From the NCBI GenBank assembly GCA_937877715.1, contig CALEHW010000066.1:1-64000 (forward strand): a stretch of 64,000 bases of DNA. The letters are read 5' to 3'. The notes below the pieces were generated by a model. It was not told the origin of the DNA. It saw nothing but the letters and a program-made list of their open reading frames with translations, and did not search any database. Position 1 is the stretch's first letter, and every line of letters begins with the position of its first letter. Source of the stretch: an uncultured Methylophaga sp. GTDB taxonomy: Bacteria; Pseudomonadota; Gammaproteobacteria; GCF-002020875. The position numbers and the translations under genes are program-made. Of the stretch, positions 1 to 64,000 are shown piece after piece.

Positions 1-2
1 TG

Positions 3-326
3 ATGAAAGGTGGTCTTGGTGGCCTGATGAAGCAGGCACAGAAAATGCAAGAGGACATGCAGAAGGCACAAGAGGAACTCGCCTCCAGGGAAGTTGAGGG
101 GCAGTCTGGTGGCGGACTGGTCAAGGTGGTCATGACTGGACGTCATGAGATCTGCAGGGTGCAGATTGATGACTCTCTGGTTGGTGATGACAAGGATATG
201 CTGGAAGATCTGGTGGCAGCTGCGGTTAATGATGCCGTCCACAAGATCGAGGATGGCAGCAAGGAGATGATGTCTGGAATGACTGCGGGGCTGAATCTCC
301 CTGCCGGGATGAAGCTGCCGTTCTGA
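3..326 (+). CDS. ybaB: YbaB/EbfC family nucleoid-associated protein (start may lie just outside the window)
   Basis: [16 protein letters not shown]...GAGLVKV-like pattern and C-terminal LPxGxKLPF; directly upstream of recR as usual. Confidence 0.93.
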
Positions 327-332
327 TATTTC

Positions 333-920
333 ATGTCTCTGATTGAGGAGCTCATAGAGGCACTCCGTTGCCTCCCCGGTGTAGGACCCAAGTCGGCACA
401 GCGGATGACCTACCATCTACTGGAGCGGGATCGTGAGGGTGGGCGCAGAATTGCACATGGTATTACCGAGGCAATTGAGCATGTGGGCAACTGTCGGAGC
501 TGTCGTACTCTGAGTGAGAGTGAGCTCTGTCCGCAGTGTATTGACACCAGGCGAGATGACTCGTTGCTATGTATTGTGGAGAGCCCCATGGATGTCTTGG
601 CGCTGGAGCAGAGCGCCAGTTACCGCGGACGTTACTTTGTGCTGATGGGGCATCTCTCACCACTGGATGGGATCGGGCCACAGGAGCTGGGGCTGGATCT
701 GCTGGAGAAGAGGCTCGATAACGGGGTAGTCGAGGAGGTCATCCTTGCAACCAATCCGACTGTTGAGGGTGAGGCGACTGCCCACTTTATCAGCGAGATG
801 GCTCATGCCAGAGCTATCCGTACTACCCGTATTGCGCATGGTGTTCCTCTGGGGGGGGAGCTGGAGTATGTGGATAGCGGCACCTTGGGACATGCCATGA
901 CTGGGCGTCAAGACTACTGA
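333..920 (+). CDS. recR: Recombination mediator protein RecR
   Basis: [12 protein letters not shown] helix-hairpin-helix, zinc-finger [16 protein letters not shown], Toprim region. Confidence 0.96.
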
Positions 921-1825
921 TTCTGAATCAGGTTGCGGTAGTTCTCCACACGGGTGGCTGAGAGCTCGCCACTCTCAACAGCGGCACTGACTGCACATCC
1001 CGGCTCATTGAGGTGTCTGCAGTTGCTGAAACGGCACATCCCTGCGTAGTGACCAAACTCCCTGAAGCCATTCCGCAGGGTCTCCTCGTCCAGATCCCAG
1101 ATTCCGAACTCCCGGATACCCGGCGAGTCAATTAGTGTTCCTCCATTCTGTAGATGGTATAGCGTGGATACACTGGTGGTGTGTCTCCCTTGCCCTATTC
1201 CCTCGGAGAGTGCTCCCACAGCAATATCCAGGTCCGGGAGTAAGGATTTGATGATAGAGGATTTGCCTCCACCAGATGGCCCTACCAGTACACTGCTCTT
1301 GCCCTCCAACTGCTGCTGCAGGGGATCTACCCCACCGGTAATTTTGGTGCTGATCCAGAGTAGTGGAAGCTCCAGATTTTTGTAGTGGAGTAGCTTCTCC
1401 TTCAGCTCTATCTTCTCATCTTGACTAAGCAGGTCCAGCTTGTTTATGACCAGAATGGAGGGGATGGGGATAGATTCTGCGGCGACCAGAATCCGGTCGA
1501 TCTGCAGAAGGTCAATTCCCGGTTCTGGTGCAGTGACGATAATGAGCTGATCTACGTTGGCTGCGATCGGTTTCTTGCGTTGGTTGAAGGGGTCGGGACG
1601 GGTGAGCAGGCTTTTGCGCTTCTCGAGGAGAGTAATTACCCCCTCGTTATCACCACTGGGTTCCCATCTGACCCAGTCACCAACAGTCAGCGGGGGGAGT
1701 TTTTTGCGTTGCGCACAGCGTATGGTTGTTGGCTGCTCTACTGTACGGGATGATGGGGAGACAATCAGGCGATCTCCCTGGCGGGTGATGATCTGCCCTT
1801 TATTCTCGGTGAGGCTACTAGCCAT
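914..1825 (-). CDS. rsgA: Ribosome small subunit-dependent GTPase A (RsgA/YjeQ)
   Basis: Circularly permuted GTPase motifs ([25 protein letters not shown]) and C-terminal zinc knuckle [14 protein letters not shown]. Confidence 0.95.
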
Positions 1826-1842
1826 CCGGGGTGCTGAGGATG

Positions 1843-2121
1843 TTACTTGAGTTGATAGAAGGCCTCGTTCATGTACTCCACCACATCATCCTGATCCTCA
1901 GGAAACCAGTCAGCCCCAGCACCAGTCATGGTGATACACATGCTGACCTGGCGTTTCAGGTCGAAGAGTGTTTTTAGTTTTGTATCATCTTTCATGTAGG
2001 TTTCGTTGCCATGGCAACGCATGCAGTCGGCATCATGCAGCTCTTTGCCGTTGTCCGTGTCAGCAGCTCCGGCCAGAGGGAAAAGCAGGATAAAAAGCAT
2101 GGCTGGTAATAATTTAATCAT
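1843..2121 (-). CDS. Small periplasmic c-type cytochrome
   Basis: N-terminal signal peptide, single CMRCH (CxxCH) haem motif. Confidence 0.85.
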   Translation of the reverse strand: MIKLLPAMLFILLFPLAGAADTDNGKELHDADCMRCHGNETYMKDDTKLKTLFDLKRQVSMCITMTGAGADWFPEDQDDVVEYMNEAFYQLK

Positions 2122-2168
2122 TTTCTACAGATCCAATTTGTTAAATGATGGATAAGAATGAGTTGAGT

Positions 2169-3446
2169 TTACCCTCTATCCTCAAGATGTGCGATTCTTA
2201 CCGGTGCAGGTGGGTGGGAGTCGTGGTAGGCGGAGTAGATATGGTCCGGGGTCACGGTTGAGGCGTTTTCGCGGTAGAGTGCAACCAGCGCACTAACCAG
2301 ATCTGCCGCCTGGGCATGCTCCGCAGCAAAGTCATCAGCCTCAAATTCATGCTTTCTGGAGTAGGCAGCCATTATTGGCTGAATCCAGAAGGAGAATGCG
2401 GGAGAGGCTACCAGAAACAGTACAAGTGCAGCATGGTCTGATTTCATGGTTATTCCAAGCCCCTGGTAGAACCAGCTCTGTTCAATTAACCACCCCAGCA
2501 GGGCCAGGGCAACGAGTGAGATTGTGGCGGTAAGCAGCAACCTCTTCTTTATATGCCCGTTTCTGAAGTGGCCCAGTTCATGAGCCAGTACGGCCAGTAT
2601 CTCGTTATCACTCAGGGTCTCCAGCAGGGTGTCATAGAAGACAATCCTTCTCTTCTTCCCCAGCCCGGTAAAGTAGGCGTTGCCATGGCCGGAACGTTTG
2701 GAGCCATCGACAACAAAGATTCCGTCACAGTCGAAACCTGCCTGCTGTAGCAGCTCCTCGATTTTTCCCGCTAACTCCTCATTCTCCAGGGGGGTAAACT
2801 TGTTGAACAGGGGCGCCAGAAATGTTGGCCAGGCCCAGATCATCAGCAGGGTGAAGCCCATCCATACTATCCATACCTTAAGCCACCAGAGAGGGGTTGC
2901 CTCACCCATTAGCCAGAGTATAAGTAGTAGTAGTGGAATCCCTATAACCAATGAAAGCAGTAGCTGTTTTGCCATGTCAGTGATGAAGATGGAGGCGGTT
3001 GTGCGATTGAAATCGAACTTTGATTCCAGTACAAATGTGTTGTAGATCGCGAAAGGGAGACCCAGCAGGGTGCCGACGATGAAGAATGAGAGGATGAAAC
3101 CAACTCCCAGATAGAGATGTTCCATCCCGGTTGCCCGCCAGCCATGGTCGAGCCACTCCAGACCGCCACCGATGGTCCAATAGAGCAGTAGAGCTGTTCC
3201 GTATAATAGCTCAATCTGCCCCAGTTGCTGTTTGGCAGAGGTGTAGTCTGCTGCCTTCTGGTGTTTATCAAGAGGGAGTGTGTCAGAGAAGTGGGAGGGA
3301 ACTGCTGCACGGTGTTGTTGTACAGATCGGACCTGTCGCCTGGATAGCCACCACTCAACTAACGTATTCAGTGTGAGTAGCAGGATAAAGATAGCGGTAA
3401 AAAGTTGATTGCTTTCCAAAATAGTTCCCCAGAGTGTTTGATACAA
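2169..3446 (-). CDS. M48 family (Ste24-like) membrane metallopeptidase
   Basis: Multiple TM segments and HELGH motif (AVLAHELGHFRNGH), C-terminal EFEADDFA. Confidence 0.93.
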   Translation of the reverse strand: MYQTLWGTILESNQLFTAIFILLLTLNTLVEWWLSRRQVRSVQQHRAAVPSHFSDTLPLDKHQKAADYTSAKQQLGQIELLYGTALLLYWTIGGGLEWLDHGWRATGMEHLYLGVGFILSFFIVGTLLGLPFAIYNTFVLESKFDFNRTTASIFITDMAKQLLLSLVIGIPLLLLILWLMGEATPLWWLKVWIVWMGFTLLMIWAWPTFLAPLFNKFTPLENEELAGKIEELLQQAGFDCDGIFVVDGSKRSGHGNAYFTGLGKKRRIVFYDTLLETLSDNEILAVLAHELGHFRNGHIKKRLLLTATISLVALALLGWLIEQSWFYQGLGITMKSDHAALVLFLVASPAFSFWIQPIMAAYSRKHEFEADDFAAEHAQAADLVSALVALYRENASTVTPDHIYSAYHDSHPPAPVRIAHLEDRG

Positions 3447-3483
3447 TTGTGCAATTATAGAGAGGAAATGGTGAGTAAGGAAT

Positions 3484-4023
3484 ATGGATCAAAATAATCT
3501 AATCTGGGTCGACCTGGAGATGACTGGGTTAAATCCAGAGAGCGATACTATTATCGAGATAGCAACTATTGTGACCAGTGCGGATCTGGAGATTATTGCA
3601 GAGGGCCCAGTCTTTGCCATCTCTCACTCTGAGGAGACTATATCTGGAATGGATGAGTGGAACACCAAGACCCATGGAGAGTCTGGGTTGATTCGACGGA
3701 TTCGGGAGGAGGGGGTTTCGATGAGGGAGGCAGAGCTCAAAACCCTGGAGTTTGTGCGAAATCATGTTCCAGAGAGGAAATCCCCCATGTGTGGCAACAG
3801 CATCTGTCAGGATCGACGCTTCATGTCACGCGAGATGCCGGAGTTGAAAGATCACTTTCACTACCGCAACCTCGATGTCAGCACCCTCAAGGAGCTGGCG
3901 ATGCGCTGGAAGCCTGAGCTACTGGAGCAGTTTACAAAGAGTGGGGCGCATACTGCTCTGGCAGATATTCGTGAGTCGATTGAGGAGATGCGGTTCTACC
4001 GTCAGCACTTTATCTCGCTGTGA
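3484..4023 (+). CDS. orn: Oligoribonuclease
   Basis: [31 protein letters not shown], DEDDh exonuclease motifs, 179 aa. Confidence 0.97.
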
Positions 4024-4024
4024 C

Positions 4025-4078
4025 CATATACGCACTTACACTATCATCCCCGATATACACTTAACACTGTCATTCCCC
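4025..4078 (+). repeat. Imperfect tandem direct repeat (2 x ~27 nt) in the convergent orn/queG junction
   Basis: catatacgcacttacactatcatcccc followed by gatatacacttaacactgtcattcccc. Confidence 0.55.
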
Positions 4079-5137
4079 ATGATTCGGAGAGTACCCACGT
4101 TGTTGTTCAAGTGCCCAGGTTACATGCTCTCTGACTATCTCTGACGGATCCTCCAGCCTCTTCTGAAGAGCCTCCGCTGCCCCCTGGCACCCCTCTGCAT
4201 TCCCCAGGCCGATCGCAATATTGCGTAACCAGCGTTCATGGCCTATGCGCCGGATTGACGACCCCTCCATCTTTTTCAGAAATTCATCCTCACTCCAGGC
4301 GAACAGATCCACAAGTTCGGGGGCGTCCAGGCCGTGGCGGATCTGCAGATCGAGTTCTGTGGTGTCATCGGCAAAACGGTTCCATGGACAGACTAGCTGG
4401 CAATCATCGCAACCGTATATTCGGTTACCCATGGCTCTGCGGAACTCCACGGGAATAGATCCACCAAGCTCGATTGTCAGATACGAGATGCAGCGCCTGG
4501 CATCCACCTGATAAGGGGTGACAATAGCGTTGGTGGGGCAGCTGGTGATGCAGAGATCGCAGCTGCCACAGTGGTTGGTTGCAGGGGGGTCTGCATCCAG
4601 TTTGAGATCGGTGTAGATCTCTCCGAGAAAGAACCAGGAGCCATTTCTCTTGTTGATTACATTGCTGTGTTTGCCAATCCACCCCACGCCACTGTTTTCA
4701 GCAATTCCCTTCTCCAGAACTGGAGCACTGTCAACGAAGACGCGATGCCCGAAGGGACCTACTGCCGTGCTTATCCTTGTTGCCAGTTGAGCTAGACGTT
4801 TTCGCATCACCTTGTGATAATCACGTCCAAGGGCGTAGCGGGAGATAAACCCTTTTTCATCCTGGTCAATAATCTCCCATGAATCGGCAGCCTCCGGGGG
4901 GAGATAGTTCATGCGGAAAGAGAGCAGGGAGAGGGTTCCGGGAATCAACTCCTCTGGATGGCTGCGCTTGCTGCCGTGGCGAACCATATATTCCATCTCT
5001 CCATGGAATCCCTGCTCTATCCACTGCTGCAGTGCTGCTTCATGTATCTGAAGATCACAATGGGTAACACCAAACCCATGAAACCCAAGCTCGGCGGCCC
5101 ACTTTTGGATCTCTTTTTTTAATTGTCTGGGGTTCAT
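4070..5137 (-). CDS. queG: Epoxyqueuosine reductase
   Basis: Two 4Fe-4S motifs (CGSCDLCITSCPTNAI, CDDCQLVCPWN), QueG-type N-terminus. Confidence 0.95.
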   Translation of the reverse strand: MNPRQLKKEIQKWAAELGFHGFGVTHCDLQIHEAALQQWIEQGFHGEMEYMVRHGSKRSHPEELIPGTLSLLSFRMNYLPPEAADSWEIIDQDEKGFISRYALGRDYHKVMRKRLAQLATRISTAVGPFGHRVFVDSAPVLEKGIAENSGVGWIGKHSNVINKRNGSWFFLGEIYTDLKLDADPPATNHCGSCDLCITSCPTNAIVTPYQVDARRCISYLTIELGGSIPVEFRRAMGNRIYGCDDCQLVCPWNRFADDTTELDLQIRHGLDAPELVDLFAWSEDEFLKKMEGSSIRRIGHERWLRNIAIGLGNAEGCQGAAEALQKRLEDPSEIVREHVTWALEQQRGYSPNHGE

Positions 5138-5153
5138 GGTCTATTAGTATAAT
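5123..5153 (+). promoter_or_regulatory. Candidate sigma70 promoter for tsaE (TTGTCT-19 bp-TATAAT)
   Basis: TATAAT at 5148-5153, only 8 nt before the tsaE ATG at 5162. Confidence 0.5.
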
Positions 5154-5161
5154 GCCCATCA

Positions 5162-5611
5162 ATGATTGTTGAAATTCCCGATGAAAAACAGATGGAACGG
5201 TTGGGCGCCTCTTTTGCCGAGGTGGTGTCCAGCCCTGTGCTGATTTTTCTGCAGGGTGACCTTGGAATGGGAAAGACCACCTTTGCCCGCGGTTTTATCA
5301 GATATCTTGGTCACCAGGGCAATGTGAAGAGCCCTACCTATACCCTGGTTGAGCCATACACGGTCGGCGGGGGAATGGTCTACCATTTTGATCTCTACCG
5401 TCTCTGTGATCCTGAGGAGTTGGAGTTGATGGGGATCAGGGATTATCTGCAGGACTCCATCTCACTGCTGGAGTGGCCAGGTCGCGGAGCAGGGGTTCTG
5501 CCTGCCCCTAGTGTTGTGTTGTCATTCAGGGAGTCTGGCAGCGGCCGTCAGGTGGAGTGTGAGGGTGACTCAGCTACTCTCAGGCTGGTTGAAGAGAGGT
5601 TCTCCGGATAA
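5162..5611 (+). CDS. tsaE: tRNA threonylcarbamoyladenosine biosynthesis ATPase TsaE
   Basis: Walker A GDLGMGKTTFARG, VKSPTYTLVEPY, LLEWP motif. Confidence 0.95.
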   Translation: MIVEIPDEKQMERLGASFAEVVSSPVLIFLQGDLGMGKTTFARGFIRYLGHQGNVKSPTYTLVEPYTVGGGMVYHFDLYRLCDPEELELMGIRDYLQDSISLLEWPGRGAGVLPAPSVVLSFRESGSGRQVECEGDSATLRLVEERFSG

Positions 5612-6951
5612 TGGATTCAACCCCACTGGATCGACGTCGATTTCTCCAGCTTGCTGGCTCCCTGCCTCTGTTGGGGACCATTCCGGCCGCTGCGGATGAG
5701 GTTACCTCAATTTACGGTATCCGCCTCTGGCCGGCACCAGACCATACACGGGTGGTATTGGATCTGGACCGGGGTGTTGACTACAAGCTAACCAAAAGTG
5801 GCAGCCCTGGGAAGATTATTCTCAAGATGAGTCAGACCCAGCCCATCCTCTCTCTGGATGCGATGGTTAAGGATGATCCAAGGCTCAAGTCGGTCAAGAC
5901 ATGGTTTGCCAATGGGGGGGCAGATTTTGTTGTTGAGTTTGTGTTGTTGAAGGGGGTGGAGGCGCGCTCATTCCTGCTGCCACCAAATGAGAATTATGGC
6001 CACCGTTTGGTGCTTGATCTTCATAATATTGAACAGAAGCGTACGCAACCGCCGAGTGCAGTCAGGCAGCAGCGCAAACTGACTATTGCCATCGATGCAG
6101 GTCATGGCGGGGAGGATCCTGGTGCGGTGGGGTACAAGGGTGCCAAAGAGAAGAGGATCGTGCTGAGTGTTGCTCGCCGTCTCGAGAAGCTGATCAAGAG
6201 AGAGCCGAGGATGCGGGCAGTGATGGTTCGCAAGGGAGATTACTATGTCAGTCTTGGGGGGCGTGTGCGCAAGGCCAGAAGAAGCCACGCGGATCTGCTG
6301 ATATCCATCCATGCGGATGGCTTCAAGAAACGTTCAGCCCATGGCGCCTCGGTATTTGTGCTCTCCAACAAGCGTGCCTCCTCCGAAATGGCGCGCTGGA
6401 TGGCAAGGCGTGAAAATCGTGCTGACAGAATCGGTGGGGTGGACAAGGTCAGGGAGTCAAGTTCATTTGCCTATGCCCTTAGGGATATGGAGCGCAGTGC
6501 CAACCAGAAGGTGGGGCTGGAGCTGGCGGAGATTGTACTTGGTGAGCTGAAGAAGATCGGTGATCTGCATGGCAACAGGGTTCACAAGGCGAGTTTTGCA
6601 ATATTGAAGGCGCCTGATTTCCCCTCCATGTTGGTGGAGACCGGCTTTATTACCAATCCACGGGAGGAGAAAAAGTTGCGTACGGCGGCATATCAGCAGA
6701 AGCTGGCTGGGGCAATGATGAAGGCTGTGCGCCAGTTTGCGCAGAGATATCCGGTGGTTGAGTCGGCCCCTCTGTCGAGCAGAGCGGCCTCCAGACCTTC
6801 CACAGCAAAGGTGAATGTATACAGGGTTCGCAAGGGAGATACCCTCAGCTCGATTGCGAGAAAGAGCGGGGTCTCTCTGAGTAGTCTGCGCAGACTCAAC
6901 CCGGGCCTAGGTGACATGTTGAGTATTGGTCAGAAACTGAGAATAAATTGA
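5611..6951 (+). CDS. N-acetylmuramoyl-L-alanine amidase, AmiC-like (Tat signal, AMIN, Amidase_3, LysM)
   Basis: Twin-arginine N-terminus DRRRFLQLAGS, IAIDAGHGGEDPGA, SIHADGF, VETGFITNPREE, C-terminal LysM YRVRKGDTLSSIARKSGV. Confidence 0.93.
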   Translation: MDSTPLDRRRFLQLAGSLPLLGTIPAAADEVTSIYGIRLWPAPDHTRVVLDLDRGVDYKLTKSGSPGKIILKMSQTQPILSLDAMVKDDPRLKSVKTWFANGGADFVVEFVLLKGVEARSFLLPPNENYGHRLVLDLHNIEQKRTQPPSAVRQQRKLTIAIDAGHGGEDPGAVGYKGAKEKRIVLSVARRLEKLIKREPRMRAVMVRKGDYYVSLGGRVRKARRSHADLLISIHADGFKKRSAHGASVFVLSNKRASSEMARWMARRENRADRIGGVDKVRESSSFAYALRDMERSANQKVGLELAEIVLGELKKIGDLHGNRVHKASFAILKAPDFPSMLVETGFITNPREEKKLRTAAYQQKLAGAMMKAVRQFAQRYPVVESAPLSSRAASRPSTAKVNVYRVRKGDTLSSIARKSGVSLSSLRRLNPGLGDMLSIGQKLRIN

Positions 6952-8777
6952 TGGCAAAGGCAACAGCAAGAATTCAGAAACTCTCTACTCAGCTCTCCAA
7001 CCAGATTGCAGCTGGCGAGGTGGTGGAACGCCCCGCCTCTGTACTCAAAGAGCTGCTGGAAAATAGTGTGGATGCTCAGGCAACCCGTATCCGGATTGAT
7101 ATTGAGGAGGGTGGGCAGAAGCTGATCAGGGTGAGAGATAATGGGATAGGAATTGTCCAGCAGGATCTGCTGCTGGCCCTTGATCGTCACGCCACCAGCA
7201 AGATCGGGAGTGTGGAGGATCTGGAGAGGATTGCCACCCTGGGGTTTCGTGGTGAGGCCCTGCCCAGCATATCTTCGGTCTCAAGGCTGCAGCTGACCTC
7301 TCGTGCAGAGGGGGAGGAGCAGGGGTGGCGACTGTTCTCTGATGGCGGCCTCGATCTGCAACCACCACAGCCGGATCCTCATCCGCAGGGAACTACGGTG
7401 GAGGTGCGGGACCTCTTCTTCAATACCCCTGCACGCAAGAAGTTCATGCGAATCGAGAGAACAGAGTTTCGCCATATTGAGGATGTAGTAAGAAGAGTGG
7501 TGCTCTCCCATCCGGAGATCATGCTGGTGCTGAGCCATAACGGCCGGGTGGTCAGGGAGTATCCGGCAGGGAACGGGCAACAGGAGTGGGAGCGCAGAAT
7601 AGAGGCTGTGCTGGGCGGTGATTTCACCGGCCATGCGCTCTACCTTGAGAGTGAGACGAGCGGACTGGGACTAAAAGGGTGGATCGCCCGTCCCTCTGCA
7701 TCGCGTAGTCAGCCCGATCAGCAATTCTTTTTTGTAAACGGGAGGATGGTAAAGGATCGTGTGGTCAGTCACGCGCTACGACAGGCATATCAGGATGTCA
7801 TGTTCCATGGCCGTCATCCGGCATGGCTGCTGTTTCTGAAGATGGATCCTGAGATGGTCGATGTAAATGTGCACCCCACCAAGCATGAGGTCCGTTTTCG
7901 TGAGAGTCGTCAACTGCACAGTTTTCTCTTCAAGACAGTTCGAGATGTGCTGGCAGCAGATAGGCCGGGATCTGCCGTCACTGCCGGAGAGGTGGTGGAT
8001 CGGGAGACCGGGGAAATTCAGCAGCTGAGGGATGCAGACTCATCTGCGGCACCGCAGCGTTGGGTTGAGATGCCTCGACAGAAACCGCTTGCGGGGTTGC
8101 GCCAGAGGGATGTGAGTCTGCAGATTGGAGAGCGTTCATCTCCCCCATACAGGGAAGGTGATGTTGGTGTCTCCACAGATGGCTCGGACAGGGATCATCC
8201 GCTGGGCCATGCACTGGCCCAGATTCATGGAATCTATATCCTTGCGGAGAACGAGAAGGGGTTGGTGCTGGTTGACATGCATGCAGCCCATGAACGGATC
8301 ACCTATGAACGCATGAAGCAGGCGCTGACAGAGGAGGGGGTTCGTACCCAGCAGCTACTGGTTCCGGTAACGCTATCGGTTAGTGAGAAGGAGGCTGAGT
8401 TTGCTGAGCAGAAACAGCAACTGTTTAGCAGACTTGGTCTGGGTATCGATCGTGCTGGTCCTCTCTCGTTGGTGGTTCGTGAGGTGCCGGCACTGCTCTC
8501 CAACGCAGATGTGGGGCAGCTTGCACGAGATCTGCTGGCAGATCTGATGGAGCATGAGAGCAGTGCCAGAGTCGAGGAGAAGATCAACGAGGTGGTTGCA
8601 ACCATCGCCTGCCACGGCTCTGTCCGTGCGGGCAGACAGTTGACGCTGCCAGAGATGGATGCACTGTTGAGAGATATGGAGCAGACTGAGCGTAGTGGTC
8701 AGTGCAACCATGGCAGGCCAACCTGGAGACAGCTCACATTGGATGAGCTGGATGGGCTCTTTCTGCGTGGACAGTAG
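6948..8777 (+). CDS. mutL: DNA mismatch repair endonuclease MutL
   Basis: GHKL ATPase motifs (IAAGEVVERPASVLKELLENSVDA, RDNGIGI, GFRGEAL) and C-terminal dimerisation domain. Confidence 0.97.
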   Translation: MMAKATARIQKLSTQLSNQIAAGEVVERPASVLKELLENSVDAQATRIRIDIEEGGQKLIRVRDNGIGIVQQDLLLALDRHATSKIGSVEDLERIATLGFRGEALPSISSVSRLQLTSRAEGEEQGWRLFSDGGLDLQPPQPDPHPQGTTVEVRDLFFNTPARKKFMRIERTEFRHIEDVVRRVVLSHPEIMLVLSHNGRVVREYPAGNGQQEWERRIEAVLGGDFTGHALYLESETSGLGLKGWIARPSASRSQPDQQFFFVNGRMVKDRVVSHALRQAYQDVMFHGRHPAWLLFLKMDPEMVDVNVHPTKHEVRFRESRQLHSFLFKTVRDVLAADRPGSAVTAGEVVDRETGEIQQLRDADSSAAPQRWVEMPRQKPLAGLRQRDVSLQIGERSSPPYREGDVGVSTDGSDRDHPLGHALAQIHGIYILAENEKGLVLVDMHAAHERITYERMKQALTEEGVRTQQLLVPVTLSVSEKEAEFAEQKQQLFSRLGLGIDRAGPLSLVVREVPALLSNADVGQLARDLLADLMEHESSARVEEKINEVVATIACHGSVRAGRQLTLPEMDALLRDMEQTERSGQCNHGRPTWRQLTLDELDGLFLRGQ

Positions 8778-9717
8778 CACCAGCACAGCAGAGGGCAAGA
8801 TGTTGTTTCTTACTGGCCCCACGGCGGCGGGAAAGACCGCTCTTGCGGTGGAGCTGGTTGAGAAATACCCATTTGAGATTGTCAGCGTTGACTCTGCACT
8901 GGTCTACAGGGGGATGGATATTGGAACGGCCAAGCCGGATGCAGAGATTCTACGGCGTGCCCCACATCGTCTGATCGACATTCTCGACCCTGCGGAGCCA
9001 TACTCGGCGGCACGTTTCTGCAATGATGCGGCACGGGAGATTGAGGAGATCCGTAACAACGGAAATATCCCCCTGCTGGTTGGCGGCACTATGCTCTATT
9101 TCAAGGCCCTGCAGTTTGGTCTCTCCACCCTCCCAGAGTCTGATTCTGAGGTGCGATCCACTCTTGAGTATGGGCTCAAAAACAATGGATTGGAGTATCT
9201 TTATGATCTTCTTGTTAAGGTTGATCCGGTAGCAGCAGAGCGGATAAACCGCAATGATCCGCAGAGAATAATGCGCGCCCTTGAGGTCTATGAGATCAGC
9301 GGGGTACCTATGACCACTCTTCAGGAGCAAGAGAAAAGAAGGGGGCTGGATGCAGATTCTCTCTTGATGGTCGCTATCTCCCCTGATGATCGCTCTGTTC
9401 TTCATCAGCGGATTGAGCGGCGTCTTCTGGATATGGTGGATGGAGGCTTTATAGAGGAGGTGGAGGGGCTGAAACTGCGTGTTGACCTCTCTCCTGATAT
9501 CCCCTCCATGCGTGCGGTTGGCTATAGGCAGGTGTGGGACTATCTGGATGGTGGAATAGATCGTGAAGAGATGATATTCCGTGCCACAGTCGCCACCCGA
9601 CAGTTGGCAAAAAGGCAATTGACCTGGTTGCGTAACTGGCCTGCTCCAGTGCAGTGGATGGAGCCTGGAGAGAGTGGTGCTGCTGAACGCATACTCAAGA
9701 ATATGATCGATATATGA
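8752..9717 (+). CDS. miaA: tRNA dimethylallyltransferase MiaA (start 8752 or 8800)
   Basis: FLTGPTAAGKTALAVEL, VSVDSALVYRGMDIGTAKP; alternative ATG at 8800 after the mutL stop. Confidence 0.94.
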   Translation: MGSFCVDSSTSTAEGKMLFLTGPTAAGKTALAVELVEKYPFEIVSVDSALVYRGMDIGTAKPDAEILRRAPHRLIDILDPAEPYSAARFCNDAAREIEEIRNNGNIPLLVGGTMLYFKALQFGLSTLPESDSEVRSTLEYGLKNNGLEYLYDLLVKVDPVAAERINRNDPQRIMRALEVYEISGVPMTTLQEQEKRRGLDADSLLMVAISPDDRSVLHQRIERRLLDMVDGGFIEEVEGLKLRVDLSPDIPSMRAVGYRQVWDYLDGGIDREEMIFRATVATRQLAKRQLTWLRNWPAPVQWMEPGESGAAERILKNMIDI

Positions 9718-9737
9718 TTTTAATTTTTTCTCTACTC

Positions 9738-9746
9738 TGGTATACT
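9738..9746 (+). promoter_or_regulatory. Extended -10 promoter candidate (TGGTATACT) upstream of hfq
   Basis: TGnTATACT in the miaA-hfq gap. Confidence 0.5.
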
Positions 9747-9781
9747 TAACGGTTCGATAACAATAATAACGGGTACCTACA

Positions 9782-10015
9782 ATGAGCAAGAAAAGTCATC
9801 AGTTACAGGAGCCGTTTCTCAACGCTCTGCGTAAAGAGAAGGTTCCGGTCTCAATCTTTCTGGTTAACGGCATCAAACTGCAGGGTCAGATTGACTCTTT
9901 TGACCAGTTTGTTATTTTGCTTAAGAGTGCGGTCAGTCAGATGGTCTACAAGCATGCCGTCTCAACCATTGTCCCTTCCAGACCGATTAGTGTCGATTAC
10001 GAGGACGAAGAGTAG
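9782..10015 (+). CDS. hfq: RNA chaperone Hfq
   Basis: [42 protein letters not shown]...[12 protein letters not shown]. Confidence 0.98.
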
Positions 10016-10029
10016 CCTCTTCATAACGC

Positions 10030-11313
10030 TTGGCACAATTCTTTGAACGGCACCAGGGTGGTGATCGCACCCTGTTGGTCCACTTGGATCTGCATGAGGC
10101 AAATCCCTACGAGGTGGTTGAGGAGTTTGAGCTGCTGGCAGACTCTGCCGGCGCGGAGATTGTGCGTACCATCGTGGTCAGGCGCAACTCTATTGAGCCA
10201 AAATATTTCATCGGTAGCGGCAAGGCTGAGGAGATCCGGGAGCTGGTTGCTGCCGAGGATGTAGATGTGGTGATCTTCAACCACTCTCTGACTCCGGCTC
10301 AGGAGCGTAACCTGGAGCAACTTTTCCAGTGTCGAGTGCTGGATCGCACCACCCTGATTCTCGACATTTTCGCTCAACGGGCCCGCTCTCATGAGGGTAA
10401 ACTGCAGGTCGAGCTGGCTCAGCTGCGCCACCTTTCGACCCGCCTGATTCGTGGCTGGACCCATCTGGAGCGTCAGAAGGGTGGTATCGGTCTACGTGGG
10501 CCAGGTGAGACCCAGCTGGAGAGTGATCGCCGGATGATTTCCCTGCGCATTAAACAGATTACCAAGAAGTTGCAGAAGGTGGATGCGACCCGTGCCCTGG
10601 GACGACGCGCCAGAAAACGGGCCACAGTGCCCACAATCTCCCTGGTTGGATATACCAATGCCGGAAAATCCACCCTCTTTAATAGGCTTGCCAATGAGAG
10701 CATATATGCGGCGGACCAGCTGTTTGCAACTCTCGACCCCACACTACGAAGTATCAAACTTCCGGGCGGGCCGGATGTAGTAATTGCGGATACGGTGGGA
10801 TTTATTCGTGATCTGCCACACGATCTGGTCAAGGCCTTTCGTTCCACCCTGGTGGAGACCTGTGAGGCAGACCTTTTGCTGCATGTGATCGATACGGTTC
10901 ATGATGATCGTCAGGATCATGTCTATCAGGTTAATGAGGTGTTATCGGAGATTGGTGCAGACCAAGTGCCGCAACTGGAGATCTATAACAAGATCGATCT
11001 TGCCGAATCGCTGGAGCCGCGGGTTGACCGTAATGCAGAGGGTGAGGCGGTAAGAGTATGGCTCTCTGCCAAGAGTGGTGAGGGGATCGATCTGCTGCTG
11101 GAGGTGTTGACTGAACGCTACTGTGGTGAGTCGGTGCAGGGGACAGTTTTTCTCCTCCCTCATGAGGGCAGGCTCCATGCAGAGCTCTACCGGGAGGGGG
11201 GGGTTGTCTCCGAGTCACTCCCTGAACAGGGGGGATGGAAGATGGAGGTTGAACTCCCACGCAAAACACTGGATCATCTACAGATTCTTGAGAGAATAAC
11301 CACCAAAGGATAA
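10030..11313 (+). CDS. hflX: GTPase HflX (TTG start)
   Basis: ERQKGGIGLRGPGETQLESDRR, GYTNAGKSTLFN, hfq-hflX-hflKC order. Confidence 0.96.
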   Translation: MAQFFERHQGGDRTLLVHLDLHEANPYEVVEEFELLADSAGAEIVRTIVVRRNSIEPKYFIGSGKAEEIRELVAAEDVDVVIFNHSLTPAQERNLEQLFQCRVLDRTTLILDIFAQRARSHEGKLQVELAQLRHLSTRLIRGWTHLERQKGGIGLRGPGETQLESDRRMISLRIKQITKKLQKVDATRALGRRARKRATVPTISLVGYTNAGKSTLFNRLANESIYAADQLFATLDPTLRSIKLPGGPDVVIADTVGFIRDLPHDLVKAFRSTLVETCEADLLLHVIDTVHDDRQDHVYQVNEVLSEIGADQVPQLEIYNKIDLAESLEPRVDRNAEGEAVRVWLSAKSGEGIDLLLEVLTERYCGESVQGTVFLLPHEGRLHAELYREGGVVSESLPEQGGWKMEVELPRKTLDHLQILERITTKG

Positions 11314-11386
11314 TGGATGAAGGATCAAGTGACAGATAGTAGATCTGCAGCAACAGATGTGAGTGCCGCACTGAACCAGCCTTACC

Positions 11387-11452
11387 GGAGTCGGCCAGAG
11401 GCCGACCACCAGTCGGGGAGGAGTCGGTCAGAGGCCGACCACCAGCCAGGGA
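11387..11452 (+). repeat. Tandem 2 x 33-bp palindromic (REP-like) repeat between hflX and the probable hflK start
   Basis: Units ggagtcggccagaggccgaccaccagtcgggga and ggagtcggtcagaggccgaccaccagccaggga; unit 1 core is GTCGGCC-AGA-GGCCGAC. Confidence 0.85.
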
Positions 11453-11454
11453 GG

Positions 11455-12672
11455 ATGAATATGGGGTGGGACGATGACTCCGGTCGCAAACCCCCGTCGG
11501 GTAAGGATCCATGGGGCGGCAACAGGCAGCAGCCCCCTGATCTGGATGAGGTAGTGAAGAAGCTTCAGGGGTCCATCACCCAGATTTTCGGGGGTGGTAA
11601 AAAAGGTGGCGGCAGTTCGCGTGGGTCATCTGGTGGTGGCGGTAGTTCAATAGGAGTTGGTACTCTGATTGGGGCAGTGATTGCAATCTGGCTGCTCTCC
11701 GGAATTTACATTATCGACCCTGCAGAGCGTGGAGTTGTACTCTTTTTTGGTAAATATAGTGAGAGCACAATGCCGGGGCCACACTGGGCACCACCATATC
11801 CGATAGCAACTGTAGAGAAGGTCAATGTTGAGGAGATCCGTAATATCGAGATTGGATACCGCTCCCGTGGTGGCACCCAGTCAGTCGGTTCGGTGCCGCG
11901 TGAATCACTGATGTTGACCAAGGATGAGAATATCATCGATATCAAGTTTGCGGTGCAGTATCGGGTGAAGAGTGCCCAGGACTATCTCTTCAGTGTACTG
12001 AATCCGGACACCACCCTGCGTCAGGCGACAGAGAGTGCGGTGCGTGATGTGATCGGCAAGAGCAACATGGATCATGTGCTGACCGAGGGGCGGGCAGATA
12101 TCGCCTCTCGTGCCCGTGATCTGATTCAGGTTATCGCTGATCGTTACAACACCGGTCTGGAGGTTACGACGGTAAATATGCAGGATGCCCAGCCACCAGA
12201 TCAGGTGCAGGGGTCATTTGCGGATGTAGTCAAGGCACGTGAGGACAAACAGCGTCTGATCAATGAATCTGAGGCCTATAGTAATGACATTATTCCCAGG
12301 GCTCGTGGTGCCTCGGCACGAATTTTGGCTGAGGCAGAGGCCTACCGTGCCCAGGTTATTGTGAAGGCAGATGGTGAGGCTTCTCGTTTCAACCAGATTC
12401 TTAATGAATACCAGAAGGCGCCTGAGGTTACACGCAAGAGGCTCTACGTAGACTCCATGGAGGCGGTACTCTCCAGTACTAGCAAGGTGCTGGTCGATGT
12501 GGATGGAGGCAACAGCCTGCTCTACCTGCCACTGGACAAGATGGTGGGCGCCAATAGTGGCGGGGTCAGAACCATGACCCAGGGAGGTACCTCTGGTACT
12601 CCTGCTCCCGGTATATCACGTGGAGGCAGTTCATCCTCATCTATACGCTCAGAGCGCTCCAGAGGAAGATAA
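11455..12672 (+). CDS. hflK: FtsH protease modulator HflK (ORF is open to 11317; true start probably 11455/11461)
   Basis: SPFH/Band-7 domain; MGWDDDSGRKPPSGKDPWGG resembles typical HflK N-termini; partner hflC downstream. Confidence 0.93.
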   Translation: MNMGWDDDSGRKPPSGKDPWGGNRQQPPDLDEVVKKLQGSITQIFGGGKKGGGSSRGSSGGGGSSIGVGTLIGAVIAIWLLSGIYIIDPAERGVVLFFGKYSESTMPGPHWAPPYPIATVEKVNVEEIRNIEIGYRSRGGTQSVGSVPRESLMLTKDENIIDIKFAVQYRVKSAQDYLFSVLNPDTTLRQATESAVRDVIGKSNMDHVLTEGRADIASRARDLIQVIADRYNTGLEVTTVNMQDAQPPDQVQGSFADVVKAREDKQRLINESEAYSNDIIPRARGASARILAEAEAYRAQVIVKADGEASRFNQILNEYQKAPEVTRKRLYVDSMEAVLSSTSKVLVDVDGGNSLLYLPLDKMVGANSGGVRTMTQGGTSGTPAPGISRGGSSSSSIRSERSRGR

Positions 12673-12674
12673 TC

Positions 12675-13541
12675 ATGAAAGGAATTAAAATAGTTACAGG
12701 GCTGGTTGTTGTTGTGCTGGTCGTGCTCTCGATGTCTGCCTTTATCGTGGATGAGCGCGAGCTAGCGATCAAGTTCAGATTGGGACAGATTGCGGAGACG
12801 GAATATGCTCCAGGACTCCATTTTCAGATCCCGATTGTCAATAATATACGCAAGTTCGACAAACGCATTCAGACGCTGGATGCTGATCCGGAGCGTTATT
12901 TGACGGCCGAAAAGAAGAATGTTCAGGTTGATTCATTTGTAAAGTGGCGCATTGTCGATATCGAGACCTTCTTCAAGTCGGTTGGCGGTGATTTCTGGGT
13001 TGCCAATCAGCGCCTATCACAGGTGGTCAAGGATGGTTTGCGAGGAGAGTTTGGTAAACGTTCGGTACAGGAGGTTATCAGCGGTGAGCGTGACGAGATC
13101 ATGGCGGCCATTACTGAAAGTGCCGGAATTCAGGCCAAAGCCTTTGGGATCGAGGTGGTCGATGTCAGAATCAAGAGAGTCGATCTGCCACAAGAGGTGA
13201 GTAACTCGGTGTTCCGTCGTATGGAGGCGGAGCGTGATCGAATTGCCAAGGAGTTCCGTTCCGAGGGGTCAGAGGCTGCGGAGAGAATCCGTGCAGAGGC
13301 TGACCGTCAACGTACGGTCATTATTGCCGAGGCCAACCAGAAGGCTGAGAAAATGCGTGGTGAGGGAGATGCCAAGGCGACGGAGACCTATGCTGATGCC
13401 TACAATAGGGATCCGGAGTTCTATGCCTTCTATCGTAGCCTTGGGGCATATGAGAACACCTTCAATAGTAGAGATGATCTGCTGGTGGTTGAGCCTGATA
13501 GTGAGTTCTTCCAGTATTTTACCGGGAAGGTTGACAAATAA
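12675..13541 (+). CDS. hflC: FtsH protease modulator HflC
   Basis: SPFH protein, ERELAIKFRLGQI, R(I/V)KRVDLPQEVSNSVFRRMEAER; follows hflK. Confidence 0.95.
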   Translation: MKGIKIVTGLVVVVLVVLSMSAFIVDERELAIKFRLGQIAETEYAPGLHFQIPIVNNIRKFDKRIQTLDADPERYLTAEKKNVQVDSFVKWRIVDIETFFKSVGGDFWVANQRLSQVVKDGLRGEFGKRSVQEVISGERDEIMAAITESAGIQAKAFGIEVVDVRIKRVDLPQEVSNSVFRRMEAERDRIAKEFRSEGSEAAERIRAEADRQRTVIIAEANQKAEKMRGEGDAKATETYADAYNRDPEFYAFYRSLGAYENTFNSRDDLLVVEPDSEFFQYFTGKVDK

Positions 13542-13546
13542 CGGCC

Positions 13547-13741
13547 GTGGCCTGGAGCGATCTGTTTGCCGCGCTGGCTCTGGTACTGGTTATTGAGGGG
13601 CTGTTGCCAGCACTCAATCCACGGGGCTGGAGAGATACCATGTCGCGACTTGCCGGGATGGAGAGCAGGCAGTTGAGAAGGATGGGGTTGATCAGTATGG
13701 TGGCTGGTGCCAGCATACTCTATTTTGTGAGAATGGTATGA
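13547..13741 (+). CDS. DUF2065 small membrane protein (GTG start)
   Basis: LFAALALVLVIEGLLPALNPRGWRD pattern; conserved position hflC-DUF2065-hisZ. Confidence 0.85.
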   Translation: MAWSDLFAALALVLVIEGLLPALNPRGWRDTMSRLAGMESRQLRRMGLISMVAGASILYFVRMV

Positions 13742-14961
13742 AATCACAGAACAAACTGTTGCAACAGTCGCTAGAGCGCTGGAGGCTTCCGGATGGCATC
13801 GAGGAGTTGCTGCCGGCTGATGTGGTAAAGATTGAGTCGCTGCGTCGCCAGGTGCTGGATCTGTTTCACAGCTGGGGTTACGAGACGGTGATCCCGCCAC
13901 TTATCGAGTACCTGGAGTCACTGCTTACAGGTACCGGCAACGATCTCGACCTGCAGACTTTCAAACTGACCGATCAGCTGAGTGGAAGGATGATGGGGGT
14001 GCGTGCAGACATGACCCCACAGGTTGCACGGATTGATGCTCATCGTCTTGATCGTGAGAGGCCGACTCGGCTCTGCTATCTGGGTTCAGTGTTACAGACC
14101 CGTCCCGAGATCTCGGGAGCAACCCGCAGCCCGATCCAGGTGGGTGCTGAGCTCTATGGCCACGGGGGGGTTGAGAGTGATCTGGAGGTGGTGCGGCTGA
14201 TGCTGGAGATGCTCAAACTCTCCGGTCTTGATTCAGTGGTGCTTGATCTTGGCCATGTTGGAATTTATCGGGAGCTTGTTGCGCAGGCGGAACTTGCGGA
14301 TGAGCAGCAGGCTCTGCTGTTTGATGCGTTACAGCGCAAGGCCTCTGCCGAGGTCATGGAGATTGCAGGCAGTATAATTGATGATGAGCTGCTGAGAGGC
14401 CAAATCATTGCGCTCAAGGATCTCAATGGTGGGACGGAGGTGCTGGAAGAGGCACGAACCCTCTTTACCGCTGCGGGTCGTCGAGAGCCGAGCCCAGCTA
14501 TCGAGGAGGCTCTTGAGAGCCTAAGGCAGATTGCCGAGTGCGCCTCCCAACAGCAGTGGGGGGTGGAGCTTCACTTCGATCTGGCAGAGTTGCGTGGATA
14601 TGGTTACCACACCGGGATTGTATTTGCGGCATATACTGCAGGAAAGGGGGAGGCGGTTGCCCAGGGTGGGCGCTACGATAATGTTGGCGCGGTCTTTGGA
14701 CGGGCACGCCCGGCAACCGGATTCAGTGCGGATATCAAGAATCTCGTTGCATTGGACGGAGAGCGGAACTATCCTCCATCAGCGATTTTTGCGCCACATA
14801 GTGAGAAGTCCTCGCTTCATAACGAAATTGAGAGGTTGCGTAGCACGGGTGAGCGAGTAGTTGTTGAGCTGCCCGGGCAGAGCGAGGGTGCTGTAGAGAT
14901 GGGATGCGACCGCCAGCTGGTGCTGAGTGGCGACAGCTGGAGCGTGGAACCGGTCAGCTAG
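13738..14961 (+). CDS. hisZ: ATP phosphoribosyltransferase regulatory subunit HisZ
   Basis: HisRS-like class II core (RADMTPQVARI, GYGYHTGIVFAAY) lacking the anticodon domain; upstream of purA. Confidence 0.93.
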   Translation: MKSQNKLLQQSLERWRLPDGIEELLPADVVKIESLRRQVLDLFHSWGYETVIPPLIEYLESLLTGTGNDLDLQTFKLTDQLSGRMMGVRADMTPQVARIDAHRLDRERPTRLCYLGSVLQTRPEISGATRSPIQVGAELYGHGGVESDLEVVRLMLEMLKLSGLDSVVLDLGHVGIYRELVAQAELADEQQALLFDALQRKASAEVMEIAGSIIDDELLRGQIIALKDLNGGTEVLEEARTLFTAAGRREPSPAIEEALESLRQIAECASQQQWGVELHFDLAELRGYGYHTGIVFAAYTAGKGEAVAQGGRYDNVGAVFGRARPATGFSADIKNLVALDGERNYPPSAIFAPHSEKSSLHNEIERLRSTGERVVVELPGQSEGAVEMGCDRQLVLSGDSWSVEPVS

Positions 14962-14997
14962 TTTTAGATATTGTGTTGAACTATTTTTGAATATTAA

Positions 14998-16326
<1,329 letters not shown>

Positions 16327-16339
16327 GCCCAATCCTCAC

Positions 16340-16807
16340 CTACTTGATGGATAGATATTCCAGCACCTCTGGTGGAGGGGTTGGCGCGCGCCTTGTTATC
16401 TCCCCGCTCTCATCAACAGTGACCCAGGTTGAGGGCTCCTCAACATCATAATCGTAGGCAATATTCTCATCGTGGTCGGCATATACCGGAAGCAGATTGA
16501 TAAAGTACTGGCGCCCCAGTTCATAGGCGGCAAAATTATCCTCGGTCATAACGATACCAACCATATTGAGGCTCTTTCGCTTCCTGTTCATCTCCCTGAT
16601 ATTGCTCCAGCAGCTCTCACAATCCATGGCGAAAAAGTATAGATATACACGCTGCTCCTGCAGGTTGGCCATGACAACTGGTGCGGCTGAGGTTACCAGG
16701 ATTCCCTCCAGCTCCGGGGCCAAGACAGCCTCACCACTGTCACCCTGATCACCGGAACAGCCCACCAACAAGAGTAGAAGAGAGATAGTAAGAGTTATGC
16801 GAGTCAT
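16340..16807 (-). CDS. Thioredoxin-fold-like lipoprotein with CxxC motif
   Basis: MTRITLTISLLLLLVGCSGD lipobox; YFFAMDCESCW then VEEPSTWVTVDESGEI, with redox CxxC and Pro positions. Confidence 0.65.
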   Translation of the reverse strand: MTRITLTISLLLLLVGCSGDQGDSGEAVLAPELEGILVTSAAPVVMANLQEQRVYLYFFAMDCESCWSNIREMNRKRKSLNMVGIVMTEDNFAAYELGRQYFINLLPVYADHDENIAYDYDVEEPSTWVTVDESGEITRRAPTPPPEVLEYLSIK

Positions 16808-16874
16808 GAATTTCCCCCTGAAAAAAGAGCAATGGCGTAAGATACCGCACATTGAAAAGAAAAAGGAGAAAATG

Positions 16875-16961
16875 TGGTGCCTGGGAGAGGACTTGAACCT
16901 CCACTGGGTTGCCCCAACTAGCACCTGAAGCTAGCGCGTCTACCAATTCCGCCACCCAGGC
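16875..16961 (-). tRNA. tRNA-Leu (CAG)
   Basis: Reverse strand GCCTGGGTGGCGGAATTGGTAGACGCGCTAGCTTCAGGTGCTAG...GGTTCAAGTCCTCTCCCAGGCACCA; anticodon loop TTCAGGT; long variable arm; encoded CCA. Confidence 0.96.
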
Positions 16962-16998
16962 AATGTGTGGAATTTCCTGTAGCAGGAAATGAGCGCGC

Positions 16999-17027
16999 AC
17001 TTTACCGACCCGGTGGGTCGGTGTCAA
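16999..17027 (-). promoter_or_regulatory. Sigma70 promoter of tRNA-Leu, TTGACA-17 bp-TAAAGT with GC-rich discriminator
   Basis: Minus strand TTGACA CCGACCCACCGGGTCGG TAAAGT GCGCGCTC; spacer is a perfect palindrome. Confidence 0.75.
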
Positions 17028-17059
17028 TAACCATAGTAAAAAACTAGAGTAGAGAACAA

Positions 17060-19477
17060 TTGAAAGAAGAGAATAGTAGAGTTTATGCAGTTCCTGTTGC
17101 GGAACGGCGCGAGATCATGGAAGTATTGGAGAGTGGTAGCGCCCCCCAGTCACTACGTTATCTGATCGACCATTTCGGGTATGAGGATGAGGAGCGTCAG
17201 GAGGGGTTGCGCCGTCGTCTGATTGCAATGTCACGGGATGGAGAGATCGCCAAAAACAGGCGTGGTGGATATGGCCTGATTGAAAGGATGGATCTGGTGC
17301 GTGGACGAGTACAGGGACATCCTGATGGTTTCGGTTTCCTGATTCCTGATGAGGGTGGTGAGGACGTTTTTCTCCATGCCAAACAGATGCGTTCGGTGAT
17401 GCATGGAGATCGTCTGCTGGTTTCCATTGTTGGGGTGAACCGCCGTGGCAAGAGGGAGGGGCAGGTCGTCAAGGTTCTGGAGCGCGGGGTGCAACAGGTT
17501 GTTGGCCGCTATTTTCTTGAGCGTGGTGTAGGTACGGTTGTTCCCAGCAACAAACATATTACTCACGATATCCTGATTCCATCAGAGCTGCGGGCAGGTG
17601 CAAAAGACAATCAGATTGTACTGGTTGAGCTGATTGAGCAGCCCTCCAAACGGAGCGCCCCTATCGGCCGCGTGGTTGAGGTATTGGGTGACCATATGGC
17701 CCCCGGGATGGAGATTGATATTGCCATCCGGGCATTCGAGATCCCCCATGTCTGGCCCGATGCAGTGGAGCGTCAGGCGGCTTCGATTTCGGTAGAGGTT
17801 ACCGATAAAGCCAAAAAGGGACGTAAGGATTTTCGCAATACTCCTCTGCTGACCATTGATGGCGAGGATGCCCGAGATTTTGATGATGCAGTCTACTGTA
17901 GTCGCACCGCCAAGGGGTGGCGTCTGCTGGTTGCCATTGCTGATGTGTCTCACTATGTTGAGACAGATAGTCCGCTTGATCGCGAGGCTATTGTGCGCGG
18001 GAACTCAGTCTATTTCCCTGGCCATGTGGTGCCGATGTTGCCGGAGTCGCTCTCCAATGGACTCTGCTCACTCAACCCCGATGTGGATCGGCTCTGTATG
18101 GTCTGTGAGATGCAGATCAACGAGCAGGGACAGGTTACCCGTTCCCGTTTTCATCGTGGGGTAATGCGTTCCGCAGCACGGATGATTTACAACCAGGTCG
18201 GCCAGGCGCTGGATGGAAAGAGCAAATCACTGCCAGATATCTACCGCAAATACCTGCCACAACTTCAGGAGCTTCATACGCTATACAAGGTACTCAGACA
18301 GGCACGTAGTGTCCGTGGGGCAATAGATTTCGATACTGTGGAGACTCAGATTGTCTTTGGTGATGACAAAAAGATTGAGCGCATTGTGCCGACTATCCGC
18401 AATGATGCTCACAAGATGATTGAGGAGTTCATGATTGCCGCCAATGTCTCGACTGCTCGTTATCTGAAACGTAACAAGATTCCGACCCTCTACCGCATTC
18501 ATGAGCAGCCGGCAGCGGATCGGCTGGATGAGGTGCGTCTATTCCTCAGGGAGTTTGGGCTGACTCTGGCAGGTGGTGACCGTCCGCAGCCGGGTGACTA
18601 TGCGCTGGTGCTTGATTTGGCCCGTGACCGCCCCGAGTTCAATCTTATCCAGACTGTGCTGTTGAGAAGCCTGAATCGTGCGGTCTACTCTCCGGAGGGT
18701 GTGGGCCACTTTGGTCTGGCACATGATGACTATGCCCACTTCACCTCCCCAATTCGCCGCTATCCGGATCTGCTGGTCCATCGTGCCATTGGCCATCTGC
18801 TCGGTACTGGAGTGATCAGGTCGGCAATGAAAAAGGGGGCTGGAAACTTTCACTACAGCAAGGGGGATATGGTTCGACTCGGAGAGCAGTGCTCGACCAA
18901 TGAACGGCGGGCCGATGATGCAACCCGGGATGCGACCGACTGGCTGAAGTGTGAATACATGATGGATCACGTTGGTGATGAGTTCAGTGGAGTGGTAAGC
19001 GGGGTCACCGGTTTTGGACTATTCGTAACACTAGACGATATCTTTGTCGATGGACTGATCCATATCACTGCATTGCAGAATGACTACTACCATTTTGACC
19101 CAGTGCGTCATCAATTGACCGGTGAGCAGGGCGGGCGCAGGTTCCGACTGGGAGATACCATTCGGGTACAGGTGGCACGAGTGGACCTGGATGAGCGCAA
19201 GATCGATTTTCTCCATCTGGAGAAAAAGAGCACTGCACCGAAAGGGAAGAGTCGGCGCAAGAGCAGTGGTGAAAGCAGAGGTAAAGGCAGTAAGGGGAAG
19301 AGGCAGAAGAGAGAGGTGGCAACAAAAAAGGTTGCAAAGAAAAAAGCCCCGCAGAAAAAAACTGCCAAGATAAATATCACCAAGAAAAAAGCGGCAGACA
19401 AGAAGAGAGGCGGCGGAAAGATGAGCGAGGGCGGTAAAAACAGACGATCAACAAAGAGATCATCGGGAAAGAGTTAG
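17060..19477 (+). CDS. rnr: Ribonuclease R (TTG start)
   Basis: RNB catalytic motif LLTIDGEDARDFDDAV, S1 domain, Lys-rich C-terminal tail. Confidence 0.96.
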   Translation: MKEENSRVYAVPVAERREIMEVLESGSAPQSLRYLIDHFGYEDEERQEGLRRRLIAMSRDGEIAKNRRGGYGLIERMDLVRGRVQGHPDGFGFLIPDEGGEDVFLHAKQMRSVMHGDRLLVSIVGVNRRGKREGQVVKVLERGVQQVVGRYFLERGVGTVVPSNKHITHDILIPSELRAGAKDNQIVLVELIEQPSKRSAPIGRVVEVLGDHMAPGMEIDIAIRAFEIPHVWPDAVERQAASISVEVTDKAKKGRKDFRNTPLLTIDGEDARDFDDAVYCSRTAKGWRLLVAIADVSHYVETDSPLDREAIVRGNSVYFPGHVVPMLPESLSNGLCSLNPDVDRLCMVCEMQINEQGQVTRSRFHRGVMRSAARMIYNQVGQALDGKSKSLPDIYRKYLPQLQELHTLYKVLRQARSVRGAIDFDTVETQIVFGDDKKIERIVPTIRNDAHKMIEEFMIAANVSTARYLKRNKIPTLYRIHEQPAADRLDEVRLFLREFGLTLAGGDRPQPGDYALVLDLARDRPEFNLIQTVLLRSLNRAVYSPEGVGHFGLAHDDYAHFTSPIRRYPDLLVHRAIGHLLGTGVIRSAMKKGAGNFHYSKGDMVRLGEQCSTNERRADDATRDATDWLKCEYMMDHVGDEFSGVVSGVTGFGLFVTLDDIFVDGLIHITALQNDYYHFDPVRHQLTGEQGGRRFRLGDTIRVQVARVDLDERKIDFLHLEKKSTAPKGKSRRKSSGESRGKGSKGKRQKREVATKKVAKKKAPQKKTAKINITKKKAADKKRGGGKMSEGGKNRRSTKRSSGKS

Positions 19478-19479
19478 TC

Positions 19480-20220
19480 ATGGGGCAAATTTTTGGCATT
19501 CATGCGATTCGTGGCTGGCTCAAGTCCGGGCAGCCACAATCTGATGACAGCCTGTTGGTTGATGAGCGTCGTCACGACAAAAAAGTTCAGGAGCTATTGC
19601 GACAGGCAAAATGGCAAGGGATTTCAGTTCGCAAGGTCTCTAAAAAAGAGCTGGACCGGATCACTGGAGGGGCAGTCCATCAAGGGGTGGTTGCTGAACC
19701 AACTAGCGGAATAGAGCAGAGAGTTTATGATGAGAACTGGTTGGAGGAGATGCTGGACCAGCTATCTCAGGCACCATTTCTGCTGGTTCTCGATGGGGTA
19801 ACCGACCCGCATAATCTGGGAGCCTGCCTGAGAAGTGCTGAGGCAGCAGGAGTCCATGCGGTAGTGGTGCCAAAAGATCGTTCAGCAGGTATTACCCCTG
19901 TGGTACGCAAGGTCTCGTCTGGGGCGGTAGAATCGCTGCCGTTTGTAATGGTTACCAATCTCTCACGCATGTTGAAGAGTCTGGCTGACAGGGGTCTCTG
20001 GATTGTTGGGGCGGCAGGAGAGGCCACCGACTCTCTCTACAAAGCCGACTTGAGCGGCCCCCTAGCGCTGGTAATGGGAGCTGAGGGGGGAGGGATGAGA
20101 CGTCTGACCAAGGAGAACTGTAGTCAGCTGGTGAAGATTCCAATGGCTGGTGAGGTGAGCAGTCTGAATGTTTCGGTAGCCTCGGGGGTTGCGTTGTTTG
20201 AGGCGGTAAGACAGCGTTGA
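19480..20220 (+). CDS. rlmB: 23S rRNA (guanosine-2'-O)-methyltransferase RlmB
   Basis: SPOUT TrmH family: VLDGVTDPHNLGACLRSAEAAG, MGAEGGGMRRL; follows rnr. Confidence 0.95.
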   Translation: MGQIFGIHAIRGWLKSGQPQSDDSLLVDERRHDKKVQELLRQAKWQGISVRKVSKKELDRITGGAVHQGVVAEPTSGIEQRVYDENWLEEMLDQLSQAPFLLVLDGVTDPHNLGACLRSAEAAGVHAVVVPKDRSAGITPVVRKVSSGAVESLPFVMVTNLSRMLKSLADRGLWIVGAAGEATDSLYKADLSGPLALVMGAEGGGMRRLTKENCSQLVKIPMAGEVSSLNVSVASGVALFEAVRQR

Positions 20221-20245
20221 TTATAAGTTGGGGTACCAGTATAAT
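20217..20245 (+). promoter_or_regulatory. Sigma70 promoter of the rpsF operon, TTGATT-17 bp-TATAAT
   Basis: TTGATT 20217-20222 and TATAAT 20240-20245, overlapping the rlmB stop. Confidence 0.75.
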
Positions 20246-20254
20246 TTGCGCTCC

Positions 20255-20325
20255 GAATCGTCAGGGACAGTGTTGCTGGCGATTCCTCCTTGCCTGCGTA
20301 TGAGTTTAATAACCTCATATCAGGC
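20255..20325 (+). promoter_or_regulatory. Structured 5' leader of rpsF, two hairpins (candidate S6:S18 autoregulatory leader)
   Basis: GAATCGTCAG (20255-20264) pairs with CTGGCGATTC (20276-20285); GCCTG..TATGAG pairs with CTCATA.CAGGC (20292-20325). Confidence 0.45.
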
Positions 20326-20352
20326 TATCAATCCATAAGGGGATATTGAAGA

Positions 20353-20820
20353 ATGAGACATTACGAAATCGTATTTATGGTCCATCCGGATCAGAGTGAC
20401 CAGGTGGAGACGATGGTGGAACGCTATCGCTCTGTCATTGAGGGTGATGGCGGCAAGATTCACCGTCTTGAGGATTGGGGACGCCGTCAGCTGGCATACT
20501 CCATCAACAAGATTCACAAGGCCCACTATGTGCTAATGAATGTGGAGTGCACAACTGCCGCACTGGATGAGTTGTCTGGCCTGTTCAAGTTCAATGATGC
20601 TGTTATCCGCAGCCAGGTACTATCCATGAAGGGTGTTCCAGAGGGGCAATCTGCAATGATGACTGCCAAGGAGAAGGAGTCAAGCCGCAAGGATCGTCCG
20701 GAGAGACGTCGTGAGCGTGATTCTGCTGCCGATGGTGGAGACAAAAAAGCAGAGAGCGAGACCGCCGCAACTGAGCCTAAAACAGAGGCCGCGGCTGAGA
20801 CAGAGGCCGCTGAGGCCTGA
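20353..20820 (+). CDS. rpsF: 30S ribosomal protein S6 with extended charged C-terminal tail
   Basis: [18 protein letters not shown]...[18 protein letters not shown]; tail rich in E/A/K. Confidence 0.97.
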
Positions 20821-20856
20821 GTAACCATTAATACCGATAAGTGAGATTTAAATAAA

Positions 20857-21087
20857 ATGGCACGTTATTTTCGTAGAAGAAAGTTTTGTCGATTCAGCAT
20901 GAAAGATGCACCAGCAATCGATTACAAGGATATTGATCTGCTGAAGGAGTTCATCTCCGAGACCGGGGCAATCATCCCATCAAGAATTACTGGAACCAAG
21001 TCACGTTACCAGCGTCAGTTGGCAACAGAGATCAAGCGCGCACGCTTCTTGGCGTTGTTGCCATACTCTGACGCCCACGACCGCTAA
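20857..21087 (+). CDS. rpsR: 30S ribosomal protein S18
   Basis: RRRKFCRFS...[27 protein letters not shown]. Confidence 0.98.
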
Positions 21088-21145
21088 TAATCCAAGTTGC
21101 CGTTGTACGCCTAAATTATTACCTTTACGATAACCGCATTCTCTA

Positions 21146-22045
21146 ATGCGAGCACTTGCTGAATTCGTGATGCGTAGCCGTCTCCATGCGATGGGGATGA
21201 CTGCGATGCTAGCGTTTACAACCCTGCTGTTGCCACCCGTCGGTTACCTGGCTGGTGCAGTTATTGGCCTGGTGACCCTGCGTCACGGGGCATCCGAGGG
21301 GTTGCTGACCCTGGTGGGCGGTCTGGCGCTGGCTGCTATAGTCAACAGTCTGAATGGTGGTAGTGCGGTAACAGTTGGTATTCTGGCGCTGTTCTGGCTT
21401 CCGCTCTGGACCCTCCTGGTGTTGTTGAGATCCAGTCAGTCACTCAGTGTCATGTTTCAGGTTGCCGCACTGTTTGGGGTTGCTGTACTGTTCCTCTTCT
21501 ATCTTGTTGCAGAGGGTGATCCATCCATCTGGTGGCAGGAGGTAGTACAGGAGCTCTTTGCAGCTGCCGGTGAGGTGAGTGGCCACAACGGTGGGCAAGG
21601 TGTTGAGATGTTGCTGGATCCACGCCTGGCAGAGGTGCTGACAGGTATTATGGCTGCAGGATTCTTCCTGGGGTTGGTTGTAATGGCATTGATTGCCCGG
21701 GGCTGGCAGGCGATGCTCTATAACCCCGGGGGGCTGAAAGAGGAGTTTTTAGCACTGCAGCTGGGGAAAAATGCGGTATTTCTTGGGTTGGCAGTAATGC
21801 TGCCCGGGATGTTGATGGGGGATAGTGTACCCTCCATGGTTCCTGATCTGATGCAAATATGGATGACACTGTTCATGCTTCAGGGTATTGCAGTAGCACA
21901 TGCGCTGCTGGATATAAGGACACAACGGAGAGGATGGATTGCTGCCCTCTATCTGGTGACACTGTTTACCCCGATGGGTTTTATTGTGACTATGGTCGGG
22001 GTGACCGATGCCTGGGTGAATTATCGAAAACAGTTTGCCGTGTAG
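21146..22045 (+). CDS. DUF2232 multi-pass membrane protein
   Basis: About 8 hydrophobic segments; position between rpsR and rplI typical for DUF2232. Confidence 0.75.
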   Translation: MRALAEFVMRSRLHAMGMTAMLAFTTLLLPPVGYLAGAVIGLVTLRHGASEGLLTLVGGLALAAIVNSLNGGSAVTVGILALFWLPLWTLLVLLRSSQSLSVMFQVAALFGVAVLFLFYLVAEGDPSIWWQEVVQELFAAAGEVSGHNGGQGVEMLLDPRLAEVLTGIMAAGFFLGLVVMALIARGWQAMLYNPGGLKEEFLALQLGKNAVFLGLAVMLPGMLMGDSVPSMVPDLMQIWMTLFMLQGIAVAHALLDIRTQRRGWIAALYLVTLFTPMGFIVTMVGVTDAWVNYRKQFAV

Positions 22046-22131
22046 GGTGGTAGGTAACTGAAAGTATCAAATTAATGGCACGGCTCTTTGCCATTTTCAA
22101 AGAGAGTCTGTAGATAAAAAAGGAAATTAAA

Positions 22132-22581
22132 ATGGATGTGATCCTGCTTGAAAAAGTGGCTAACCTGGGTGATCTCGGGGACAAGGTCTCAGTCAAACCC
22201 GGTTATGCCCGTAATTATCTTCTTCCTCAGAAGAAGGCCAAGGCTGCAACCGCGGAGAATCTGAAAGAGTTTGAAGAGAGTCGTGCGGAACTGGAGCGTA
22301 TCGCTGCAGAGGCGCTCGCTACTGCAGAGGCGCGAGCTGAACAGCTGGCGACAATCAAACTGGAAATTGCCCACCAGGCTGGTGAGGAGGGTAAGCTGTT
22401 TGGCTCCGTAACCGGTGCCGAGATTGCGGCCACCATTACCGAGGCTGGTGTCGAGGTTGCCAAGAGTGAGGTCCGCCTTCCAGTTGGCCCACTACGTGAA
22501 CTTGGTGACCATGAGGTTACCATTCAGCTTCATACCGATGTCAGTTGTGATGTGACGGTGGTAATTGTTGCTGAGGAGTAA
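22132..22581 (+). CDS. rplI: 50S ribosomal protein L9
   Basis: [33 protein letters not shown]. Confidence 0.98.
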
Positions 22582-22624
22582 TGGAGAACCGATAACCTTC
22601 TGAGATTTCAGCAGGTTGTTATAG

Positions 22625-22660
22625 ATAGCCTCTTCCGGATTGGAAGGGGCTATTTTTTTG
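22625..22660 (+). terminator. Rho-independent terminator after rplI
   Basis: ATAGCCTCTTCC-GGATT-GGAAGGGGCTAT followed by a T-run. Confidence 0.9.
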
Positions 22661-22709
22661 TCTGTTTAGTGGTCGAATTGTTCACCATTCTGGATTATCC
22701 TAGTCGGCC

Positions 22710-24089
22710 ATGTCTGAATCCTCACCAAAACTACCACCGCAACATATTGAGGCTGAGCAGTCCGTTCTGGGCGGATTGATGCTGGATAACAGTAGCTGGG
22801 ATACGGTCTCTGATCGTGTGGTGGAGGAGGATTTCTACCGCAAGGATCATCGCCTGATCTTTCGCTCCATTGCCAGCCTTGCAGAGGAGAGTAAACCTTT
22901 TGATGTAATCACTCTGACCGAGTGGCTGGAGAGTCGCAACGAGGCAGAAAATGCGGGGGGGCTGGCCTATCTGGGAACCCTGGCAAAAAATACACCGAGT
23001 GCGGCCAATATTCGCCACTATGCCGATATTGTCAGGGAGCGTTCCATTCTGCGCAGCCTGGTCAAGGCCTCCAACGAGATTGCCGATTCGGCATTCAATA
23101 CGGAGGGGCGCAAGGTGTCGGAGATTCTCGACCAGGCAGAACAGCTGGTATTTCAGATTGCGGAGCAGGGGAGCAGAAACCAGAAGGGATTTGAGGATAT
23201 GAAGACCCTGCTTTCACGGGCGGTGGATCGTATTGATGACCTCTACAACACCAAAAGCGGTGCAGTGACTGGAATTGCCACCGGTTTTGTCGATTTTGAC
23301 CGCATGACCACAGGGTTGCAGAAGTCTGATCTCATAATTGTGGCGGGGCGTCCAGCAATGGGTAAGACATCCTTTGCAATGAATATTGCCGAGACTGCCG
23401 CAGTCAAGGGTGGGGCGTCGGTGGCGGTATTCAGCATGGAGATGTCTGGTGAGCAGCTGGCTACTAGGCTGATATCCTCACTGGGGAGAATCAACGCTAA
23501 CAAGGTGCGTACCGGGCAGTTGGAGGAGGATGACTGGCAGTATCTGATCAAGGCTGTTGATCAACTGAAAGACAGTAATATATTTATTGACGACACTCCA
23601 GCTCTCACCCCTACGGAGTTGCGCTCCAGGGTGCGCAGAATTGCCCGCAGCAATCATGGTTTGGATCTGGTGGTGATCGACTATCTGCAGTTGATGCAGG
23701 GATCTGGCAGGTCGGCCTCGGAGAACAGGGCAACCGAGATTGCTGAGATCTCACGCTCACTGAAGGCGATGGCAAAGGAGATGGATATCCCGGTAGTTGC
23801 ACTGTCACAGCTCAACCGCTCGCTGGAGTCCCGTCCCAACCGTCGTCCGATAATGTCTGATCTTCGTGAATCAGGCTCAATTGAGCAGGATGCAGATATC
23901 ATCGTCTTTATCTATCGGGATGAGGTCTACAACGAGGAGAGTCCTGATCGGGGTGTTGCTGAGATCATTCTGGGCAAGCAGCGGCACGGCTCAATCGGCA
24001 CGGTCAAGGTTGCATTCCACGGAGAGTACACTCGTTTTGACAATCTGGCCCCTACCTATATGACCAACCACCCAAACCCACAAGAATGA
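22710..24089 (+). CDS. dnaB: Replicative DNA helicase DnaB (no intein)
   Basis: PPQHIEAEQSVLGGLMLDN, GRPAMGKTSFAMNIA, uninterrupted 459 aa. Confidence 0.97.
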   Translation: MSESSPKLPPQHIEAEQSVLGGLMLDNSSWDTVSDRVVEEDFYRKDHRLIFRSIASLAEESKPFDVITLTEWLESRNEAENAGGLAYLGTLAKNTPSAANIRHYADIVRERSILRSLVKASNEIADSAFNTEGRKVSEILDQAEQLVFQIAEQGSRNQKGFEDMKTLLSRAVDRIDDLYNTKSGAVTGIATGFVDFDRMTTGLQKSDLIIVAGRPAMGKTSFAMNIAETAAVKGGASVAVFSMEMSGEQLATRLISSLGRINANKVRTGQLEEDDWQYLIKAVDQLKDSNIFIDDTPALTPTELRSRVRRIARSNHGLDLVVIDYLQLMQGSGRSASENRATEIAEISRSLKAMAKEMDIPVVALSQLNRSLESRPNRRPIMSDLRESGSIEQDADIIVFIYRDEVYNEESPDRGVAEIILGKQRHGSIGTVKVAFHGEYTRFDNLAPTYMTNHPNPQE

Positions 24090-25162
24090 GCCGACTGGCA
24101 ACAGCCACCATTCATCTGCAGGCACTGCGGAATAATCTACAGCAGGTCAGGGAGCGGATCTCCGCAGGGGTAAAGATTGTTGCCGTAATCAAGGCCGATG
24201 GTTATGGCCATGGTCTGATAACAGTAGCTCGCGCTCTCCACCAGAGTGACCTTTTTGCAGTAGGCTGTATCGATGAGGCACTATCCCTGAAACAGCACGG
24301 TATCAATAGACCAACTCTGCTGCTGGAGGGGTTTGAAGGGGAGGAGGAGTTGTATGCAATCTCGCAACTGGGGCTGCAGACCGTCATCCACTCCAGGGAG
24401 CAGTTGGCACTGCTGCGCTCCACAGAGCTGAAAAAACCGGTCACCATTTGGTTAAAGATAGAGAGCGGAATGAATCGACTTGGGCTCCCCGCCGAGCGTG
24501 CGGAGCAGGTGTTAAGTGAACTGCAGCGCCACAAGTCGGTGTCAGAGGTGGTGCTGATCTCTCACTTTGCCAATGCAGATGATCCTGACAACGGGATGAA
24601 CTCGGAGCAACAGCATATTTTTGAGAGCTGCTGTCGGGAATCTGGACTCGATCGCAGCATGGCGAACTCGGCCGCTCTCTTGTCCAATAGTGCCAGCCAC
24701 TACCAGTTTGTCCGCCCGGGAATCATGCTCTACGGCAGCTCACCACTCCCAGAGCAGGGTGCGGAGCCGCTGGGGCTGCAAGCGGCCATGACTTTGCGAG
24801 CACCACTAATTGCAATCAAGGCCCTGAAAAAAGGTGATTCGGTTGGGTACGGATCAACCTGGAGTGCGCCGGAGGATATGAGTATGGGGGTGATCGCCAT
24901 TGGGTATGGCCATGGCTACCCACGTCACCTGCCATCTGGAACCCCTGTCCTGATCAGCGGTGAGAGGGTGCCGCTGATCGGGCGAGTCTCGATGGATTTG
25001 GTTACTGTTGATCTGAGCTCACTGCCAGAGGCCAGGGTTGGGGATCTGGCAACCCTGTGGGGAGAGGGGCTGCCGGTAGACGAGATCGCGGCCCATGCGG
25101 AGACCATCTCCTACGAACTGCTCTGTCGCCTCACCTCACGGGTGGAGCGGCAAGAAGGGTAG
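24086..25162 (+). CDS. alr: Alanine racemase
   Basis: VIKADGYGHG PLP-lysine motif, GRVSMDL. Confidence 0.95.
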   Translation: MSRLATATIHLQALRNNLQQVRERISAGVKIVAVIKADGYGHGLITVARALHQSDLFAVGCIDEALSLKQHGINRPTLLLEGFEGEEELYAISQLGLQTVIHSREQLALLRSTELKKPVTIWLKIESGMNRLGLPAERAEQVLSELQRHKSVSEVVLISHFANADDPDNGMNSEQQHIFESCCRESGLDRSMANSAALLSNSASHYQFVRPGIMLYGSSPLPEQGAEPLGLQAAMTLRAPLIAIKALKKGDSVGYGSTWSAPEDMSMGVIAIGYGHGYPRHLPSGTPVLISGERVPLIGRVSMDLVTVDLSSLPEARVGDLATLWGEGLPVDEIAAHAETISYELLCRLTSRVERQEG

Positions 25163-25166
25163 CATT

Positions 25167-26522
25167 TTGGCAAAGAGCAAGCTCGAATTTGTCTGCAGCG
25201 AGTGTGGTGACACCTCCCCCAAGTGGGCGGGGCAGTGTTCCTCGTGTGGGGGGTGGAACTGTCTGACCGAGATGGTCACCCTCAAGTCCAAGGATGGTGG
25301 ACGCTTCTCTGGATATAGTGGCGAAGGGGCCAGAGTGGTGACGCTGAATGAGTTGGAGTCGTCGGCAGAGATAATGAGCTCAACCGGGATCGGTGAGATG
25401 GATCGGGTGCTGGGAGGTGGTATGGTCCAGGGTTCGGTGGTGCTGATTGGCGGTGATCCGGGGATTGGCAAATCGACTTTGTTGCTACAGGTGATGGCAA
25501 AACTCTCTGCAGAGATGCCGGTACTCTACGTGACCGGCGAGGAGTCGGTGCTGCAGATCTCTCTCCGGGCCAGACGTCTGGGGGTGGACCCATCGAATAT
25601 CGAACTGCTGACCGAGACCCAGGCCGAGCAGATTATTGGAACTTCACAGTCGCGTAAGCCGAAGGTGGTGGTGATCGATTCCATTCAGACCATCTACACA
25701 GAGGAGCTGACCTCAGCCCCCGGATCGGTTGCCCAGGTACGGGAGAGCACGGCACGGCTAGTGCGTTATGCTAAACAGACAGGCACCTCGATCTTCCTGG
25801 TGGGACATGTCACCAAGGATGGATCGCTTGCGGGGCCCAGGGTGCTGGAGCATATGGTAGATACGGTGCTCTACTTTGAGGGTGATGGTGGTGGTCGTTA
25901 TCGAGTTGTACGGGCGATCAAGAACCGTTTTGGTGCGGTTAATGAACTAGGGGTATTTGCGATGACCGAGCGTGGACTGCGGGAGGTCTCCAATCCATCA
26001 GCCATATTTCTCTCGCGCCACGAGACCCCGGTTGCCGGTAGCGTTACCATGGTGACCATGGAGGGGACACGCCCTCTGTTGGTTGAGTTGCAGGCGCTAG
26101 TGGATGAGAGCCATTTATCCAACCCACGAAGAGTTACTATCGGTCTGGAACAGAATCGTCTGGCGATGTTGCTGGCGGTGCTCCATCGACATGGAGGGGT
26201 TGTCAGTCACGATCAGGACGTATTTGTAAACGTGGTTGGAGGGGTGCGCATCTCGGAACCAGCAGCAGACCTTGCGGCAATCATCTCTATTATCTCCAGC
26301 CTGCGCAATCGTCCGATTTCAGAGGGGACCATAGTATTTGGTGAGGTGGGTTTAGTTGGTGAGGTACGTCCGGTTCCGGGCGGTGAGGAGAGGTTGCGAG
26401 AGGCTGCAAAGCATGGCTTCAGCCGTGCCATTATTCCCAAGGCAAACAGCCCCAGAACGTCCATTGATGGATTGGAGGTGGTGGCGGTCTCAAGATTGTC
26501 TGAGGTGTTGACCAGCCTCTGA
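25167..26522 (+). CDS. radA: DNA repair protein RadA (TTG start)
   Basis: C4 zinc finger FVCSECGDTSPKWAGQCSSCGGWN, Walker A GGDPGIGKSTLL, KNRFG motif. Confidence 0.96.
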   Translation: MAKSKLEFVCSECGDTSPKWAGQCSSCGGWNCLTEMVTLKSKDGGRFSGYSGEGARVVTLNELESSAEIMSSTGIGEMDRVLGGGMVQGSVVLIGGDPGIGKSTLLLQVMAKLSAEMPVLYVTGEESVLQISLRARRLGVDPSNIELLTETQAEQIIGTSQSRKPKVVVIDSIQTIYTEELTSAPGSVAQVRESTARLVRYAKQTGTSIFLVGHVTKDGSLAGPRVLEHMVDTVLYFEGDGGGRYRVVRAIKNRFGAVNELGVFAMTERGLREVSNPSAIFLSRHETPVAGSVTMVTMEGTRPLLVELQALVDESHLSNPRRVTIGLEQNRLAMLLAVLHRHGGVVSHDQDVFVNVVGGVRISEPAADLAAIISIISSLRNRPISEGTIVFGEVGLVGEVRPVPGGEERLREAAKHGFSRAIIPKANSPRTSIDGLEVVAVSRLSEVLTSL

Positions 26523-26526
26523 GTAG

Positions 26527-27861
26527 CTACGGCTTTTTTCGCAGCAGGGGAAAGATAAGCACGCTGTGGACAACACTCTCTGACGCCCCGACCACCTCAA
26601 TCGGATACCCGTTGATCATCATGCTGATGCCGCTCTCTGGAATATTCTCCAGATGCTCGAGGATAAGCCCGTTCATGGTTTTGGGCCCATCCAGTGGCAG
26701 ATCCCACCCCATGCTCTTCTCAATCTCTCTGAGGTTGGCACCACCATCAACCAGAAAAGAGCCGTCATCCTGTGGATGAACCTCGGAGATGGTATCCGAT
26801 ATATCTGTGGTGAACTCTCCCACAATCTCCTCCAGCAGATCTTCCAGGGTAACCAGCCCCTGAATATCGCCGTACTCATCTACCACTAGCCCCATCCGTC
26901 TCTTGAGTTTTTGAAACTGCAGCAACTGATTGTTGAGGGTGGTTCTCTCTGGAATGAACAATGGACTACGCAGCACATTTATGAGATCACTCTTCTCATC
27001 ATTTTTATACTGCTCAATCACCTCTATCGCGGGCTCGTGATGACCTTTAGATACCTCTGATGGTGTCGATTTTGAGGTGTGGAGGTGGAGGGCGTCACGC
27101 ATATGGAGGATGCCGAGAAGGTGCTCGGTATTGTCGCGAAACACCGGGAGTCGTGTATGTTGGGTGAAGGAGAGTTGGGTAAGAATTTCGTTCCAGTCGT
27201 TCTCGATGTCTATCCCTACGATCTCGTTGCGGGGGACCATGATGTCCTCTACAGTCACCTCCTCCAGATCAAGGATACTGGTCAGCATTGCCTGATGTTT
27301 CTTGGGGATCAGCCCGCCTGCCTCCTTGACCACAGTCCTGAGCTCCTCCCTGGATAGATGGTCGGCCTGGGATGGGTCTATCTTGACCCCGGCGAGTCGC
27401 AGAATCAGGCGGGTGATCCAGTTGATCAGCCGCACCAGTGGATAGAGCAGACGCAGTAGAGGGGTCAGGATGAATGCTGCTGGGTATGCAAAGCGTTCCG
27501 GTGAGAGTGCTGCAATCGTCTTTGGGGTAACCTCTGCAAAGATAAGGATCACAAAGGTGAGGGCGCCTGTGGCGATGGCAATACCGGTATTACCAAAGAG
27601 GCGGAGACCGATCAGGGTGGCAATTGCCGAGGCAAGAATATTGACAAAGTTGTTGCCCAGCAGAATCAGTCCGATCAACCGTTCTGGATGTTCCAGCAGG
27701 GCGGATACGGAGCGGGCACCGCGATGGCCAATACGTGAGAGGTGACGCAGGCGATAGCGGTTGATCGCCATCATGCTGGTCTCTGATCCGGAAAAGAATG
27801 CGGAGATCAGAACCAGCAAAAAAAGAATCCCTGCAAGAATCTCAGTTGGGATCTCGCTCAA
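26527..27861 (-). CDS. HlyC/CorC family transporter (CNNM + CBS domains)
   Basis: DUF21 TM domain, CBS pair with VEDIMVPRNEIVGI and EYGDIQGLVTLEDLLEEIVGE. Confidence 0.92.
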   Translation of the reverse strand: MSEIPTEILAGILFLLVLISAFFSGSETSMMAINRYRLRHLSRIGHRGARSVSALLEHPERLIGLILLGNNFVNILASAIATLIGLRLFGNTGIAIATGALTFVILIFAEVTPKTIAALSPERFAYPAAFILTPLLRLLYPLVRLINWITRLILRLAGVKIDPSQADHLSREELRTVVKEAGGLIPKKHQAMLTSILDLEEVTVEDIMVPRNEIVGIDIENDWNEILTQLSFTQHTRLPVFRDNTEHLLGILHMRDALHLHTSKSTPSEVSKGHHEPAIEVIEQYKNDEKSDLINVLRSPLFIPERTTLNNQLLQFQKLKRRMGLVVDEYGDIQGLVTLEDLLEEIVGEFTTDISDTISEVHPQDDGSFLVDGGANLREIEKSMGWDLPLDGPKTMNGLILEHLENIPESGISMMINGYPIEVVGASESVVHSVLIFPLLRKKP

Positions 27862-27864
27862 AGG

Positions 27865-28677
27865 TTAACCCCCTGTTGCGGTGCTGAGCAAAATTTCAAC
27901 CACAAAGCGGCTGCCAAAGTAACCGAGGAACAGTGCGGCGAAACCACTCAGGGTCCAGCGTACTGCGGTTCTTCCACGCCAGCCATGTCTTCTCCTCCCC
28001 CAGAGCAGTGCTGCAAACACCATCCATGAGATGATGGAGAGCAGAGCGGTATGTGCACGCTGCTGGGCAAACATATCCTCGACCAGCGGGATTGCACTTA
28101 GTAGTGCCAGGGTAAGCATGACCAGCCCGGCCCGAATTAGCTGAAACATCAGATGCTCCACCTCAATCATTGGAGGTAGCGCACGAATAAACCCTCCCGG
28201 TTGCTTGTTGCGTAGATGCTTCTCCTGAATAGCCAGCAGGATCGCCTGGAGGGCGGCAACTCCAAGCAAGCTGTATGCCAGCATGGAGAGCAGAATATGG
28301 GCATCAAGTGCGGTTGATGCAGCATGTCTGACCGCTTCCGGATTGGCTATCTGCAGCAGTACCGTCACTGTGGCTACAGGAAAGATGATGATTCCAAGGT
28401 TACCAACCGGACGAAATATCCAGGTAATCTCAAGTAGTAGTACTAGCAGCCAGCTGGTGATGGAGAGGGCATGAAAGAAGCCCAGATTTACCCACTGTTC
28501 CACCACCAGAATAGTGAGCAGATGGGTATGAAAAAGGATACCAGCTGCACCAATCAACTTGAGACCGTTTCTGTGATGGTCAAAACAGGAGATGCCTTGT
28601 GCCAGCAGTCGACCGAGCCCTATTGCTGCAATCAGATAGAGCAGGCTGGCAACCATTCCTGAGGTGGTAAAGCTCAT
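27865..28677 (-). CDS. CcsA/YpjD-like cytochrome c assembly membrane protein
   Basis: 8 TM-like segments; HILLSMLAYSLL and HTALLSIISWMVFAALLWGRRRHGWRG; divergent neighbour of ffh as commonly seen. Confidence 0.87.
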   Translation of the reverse strand: MSFTTSGMVASLLYLIAAIGLGRLLAQGISCFDHHRNGLKLIGAAGILFHTHLLTILVVEQWVNLGFFHALSITSWLLVLLLEITWIFRPVGNLGIIIFPVATVTVLLQIANPEAVRHAASTALDAHILLSMLAYSLLGVAALQAILLAIQEKHLRNKQPGGFIRALPPMIEVEHLMFQLIRAGLVMLTLALLSAIPLVEDMFAQQRAHTALLSIISWMVFAALLWGRRRHGWRGRTAVRWTLSGFAALFLGYFGSRFVVEILLSTATGG

Positions 28678-28793
28678 ATGTACTCCTTGATACTGTTTTT
28701 TTGTTGATGATGTCATACCAACAGCGTTTAGTCAGTAGAATTGGATATAATTTGTATCTTGTGAATAAAATTTAAGAGAGCAGAATAAGAACC

Positions 28794-30173
28794 ATGTTTG
28801 ATAATCTGAGTGAACGGCTAAATCGAACCTTCAAGAGTCTGAGAGGGCAGGGGCGTCTGAGTGACGACAATATTGCCCAGTCACTTCGTGAGGTACGGAT
28901 GGCGTTGCTGGAGGCGGATGTGGCGCTTCCCGTGGTGAAGTTATTTATTGAGCAGGTGAGGCAGCGTGCTGTTGGTCAGGAGGTCTCCACCAGCCTTACC
29001 CCGGGGCAGGCGCTTGTGAAGATTGTCCAGTCTGAACTTGTCTTACTGATGGGTGAGGTCAATGAAAGTCTGGATCTCCGAGCGCAACCCCCCGCCGTTA
29101 TTATGATGGCAGGTCTGCAAGGTGCCGGTAAGACAACCAGTGTAGCCAAGCTTGCTCACCTTCTGCAGCAGCGTGAGACGAAAAAGGTGATGGTTGCCAG
29201 TGCGGATATTTACCGTCCAGCTGCAATTGAGCAGTTGCGGATTCTGGCTGATGAGGTGGGCGCCTCTTTCTTTTCCAGTGATGCGAGCCAGAGGCCGGTA
29301 GATATCGCAAAATCGGCACTGCAGCAGGCCAGAAAACAGTTTGTTGATGTTCTGATTCTTGACACTGCCGGTCGTCTTCACGTGGATGAGGAGATGATGG
29401 GAGAGATCAGAGAGCTTCATGCTACGGTAGAGCCGGTAGAGACGCTCTTTGTGGTCGATAGCATGACAGGGCAGGATGCCGCCAACAGTGCCAGAGCATT
29501 TGACCAGGCGCTACCGCTGACGGGTGTTGTATTGACCAAGACGGATGGTGACGCACGAGGTGGTGCTGCACTCTCGGTACGACAGATTACCGGCAAGCCG
29601 ATCAAGTTCCTCGGGGTTGGGGAGAAGGTTGGCGACCTTGAGCCATTCCATCCCGACCGCATAGCATCAAGAATACTCGGTATGGGGGATACCCTCACCC
29701 TGATTGAGGATCTGGAACGCAAGGTTGACAAGAAGAAGGCCGATAAGCTTGCCAAAAAGGTGCGCAAGGGCAAGGGCTTTGACCTAGCAGATTTTCGCGA
29801 CCAGCTGCAGCAGATGCAGGGGATTGGGGGTATCGCATCGATGATGGATAAATTGCCGGGGGTGGCCAATTTGCCGGACAAGGTAAAGGGGCAGGTCAAT
29901 GATCGGGAGTTTGTCCGTATGGAGGCGATGATAAATTCAATGACCCCCAAGGAGCGACGTCGCCCTGATCTTATCAAGGGGTCGAGAAAGAGGAGAATCA
30001 CCAAGGGGTCCGGAACTACGGTTCAGGATCTGAATCGTCTTCTCAAGCAGTTCAAGCAGATGCAGAAGATGATGAAAAAGATGAAGGGTGGAAAGATGGC
30101 CAGAATGATGAGTGGTATGGGAGGAGGTATGCCAGGGGGCGGAATGCCCGGCGGCGGCAGAATGCCATTTTAA
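28794..30173 (+). CDS. ffh: Signal recognition particle protein Ffh
   Basis: GLQGAGKTTSVAKLA, DTAGRLHVDEEMM, Met-rich M domain. Confidence 0.98.
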   Translation: MFDNLSERLNRTFKSLRGQGRLSDDNIAQSLREVRMALLEADVALPVVKLFIEQVRQRAVGQEVSTSLTPGQALVKIVQSELVLLMGEVNESLDLRAQPPAVIMMAGLQGAGKTTSVAKLAHLLQQRETKKVMVASADIYRPAAIEQLRILADEVGASFFSSDASQRPVDIAKSALQQARKQFVDVLILDTAGRLHVDEEMMGEIRELHATVEPVETLFVVDSMTGQDAANSARAFDQALPLTGVVLTKTDGDARGGAALSVRQITGKPIKFLGVGEKVGDLEPFHPDRIASRILGMGDTLTLIEDLERKVDKKKADKLAKKVRKGKGFDLADFRDQLQQMQGIGGIASMMDKLPGVANLPDKVKGQVNDREFVRMEAMINSMTPKERRRPDLIKGSRKRRITKGSGTTVQDLNRLLKQFKQMQKMMKKMKGGKMARMMSGMGGGMPGGGMPGGGRMPF

Positions 30174-30234
30174 GGGGGTAACCGCTTATGCCTATGAATG
30201 TGGGTTTGATTATCTCCTCAGAGGCCGCTGCTTC

Positions 30235-30325
30235 CCCTGTTTTTCTTTAATTTTTCGGCACCTGCTCAAACTTGCCACGCTCAAACACGAGTGGGCTTAT
30301 TCTGTAAAGTTAAAGAAAAACAGGG
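30235..30325 (+). repeat. 91-bp element bounded by perfect 16-bp inverted repeats (MITE- or REPIN-like candidate)
   Basis: CCCTGTTTTTCTTTAA at 30235-30250 and TTAAAGAAAAACAGGG at 30310-30325. Confidence 0.7.
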
Positions 30326-30392
30326 CGCCGTCAATTCGTCGATAATCAACCTCCATCCATATTCACAACCAGTAATCTCTCAAGTAAAAATC

Positions 30393-30421
30393 TTCACTTC
30401 AATAATTTCATGGAGTATAAT
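30393..30421 (+). promoter_or_regulatory. Promoter candidate for rpsP operon, TTCACT-17 bp-TATAAT
   Basis: TTCACT 30393-30398, TATAAT 30416-30421. Confidence 0.6.
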
Positions 30422-30435
30422 GCTCCGCCAACAGG

Positions 30436-30472
30436 AACCGGCTCATATAAGTTGATTGAGGTCGGTTTTTTT
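30436..30472 (+). terminator. Terminator-like hairpin inside the rpsP leader (candidate attenuator)
   Basis: AACCG-gCTCA-tataagttgat-TGAG-gt-CGGTTTTTTT between promoter and rpsP ATG. Confidence 0.55.
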
Positions 30473-30505
30473 CATCCGTAATTATTTGAGAACTGGAAAT
30501 AAAAA

Positions 30506-30760
30506 ATGGTAGTAATTCGTCTTGCACGTGGTGGTGCAAAAAAGCGTCCTTTCTACAGGATTGTTGCAACTGACAAGAGAAACAGCCGTGATGGCCGTTT
30601 CCTGGAGAAGTTGGGTTATTTCAATCCCGTTGCCTCTGGCAGTGAGAAGCGTCTGGAGATGGATGTGGATCGTCTGGAGCATTGGGTCTCCAAGGGTGCA
30701 CAGCTCTCGGATCGTGTTGCCAGTCTGGTCAAAGAGAACGGCAAGGCCGTAGCTGCCTAA
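30506..30760 (+). CDS. rpsP: 30S ribosomal protein S16
   Basis: [32 protein letters not shown]. Confidence 0.98.
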
Positions 30761-30796
30761 TTGACTTGCCGTTTTGCTCCTCGTCGAGCAGAGCGG

Positions 30797-31327
30797 ATGG
30801 CTCATCATCAGATGAATAAGAAGTCCACTGATTCCCCTGTTGTTCTGGGAAGAGTTAGTGGACTTTTTGGCGTTCGTGGGTGGGTGAAAATCCATTCTCA
30901 TACCTCTCCTCGCGAAAATATTCTCTACTACAAGAGATGGAATCTGTCGCTGGACGGCAAGCAGCTGGAGGTTGCTCTTAGCCAGGGTCATAGGCAGAGC
31001 AAGGGGATTGTCGCCCTTATCGATGGCTTCAATGAGAGAACGGCATCTGAGCAGCTGATTGGTGCCGAGATCTCGGTTGGACGTGATGAGCTGAAGAGTC
31101 TGAAACCGGGGGAGTACTACTGGTCGGATCTGATTGGCTGTCAGGTTATCAACCTTGAGGGGGAGCTGTTGGGTGAGGTGGAGGATATGATCGAGACCGG
31201 GGCTAATGATGTTATGGTTGTCAAGGGTGAGGGAGGAGAGCGCCTGCTTCCGTTTGTCGATCCCTGGCTGGTGGAGGTTGAATTGGAGAAGAAGAGGATC
31301 ACCGTGGAGTGGGAGGCTGATTTCTAG
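30797..31327 (+). CDS. rimM: Ribosome maturation factor RimM (start 30797 or 30812)
   Basis: [51 protein letters not shown]. Confidence 0.94.
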
Positions 31328-32031
31328 TGCGTTTCGACATTGTCACCCTGTTCCCGGATATGCTGCAGGCAGTTACCAATTATGGTGTAACCGGTCGTGC
31401 TGTGGATCGAGGTCTGATGGAGCTCCGCTGCTGGAATCCCAGAGACTATACGGAGGATCGGCATCGTACAGTAGATGACCGACCTTATGGCGGGGGTCCT
31501 GGTATGGTCATGTTGTATGAGCCGCTGAAGCAGGCCATTCAGCAGGCCCGCAACAGTCAGATTGAGCAGGGGATAGAGCCACACTTGATCTACCTCTCAC
31601 CACAGGGAGAGCCACTCACCCAGAGTAGGGCGGAACAGTTGAGCAAGATGGAAGGGGTGATGCTGCTCGCAGGGCGTTATGAGGGGGTGGATGAGCGGCT
31701 GATAGAGTCCGAGGTGGATGAGGAGATCTCGGTTGGGGACTATGTTGTCAGTGGCGGTGAACTACCGGCCATGATCCTGATGGATGCGGTAATTCGTCTG
31801 CTACCGGGGGCATTGGGGCATGCCGACTCTGCGGCAGAGGACTCCTTCTCCAGTGGTCTTCTGGATTGCCCCCACTACAGTCGCCCGGAGGTGGTAGATG
31901 GCAGGGCGGTACCGGAGGTTCTGCTCAGCGGAAATCATCAGTTTATTGCGCGCTGGAGAAGGGAGCAGGCTGAATTGCGTACAGAGGAGCGCAGACCTGA
32001 TCTGGTTAAAAAAAAGAGTAGAGAAAAATAG
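31327..32031 (+). CDS. trmD: tRNA (guanine-N1)-methyltransferase TrmD (GTG start)
   Basis: [37 protein letters not shown]. Confidence 0.97.
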
Positions 32032-32074
32032 TTGGTTACAACCATTTTTATGGTGAAAAAATCTGAGAAAACAG

Positions 32075-32080
32075 TATAAT
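32075..32080 (+). promoter_or_regulatory. -10 element (TATAAT) upstream of rplS, internal promoter candidate
   Basis: acagTATAATtcgccgc in the trmD-rplS gap; weak -35. Confidence 0.4.
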
Positions 32081-32145
32081 TCGCCGCTTCAAAACTCGTG
32101 CGCAGTTTAATGGTGTCGAGAGAGGCGATCAGAGAGATTAAAGAG

Positions 32146-32490
32146 ATGAGCAATATTATTCAAGAGTTGGAAGCAGAGCAAATGGGCCGCGAAATACCTG
32201 AATTCAATCCGGGTGATACCCTGGTCGTTCAGGTAAAGGTAAAAGAGGGCGATCGTGAGCGTCTACAGGCTTTTGAGGGGCTCTGTATCGCGAAGAAAAA
32301 TCGCGGTCTGAATTCATCATTTACTGTCCGTAAAATGTCTTACGGAGAGGGTGTTGAACGTGTTTTCCAGACCTACAGTCCGCTGGTTGACAGTATTGCA
32401 GTCAAGCGTCATGGTGTGGTGCGTCAGGCTAAGCTCTATTACATGCGAGAGCGTACAGGAAAGGCGGCACGTATCAGAGAGAAGATATAG
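32146..32490 (+). CDS. rplS: 50S ribosomal protein L19
   Basis: [45 protein letters not shown]. Confidence 0.97.
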
Positions 32491-32529
32491 TCTCCTGCTG
32501 GTGTCAGTTAAGGTCACCAAAGCAGAAAA

Positions 32530-32558
32530 AGCGAATCATTTGATGATTCGCTTTTTTT
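32530..32558 (+). terminator. Rho-independent terminator after rplS
   Basis: GCGAATCAT-TTG-ATGATTCGC followed by TTTTTTT. Confidence 0.92.
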
Positions 32559-32575
32559 ATGGGTAACTGAAAACG

Positions 32576-33472
32576 GTGAAGAGAGATGGTGATCAGGTTG
32601 AGCATTTTCTGGATTCCCTCTGGATGGAGCATGGCCTGAGTGAGAACACGCTGACTGCATATAGAAGTGATCTCAATCAGTATGCTCTCTGGCTGGAGGG
32701 GCAATCAGACTCTGGTATTGTCGAGGCTACTCGTGGGGTTTTGCTTAAGTATCTCTCTTACCTTACGGCAGAGGGTAGACATGCGCGAACCCTAGCAAGG
32801 GTATTGAGTTCGCTGCGCCGCTTCTACCGCTATCTGTTGAGCCAGGAGATTCGTGGAGATGATCCCACCGTAGAGATAGACTCTCCTCGGGTGGGCCGCA
32901 CTCTGCCGGCAACTCTGACTGAGCAGGATGTAGAGGCAATACTGGGAGCCGCTGTTGTAGAGACCCCCATAGGGTTAAGAGATCGTGCGATGATCGAAAT
33001 GATGTACGGTGGGGGGTTCAGAGTTTCCGAGTTGGTAGAGCTGCGTATGGATGGGCTCAATCTGCGGCAGGGGGTGGTGAGGGTTGTCGGCAAGGGGAGA
33101 AAGGAGCGGTTGGTTCCATTGGGGGGTGAGGCGTTGCAGTGGACAGAACGTTATCTGCAGGATGGGCGTCCCGAGTTGATGCGGGGACGCCTCTCGGATA
33201 CTCTCTTTGTAACCGCAAGAGGGGATGGAATGAGCCGGCAGGCGTTCTGGTTCCGGCTCAGAAAATATGGCAGAGAGTCGGGTGTGTCGACCCACTTCTC
33301 CCCCCACACTCTACGCCATGCATTTGCTACCCACCTGCTTAACCACGGAGCAGATTTGCGTTCGGTTCAACTGCTATTGGGCCATAGCGATCTCTCCACC
33401 ACTCAGATCTACATTCACGTAGCTCGGGAGAGGTTGAAGAGTATACATAAGGAACATCACCCAAGAGGTTAA
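32576..33472 (+). CDS. xerD: Site-specific tyrosine recombinase XerD (GTG start)
   Basis: SAM-like N-domain FLDSLWMEHGLSENTLTAYRSDL; catalytic HTLRHAFATHLLNHGADLR, LLGHSDLSTTQIYIHV; next to dsbC. Confidence 0.95.
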   Translation: MKRDGDQVEHFLDSLWMEHGLSENTLTAYRSDLNQYALWLEGQSDSGIVEATRGVLLKYLSYLTAEGRHARTLARVLSSLRRFYRYLLSQEIRGDDPTVEIDSPRVGRTLPATLTEQDVEAILGAAVVETPIGLRDRAMIEMMYGGGFRVSELVELRMDGLNLRQGVVRVVGKGRKERLVPLGGEALQWTERYLQDGRPELMRGRLSDTLFVTARGDGMSRQAFWFRLRKYGRESGVSTHFSPHTLRHAFATHLLNHGADLRSVQLLLGHSDLSTTQIYIHVARERLKSIHKEHHPRG

Positions 33473-33479
33473 TAATAAA

Positions 33480-34208
33480 ATGAAAAATAGATTAGAAATA
33501 AAAACATATTTAGCCCAGTTCATGCTCTTGCTTATCGCCTCTCTGCCGCTCCGTGCAGAGACAGAGATTCCTCAAGCTGTGGTTGATCAGCTCCAGGCCA
33601 TGTTGCCAGGAAATAGCCTTAGTGAGCTTCGTACAACTCCGATTCCAGGTATCTATGAGGCCCGCTATGGCGCCACGATTCTCTATCTATCTGCAGATGG
33701 ACGCTATCTGATTGATGGGGAGATCCTAGATCTGCGGAGTAAAGAGAATCTGACCGACAGCCGTATAGCAGCTGCGCGTGTAGAGATCCTGAATGGGTTG
33801 GATGAGTCAGAGATGGTTGTATATGCACCGGAGGAGGCCAGACTGATCCTGACCATCTTCACTGATATTGATTGTCCCTACTGTGTCCGCCTCCATGAGG
33901 AGAGAGAGGCACTGCTTGATGCAGGGATCAAGTTGCGATATCTGCTCTATCCACGTGCAGGGTTCAATTCTCCGTCCTACGACAAGGCGGTAACGGTTTG
34001 GTGTTCCGAGGATCGAGCCGTTGCAATGACGCAAGCGAAGGCAGGAGAGGTGCTCGACAGTATAAGTTGCGAGAATCCGGTTATGTCACAGATGCGCCTG
34101 GCTTCCTCATTTGGCCTCAAGGGAACCCCTCATATAGTGGTTGATAATGGAGAGGTGATCAGTGGCTATATGCCAGCCGCCAATCTGATCAACAAACTCG
34201 GATTATAG
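33480..34208 (+). CDS. dsbC: Thiol:disulfide interchange protein DsbC (CPYC active site)
   Basis: Signal peptide, N-terminal dimerisation region, [15 protein letters not shown], cis-Pro [10 protein letters not shown]. Confidence 0.92.
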
Positions 34209-36800
34209 CTCTTTTTTAAGTTGGTAGAGCGCCTCCAGCGCCTCGCGTGGGGTCAATTCATCAGGATTAATCTTGCTGAGTGACTCATCAATGGCGGAAT
34301 GGCTGAAGAGAGACATCTGCAGAGCTGCATCTACGCTCACATCTGCAGATCCGGATGGAGGTGATTCCGTCTGCCCCTGCTCCAGCTCAACCAGCTTCTG
34401 TCGTGCCTGACTTATAACCTGTCTGGGAATTCCGGCAAGGCTGGCCACCTGCAGCCCGTAGCTCTGATTGGCCGGGCCTGGACGTACAGCATGAAGAAAT
34501 ACAATTCCGTCCCCATGTTCGACAGCGTCAAGGTGGACATTCTCTACCTGTGCCACCCTCTCCGGCATTGCAGTCAGCTCAAAATAGTGAGTTGCAAAGA
34601 GGGTAAGTGCACCTCGTTCACGGATTAGATGTTCGGCACAGGCGCCAGCCAGGGAGAGGCCATCATAGGTGCTGGTGCCACGACCAATCTCATCCATCAA
34701 TACCAGGCTGCGATAGCTAGCATTGTGCAGAATATTTGCAGTCTCGGTCATCTCCACCATAAAGGTAGAGCGTCCACCGGCCAGATCATCCGAGGCCCCG
34801 ATGCGGGTAAAAATCCGGTCAACCATACCGATGGTGGCGGCTGAGGCAGGGACGAAGCTGCCAATATGGGCAAGTAGCACAATCAGTGCATTCTGGCGCA
34901 TGAAGGTGCTTTTGCCCCCCATGTTGGGGCCGGTAATGATCCACATCCTAGTTGACTCATCGAGGCTGAGATCGTTGGCGACAAACGGCTTATCGGATAC
35001 CTGTTCCACTACCGGGTGTCTGCCACCGGTAATCTCTAGGATGCTCTTATCGACCAGCTGTGGACGCACCCAGTCCAGCTGTTCCGCCCGCTGAGCGAGA
35101 TTGGTAATCACGTCCAGCTCAGCCACCCCTGCAGCACACAGTTGTAGTGGTGGAAGCTCAGTGATCAGCTGTTGAATCAGCTCCTCATAAAGCCTCTTTT
35201 CGCGCCCCAGGGCCCTCTCATTAGCTGAGAGCACCTTGTCCTCAAAACTCTTCAGTTCCGGTGTGATAAAACGTTCGGCCGCCTTCAGGGTCTGACGGCG
35301 TACATATTCGACTGGAATCTCCCCGTTTTGCGCCTTGCCAATCTCTATGTAGTAACCATGTACCCGGTTATATCCCACCTTGAGGGTGGCGATACCGGTT
35401 CTCTTTCGCTCCCTCTGCTCCAGCTGCTGTAGCAATTCACCGGCATTGCTGCGGATCGAACGCAGCTCATCGAGCTTAGAATCATACCCCTCCGCGATCA
35501 CCCCCCCATCGCGAATGGTCATTGGCGGGTTCTCTATAATGGCCCGCTGCAGAAGCTCTGCGGTCTCCGGAAAGGTGGAGATTCTCCGGGCCAAGTCACT
35601 TAGTGACCCGGTTCTCTCCTCAGCAAGCTCTCGCTGCAGTGGCGGCAGTATCGCCAGGGAGTCTCGCAGACGGGTGAGGTCACGGGGGCGTGCGCTCTGC
35701 AGGGCGATACGGGAGAGAATGCGCTCCATATCCCCAACTGCGCGTAGCAGTGGGCGTACCGTATCGTGGAGGCGCTGTTCCAGGGTTGACTCTATGGAGA
35801 AGAGGCGCTGCTCGAGCGTGGCTTGATTACGGATCGGGTTGCCCAGCCAGCGCCGGATCATCCGTCCACCCATCGCGGTACAAGTGTGGTCCACCACCTC
35901 TGCCACCGTATTGCTCTCACCACCGGAGAGGTTGCACAGGATCTCCAGATTTTTGCGGCTGGCAGCATCGATGGTGACACTCTCATCCTGCTGCACCACC
36001 TGAATGCTGTTGATATGTGGCAGGGCGGAGCGTTGAGTGTGTTGCAGATACTGCAACAGGGCCCCTGCTGCGCCCAGTCCGATGGTCAGGCCGTCACAGC
36101 CAAAACCGGAGAGATCCTGGGTACCAAACTGCCTGGCCAGTTCACGTCCTGCACTCTCGACATCAAAGTTCCACTCCGGCTGGGAGCGTAGCCCACTCCA
36201 GCTCTCCATTGTGGTACGCAGTGGCGACTCCTCGGGCAGCAGGATTTCGGATGGCTGCAGCCGCTCCAGCTCTCCCAGCACCCTCTGCTGATCCGTGATC
36301 TCCATGATCTGAAAACGTCCCGCAGCCAGAGAGAGCAGGGCAATCCCGTATTGTGGCTCCCGCTCGTCCGGGGTCAGAGTGGCGGATGGTGCTGCTCGAT
36401 CCAGGATGGCGAGCAGCAGGCTCTCGGAGTGGTCATCCAGTAAGGCCTCATCGGTCAGGGTTCCAGGGGTGATGATACGGGCTACCTGTCGCTCAACCGG
36501 CCCCTTGCTCTTGGCTGGATCTCCCACCTGTTCACAGATGGCAACAGACTCTCCCAGCCTCACCAGACGGGCCAGATACTGCTCTGCGGCGTGGTATGGC
36601 ACTCCAGCCATCGGAATCGGATTGCCGGCGGATTTGCCGCGTGCGGTCAGGGTGATATCGAGTAGCTCGGCGGCCCGTTTGGCATCATCGAAAAAGAGCT
36701 CGTAGAAATCCCCCATACGGTAGAACAGCAGCGAGTCCGGATGATCCGCCTTGATGCGGAGAAATTGCTGCATGACCGGGGTATGATTGCTGTTACTCAT
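34203..36800 (-). CDS. mutS: DNA mismatch repair protein MutS
   Basis: [46 protein letters not shown]; start at [14 protein letters not shown]. Confidence 0.97.
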
Positions 36801-36828
36801 AAGGTCAGGAAGTTTACCGGAAAAGAGG

Positions 36829-37326
36829 ATGCAGTACGAAATCGAGAAGGCGGTGCAGTGGTTATCAGACCAGTTACAGGAGAGGGGGTGGAGAGTGGCC
36901 ACCGCAGAATCCTGTACCGCGGGGTGGATCGCCAAGGCGTTGACCGATCCTGCCGGGAGTACAGCCTGGTTCGAGCGAGGGTTTGTGAGCTACTCAAACG
37001 AATCAAAGGTGGAAATGCTGGGGGTCTCCGAGCAGACAATTCAGCAATATGGCGCAGTAAGTGAGGAGACAGTCAGGGAGATGGTCACTGGTGCCCTGGC
37101 TCGTAGCCACGCAGAGGTTACCTTGGCCGTCAGCGGTATAGCCGGGCCATCTGGCGGCAGTGCGGAGAAGCCGGTTGGACTGGTCTGGTTTGGCTGGCAG
37201 TGTGGCGGCCAAGAGCCCCATTGCGAGCAACATATCCTGGATGGGGATCGTGCCGCAGTGCGCGGGCAGACGGTTCTGCTTGCGGTGGAGGGGCTCTCCA
37301 AATTTCTCCGCGGAGATTCCACCTGA
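36829..37326 (+). CDS. pncC: Nicotinamide-nucleotide amidohydrolase PncC/CinA C-terminal domain
   Basis: [38 protein letters not shown]; upstream of recA. Confidence 0.94.
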
Positions 37327-37448
37327 GCGGATAGACCAAGAGCAGCGGGGCAGGAGCAGAACCAAAACCGGTTGGGTGGGATTCCTCTTTGTGGGATAAT
37401 TCCGGGTTCTTTTAGCAGTTTTAGCAGTTTGATCAATACCAATTCAAG

Positions 37449-38513
37449 ATGAGCGAGAATCGACAGAGAGCACTGCAGGCGGCACTGAGCCAGATCGAAC
37501 GTCAGTTCGGCAAGGGCTCTGTGATGCGGATGGGAGACGACGCTGCACGGCGTGATATCGATACCGTCTCCACTGGATCTCTGGGTCTTGATATTGCACT
37601 GGGGATAGGGGGACTCCCCAGAGGTCGGGTGGTAGAGATCTACGGCCCGGAATCCTCTGGCAAGACCACCCTCACCCTCCATGCAGTGGCAGAGATGCAG
37701 AAACTTGGTGGTACCGCCGCTTTTGTTGATGCCGAACACGCACTCGACCCCAGCTACGCCGCCAAGGTGGGGGTTGATATAGATAACCTTCTCATCTCCC
37801 AGCCCGATACCGGAGAGCAGGCCCTGGAGATAACCGATATGCTGGTACGCTCAGGAGCTGTAGACATCATCGTCATAGACTCAGTAGCAGCACTCACCCC
37901 CAAGGCAGAACTTGAGGGAGATATGGGAGACCATCACGTAGGGCTCCAGGCCAGACTCATGTCTCAGGCCCTGAGAAAACTCACCTCCAACATCCAGCGC
38001 TCCAATACCCTGGTTATCTTCATCAACCAGATCAGGATGAAGATCGGAGTGATGTTTGGCAATCCCGAGACCACTACTGGTGGTAACGCCCTCAAATTTT
38101 ACTCCTCGGTACGTCTCGATATTCGCCGTATTGGAGCCATCAAGAAAGGTGATGAGATCCTCGGTAATGACACCCGGGTCAAGGTGGTAAAGAACAAGGT
38201 AGCCCCTCCCTTTAAACAGGTCACCTTCGATATCCTCTACGGAGAGGGGATCTCCAGAGAGGGGGAGATAATCGATCTTGGCGTACAACAGGGGATCATG
38301 CAGAAATCTGGAGCTTGGTACAGCTACGGTAGTGAGAGAATAGGTCAGGGCAAGGACAAGGTGAGACAATTTCTCAAGGACAATCCCAAGATAGCACAGG
38401 AGATTGAGCAGCAGATACGAGAACAGCTGTTGCCGGAGCGGTCAGGTGGAGTGGCAACAGGTTCGGATAAAGATAGTTCAGTTCAACTGGCACCGTTGGA
38501 AAGTGGAGGCTAG
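37449..38513 (+). CDS. recA: Recombinase RecA
   Basis: [59 protein letters not shown]. Confidence 0.99.
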
Positions 38514-38970
38514 AGATAGCTCCCATGCGCGTGACCAGGCCCTGCGTCTGCTGGCACGGAGAGAACACTCGATACTTGAGTTGAGGCGCAAGCTGGTCGG
38601 CAGGGGTTATGGGGAGGAGATAGTTACCCCCCTGCTGAGTGAGCTGGTTGAGGAGGGAGTGCTGAGTGAGGAGCGCTTCGCTGAAAGTTATGTGCGCTCA
38701 CGAGTTGGCCAGGGGTTGGGGCCATACCGTATAGAGCGGGAGCTACAGGAGCGAGGAGTTTCAGATGGCAAGATTGAGTCAGCCATGGCACCCTACGCAG
38801 ATGGATGGAATAGTACTGCAGTGGCGGTCAGGGAGAAAAAATTTGGTACGGGAAGAATTGATGGTTTCACTGAACGGGCACGGCAACAGCGCTTTCTGCA
38901 GTACCGGGGATTTACCCATGAGCAGATTCGGGCTGCAATCGAACGCAGTGGTTCAGAGAGACAACAGTAG
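38503..38970 (+). CDS. recX: Regulatory protein RecX (GTG start overlapping recA assumed)
   Basis: [51 protein letters not shown]. Confidence 0.88.
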
Positions 38971-39006
38971 TAGTGATGTGTAACAGAGAGAGCAAGATAG
39001 CAAGTA

Positions 39007-41609
<2,603 letters not shown>

Positions 41610-41610
<1 letters not shown>

Positions 41611-42839
41611 TGGCACTTATAGTACAGAAATATGGTGGCACCTCTGTTGGTAGCGTTAAACGAATTGAAGCGGTGGCGGACAAGGTCAAGGAATGGCATG
41701 ATCGTGGCAACCAGATGGTTGTCGTAGTCTCTGCTATGAGTGGTGAAACCAATCGGATTGTATCTCTAGCGAAGGAGATCGACCCCAGCCCGACTCCACG
41801 TGAACTGGATGTAGCGATGGCAACCGGAGAGCAGGTGACCATTGCCCTGTTGACAATTGCGCTGGAGAAGAGAGGGGTGCCGGCCCGCTCCTATACCGGT
41901 CCACAGGTACAGATTCTTACCGACAGCTCCCACAACAAGGCACGCATTCTCGATATTGATGCGCGACGAGTACGTGATGATCTGGATAAAGGGCATGTTA
42001 TCGTGGTTGCCGGCTTTCAGGGGACAGATGAGAATGGAAATATAACCACCCTGGGGAGAGGCGGCTCCGACACCTCTGCGGTTGCAATAGCCGCCGCAAT
42101 CAATGCTGACGAGTGCCAGATCTACACAGATGTGGATGGTGTCTATACCACTGACCCCCGCGTCGTCCCCAATGCGCGGCGCATGGATCGCATCACATTT
42201 GAGGAGATGCTAGAGATGGCCAGCCTTGGCTCCAAGGTGCTACAGATCCGTGCCGTGGAGTTTGCCGGAAAATATAATGTCCCCCTTCGGGTGCTCTCCA
42301 GTTTTGAGGATGGCTCCGGAACACTGATTACATTTGAGGAAGAAGGAATGGAACAGCCAGTTATCTCAGGAATTGCCTTTCAGCGTGATGAAGCCAAATT
42401 GACGGTACGTGGTGTACCCGATGAGCCAGGAGTAGCCAGCAAGATTCTGGTTGCAATTGCGGACAAGAATATCGAGATTGACATGATTGTGCAGAATATC
42501 GCCAATGATGGCACCACCGACTTCACATTTACAGTTCATCGCAATGATTACCAGCAGGCAATGGCTGCTCTGGAAAAGATAGGTGAGGAGCTGGGAGCCC
42601 GTGAGACCATTGGTGACCGACAAATTGTAAAGCTCTCGCTGGTAGGTGTGGGAATGCGATCTCATGCCGGTATCGCCAGCCAGATGTTTGAGGCACTGGC
42701 CAAAGAGGGGGTCAATATACAGATGATCTCCACCTCGGAGATCAAAATCTCGGTCATTATTGACGAGAAATACCTGGAGCTGGCGGTACGTGCGTTGCAT
42801 AACTCATTTGAGCTTGATGCAGAACCGGCAGCCAACTGA
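41610..42839 (+). CDS. lysC: Aspartate kinase
   Basis: VQKYGGTSVGSVKRIEAVA, two ACT domains. Confidence 0.96.
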
Positions 42840-42917
42840 TCCGGAGCCCCAACTTCACTAAAGGGTGAATTTCTAATGTTCTAGCAATTGTTTGATTGAG
42901 CGGTATACTCGACCCTG

Positions 42918-42938
42918 TCAACGGAATGGAGCCGTTGA
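42918..42938 (+). promoter_or_regulatory. csrA leader hairpin with GGA in the loop (candidate CsrA autoregulatory site)
   Basis: TCAACGG-AATGGAG-CCGTTGA, 26 nt upstream of the csrA ATG. Confidence 0.5.
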
Positions 42939-42964
42939 GACGATAATAATAAATGGAGAGAGGG

Positions 42965-43150
42965 ATGCTGATACTGACAAGGCGAGTCGGAGAGACAGTG
43001 CGGATAGGGGATGATGTATCTATCACTGTATTGGGGGTAAAAGGCAATCAGGTGCGGGTTGGGATTGATGCACCACGAGAGGTTGCGGTTCACCGTGAGG
43101 AGATCTACCAGAGAATCCTCGGTGAGGAAAATGGCAACGAAGAAGAGTAG
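42965..43150 (+). CDS. csrA: Carbon storage regulator CsrA
   Basis: [48 protein letters not shown]. Confidence 0.98.
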
Positions 43151-43298
43151 CCATTGTAAAAAAACTGGATAAAACTGTAGCTGCCATCTTTACCTGCTGG
43201 CCGCGTAAAGGTATCCTTTGCGCCGTTCTTAAAGCAGAGCAGAGCTCCTGTCCGGGGCCTTCCTCTCTGTCCGCCGGGAACCCGTAAATTTTCTTAAT

Positions 43299-43391
43299 GG
43301 AGAAGTGGCCGAGAGGCTGAAGGCGCTCCCCTGCTAAGGGAGTATGGGGTTAATAGCTCCATCGAGGGTTCGAATCCCTCCTTCTCCGCCA
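43299..43391 (+). tRNA. tRNA-Ser (GCT)
   Basis: GGAGAAGTGGCCGAGAGGCTGAAGGCGCTCCCCTGCTAAGGGAG...GGTTCGAATCCCTCCTTCTCCGCCA; loop CTGCTAA; long variable arm. Confidence 0.97.
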
Positions 43392-43474
43392 TTATTTCCT
43401 GCCTCCAGTATGTTCAGTGCCTTCCGCTGTTTTCGGTATGGTGCTGAAATGGATTGCTCTGTAAGATAGGCGGC

Positions 43475-44236
43475 ATGCAGAAACTAGCACCACTTCATCT
43501 GCTCGTTATGACATTCATTATCACACTGAATGCACCCCAGTCAGTGGCAGACGAGATACGCGTTGCGGTAGCAAGCAACTTTGCTGAGACAATCAAGGTG
43601 ATTGCTCAGCGCTTTGAGGCGGAGAGCGGGCACACTGTAAAGCTGGTATTTGGTTCTACCGGAAAGCACTATGCGCAGATCATGAATGGTGCTCCCTTTA
43701 ATCTTTTTTTTGCCGCTGATGCGAGAAGGGTGAAACTTCTGGAGAAGGAGGGGGTGACTGTGTCAGGAAGCAGAGTTACCTACGCTATCGGCAGATTGGT
43801 TCTCTGGAGTCCGCTGGATGGTTATGTGGACCCAGAGGGGGAAATTATTGAGGATGGGGGATTCCGTTATCTGGCTATTGCCAACCCCAAGCTTGCACCA
43901 TACGGCAAGGCAGCCCAGAAGGTCTTGCAGGGGCGTGGGTTATGGAGTGAATTGAGGGGCAGGATGGTGCGTGGGGAGAATATCGGGCAGACGTTTCAGT
44001 TTGTCAAAAGTGGCAATGTCGAGTTGGGTTTTGTGGCCTACTCCCAGGTGAAGCGTCCAGACTATCCTGTTGAGGGGGCGCTCTGGGAGGTTCCACAGCG
44101 ACTCTATCCACCAATCATACAGCAGGCGGTGTTGCTGAAACGTGGCGACAGTAGTGCGGCGCGTGCTTTTTTCTCATTTGTGCAGGGTAGTGAGGCCCGG
44201 GAGATTATCGGTGAATTTGGGTATGGAGTACCATGA
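43475..44236 (+). CDS. modA: Molybdate ABC transporter substrate-binding protein ModA
   Basis: Signal peptide; [42 protein letters not shown]. Confidence 0.93.
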
Positions 44237-44916
44237 TGCTAGCTGAATCAGATATTGCAGCTATTGCCATTACCCTCAAATTGGCCGCTATCAGTACAGT
44301 GATCCTGCTGCTATTGGGGACACCGCTGGCTTGGTGGATGGCTCGTACCCGTTGGCGTTTCAAGGTTCTGCTGGAGGCGGTGGTTGCCTTGCCACTGGTG
44401 TTGCCGCCAACAGTTTTGGGGTTCTACCTGCTGGTCGCCCTTGGTCCTCATGGCCCGGTGGGCGGATTGATGGAGTGGTTAGGTGGTCAGCCCCTGGCCT
44501 TCACCTTTGCCGGTCTGGTTGTCGGTTCGGTAATCTACTCCATGCCATTTGTGGTGCAACCACTGCAGAGCGCATTCAGTACAATTGGGCAGCGCCCTAT
44601 GGAGGTGGCTGCAACTCTGCGCGCCTCACCTCTGGATCGGTTCCTCACTGTGGCCCTGCCCCTGGCTCGATCTGGTTTTTTGACTGCGGCGGTACTCGGA
44701 TTTGCCCATACGGTAGGGGAGTTTGGTGTTGTACTGATGATTGGGGGCAATATACCAGGAGAGACTCAGGTGCTCTCCATAGCTATTTATGACCATGTTG
44801 AGGCGCTTGAGTATGGCCATGCTCACTGGTTGTCTGGCGCTCTGTTACTGCTCTCATTCCTGATGCTGGTTGCAGTCTACACCTTTAATCGTCGCTTCTC
44901 GGTGGTGAAGATATGA
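44233..44916 (+). CDS. modB: Molybdate ABC transporter permease ModB
   Basis: TM protein with [20 protein letters not shown] and [25 protein letters not shown]. Confidence 0.95.
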
Positions 44917-45980
44917 CCATTGAGGGCCGCTTCAAGATCAATCGGGAGGAGTTTCTGCTCGATGTTGATCTCGAAATTCCTGCACGTGGAGTTACCGCCC
45001 TGTTTGGCCCCTCGGGGTGTGGCAAGACTACACTGTTGCGGGCCATTGCCGGGCTGGAGCGAAGTGATGACGGCTTTCTGCGAGTGGGGGATATGCTGTG
45101 GCAGGACGGTACAAACTTTGTCCCTCCCCACAAGCGCCAACTCGGTTATGTGTTTCAGGAGGCGAGCCTCTTTACCCATCTTAATGTACGACAGAATCTT
45201 GAGTACGGCATCAAACGGGTGCCGGCGGCAGAGCGTAAGGTCTCAATGGAGCGGGCTGTTGAGTTGTTGGGGATAGGGGAGCTACTGGAGCGCGCAACCG
45301 ATGGTCTTTCTGGCGGGGAGAGGCAGCGGGTGGCAATTGCCAGGGCGTTGGCAATCAGCCCTAAAATTCTGTTGATGGATGAACCGCTGTCGGCACTTGA
45401 TATGGTACGCAAAAGAGAGATCATGCCCTATCTGGAGTCACTGCATGATGAGCTCGATATTCCACTGATCTATGTGAGTCACTCACCTGATGAGGTTGCC
45501 CGTCTGGCAGACCATTTGGTGCTACTGGAGAATGGGCGGATTGGAGGTACTGGTGCGATTGGTGAGATATTGACCAGGTTTGATCTCCCACTTGCCCACG
45601 GTGATGATGCGGCTGCACTTATAGAGGCCCGGGTGGCAAGTCACGATGCCCAATTTAACCTAACCTATATAGATTTCCTAGGGGGCAGATTTACTGTGGC
45701 ACACAGGGCATTGCCAATAGGTCACCCGGTGCGTCTGCGGGTTGCGGCACGTGATGTCAGCCTGACCCGGGAGCACCAATCTGGCACAAGTATCCTCAAC
45801 ATATTCCCGGTGGTTGTTGATGAAATCACTATTGAGGGGAATGCGCAGGTTATGGTCCGGTTGGTTACAGAGGGGATTCCACTGCTCTCCCGTATCACCC
45901 GTAAATCGGCCGATCTGCTTGGTCTTGAACAGGGGAAATCGCTCTATGCACAGATCAAAAGCGTGGCCCTATTGTCATGA
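44913..45980 (+). CDS. modC: Molybdate ABC transporter ATP-binding protein ModC
   Basis: [34 protein letters not shown]-terminal TOBE/MOP-like domain. Confidence 0.95.
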
Positions 45981-45993
45981 ACGGTACAACTAA

Positions 45994-46491
45994 ATGAAGC
46001 ATGAAGAGAAGGTATCAATCCTGTTTGTCTGCATGGGAAATATCTGCAGATCACCCACAGCCCACGGCGTCTTCAGAAAGATGATTGATGATGAGGGGTT
46101 GAGTGAGCAGATCGGGATCGACTCAGCGGGCACCCACTCCTACCATGTTGGACATCCGCCCGATGAGAGGGCACAGCAGACTGCACAGCGCAGAGGTCTG
46201 GATATGAGCGATCTGCGTGCTCGCAAGGCGAAGGAGCGTGATTTTGACCGTTTTGATCTGGTACTGGCGATGGATCGTGACAACTACGCCATCCTCGAGT
46301 CATATACTACTTCGGCAACAGCAGAGAAGTTACGGCTGTTTATGGAATTTGCCCCCGACCACTGGCGCACCAGTGAGGTGCCAGACCCATATTATGGTGG
46401 CCCCAACGGTTTTGAGCAGGTGTTTGATATGGTAGAGGACGCCTCCCGCGGACTGATCCGCCATCTGCGGGAGCAGTATGGCCTTGAGTAG
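45994..46491 (+). CDS. Low molecular weight protein-tyrosine phosphatase
   Basis: ILFVCMGNICRSPTAHGVFRK P-loop and VPDPYYGGPNGFEQV acid loop. Confidence 0.94.
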   Translation: MKHEEKVSILFVCMGNICRSPTAHGVFRKMIDDEGLSEQIGIDSAGTHSYHVGHPPDERAQQTAQRRGLDMSDLRARKAKERDFDRFDLVLAMDRDNYAILESYTTSATAEKLRLFMEFAPDHWRTSEVPDPYYGGPNGFEQVFDMVEDASRGLIRHLREQYGLE

Positions 46492-46496
46492 TTTTC

Positions 46497-48908
46497 CTAT
46501 TCTGCAGCTCCGCTTGCTGTCGGCTCTTTAGGAGCCTTTTCAGTAGGCTTTGGTGCAGGTTTCTCTTTAGTCTGAGCAGGCTTCTCAGCAGGCTTCTTAG
46601 GAGGCTGTTTTGTCTTACTATCCCTCTTTTCGGTTACTGGAGATGATTTTGAGTCACTCCTTGGCGCATCACTGGAAGCAGTCTCATTTTTTGCCACTTT
46701 CTCGGTTGCCGGTTTCGTGGCTCTGCCTCTGTTCTCGTTAGCAGGTTTAGGTTTCTGCTGCCCCTCACTTTTTTGCGGAGCTGGCTTTTCGCCCTTTGTT
46801 TCGGTTTGCTGAGAGCTGTTCTGCTGTTGACCCTGATCTTTTCCCTGCTGCTGCCTTCCGCGATTGCCACCAGAGCGTGAACGTCTTCTTTTCTGTCCTT
46901 GACCTTGTTTGCCCTGACCTTGACCCTGCTTCTGTCCCTGTCCCTGTCCCTGTTTTTGCCCCTGCTGCTCTCCCTGACTCTGGTTGCCTCTCTGCTCTTG
47001 TTTTTCGCCACCGCCTCGTTTGGACTGGGAGCGACTTCTGTTGCCCTGGCCACGACGAGAGGGGTGTCTGCCACCGCCGCTGCTACGATTTCCGCCCTGG
47101 CGATCTCTCCCGCGCCCACGGCCACGATTGCGCTGATTGGAGGATCTTCTCTTCTCTTCCTCCTCTCTCTTTTTCTTCTCTTCCTTGCCTCCACCAAATA
47201 GGGTGTTGAAGAGTTTTTTGATAAAGGATGGGGACTCCTCCGTCTGTTTTTTCTGGGGTTGTGGTTTTCTCTTTCTCTCTACCTGAGGGGCTGGTGCGGA
47301 CGGCATGATCTCACTAACAGCAGGCTTGTCACGTTGTGCTGTGGCCGCCTCACTTATGATCTCATCTCTCTCCTGTGGATGCTCCTCTACACGCTGGTAA
47401 CTGGGGCGCCTGTCCTGCTCTTTGTCCTGAGCTCCCGATTTTGCCTTTGCGCGTTCAATGCTGTAATGAGGGGTTTCCAGTGAGTGGTTGGGGATAAGGA
47501 TAATAGAGACATTGCAGCGTGACTCCATCTCGGAGATTGTGTCACGTTTCTCGTTTAGCAGATAGGTTGCTACAGGGATAGGAAGCTGGGCTGTAACCTG
47601 CCCAACTCCATCCTTTAGAGACTCCTCCTGAATCAGACGCAGGACCGAGAGGGCGATTGACTGAGTGCCACGAATAGTTCCCTGTCCACTACAGCGAGGG
47701 CAGACGTTATGTGCGGATTCACCAAGAGATGGGCGTAGGCGCTGGCGTGACATCTCCAGCAGACCAAAGCGGGAGATTCGTCCGACCTGAACTCGTGCCC
47801 GATCATACTGCAGGGCGTCCCTCAGACGGTTCTCAACTGCGTGTTGGTTTTTGCTCGCCCGCATATCGATAAAGTCGATTACCACAAGTCCACCACTATC
47901 CCTGAGGCGCAGTTGACGGGCGATCTCGTCAGCCGCTTCGAGGTTGGCGTTGAGGGCGGTCTCCTCGATGTTGCTCCCCTTGGTTGCCCGAGCGGAGTTG
48001 ATATCAATTGAGATCAGGGCCTCGGTGGGATCAATTACGATTGAGCCTCCAGACGGTAGTCGTACCTCTCTCTGAAAGGCGGACTCGAGCTGACTCTCAA
48101 CCTGGAAGCGGGTGAAGATTGGCGATCCATCCTGATAGTGTTTCAGCTTTTTCAAGTTGCGTGGCATCACTCGTGACATGAATTCATGAGCGGTGTGATA
48201 GGTGTCCTCATCATCGATTAGGATCTCACCGATATCATCACGCAGGTAATCACGGATGGCACGGATGACGATATCACTCTCACGGTAGATCAGGAAGGGG
48301 GCCGGTTTCTCAGCCGCACTCTCGATACTGCTCCAGATCTGATGCTGATAATCAAGGTCCCACTGCAGCTCCTCGGTTGTCTTGCCAACCCCGGCGGTAC
48401 GGATGATGGCACCTGACCCTTTGGGGATATTCATATCGCGCATTGCGGAACGGAGCTCCTGGCGCTCTTTGCCCTCGATTCTGCGAGAGATGCCGCCAGC
48501 GCGGGGGTTATTGGGCATGTAGACGAGATAACGTCCAGCCATGCTGACGAAGGTCGTCAACGCAGCCCCTTTATTGCCGCGCTCCTCCTTCTCGATTTGA
48601 ATGATGACCTCTTGCCCCTCACTTACCGCATTGGCAATATTCGGGCGGCCGCCACCATCGGATGCACCATCCTTGAAATAGTTGCGGGAGATCTCCTTGA
48701 AGGGGAGGAATCCGTGTCGATCGCAACCATAGTTGACAAAGGCTGCCTCCAGACTGGGTTCAACGCGGGTGATCTTGCCCTTGTAGATGTTGCCCTTTTT
48801 CTTTTCATAAGCGGCGCTTTCGATATCAAGGTCGTAAAGATGCTGGCCATCGACCAGTGCAACACGCAACTCTTCCTGTTGAGTCGCATTCATTAAAATT
48901 CTTTTCAT
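46497..48908 (-). CDS. rne: Ribonuclease E with Gln/Gly/Lys-rich C-terminal tail
   Basis: [31 protein letters not shown], zinc-link CPRCSGQGT; low-complexity tail. Confidence 0.96.
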
Positions 48909-48945
48909 TATCAAGTTCTCTATTTTTCGTTCCGGCAAGAACCGA

Positions 48946-48972
48946 CGGAGTCAGCCATAGGCCGGCTACCAA
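48946..48972. repeat. Diverged copy of the hflK-proximal palindromic repeat in the rne 5' leader
   Basis: CGGAGTCAGCCATAGGCCGGCTACCA matches CGGAGTCGGCCAGAGGCCGACCACCA at 22 of 26 positions. Confidence 0.5.
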
Positions 48973-49437
48973 ATCAGAGAGACTCGGGATGGAGGGGAAA
49001 ATCGATCAGACAGGGGAGTAGGTGATCGAGAATATGATTCTCGTATTACAGGGTAAAATAACTTGTTTCTCTATTATAAAACACTTAGTTACTGTTCTGT
49101 TTACCATTTGTGAGATCAATGTCTCACAAGCTTGACACGGCATCACCATGTCAGAAATATATTCCTCTGCTGAAGATGACTCTCAAAACCTTCTGTTCTG
49201 GTCTCTCTTCACAACGTGTTCTTCCGGACCGTCTTGTTCTATTCTCGATTACCCCATCAAATGACAGGGTCTGCCCATTAAATTCTTTTAATTACATCAC
49301 TCTCAAAGCATGGGCATTCAATAATGTCTCCATGTTTTTGGTTTTCCAAACTTATTATGGTTTACTCACAATGAGTAGTGTGGTCTCGAACTATACCAGT
49401 GAATTCTTTACTCCGCAATCGGTTAAAATGTCTCCCT

Positions 49438-50400
49438 ATGAAATCCACAGCAGAAAATCACCAGGTACGCTACCTTGAAATCGGGGCGGAACAGCACGGG
49501 CAACGGATTGACAACTTTCTGATTACCAAACTCAAAGGGGTCCCCAAGAGCCGTATCTACCGTATCATCAGGAAGGGTGAGGTGCGGGTCAACAAGAAGC
49601 GGGTAAAACAGACCAGCCGGCTGCAACAGGGTGACTTGGTGCGGATTCCACCGATACGCACTGCAGGGAAGTGTGCCCCGCTAGCCAGATCATCGGTCAA
49701 GTGGATTGAGGATGCCATTCTCTATGAGGACAATCTGCTGCTGGTGCTGGATAAACCATCGGGTATTGCGGTCCATGGTGGCTCCGGAATTAGTTACGGG
49801 GTAATCGAGGCGCTACGTGCCCTGCGCAGCGAGGCGGTCAATTATGAGTTGGTTCACCGCCTGGACCGTGCAACCTCCGGAGTGTTGCTGATTGCAAAAA
49901 AGAGGAGTGCGCTACGATTTATGCATGATCTGATTCGTGATCACGGAATGGAGAAGCGTTATCTGGCGCTGATGGCAGGAAAGATGCGCAAGTCCAAGGT
50001 GGTGCTGGCACCACTGAGCAAGAGTATGTTGCGTTCGGGGGAGCGTATGGTGCGGGTCGATCCTGAGGGCAAGAGTGCCGAGAGTCGTTTTATCCCGCGC
50101 CTGTCCTGTGAATCCTCTACTCTGGTAGAGGTGGAGATTGTGACCGGCCGCACCCACCAGATTCGGGTCCATGGGGCCCATATAGGACACCCGCTGGCAG
50201 GGGATGAGCGTTACGGTCTGCAAGAGTACAACCAGCAGATGTCCGACATGGGGCTGGGGCGCCTCTTTCTGCACGCCCGGGAGCTGGTCTTTCCCCATCC
50301 TGCAGACGGCACCACCATGCGAATCGAGGCCCCGCTTCCACAGCGTCTGGCTGAGGTAGTGGCACGAATTGAGAAGAGTGAGTCATGCCGCCACTTTTGA
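49438..50400 (+). CDS. rluC: 23S rRNA pseudouridine synthase RluC
   Basis: QRIDNFLITKLKGVPKSRIYRIIRKGEVRVNKKR S4 domain; VHRLDRATSGVLLIAK. Confidence 0.95.
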   Translation: MKSTAENHQVRYLEIGAEQHGQRIDNFLITKLKGVPKSRIYRIIRKGEVRVNKKRVKQTSRLQQGDLVRIPPIRTAGKCAPLARSSVKWIEDAILYEDNLLLVLDKPSGIAVHGGSGISYGVIEALRALRSEAVNYELVHRLDRATSGVLLIAKKRSALRFMHDLIRDHGMEKRYLALMAGKMRKSKVVLAPLSKSMLRSGERMVRVDPEGKSAESRFIPRLSCESSTLVEVEIVTGRTHQIRVHGAHIGHPLAGDERYGLQEYNQQMSDMGLGRLFLHARELVFPHPADGTTMRIEAPLPQRLAEVVARIEKSESCRHF

Positions 50401-51062
50401 GTCGCCCTGTTGAGCTGGTCATATTTGACTGGGACGGAACCTTGATGGACTCGGAGGAGGTGATCGTACACGCCATGTTGGGGGCGATTGGTGATCTTGG
50501 GCTTGAGTCTCGTTCCCATAGCGAGATCAGCAATATTATCGGGCTGGGTCTCAATGAGGCGGTTACCACGCTCTATCCGGGAACTGATGAGGCCTTTGCG
50601 CAGCAAGTGGCGGATGGCTATCGTGCCCACTTTTTCGGGACCTCACAGGGGAGAGATGATCTATTTCCGGGGGTTGAGGATCTGCTTGATGGTCTGAAGA
50701 GGGATGGGGTAATGATAGCGGTTGCAACCGGCAAGAGTCGCCGCGGTCTTGGTCTGGTGCTGGAGGAGACCGGGCTGGACAACCTGTTCCACTCTACACG
50801 TTGTGCTGATGAGACCTGCTCAAAACCTGATCCGCAGATGGTCAACGAGATTCTCCATGAGCTGCAGATCGAAAGGGAGGCTGCCCTGATGGTGGGAGAT
50901 ACAGAGTACGATCTGGTGATGGCGCAGCGGGCCGGGATCCCCTCGATCGGGGTCTGTTACGGGGTTCACTCCGCAGAGCGGTTACAGCGCCACGGCCCCA
51001 TTGCCTGTGTTGAGTCTATTGCAGCAATCAGGGAAATTCTGCCCCTTGCTGCTCCAGCATAG
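50385..51062 (+). CDS. HAD-superfamily hydrolase (phosphoglycolate phosphatase-like)
   Basis: VIFDWDGTLMDSEEV, MVGDTEYDLVMAQRAGI; follows rluC. Confidence 0.92.
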   Translation: MPPLLSRPVELVIFDWDGTLMDSEEVIVHAMLGAIGDLGLESRSHSEISNIIGLGLNEAVTTLYPGTDEAFAQQVADGYRAHFFGTSQGRDDLFPGVEDLLDGLKRDGVMIAVATGKSRRGLGLVLEETGLDNLFHSTRCADETCSKPDPQMVNEILHELQIEREAALMVGDTEYDLVMAQRAGIPSIGVCYGVHSAERLQRHGPIACVESIAAIREILPLAAPA

Positions 51063-51615
51063 AGACCAGACGAATAAGCGGTAACCCCATCAGTGCATTG
51101 GGGTCATCACCCTCAAGACGCTCGAACAGGGTAATTCCCAACCCCTCCGACTTGAAGCTTCCGGCACAATTGTATGGCTCCTCGGCGCGTAGATAGCGTT
51201 CGATTCTGTCACTGTCAAGATTGCGGAAATGGACCTGAAATGGCACCATCTCGGTTTGACTCTCTCCAGTTGACGAGTTGAGGAGGGTCACTCCGGTAAA
51301 GAATCGTACGCTGTTTCCCGAGGCTGCCGCAAGTTGCTGGACTGCCTTTTCGTGGGAGCCCGGTTTACCCAGGATCTTGCCGTTGATTACGGCAACCTGA
51401 TCGGATCCGATGATCAGATGAGCCGGATATCTGCGCCCAATCTCTGCCGCCTTCTCCTGGGAGAGACGTTCAACCAGTTGTTGCGGGGGCTCTCCATCAA
51501 GCGGGCTCTCATCAATATCTGGAGAGCTAGTCTCAAAAGGGAGCCGCAGTCGTGACAGTAGCTCCTTTCTGAAGGGGGAGCTGGAACCGAGAATCAACGG
51601 AAGTGGAAGGTTCAT
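51028..51615 (-). CDS. Maf-like nucleotide pyrophosphatase (YceF type)
   Basis: LILGSSSPFRKELLSRL, DESPLDGE, IIGSDQVAVI. Confidence 0.93.
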   Translation of the reverse strand: MNLPLPLILGSSSPFRKELLSRLRLPFETSSPDIDESPLDGEPPQQLVERLSQEKAAEIGRRYPAHLIIGSDQVAVINGKILGKPGSHEKAVQQLAAASGNSVRFFTGVTLLNSSTGESQTEMVPFQVHFRNLDSDRIERYLRAEEPYNCAGSFKSEGLGITLFERLEGDDPNALMGLPLIRLVSMLEQQGAEFP

Positions 51616-51668
51616 CTTGTAATTATTCTTTGACTTGTGGGGGGCGAGATCATAACATTTTTACCCTT

Positions 51669-52184
51669 ATGTCAGATCACTTTCCAAACCAGGCAGACCC
51701 GTTTCTGCTTGCATCATCCGCCGCAACAGTCGACCACTCATTTACCATCAAGGAATTTGAGCGTGTAGCCACACTACTGCTGGAGCAGAGTGGAACAGTA
51801 ACCGTTCATCTGCGGTTTGGTGTGGATGGGGCGCAGATCCCGTTCCTCTCCGGAGCACTCTCTGTGAATCTGCAGATTCCGTGTCAGCGCTGTATGGAGG
51901 CGATGACAGTACCTGTCGAGAGCAGTTTCAATATGGGGTTGATACGTAGTGAGGATGAGTCGAAATTACTGTCGGAACAGTATGAGCCGCTGCTGGTGGA
52001 TGGCAAGGCGTTTTCACTGCTGGAATTTGTGGAGGATGAGCTGATCCTGGCGATTCCAGTGGTGGTCACCCATGAGCCTGATGAGTGCAGTGCATCCCGA
52101 TATCTTCAGGATTCGACAGTTATCGAGGATGGAAAGGAGAGGGAGAATCCATTTCAGATTCTGCAACACTTAAAAAGTGACTAA
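51669..52184 (+). CDS. yceD: DUF177/YceD family protein
   Basis: IPCQRCMEAMTVPV pattern; upstream of rpmF. Confidence 0.9.
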   Translation: MSDHFPNQADPFLLASSAATVDHSFTIKEFERVATLLLEQSGTVTVHLRFGVDGAQIPFLSGALSVNLQIPCQRCMEAMTVPVESSFNMGLIRSEDESKLLSEQYEPLLVDGKAFSLLEFVEDELILAIPVVVTHEPDECSASRYLQDSTVIEDGKERENPFQILQHLKSD

Positions 52185-52225
52185 AGTAACCGTATAAAAG
52201 CCAAGCAAAACGGTAGAAATTCAAT

Positions 52226-52231
52226 TATAAT
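52226..52231 (+). promoter_or_regulatory. -10 element (TATAAT) upstream of rpmF
   Basis: aaattcaatTATAATtcgcacc in yceD-rpmF gap. Confidence 0.4.
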
Positions 52232-52310
52232 TCGCACCACTATTTCGTAGCTACTCAACTGAGTTGCTGCTTTTTTTATTTTTGTATCCAATTTTGTTGG
52301 GAGAGATCCA

Positions 52311-52493
52311 ATGGCTGTACAGAAAAGCAAGAAGACCCGTTCAAGACGTGGCATGCGTCGTTCTCATGATGCATTGACCGCTCCATCACTCTCTGTTGAC
52401 GCAGAGACCGGTGAGACTCACCTGCGTCACCACGTGACCCCAGATGGCTACTACCGTGGCCGTAAAGTGGTTCAGAACAGCACCGAAGATTAA
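52311..52493 (+). CDS. rpmF: 50S ribosomal protein L32
   Basis: [42 protein letters not shown]. Confidence 0.98.
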
Positions 52494-52520
52494 CTTCGTT
52501 ACCTGCAGTCTGTCTGGGGC

Positions 52521-53537
52521 ATGACGGCAACAATCTCTATTGACGCCATGGGCGGTGACTATGGTCTGGATGTCACCATCCCGGCCTCGCTCCAGGCACT
52601 TCGAAAAAATCGTTCACTCAATCTGATCCTTGTGGGGGATCGGGATGAGATCTCTGCGCGTCTGGAGTCTGCGGACAGCAAGTTCAAGAATAGAATCCAG
52701 GTGCATCATGCCTCCCAGCAGGTGGAGATGGATGAGCCCCCATCCAGTGCGCTACGCAAGAAGAGAGATTCATCCATGCGTGTAGCCATAAATCTTGTAA
52801 AGGATGGCGAGGCGGGCGCCTGTGTCAGTGCCGGAAATACTGGGGCGCTAATGGCTACCTCACGTTTTGTGCTGAAGATGCTTCCTGGTATTGATCGTCC
52901 CGCAATCAGTGCGGCACTCCCCACGGTTTGTGGAACCAGTTACATGCTGGATCTTGGTGCCAATATCGATGCCACCCCAGAGAGCCTGTTTCAGTTCTCG
53001 GTGATGGGAGCGGAGCTTGTAACTGCGATTACAGGCAAGAAGAATCCATCAATCGGTCTGCTCAATATCGGTGAAGAGGAGATCAAGGGTAACGAAATGG
53101 TCAAGCAGGCCGCGGATATTCTCTCTCGTAGCGATCTTAACTATTACGGTTTTATCGAGGGAGATGATATCTATAAGGGAACTGTTGACGTTGTTGTCTG
53201 TGACGGTTTTGTGGGAAATATTGCGCTCAAGGCAAGCGAGGGGCTGGCCCATATGGTGAGCCATTTTATCAGAACTGGATTCAGTAAAAACTTGCTGACC
53301 AAGATCTCTGGCCTGATTGCGCTTCCTGTTTTGAAGGCTTTTCGTAGCCGTATTGAGCCACGCAACTATAATGGTGCCAGCCTTCTTGGTCTGCGAGGGA
53401 TTGTGGTCAAGAGCCATGGAGGCACCGATATAATGGGATTTGGAAATGCGATTAATGTGGCAGTTGCTGAGGTGGAGCATGCAGTTCCACAGAAGATTGA
53501 TGCGCATCTGCATCGTACATTTGTCGAGGAAAAATAG
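52521..53537 (+). CDS. plsX: Phosphate acyltransferase PlsX
   Basis: [32 protein letters not shown]. Confidence 0.97.
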
Positions 53538-54493
53538 TGAGCTACTCTAGAATCGTTGGTACTGGTGGTTATCTGCCGGAGGCAGTTCGCACCAATGCGG
53601 ACCTGGAAAAGATGATGGATACCTCCGATGAGTGGATTGTGGCTCGAACCGGCATCCGTACCCGCCATATTGCTGCCGAGAATGAGACCACCTGTGATCT
53701 GGCGGAGCAATCATCCAGGCAGGCCATAGAGGCTGCCGGAATTGATCTCAACGAAATCGATCTAATCATTGTGGCAACCACCACCCCAGACAAGATCTTT
53801 CCAAGTACCGCGTGCTTGCTACAGCAGAGACTCGATATTCATGGCTGCCCGGCATTTGATGTACAGGCGGTCTGTACCGGATTTGTCTATGCGCTCTCGG
53901 TTGCAGATAACTTTATCCGTGCCGGTTCTGCCAAATGCGCACTGGTTGTTGGTGCGGAGACGCTTTCCAGGATTGTGGATTGGAATGATCGTGGTACTGC
54001 AATTCTGTTTGGGGACGGTTCTGGGGCAGTGGTACTTAAGGCATCGGAGGAGCCTGGTGTTCTCTCTACCCATATTCATGCAGATGGTAAATATGAGGAG
54101 CTGCTACACGTTCCTGGAGGCATATCCAGTGGTTATGATGGTGAGCCCTATATCGAGATGAAGGGCAATGAGGTCTTCAAAATGGCAGTCAATACGCTGG
54201 GTCGTATTGTTGATGAGACTCTTGAAGCTAATCAGATGGAGAAGGAGGAGATCGATTGGCTGGTACCACATCAGGCGAATACTCGTATCATTGCAGCAAC
54301 AGCAAGGAAGCTGAAGATGTCGATGGATCATGTCATCCTGACTGTACAGGATCATGGCAACACCTCAGCTGCCTCGGTACCGCTGGCGCTTAATGAGGGT
54401 GTGCGTAGTGGAAAGATCAAAAAGGGGCAGACTATCCTGATGGAGGCTTTTGGTGGTGGCTTTACCTGGGGATCTGTTTTGGCCCGTCTGTAA
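53537..54493 (+). CDS. fabH: Beta-ketoacyl-ACP synthase III (GTG start)
   Basis: [28 protein letters not shown] (active Cys), [10 protein letters not shown]. Confidence 0.97.
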
Positions 54494-54532
54494 TTAACTA
54501 CTCCTGTAACCATTTAGAAAGGATAGGCAGTC

Positions 54533-55471
54533 ATGAAATTAGCATTTGTATTTCCCGGTCAGGGCTCACAATCGGTCGGTATGCTTTCTGAACTTGCCGA
54601 CAGTTACACGGTTGTCGGTGAAACCTTCAGTGAGGCATCTGATGCCTTAGGTATGGATCTGTGGGGCCTGGTTCAACAAGGGCCAAAAGAGAGCCTGAAC
54701 CAGACTACCAATACACAACCGGCCATGCTCGCTGCCGGGGTTGCCACCTGGAGAGTCTGGAATCAGCAGATGGATATCCGGCCCTCAATAATGGCTGGCC
54801 ACAGTCTGGGAGAGTATTCAGCTCTGGTCTGTGCAGGGGCACTCAATTTTGGAGATGCAGTCAAATTGGTTGCTGAGCGTGGCAGACTGATGCAGGAGGC
54901 TGTTCCCGAGGGTGAGGGGGCAATGGCGGCAATTCTGGGGCTGGAGGATGATCAGGTGCGCACTATCTGTAGTGATGCAGCAGGCAGTGGCGTGGTTGAG
55001 GCGGTCAATTTCAACTCTCCCGGGCAGGTGGTGATTGCTGGTAGCGCAGATGCTGTGGGACGTGCCATTGAAGCAGCAAAAGGGGCGGGCGCCAAGCGGG
55101 CACTTCCACTTCCGGTGAGTGTGCCATCGCACTCTTCACTTATGCATGGTGCAGCAGAACGTTTTGCGGAGGCAATGGCTCCTGTGGTCATAAACCCACC
55201 GGAGATTCCCATCATCAATAATGTTGATGTAAGTGCAGAGGTTGAGCCGGATTCCATTCGTGGAGCTCTTGCCCGCCAGCTCTATAATCCGGTACGCTGG
55301 GTAGAGATTATCAATGAGATGCATCGAGAAGGTGTTGATACATTGATAGAGTGTGGGCCTGGTAAGGTTCTTGCTGGACTCAATAGACGAATTGAGAGAA
55401 GTATGAAGGCGATGGCAGTTTTTGATGCCGGTAGTCTGGAGTCTGCCATTAATACGGTAAATGGAGAATAG
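54533..55471 (+). CDS. fabD: Malonyl CoA-ACP transacylase
   Basis: FVFPGQGSQSVGML, GHSLGEYSALV. Confidence 0.97.
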   Translation: MKLAFVFPGQGSQSVGMLSELADSYTVVGETFSEASDALGMDLWGLVQQGPKESLNQTTNTQPAMLAAGVATWRVWNQQMDIRPSIMAGHSLGEYSALVCAGALNFGDAVKLVAERGRLMQEAVPEGEGAMAAILGLEDDQVRTICSDAAGSGVVEAVNFNSPGQVVIAGSADAVGRAIEAAKGAGAKRALPLPVSVPSHSSLMHGAAERFAEAMAPVVINPPEIPIINNVDVSAEVEPDSIRGALARQLYNPVRWVEIINEMHREGVDTLIECGPGKVLAGLNRRIERSMKAMAVFDAGSLESAINTVNGE

Positions 55472-55473
55472 TT

Positions 55474-56226
55474 ATGAGTAGTGCTGTCAGTCTTGAGGGT
55501 CAGGTTGCACTGGTAACAGGTGCCAGTCGTGGAATTGGGCGCTCTATTGCGCTAAAACTGGGAAAGATGGGTGCCTATGTGGTTGGAACTGCAACCTCTG
55601 ATGGTGGCGCTGAAAATATCTCTGTCTATATGGGGGAAGAGGGTATAAACGGCGAGGGGATGAATCTAAACGTGACTGATGGTGATGCAGTCAGTGTGAT
55701 TATCAAGCGTATTGCCGATGAGCATGGTGCAGTAACCATCCTGGTTAACAATGCGGGAATTACCCGTGACAATCTGTTGATGCGGATGAAAGAGGAGGAG
55801 TGGAGCGCCATTATGGATACTAATCTCACCTCTATCTATCGGGTTTCCAAAGCCTGCCTGCGGGGGATGATGAAGGCTCGTGCCGGACGCATCATAAGTA
55901 TTACCTCGGTTGTGGGTGTCATGGGTAATCCTGGGCAGTCCAACTATGCTGCAGCCAAGGCTGGGGTCATGGGATTCAGCAGGGCGTTGGCTCGTGAGGT
56001 TGCCTCTCGTGGCATTACTGTTAATACGGTTGCCCCGGGATTTATCGATACTGATATGACCAAGTCGTTGCCAGAGGAGCAGAAGGATGCACTAAAGACC
56101 CAGATTCCACTGGGTGCATTGGGGCAGCCGGAGGATATTGCAAATGCGGTCGGTTTTCTCGCCTCGGCAGATGCTTCCTATATCACCGGGCAGAACATCC
56201 ATGTAAATGGTGGCATGTACATGTAG
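55474..56226 (+). CDS. fabG: 3-oxoacyl-ACP reductase
   Basis: VTGASRGIGRSIAL, NNAGITRDNLL, SNYAAAKAG. Confidence 0.97.
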   Translation: MSSAVSLEGQVALVTGASRGIGRSIALKLGKMGAYVVGTATSDGGAENISVYMGEEGINGEGMNLNVTDGDAVSVIIKRIADEHGAVTILVNNAGITRDNLLMRMKEEEWSAIMDTNLTSIYRVSKACLRGMMKARAGRIISITSVVGVMGNPGQSNYAAAKAGVMGFSRALAREVASRGITVNTVAPGFIDTDMTKSLPEEQKDALKTQIPLGALGQPEDIANAVGFLASADASYITGQNIHVNGGMYM

Positions 56227-56347
56227 GAATTGGATACAGACCAAATTAGGTTTTGCAATAGAGAATATAGTGGTAAAATCAGCCACAATTTTTCAACCAT
56301 CGTTGTAAAATTGAAAAGAGATAAACAACAAATCGTAGAGGATTCAA

Positions 56348-56584
56348 ATGAGCGATATTCAAGTACAGGTTACTAAAATTGTTGCAGAGCAGTTGGGGGT
56401 TGATGAGGGTGAGATCAACAATGAGTCATCCTTTGTAGATGATCTTGGTGCAGACTCACTGGACACAGTTGAGCTGGTGATGGCTCTGGAAGAGGAGTTT
56501 GGTTGCGAAATCCCTGATGATGAGGCTGAGAAGATCACCACAGTTCAGCTGGCCATTGACTACATCAACAAGGCGAACGGCTAA
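56348..56584 (+). CDS. acpP: Acyl carrier protein
   Basis: [34 protein letters not shown]. Confidence 0.99.
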
Positions 56585-56647
56585 CTACGGTAGAACTGCA
56601 AATATCGTTTTCACTACGATTATTTGAAAAAGTTGATTGAAGACCGA

Positions 56648-56682
56648 AAGAGCCGCACTTCATGCCAGAAGTGCGGCTTTTT
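56648..56682 (+). terminator. Rho-independent terminator between acpP and fabF
   Basis: AGCCGCACTTC-atgcca-GAAGTGCGGCT TTTT. Confidence 0.9.
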
Positions 56683-56701
56683 AAATTGATAGGGAAACAA
56701 A

Positions 56702-57946
56702 ATGAAGGGTGATAGACGTGTTGTTGTGACAGGGCTGGGAATGGTATCTCCTGTCGGAAATACGGTTGATGAGAGCTGGAAGAATATTCTTGCTGGAGTG
56801 AGTGGGGCTGGGCCGGTCCCCCATTTTGATGCTGCAGAGTTTCCAGTCACCTTCTCATGTTCTGTAAAAGATAGTTTTGACCCGCTGGAGTACCTAACTA
56901 AAAAAGATCTTCGCAAGATGGATGCCTTCATACATTACGGCATGGCTGCCGGAGTTCAGGCCTTCCGTGACTCCGGACTGGAGATTACGGATGAGAATGC
57001 ATTCCGTATAGGTGTATCGATAGGTTCCGGTATTGGCGGTCTGCCAGGTATAGAGAAGGGGCGAGATTCACTGGTGAATGGCGGCCCCAGAAAGGTATCC
57101 CCATTTTTTGTCCCCTCCAATATCATCAATATGGTCTCTGGAAATCTTTCCATCATGATTGGTGCCAAGGGTCCAAATACCGCCATTGTTACAGCCTGTA
57201 GCTCTGCCACCCATAGTATTGGTGATGCGGCACGGATGATCGTCTATGGTGATGCAGATGTAATGATTACAGGTGGTGCTGAAAATGCCACCTGCCCAGT
57301 TGGACTAAGTGGGTTTGCTCAGGCTAAGGCACTCTCTTCCCGTAATGATGATCCACAAACAGCTAGCCGCCCATGGGATGTTGACCGTGACGGTTTTGTC
57401 TTGGGTGATGGTGCTGGTGTGATGGTGCTTGAGGAGTATGAGCATGCCAAGGCGCGCGGTGCCAATATCTATGCCGAGGTGACTGGGTTTGGGATGAGTG
57501 GCGATGCTTATCATATGACTTCACCATCACCTGGCGGAGAAGGAGCGTCTCGCTGTATGGACAGTGCGCTGGCAGATGCTGGTATTAACCCTGAAGAGAT
57601 TGATTACATAAATGCACATGGTACATCTACCCCGGCAGGTGACCTTGCAGAGACCTCCGCAGTGAAAAAATCATTTGGTGACCATGCCTATAAGGTTGCG
57701 GTCAACTCCACAAAATCGATGACCGGACACCTGTTGGGCGCGGCTGGTGGCATTGAGGCCATCTTCTCTATTCTTGCAATCAGAGATCAGGTCTCCCCAC
57801 CTACCACCAACATCTTCAACCAGGATCCGGAGTGTGATCTGGACTATGTTGCCAATACGGCGCGTGAGATGAAGATTGATGTCGCAATGTCTAATTCGTT
57901 CGGCTTTGGTGGAACCAACGGAACTGTTGTCCTGAAAAAGATGTGA
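56702..57946 (+). CDS. fabF: Beta-ketoacyl-ACP synthase II
   Basis: [48 protein letters not shown]. Confidence 0.97.
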
Positions 57947-59241
57947 TTGACCTGCTTGCGCTGCATGCGGCAAATCCGGAGCGCTACCCATATCTGCTTG
58001 AGAGTGCTGCATCCAGCAGTGGCGTGCAGTGGGATATCCTTTTCGCCTTTCCGCAACAGACAATAGATACTGATGATGGAGGCTTTCTTGCTACGCTGGA
58101 TGCCAGCTGGAACAGAGCCAGCAAAGATGAGAGGGTAGACAAAAGCATCCCTTTTCGTGGAGGGTGGTTTCTGTTTCTGGATTACGAACTCGTTCATGAG
58201 ATTGAGCCGGTACTTTTATCCAGTAAGAAAGAGTCTCGGTCGATTTCCAGATCATATGCCACCCGCATACCGGCAGCTATTCTTCAGGAGCACTCAACTG
58301 GCCACATCTATTTTATGGACGAGGATGGTGAGCTGACAGATAGAGTCAGGCTCATGCAGGAGGATCTCTCAAACCCGGAGTCACTACATCACCCAGCAGC
58401 GGAAACCATACCAGCCACAATCATTGAGGAGCCATCCGGCAAATTTCTTGATGGTGTCGAGAAGATCAAACACTATATCGTCGAGGGTGATGTCTTTCAG
58501 GTAAATCTCTCCCGCAAGTGGCAGGGTGAGCTCTCTGAGCTGGTAGAGCCATACCAGATATATCAGAGGCTAAGAGAGAGCAATCCGGCCCCGTTTGCAG
58601 GGCTGGCTGTTCGCAATGGCATGGCAGTTATCAGCTCATCTCCCGAGCGGCTGATCAGGGTTACTGATGGGGTTGCCGAAACCAGACCCATTGCAGGCAC
58701 TCATCCACGTAGTGCGGAATCTGATGAGGATGAGAAGCTATCTGAGATGTTGTTGGCACACCCCAAGGAGCAGGCGGAACACATTATGCTGATTGACCTG
58801 GAGCGTAATGATCTGGGCCGTGTCTGCAAACCAGGAACTATCGAGGTGGATGAGTTGATGGTGCTGGAGAGTTATGCTCATGTCCATCATATCGTATCCA
58901 ATGTTGGCGGGAAGCTGCAGGATGGCGTTACTCCCGGTGATGTTATTCGTGCGCTCTTCCCGGGTGGTACCATTACCGGATGCCCCAAGGTGCGCTGTAT
59001 GGAGATTATAGATGAGCTGGAGCCGGAACCACGCGGCGGATATACAGGGAGTTTCGGCTACCTAAACCACAATGGCGATATGGATCTGAATATTCTGATA
59101 CGAACTATCACCCAAGAGGGTAACACTGTCTCTCTACGTGCGGGTGCCGGTATTGTTCACGACTCCATTCCACAGAGAGAGCTGGAGGAGACCCGGGCCA
59201 AGGCGAGAGGGATGTTGATGGCGTTGGGGGTTGAGACGTGA
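57943..59241 (+). CDS. pabB: Aminodeoxychorismate synthase component I (GTG start)
   Basis: Chorismate-binding core: [37 protein letters not shown]. Confidence 0.94.
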
Positions 59242-60056
59242 TTCTGGTTAATGGAGTTGAGACGGAGCAGATCAGTGTTACAGATCGCGGGCTTCAGTAC
59301 GGGGATGGGTTATTTGAGACTATTGCGGTTGTTGACGGTAAGCCGGAGTTTTGGGGGCGCCACATGGCACGTCTACAACGGGGGGCAGAAAAATTATCTA
59401 TTCCTCTGCCGCCAGAAGAACTGCTTCTAGCCGAGGCAGAACAGATTGTCGGCAGTGATGATTCATCTCATTCTGTGCTGAAAATTACCATTACCCGCGG
59501 CAGTGGGGGGAGGGGATACCGTCCACCAGAGAGTCCGACGCCAACGCGTATTCTTGCGCTCTCTCCATGGCCTGAATACCCGGCGGGGTATTACAGAACC
59601 GGTGCCAGGCTCCATATCTGTAAAACCAGGCTGGGCAACAATCCGTCACTTGCTGGCATAAAGCACCTGAATAGATTGGAGCAGGTTATTGCCAGAGACG
59701 AGTGGAGCGATTTAGAGATTGCAGAGGGGCTGATGCTGGATGGTGAAAATAATCTGATTGAGGGAACCATGAGCAACATCTTTTTTGTGAAAGGTGATGA
59801 GCTCATAACCCCAGAGCTGACCAAGTGTGGGGTTGCCGGGGTGATGAGAGAGTTGCTGATCGATCGCCTGCAGGGAGAGGAGATTCCAGTTACGATTCGC
59901 CCCATCTCCCTGGGTGAACTGGATGCGTTCGACGAGGCCTTCTGTAGCAACAGCCTAATCCATATCTGGCCAATACGGCAGATTGGGGATAGAGGATTTT
60001 CTGCGCCGGGACCAATGACTATACATTGTATTCAACTCCTGAACAGGCCATCATAA
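59238..60056 (+). CDS. pabC: Aminodeoxychorismate lyase
   Basis: Class IV PLP fold: DRGLQYGDGLFETI, GIKHLNRLEQVIAR, EGTMSNIFFV. Confidence 0.95.
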   Translation: MILVNGVETEQISVTDRGLQYGDGLFETIAVVDGKPEFWGRHMARLQRGAEKLSIPLPPEELLLAEAEQIVGSDDSSHSVLKITITRGSGGRGYRPPESPTPTRILALSPWPEYPAGYYRTGARLHICKTRLGNNPSLAGIKHLNRLEQVIARDEWSDLEIAEGLMLDGENNLIEGTMSNIFFVKGDELITPELTKCGVAGVMRELLIDRLQGEEIPVTIRPISLGELDAFDEAFCSNSLIHIWPIRQIGDRGFSAPGPMTIHCIQLLNRPS

Positions 60057-60062
60057 CGCCCT

Positions 60063-60716
60063 ATGTCGAGAGGGAAATTCATCACCGTTGAGGGCTCTGA
60101 GGGGGTAGGCAAGAGTACCAATATCAACCATGTCCGAACCCGTCTGGAGGAGTATGGAATTGAGGTGGTGCAGACCAGAGAGCCCGGTGGTACACCGCTT
60201 GGTGAGGAGATACGTGAGCTGCTGCTCGACCATCGCCACACCGGCATGTCACAGGATGCCGAGTTGATGTTGATGTTTGCGGCCCGTGCGGAGCATCTTA
60301 ACCAGGTGATTATTCCCGCGATTGATGCCGGCAAGTGGGTGCTTTGCGACCGCTTTACCGATGCCAGCCACGCCTATCAGGGTGGTGGCAGGGGGATTCC
60401 AACCGAACGTATTGGTACCCTGGAGCAGTGGGTGCAGAAGGGGCTGCAGCCAGATTTTACCCTGCTGCTCGATATTGAGCCGGAAATCGGGCTGGAGCGT
60501 GCTGGCAAGCGAGGGGCGCTTGACCGTTTCGAGAAGGAGGAGATCGCCTTCTTCCATCGAGTGCGGGCAACCTATCTGGAGCGTGCACAACAGTTCCCGG
60601 AGCGTTTTCGGATTGTAGATGCATCACAACCACTGGAGCTGGTGCAGGCCGGCATTGATGAGCTGCTGATCCAATTTGTCGAGCACGCACTGGCAGCAGG
60701 TGGCCGCAGTGGATAG
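60063..60716 (+). CDS. tmk: Thymidylate kinase
   Basis: KFITVEGSEGVGKSTN, QTREPGGTPLGEEIRELLL, DRFTDASHAYQGGGRG. Confidence 0.97.
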   Translation: MSRGKFITVEGSEGVGKSTNINHVRTRLEEYGIEVVQTREPGGTPLGEEIRELLLDHRHTGMSQDAELMLMFAARAEHLNQVIIPAIDAGKWVLCDRFTDASHAYQGGGRGIPTERIGTLEQWVQKGLQPDFTLLLDIEPEIGLERAGKRGALDRFEKEEIAFFHRVRATYLERAQQFPERFRIVDASQPLELVQAGIDELLIQFVEHALAAGGRSG

Positions 60717-61713
60717 CATCCTTCCATGGCAGCAGCAGATCTGGCAGGGGCTCCAGCGGAGAATTGAACAGCAGCGCATGCCTCACGCACTGCTGCTGCA
60801 TGGCCCCAAGGGGACAGGAAAAAAGAGTCTCTCATTGGCGCTGGCAAAGAGCCTGCTCTGTGAGCAGAGGACGAAGTCCGGGGAGGGGTGTGGGCACTGT
60901 AATTCGTGCAGACTGTTCGTGGCACATACCCATACAGATCTTCATCTGCTGGAGCCGGAGGAGGGAAAGAGCGTGCTGGCTGTTGATCAGGTTCGGGGGA
61001 TGGTGGAGAAGTTCTCCTACACCCCACAGATCGCCAACCGCAAGGTGGCAATTATCAACCCCGCAGAGACGATGAACAGCAGTGCAGCCAACAGTCTGCT
61101 GAAGACACTGGAGGAGCCCTCCGGAGAAGCAGTGTTGATGCTGATATCCCATGCCCCGGCATCCCTGCTGCCGACCATTCGCAGCCGTTGTCAGCAGCTT
61201 GCCTTTCCCCAGCCGTCCAGAACGGAGGCGCTTGCATGGCTTGGTGGGCAGCTGGATGACAAGAGCATGGCCGATACTATACTTGGGATGGCAGAGGGGG
61301 CACCGCTGCGGGCGCTGGCGCTCTCCGGAGAGGGGCAGCAGGCGCACTACCAGCAGATGGCGGAAGAATTGGTTGAGCTGCTACAGGGGAGGGCGAATCC
61401 GATCCGTGTAGCCTATCGCTGGAACAGCAAGAAGCTGGACCCAACCACCACGTTACGCTGGCTTCAGCAGTGGGTAACCACCATTATAAAACAGCAATTC
61501 AGCAACGATCCGGCAACAACGGAACCTGTCTCGTCCCTATTCCGACTGCTGCAACGGGTTGACCGGAAGAGATTTTTTCTCTTCTCTGATCGTCTCAATC
61601 AGGCGATCCGACTATCAACCACACCTGTCAACAAAGAGCTGCTGTTTGAGGGGCTGCTGTTGGAGTGGATTCGTCTTGCGGGCGACCCACTGGACGCCAG
61701 TAGTTTTAGATGA
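60709..61713 (+). CDS. holB: DNA polymerase III subunit delta' (GTG start)
   Basis: PHALLLHGPKGTGKKSLSLALA, CGHCNSCRLF zinc module, LKTLEEPSGEAVLMLISHAPASLLPTIRSRCQ. Confidence 0.95.
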   Translation: MDSILPWQQQIWQGLQRRIEQQRMPHALLLHGPKGTGKKSLSLALAKSLLCEQRTKSGEGCGHCNSCRLFVAHTHTDLHLLEPEEGKSVLAVDQVRGMVEKFSYTPQIANRKVAIINPAETMNSSAANSLLKTLEEPSGEAVLMLISHAPASLLPTIRSRCQQLAFPQPSRTEALAWLGGQLDDKSMADTILGMAEGAPLRALALSGEGQQAHYQQMAEELVELLQGRANPIRVAYRWNSKKLDPTTTLRWLQQWVTTIIKQQFSNDPATTEPVSSLFRLLQRVDRKRFFLFSDRLNQAIRLSTTPVNKELLFEGLLLEWIRLAGDPLDASSFR

Positions 61714-62486
61714 TCGACTCCCACTGCCACCTTGACCGGCTCAAGATCCCGGAGGGGGAGACCCTTGAGGATGCGCTCGCAAGGGCAGAGGAGGAGGGGG
61801 TTCACGGCTTCCTCAATGTCTGTATCGATCTTGAGAACTTTGATGAGGTTTTACGCATAGCTAACTCAGATCAAAGGATTTACGCATCGGTTGGCGTCCA
61901 CCCAAACGAGATGGAGATGCAGGAGCCAACCCTGGATGATTTGCTGCAGCGTGCAGACAATCTGAAGGTGGTTGCAATCGGTGAAACCGGGCTTGACTAC
62001 CACTATGTGACCGAGCCAGAGAAGCTGGAGCAGCAGCGCAACCGCTTCAGAACCCATATTCGTGCAGCCAAAGAGGGCAACAAACCGCTGATCATCCATA
62101 CCCGTGATGCGCGTGAGGATACCATCAGGATCATGCAGGAAGAGGGGGTAGATGAGTGTGGCGGGGTGATGCACTGCTTTACCGAAAACTGGGAGATGGC
62201 AAGCCAGGCACTGGAGCTTGGGTTTTATGTCTCCTTCTCCGGGATTATCACCTTCAACAGTGCAGCAGAGCTGCGTGAGGTGGCGAAAAAAGTACCGCAG
62301 GATCGACTACTGATCGAGACTGACTCCCCATACCTGGCACCAGTTCCATATCGCGGCAAGCCCAACCAGCCGGCCTACGTACGTCAGGTGGCGGAGAAGG
62401 TGGCAGGGCTACGTGGCTGGAGCATCGAAGAGGTAGACCGGATCACTACAGAAAATTTCCAGTCACTTTTTGTCGGCAACAGATGA
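61710..62486 (+). CDS. tatD: TatD family metal-dependent hydrolase
   Basis: MIDSHCHLDRL, GETGLDYHYV, LIIHTRDAREDT, ETDSPYLAPVPYRGKPNQP. Confidence 0.95.
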   Translation: MIDSHCHLDRLKIPEGETLEDALARAEEEGVHGFLNVCIDLENFDEVLRIANSDQRIYASVGVHPNEMEMQEPTLDDLLQRADNLKVVAIGETGLDYHYVTEPEKLEQQRNRFRTHIRAAKEGNKPLIIHTRDAREDTIRIMQEEGVDECGGVMHCFTENWEMASQALELGFYVSFSGIITFNSAAELREVAKKVPQDRLLIETDSPYLAPVPYRGKPNQPAYVRQVAEKVAGLRGWSIEEVDRITTENFQSLFVGNR

Positions 62487-62558
62487 AAAAGAGTGTAGGC
62501 TCAGACCTTGTGATTTTAACACTACATATTAATTCTTAACCAAGGAGAGGAGTAATTT

Positions 62559-62759
62559 ATGGATGAGACAAATAACAAACAGAAGGTAAATATCGATGGA
62601 ACTGAATATGATCTGGAGCAACTATCTGATAAGGCAAAAAACATGATCGGTTTTCTCCAGAGAGTTGACAAAGAGATGCTCGAGATGCGCTTTCAGATGG
62701 ACAAGGCCGCCCTCGCTCGCAAGCAGACCATTGCTGAACTTAAGGACGAGCTTGAATAG
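62559..62759 (+). CDS. Small DUF6447-like protein
   Basis: NIDGTEYDLEQLSDKAKNMIGFLQRVDKEM...LARKQTIAELKDELE; SD aaggagagg. Confidence 0.7.
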   Translation: MDETNNKQKVNIDGTEYDLEQLSDKAKNMIGFLQRVDKEMLEMRFQMDKAALARKQTIAELKDELE

Positions 62760-62952
62760 TGACTGAAGTCATTTGACTATATTATTCAGAGTGATCTCAT
62801 CTAAGGCTACTTTCTTGGTAGCTTGTAACAATATGTAACAAAACTCCTTGCCAATCAACTTGATATCACCGCCTGTGGGTATATACTGTCGGATGATACG
62901 GTATCGTTGGTTCTGTTGTATTGGGAGCGTATAAATGGCTGTGCCTACATGA

Positions 62953-63574
62953 ACAAACGTTAACTCATTGACTGATGCGAATGAGAGTATGCCATATGTG
63001 ATTTCATGGGTAGATCTTGTCTCTGCAGCAGATGAAGCGGATCCTGATGGTGACGAGATCAGCTTCATTATTGACTGTTAACAATGGTACGTTAACAAAA
63101 AATGGACTGACAGTTACCGAGGGTGTAACCACCCTTTCGGTGATGGAGTCATTAGTATGGACTCCATCGTCGGGAGATACTGGATCAGTTGAGGCATTTA
63201 CTGTTCGCGCAACAGATGGGGCTCAGAGTTCAGACACAGCAATTCCTGTAGTCATTGATGTCAATTCAGTTGATGGATCAGAACTGTTAATTGATGTTAC
63301 CCAGGCTGTTATTGATGATTTAGCAGATTTGTATGAATCGTCAGGCGCATCAGGAAGTGACGGTTCACTATCAGATATGTTTGATACGGTTGTGCCGATT
63401 GAGGCATTAACCTCGGCTAACTATTACTACTATTCCAGCTACTCATCAACTAGTTCTACAATTACTCTCAATTATCCAGATGGGGCCACTGCAACCTACA
63501 TCCCTGATATACAATCATTGCAGAATAACAACAATCAGGGGTGGGGGATATGGCCGTCAGGCTGGACCAGGTAG
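62953..63574 (+). pseudogene. Degraded/frameshifted cadherin- or Ig-like tandem-repeat coding region (one recognisable repeat unit plus linker)
   Basis: Frame 1: TNVNSLTDANESMPYVISWVDLVSAADEADPDGDEISFIIDC*; then frame 2: LLTVNNGTLTKNGLTVTEGVTTLSVMESLVWTPSSGDTGSVEAFTVRATDGAQSSDTAIPVVIDV. Together they make one continuous repeat, split by an indel near 63076. Confidence 0.65.
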
Positions 63575-64000
63575 TTGTCATTATTGATGACTTCAGTTAT
63601 CGCTCTCTTGGGAGTGATAATGTTTATTACTATGATGTTGGTTGCATGGACAGCGTTCGTCTCTATGACTATGTCTACAATGGTTATGGGGAGGTGGATG
63701 ACTTCGAGTATCTGTACCTTGATGAACTTGGCGGGTTCTATCCGATCAACCCAGCTGATTTTACCGAGCCCGAGCAGAGCTACTACACCCTTGAGATGAT
63801 TGAGGAGGGAACCCTCTACGATACTGGCCTGGATCCATCCGGGAACACTATTTACTATAGCGACTACCTGGAATTTACCGGGGATGAGCCAACCTCGGAT
63901 GAGACAGAACTGCATGGTGACTGGATTCTAGACTCCTTTCTTAACCAGCTGGATAACCAGGATACCGACATTATTCTGATCGATGTCGATCAGTGGTCTG
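63550..64000 (+). CDS. Partial >=150-aa protein open at the window edge, possible S8 (subtilisin-like) peptidase domain
   Basis: Manual translation from ATG 63550: MAVRLDQVVVIIDDFSYRSLGSDN...ELHGDWILDSFLNQLDNQDTDIILIDVDQWS with no stop to 64000; not in the supplied ORF track. Confidence 0.6.
   Translation, partial: MAVRLDQVVVIIDDFSYRSLGSDNVYYYDVGCMDSVRLYDYVYNGYGEVDDFEYLYLDELGGFYPINPADFTEPEQSYYTLEMIEEGTLYDTGLDPSGNTIYYSDYLEFTGDEPTSDETELHGDWILDSFLNQLDNQDTDIILIDVDQWS

What the first reader, a model, noticed from the sequence alone, without database searches (positions are those of the whole stretch)
63550..64000. Unlisted open frame running off the window: candidate subtilisin-like (S8) domain fused to or beside Ig-like repeats
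The ORF track omits this frame because it has no stop before 64000. It reads 150 codons from ATG 63550, and is open from 63529. VVVIIDDF resembles the catalytic-Asp strand of S8 peptidases, and ELHGDWILDSFLNQLD..DIILIDVD resembles the His-Gly helix followed by a strand. The roughly 60-residue Tyr/Asp/Glu-rich insert between them is unusual. Combined with upstream repeat domains, this could be a large secreted protease or adhesin, of a type not described in this neighbourhood as far as I know.
Basis: partly seen in the sequence, partly recalled or inferred. Interest (0 to 1): 0.62.

Follow-up and report, generated by a model that had tools for sequence, protein, structure and literature searches.

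The report
Divergent subtilisin-like protease, damaged start
The open frame at the window's end is the start of a divergent subtilisin-like protease that is probably exported by a neighbouring type I secretion system, and its first domain is broken by mutations, so it is an unusual member of a known kind.

Summary
The frame is real. It continues past the window edge without a stop to 66705 (1,054 codons from GTG 63541). Pfam Peptidase_S8 matches residues 217-304 (E 4.8e-4 for the 393-aa domain, just under cut-off; E 4.6e-5, above cut-off, for a core I chose). The Asp (VVVIIDDF) and His (HGDW) motifs are non-canonical; one accepted S8 peptidase (L099) has the same variants (TVVDDF, HGQW). He_PIG, VCBS and dockerin-like domains follow. 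The dockerin-like C-terminus recurs only in the next ORF and in a 4,464-aa protein beside a TolC/LssB/HlyD exporter on another contig; gene order in the closest relative suggests one island. The gene probably began near ATG 62935 with a Big_9 Ig domain, now broken by a TGA and two frameshifts, so as assembled only a version starting near 63541/63550 can be made. No close relative of the S8 domain was found in about 770 sampled genomes or in GTDB r220 contigs. AlphaFold without homologues was uninformative. New member of a known kind; activity untested.

The parts
62860..62887 (+). sigma-70-like promoter (TTGATA-16-TATACT) ahead of the gene's probable original start
   Evidence: consensus match only, 10 of 12; such matches are no more frequent here than in shuffles
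62923..62937 (+). GGGAG ribosome-binding-like site (62923-62927) and ATG 62935, probable original start; TGA follows at codon 6 (62950-62952)
   Evidence: sequence and translation
62935..63574 (+). broken 5' part: Big_9 Ig-like domain and linker, split over two frames (stop at 62950; frame change near 63057-63082; frame change to the S8 frame near 63529-63575)
   Evidence: joined reading is Big_9 E 2.2e-8, the second-frame fragment alone has no hit; codon usage changes frame at about 63060 and 63520
63541..64000 (+). S8 peptidase ORF, in-window part; continues to 66705 on the same contig (1,054 aa in all)
63571..63594 (+). candidate catalytic Asp motif VVVIIDDF (D16 at 63586-63588)
   Evidence: sequence; canonical matrix p 0.11; same variant TVVDDF in S8 peptidase L099
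63592..63894 (+). acidic, Tyr-rich insert between the Asp and His motifs
   Evidence: 17% Tyr, 0% Lys; about 75 residues more than the D-H gap of subtilisin (32 residues, general knowledge)
63913..63924 (+). candidate catalytic His motif HGDW (H125)
   Evidence: aligned with HGTH of canonical S8 domains; HGQW in L099; not found by canonical matrix

Best explanation
The frame encodes the catalytic part of a divergent S8 (subtilisin-like) serine protease. Originally it was a protein of roughly 1,250 residues: Ig domain, S8 domain with an acidic Tyr-rich insert, repeats with He_PIG and VCBS domains, and a dockerin-like C-terminus. It most likely leaves the cell in one step through the TolC/LssB/HlyD type I secretion system of the same island, recognised by its C-terminal module, which that system's giant Ig/VCBS-type protein also carries. 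Outside, it would cleave proteins at or near the cell surface, perhaps the neighbouring giant adhesin or environmental protein. In this assembly the first Ig domain is broken by a stop and two frameshifts, so only a version starting near GTG 63541/ATG 63550 can be made. Shown: the ORF, the S8 match over the Asn-Ser half, the Ser motif, the shared C-terminus, the exporter genes and the broken 5' part. Inferred: the catalytic Asp and His, export, the substrate, and that the shortened protein is made at all.
For: Open frame of 1,054 codons; Peptidase_S8 profile match, savinase as best PDB match, profile of 26 related S8 domains aligns the same half; variant D and H motifs shared with S8 peptidase L099, both together in 5e-5 of shuffles; He_PIG and VCBS; C-terminus 48-57% identical to the giant protein and the next ORF; complete exporter operon with LssB above cut-off; aminotransferase/tatD gene order in G004.
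Against: The Asp and His assignments are not significant by canonical matrices. No fold could be predicted. C66 and C3 are not joined by sequence. The 5' part is broken, and the shortened protein lacks most residues that precede the catalytic Asp in known subtilases. The match of the full S8 domain is just below Pfam's cut-off.
Confidence: 0.6

Rival explanations
1. The gene is a recent pseudogene: the lesions near the 5' end abolish translation from its own start, and the long open frame is merely not yet eroded. Nothing is made.
For: A stop at codon 6 and two frameshifts in the first 640 bases; the internal start would lack the strand and helix ahead of the Asp; no relative keeps the gene, so conservation cannot be tested.
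Against: All three lesions lie in the first 17% of the gene and none in the next 1,054 codons; an AGGGG site stands 8 bases before ATG 63550.
Confidence: 0.3
2. The S8-like domain is a fold without protease activity, kept as a structural or binding part of an adhesin.
For: Asp and His motifs depart strongly from the canonical ones, a very long insert separates them, and the flanking domains are of adhesin type.
Against: Candidate D, H, N and S are all present in the right order, and L099 shows the same D and H variants in a compact S8 peptidase.
Confidence: 0.12
3. The lesions are assembly or sequencing errors, or are bypassed by frameshifting, and an intact protein of about 1,250 residues is made.
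For: The second frame change lies around GGGGTGGGGG (63538-63547), a tract where slips happen; the assembly is fragmented.
Against: Three independent lesions, one a plain TGA in frame and one in a stretch without runs.
Confidence: 0.15

Closest known systems
Peptidase family S8 (Pfam PF00082; savinase/subtilisin)
   Same: Asn motif (ASPNVGQG), FADG and GTSFATP Ser motif aligned over residues 204-304; D, H, N, S order
   Different: DDF instead of D[TS]G, HGDW instead of HGTH, an acidic Tyr-rich insert between D and H, score of the whole domain just below the Pfam cut-off
S8 peptidase of genome G111 (locus L099)
   Same: TVVDDF, HGQW, AAGNDG, GTSFAAP: the same variant motifs
   Different: 318-aa open frame, no long insert and no Ig/VCBS/dockerin-like domains; no significant pairwise BLAST match
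Type I secreted giant Ig/VCBS adhesins with LssB-type exporters (TIGR03375)
   Same: VCBS and Ig-like domains, acidic composition, no sign of an N-terminal signal peptide, C-terminal module shared with a giant protein beside the exporter
   Different: Carries a protease domain; the C-terminal module is dockerin-like rather than an RTX type
Dockerin type I domain (PF00404)
   Same: Two DxNxDxxxNxxDAxxxLR-type segments; the giant protein's copy passes the Pfam cut-off (25.4 against 22.9)
   Different: This protein's copy is below the cut-off (16.4); no cohesin partner was identified; the module is longer and ends in IVANGDVNxSGxFxxxYxV

Membership tests
Peptidase S8 | Profile match to PF00082 | tested here: inconclusive
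   E 4.8e-4 and 20.0 bits for the domain against a cut-off of 21.8; 23.3 bits for a chosen core; E 1.9e-4 in the genome search
Peptidase S8 | Ser motif GTSMAxP | tested here: met
   GTSFATP at 294-300; shuffle p 5e-4
Peptidase S8 | Oxyanion Asn motif | tested here: met
   ASPNVGQG aligned with ASGNSGAG of savinase
Peptidase S8 | Catalytic Asp and His motifs (D[TSD]G, HGTxV) | tested here: inconclusive
   Variant forms DDF and HGDW; not significant by canonical matrices, but both are seen in L099
Peptidase S8 | Subtilisin fold | tested here: inconclusive
   AlphaFold2 single sequence, pLDDT 34
Peptidase S8 | Proteolytic activity | not testable with these tools
   needs an assay
Type I secretion substrate | Exporter genes nearby | tested here: inconclusive
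   Complete TolC/LssB/HlyD operon in the genome; same island inferred from gene order in G004, contigs not joined
Type I secretion substrate | C-terminus shared with a linked substrate | tested here: met
   48-57% identity over about 165 residues; that this module is the export signal was not tested
Dockerin type I | PF00404 above its cut-off in this protein | tested here: not met
   16.4 bits against 22.9; the homologous module of the giant protein passes with 25.4

The most novel reading that the evidence does not exclude
A separate branch of S8 peptidases with DDF/HGxW catalytic motifs and a long acidic Tyr-rich insert, delivered by type I secretion through a dockerin-like C-terminal module found only in this lineage; after losing its N-terminal Ig domain it survives as a shorter, internally started protease.
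Probability: 0.2. Interest if true: 0.5.

Novelty: new member of a known kind. Interest (0 to 1): 0.3.

Why it matters
If active, it would add an orphan, highly divergent subtilase to a type I secreted adhesin island, and point to a dockerin-like module as a C-terminal export or assembly signal shared by a protease and a giant adhesin. It also shows that S8 Asp and His motifs can drift (DDF, HGxW) far enough that a Pfam scan of the whole protein misses the domain.

Tried and rejected
AlphaFold2 of the S8 domain (pLDDT 34) and of the C-terminal module with three sequences (pLDDT 38): uninformative, so no fold search was run. S8 domains of other genomes were not given to the structure tool because its stated rule does not list loci of the genome search. 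Close relatives of the S8 domain were sought in GTDB r220 contigs, viral contigs, plasmids, 369 class genomes and 399 phylum genomes (samples overlap): none. The one weak match (G354, E 0.0075) is a chance hit in a giant protein without S8 motifs. C-terminal module: only this genome; one weak dockerin-type hit on a Rhodothermus plasmid. TIYYSDYLEF, nearer the His, was considered as the Asp strand and set aside because it resembles no S8 Asp motif. Paper searches found nothing on type I secreted subtilases or dockerin-like T1SS C-termini in the held library.

Full report
OBSERVATION. The frame at 63529-64000 is as described: 150 codons from ATG 63550, with GTG 63541 as an earlier start. The window is the first 64 kb of a 68,384-base contig (C66) in a 1.89 Mb, 74-contig genome. 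The frame continues without a stop to 66705, 1,054 codons from GTG 63541. Shuffled sequence almost never gives such a run, and codon usage supports the frame.

THE S8 DOMAIN. Past the window edge the protein reads ...VVQASPNVGQGAYNWGG...STFGTSFATPRVAAE..., with subtilisin-like Asn and Ser motifs. phmmer against the PDB gives savinase at E 0.006 over residues 204-304. Pfam Peptidase_S8 matches residues 217-304: E 1.9e-4 in the genome-wide search, 4.8e-4 and 20.0 bits for the isolated domain (cut-off 21.8), and 4.6e-5 and 23.3 bits for residues 191-320, a sub-region that I chose. The scan of the full 1,054-aa protein did not list S8 at E up to 1. A profile that I built from 26 S8 domains of related genomes aligns the same half. 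This is the only S8 match in the genome.

ASP AND HIS. These are the weak points. Against canonical motif matrices VVVIIDDF is the best Asp candidate but reaches only p 0.11, and HGDW is not picked at all. However, MAFFT puts HGDW on the HGTH of the canonical domains, and one compact, PF00082-positive S8 peptidase (L086/L099, genome G111, 39.9 bits) carries TVVDDF, HGQW, AAGNDG and GTSFAAP, the same departures. The two variant patterns together and in order occur in 5e-5 of shuffles of the region (the patterns were written after seeing both proteins). D16, H125, N236 and S296 keep the S8 order, with 109 residues from D to H. The insert is 17% Tyr with no Lys.

DOMAINS DOWNSTREAM. He_PIG Ig-like domain at 520-606 (E 1.9e-14), VCBS repeat at 823-899 (E 2.1e-8), and a dockerin-like module at about 890-1054 (PF00404 at 16.4 bits, below cut-off). 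The protein is very acidic (179 D+E, 27 K+R) with 2 Cys.

EXPORT. The last 165-170 residues are 48-57% identical to the C-terminus of the next ORF (406 aa, C66:66882-68102) and of a 4,464-aa Ig/VCBS-type protein on contig C3. They were found nowhere else: not in the congeners, not in 368 other class genomes, not in GTDB r220 contigs. The giant protein is preceded by a TolC-family protein, an LssB-type ABC exporter (712 bits, above cut-off) and a HlyD-family adaptor, a complete type I secretion operon. Upstream of that, another giant VCBS protein spans contigs C22 and C3, which overlap by exactly 55 bases.

ONE ISLAND (inferred). In the closest relative, G004 (TatD 91% identical), tatD is followed directly by a convergent aminotransferase. 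In this genome that aminotransferase (84% identical over the part present) sits right after the giant protein on C3, while tatD on C66 is followed by a small gene, the S8 gene and the 406-aa ORF. The simplest reading is one island between tatD and the aminotransferase. The ends of C66 and C22 do not overlap, so this is not proved.

THE BROKEN 5' PART. Upstream of the S8 frame are a sigma-70-like site (62860-62887; not more than chance expectation), a GGGAG site and ATG 62935, which reads MAVPT*TNVNSLTDANESMPYVISW.... Joining this across the frame change near 63057-63082 gives a Big_9 Ig domain (E 2.2e-8), while the second-frame fragment alone hits nothing. Codon usage changes frame at about 63060 and again at about 63520. 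So the original gene probably ran from 62935 to 66705 and has a stop and two frameshifts in its first 640 bases and none after. The giant protein next to the exporter likewise begins directly with an Ig-like repeat, which fits this start. Either the gene is a fresh pseudogene, or the S8 part is now made from GTG 63541/ATG 63550. The placing of the lesions mildly favours the second, but the short form lacks most residues that precede the catalytic Asp in known subtilases (general knowledge).

MECHANISM. Most likely an exported serine protease, delivered in one step by the island's exporter and working at the cell surface or in the surroundings. Shown: ORF, Asn-Ser half of S8, shared C-terminus, exporter genes. 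Inferred: the Asp and His assignment, export, substrate, present expression.

VERDICT. The protein is a divergent member of known kinds (S8 peptidases; type I secreted multi-domain proteins). Its unusual points are the variant motifs, the insert, the lineage-specific C-terminus and the damaged N-terminal part.

Noticed in passing
L026:1-6827 and L008:1621-15015 (contig C3:1-20514) with L009 (contig C22): A type I secretion island: giant VCBS protein split over two contigs, TolC, LssB-type exporter, HlyD, and a 4,464-aa Ig/VCBS-type protein with the dockerin-like C-terminus.
   Followed up: partly
L002:11883-13103 (C66:66882-68102): A 406-aa ORF after the S8 gene: an N-terminal 250 residues without any Pfam match, then the same dockerin-like C-terminus; G+C drops to about 35-38%.
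   Followed up: partly
L009:964-6273 (contig C22): The VCBS giant holds a near-identical stretch (FQINSAQVILNDFDPNTDSEIHRIVDL...) of more than 150 residues twice.
   Followed up: no
L002:13350-13385 and L009:1-30: The right end of C66 and the left end of C22 carry similar sequence in opposite orientation (ATCAGGCGGCGTATCTGGT against ACCAGAAGGCCGCCTGACT); perhaps a repeat at which the assembly broke.
   Followed up: no
window:62559-62759: Small 66-aa gene (MDETNNKQKVNIDGTEYDLEQL...) between tatD and the S8 gene; not found next to tatD in the closest relative G004.
   Followed up: partly
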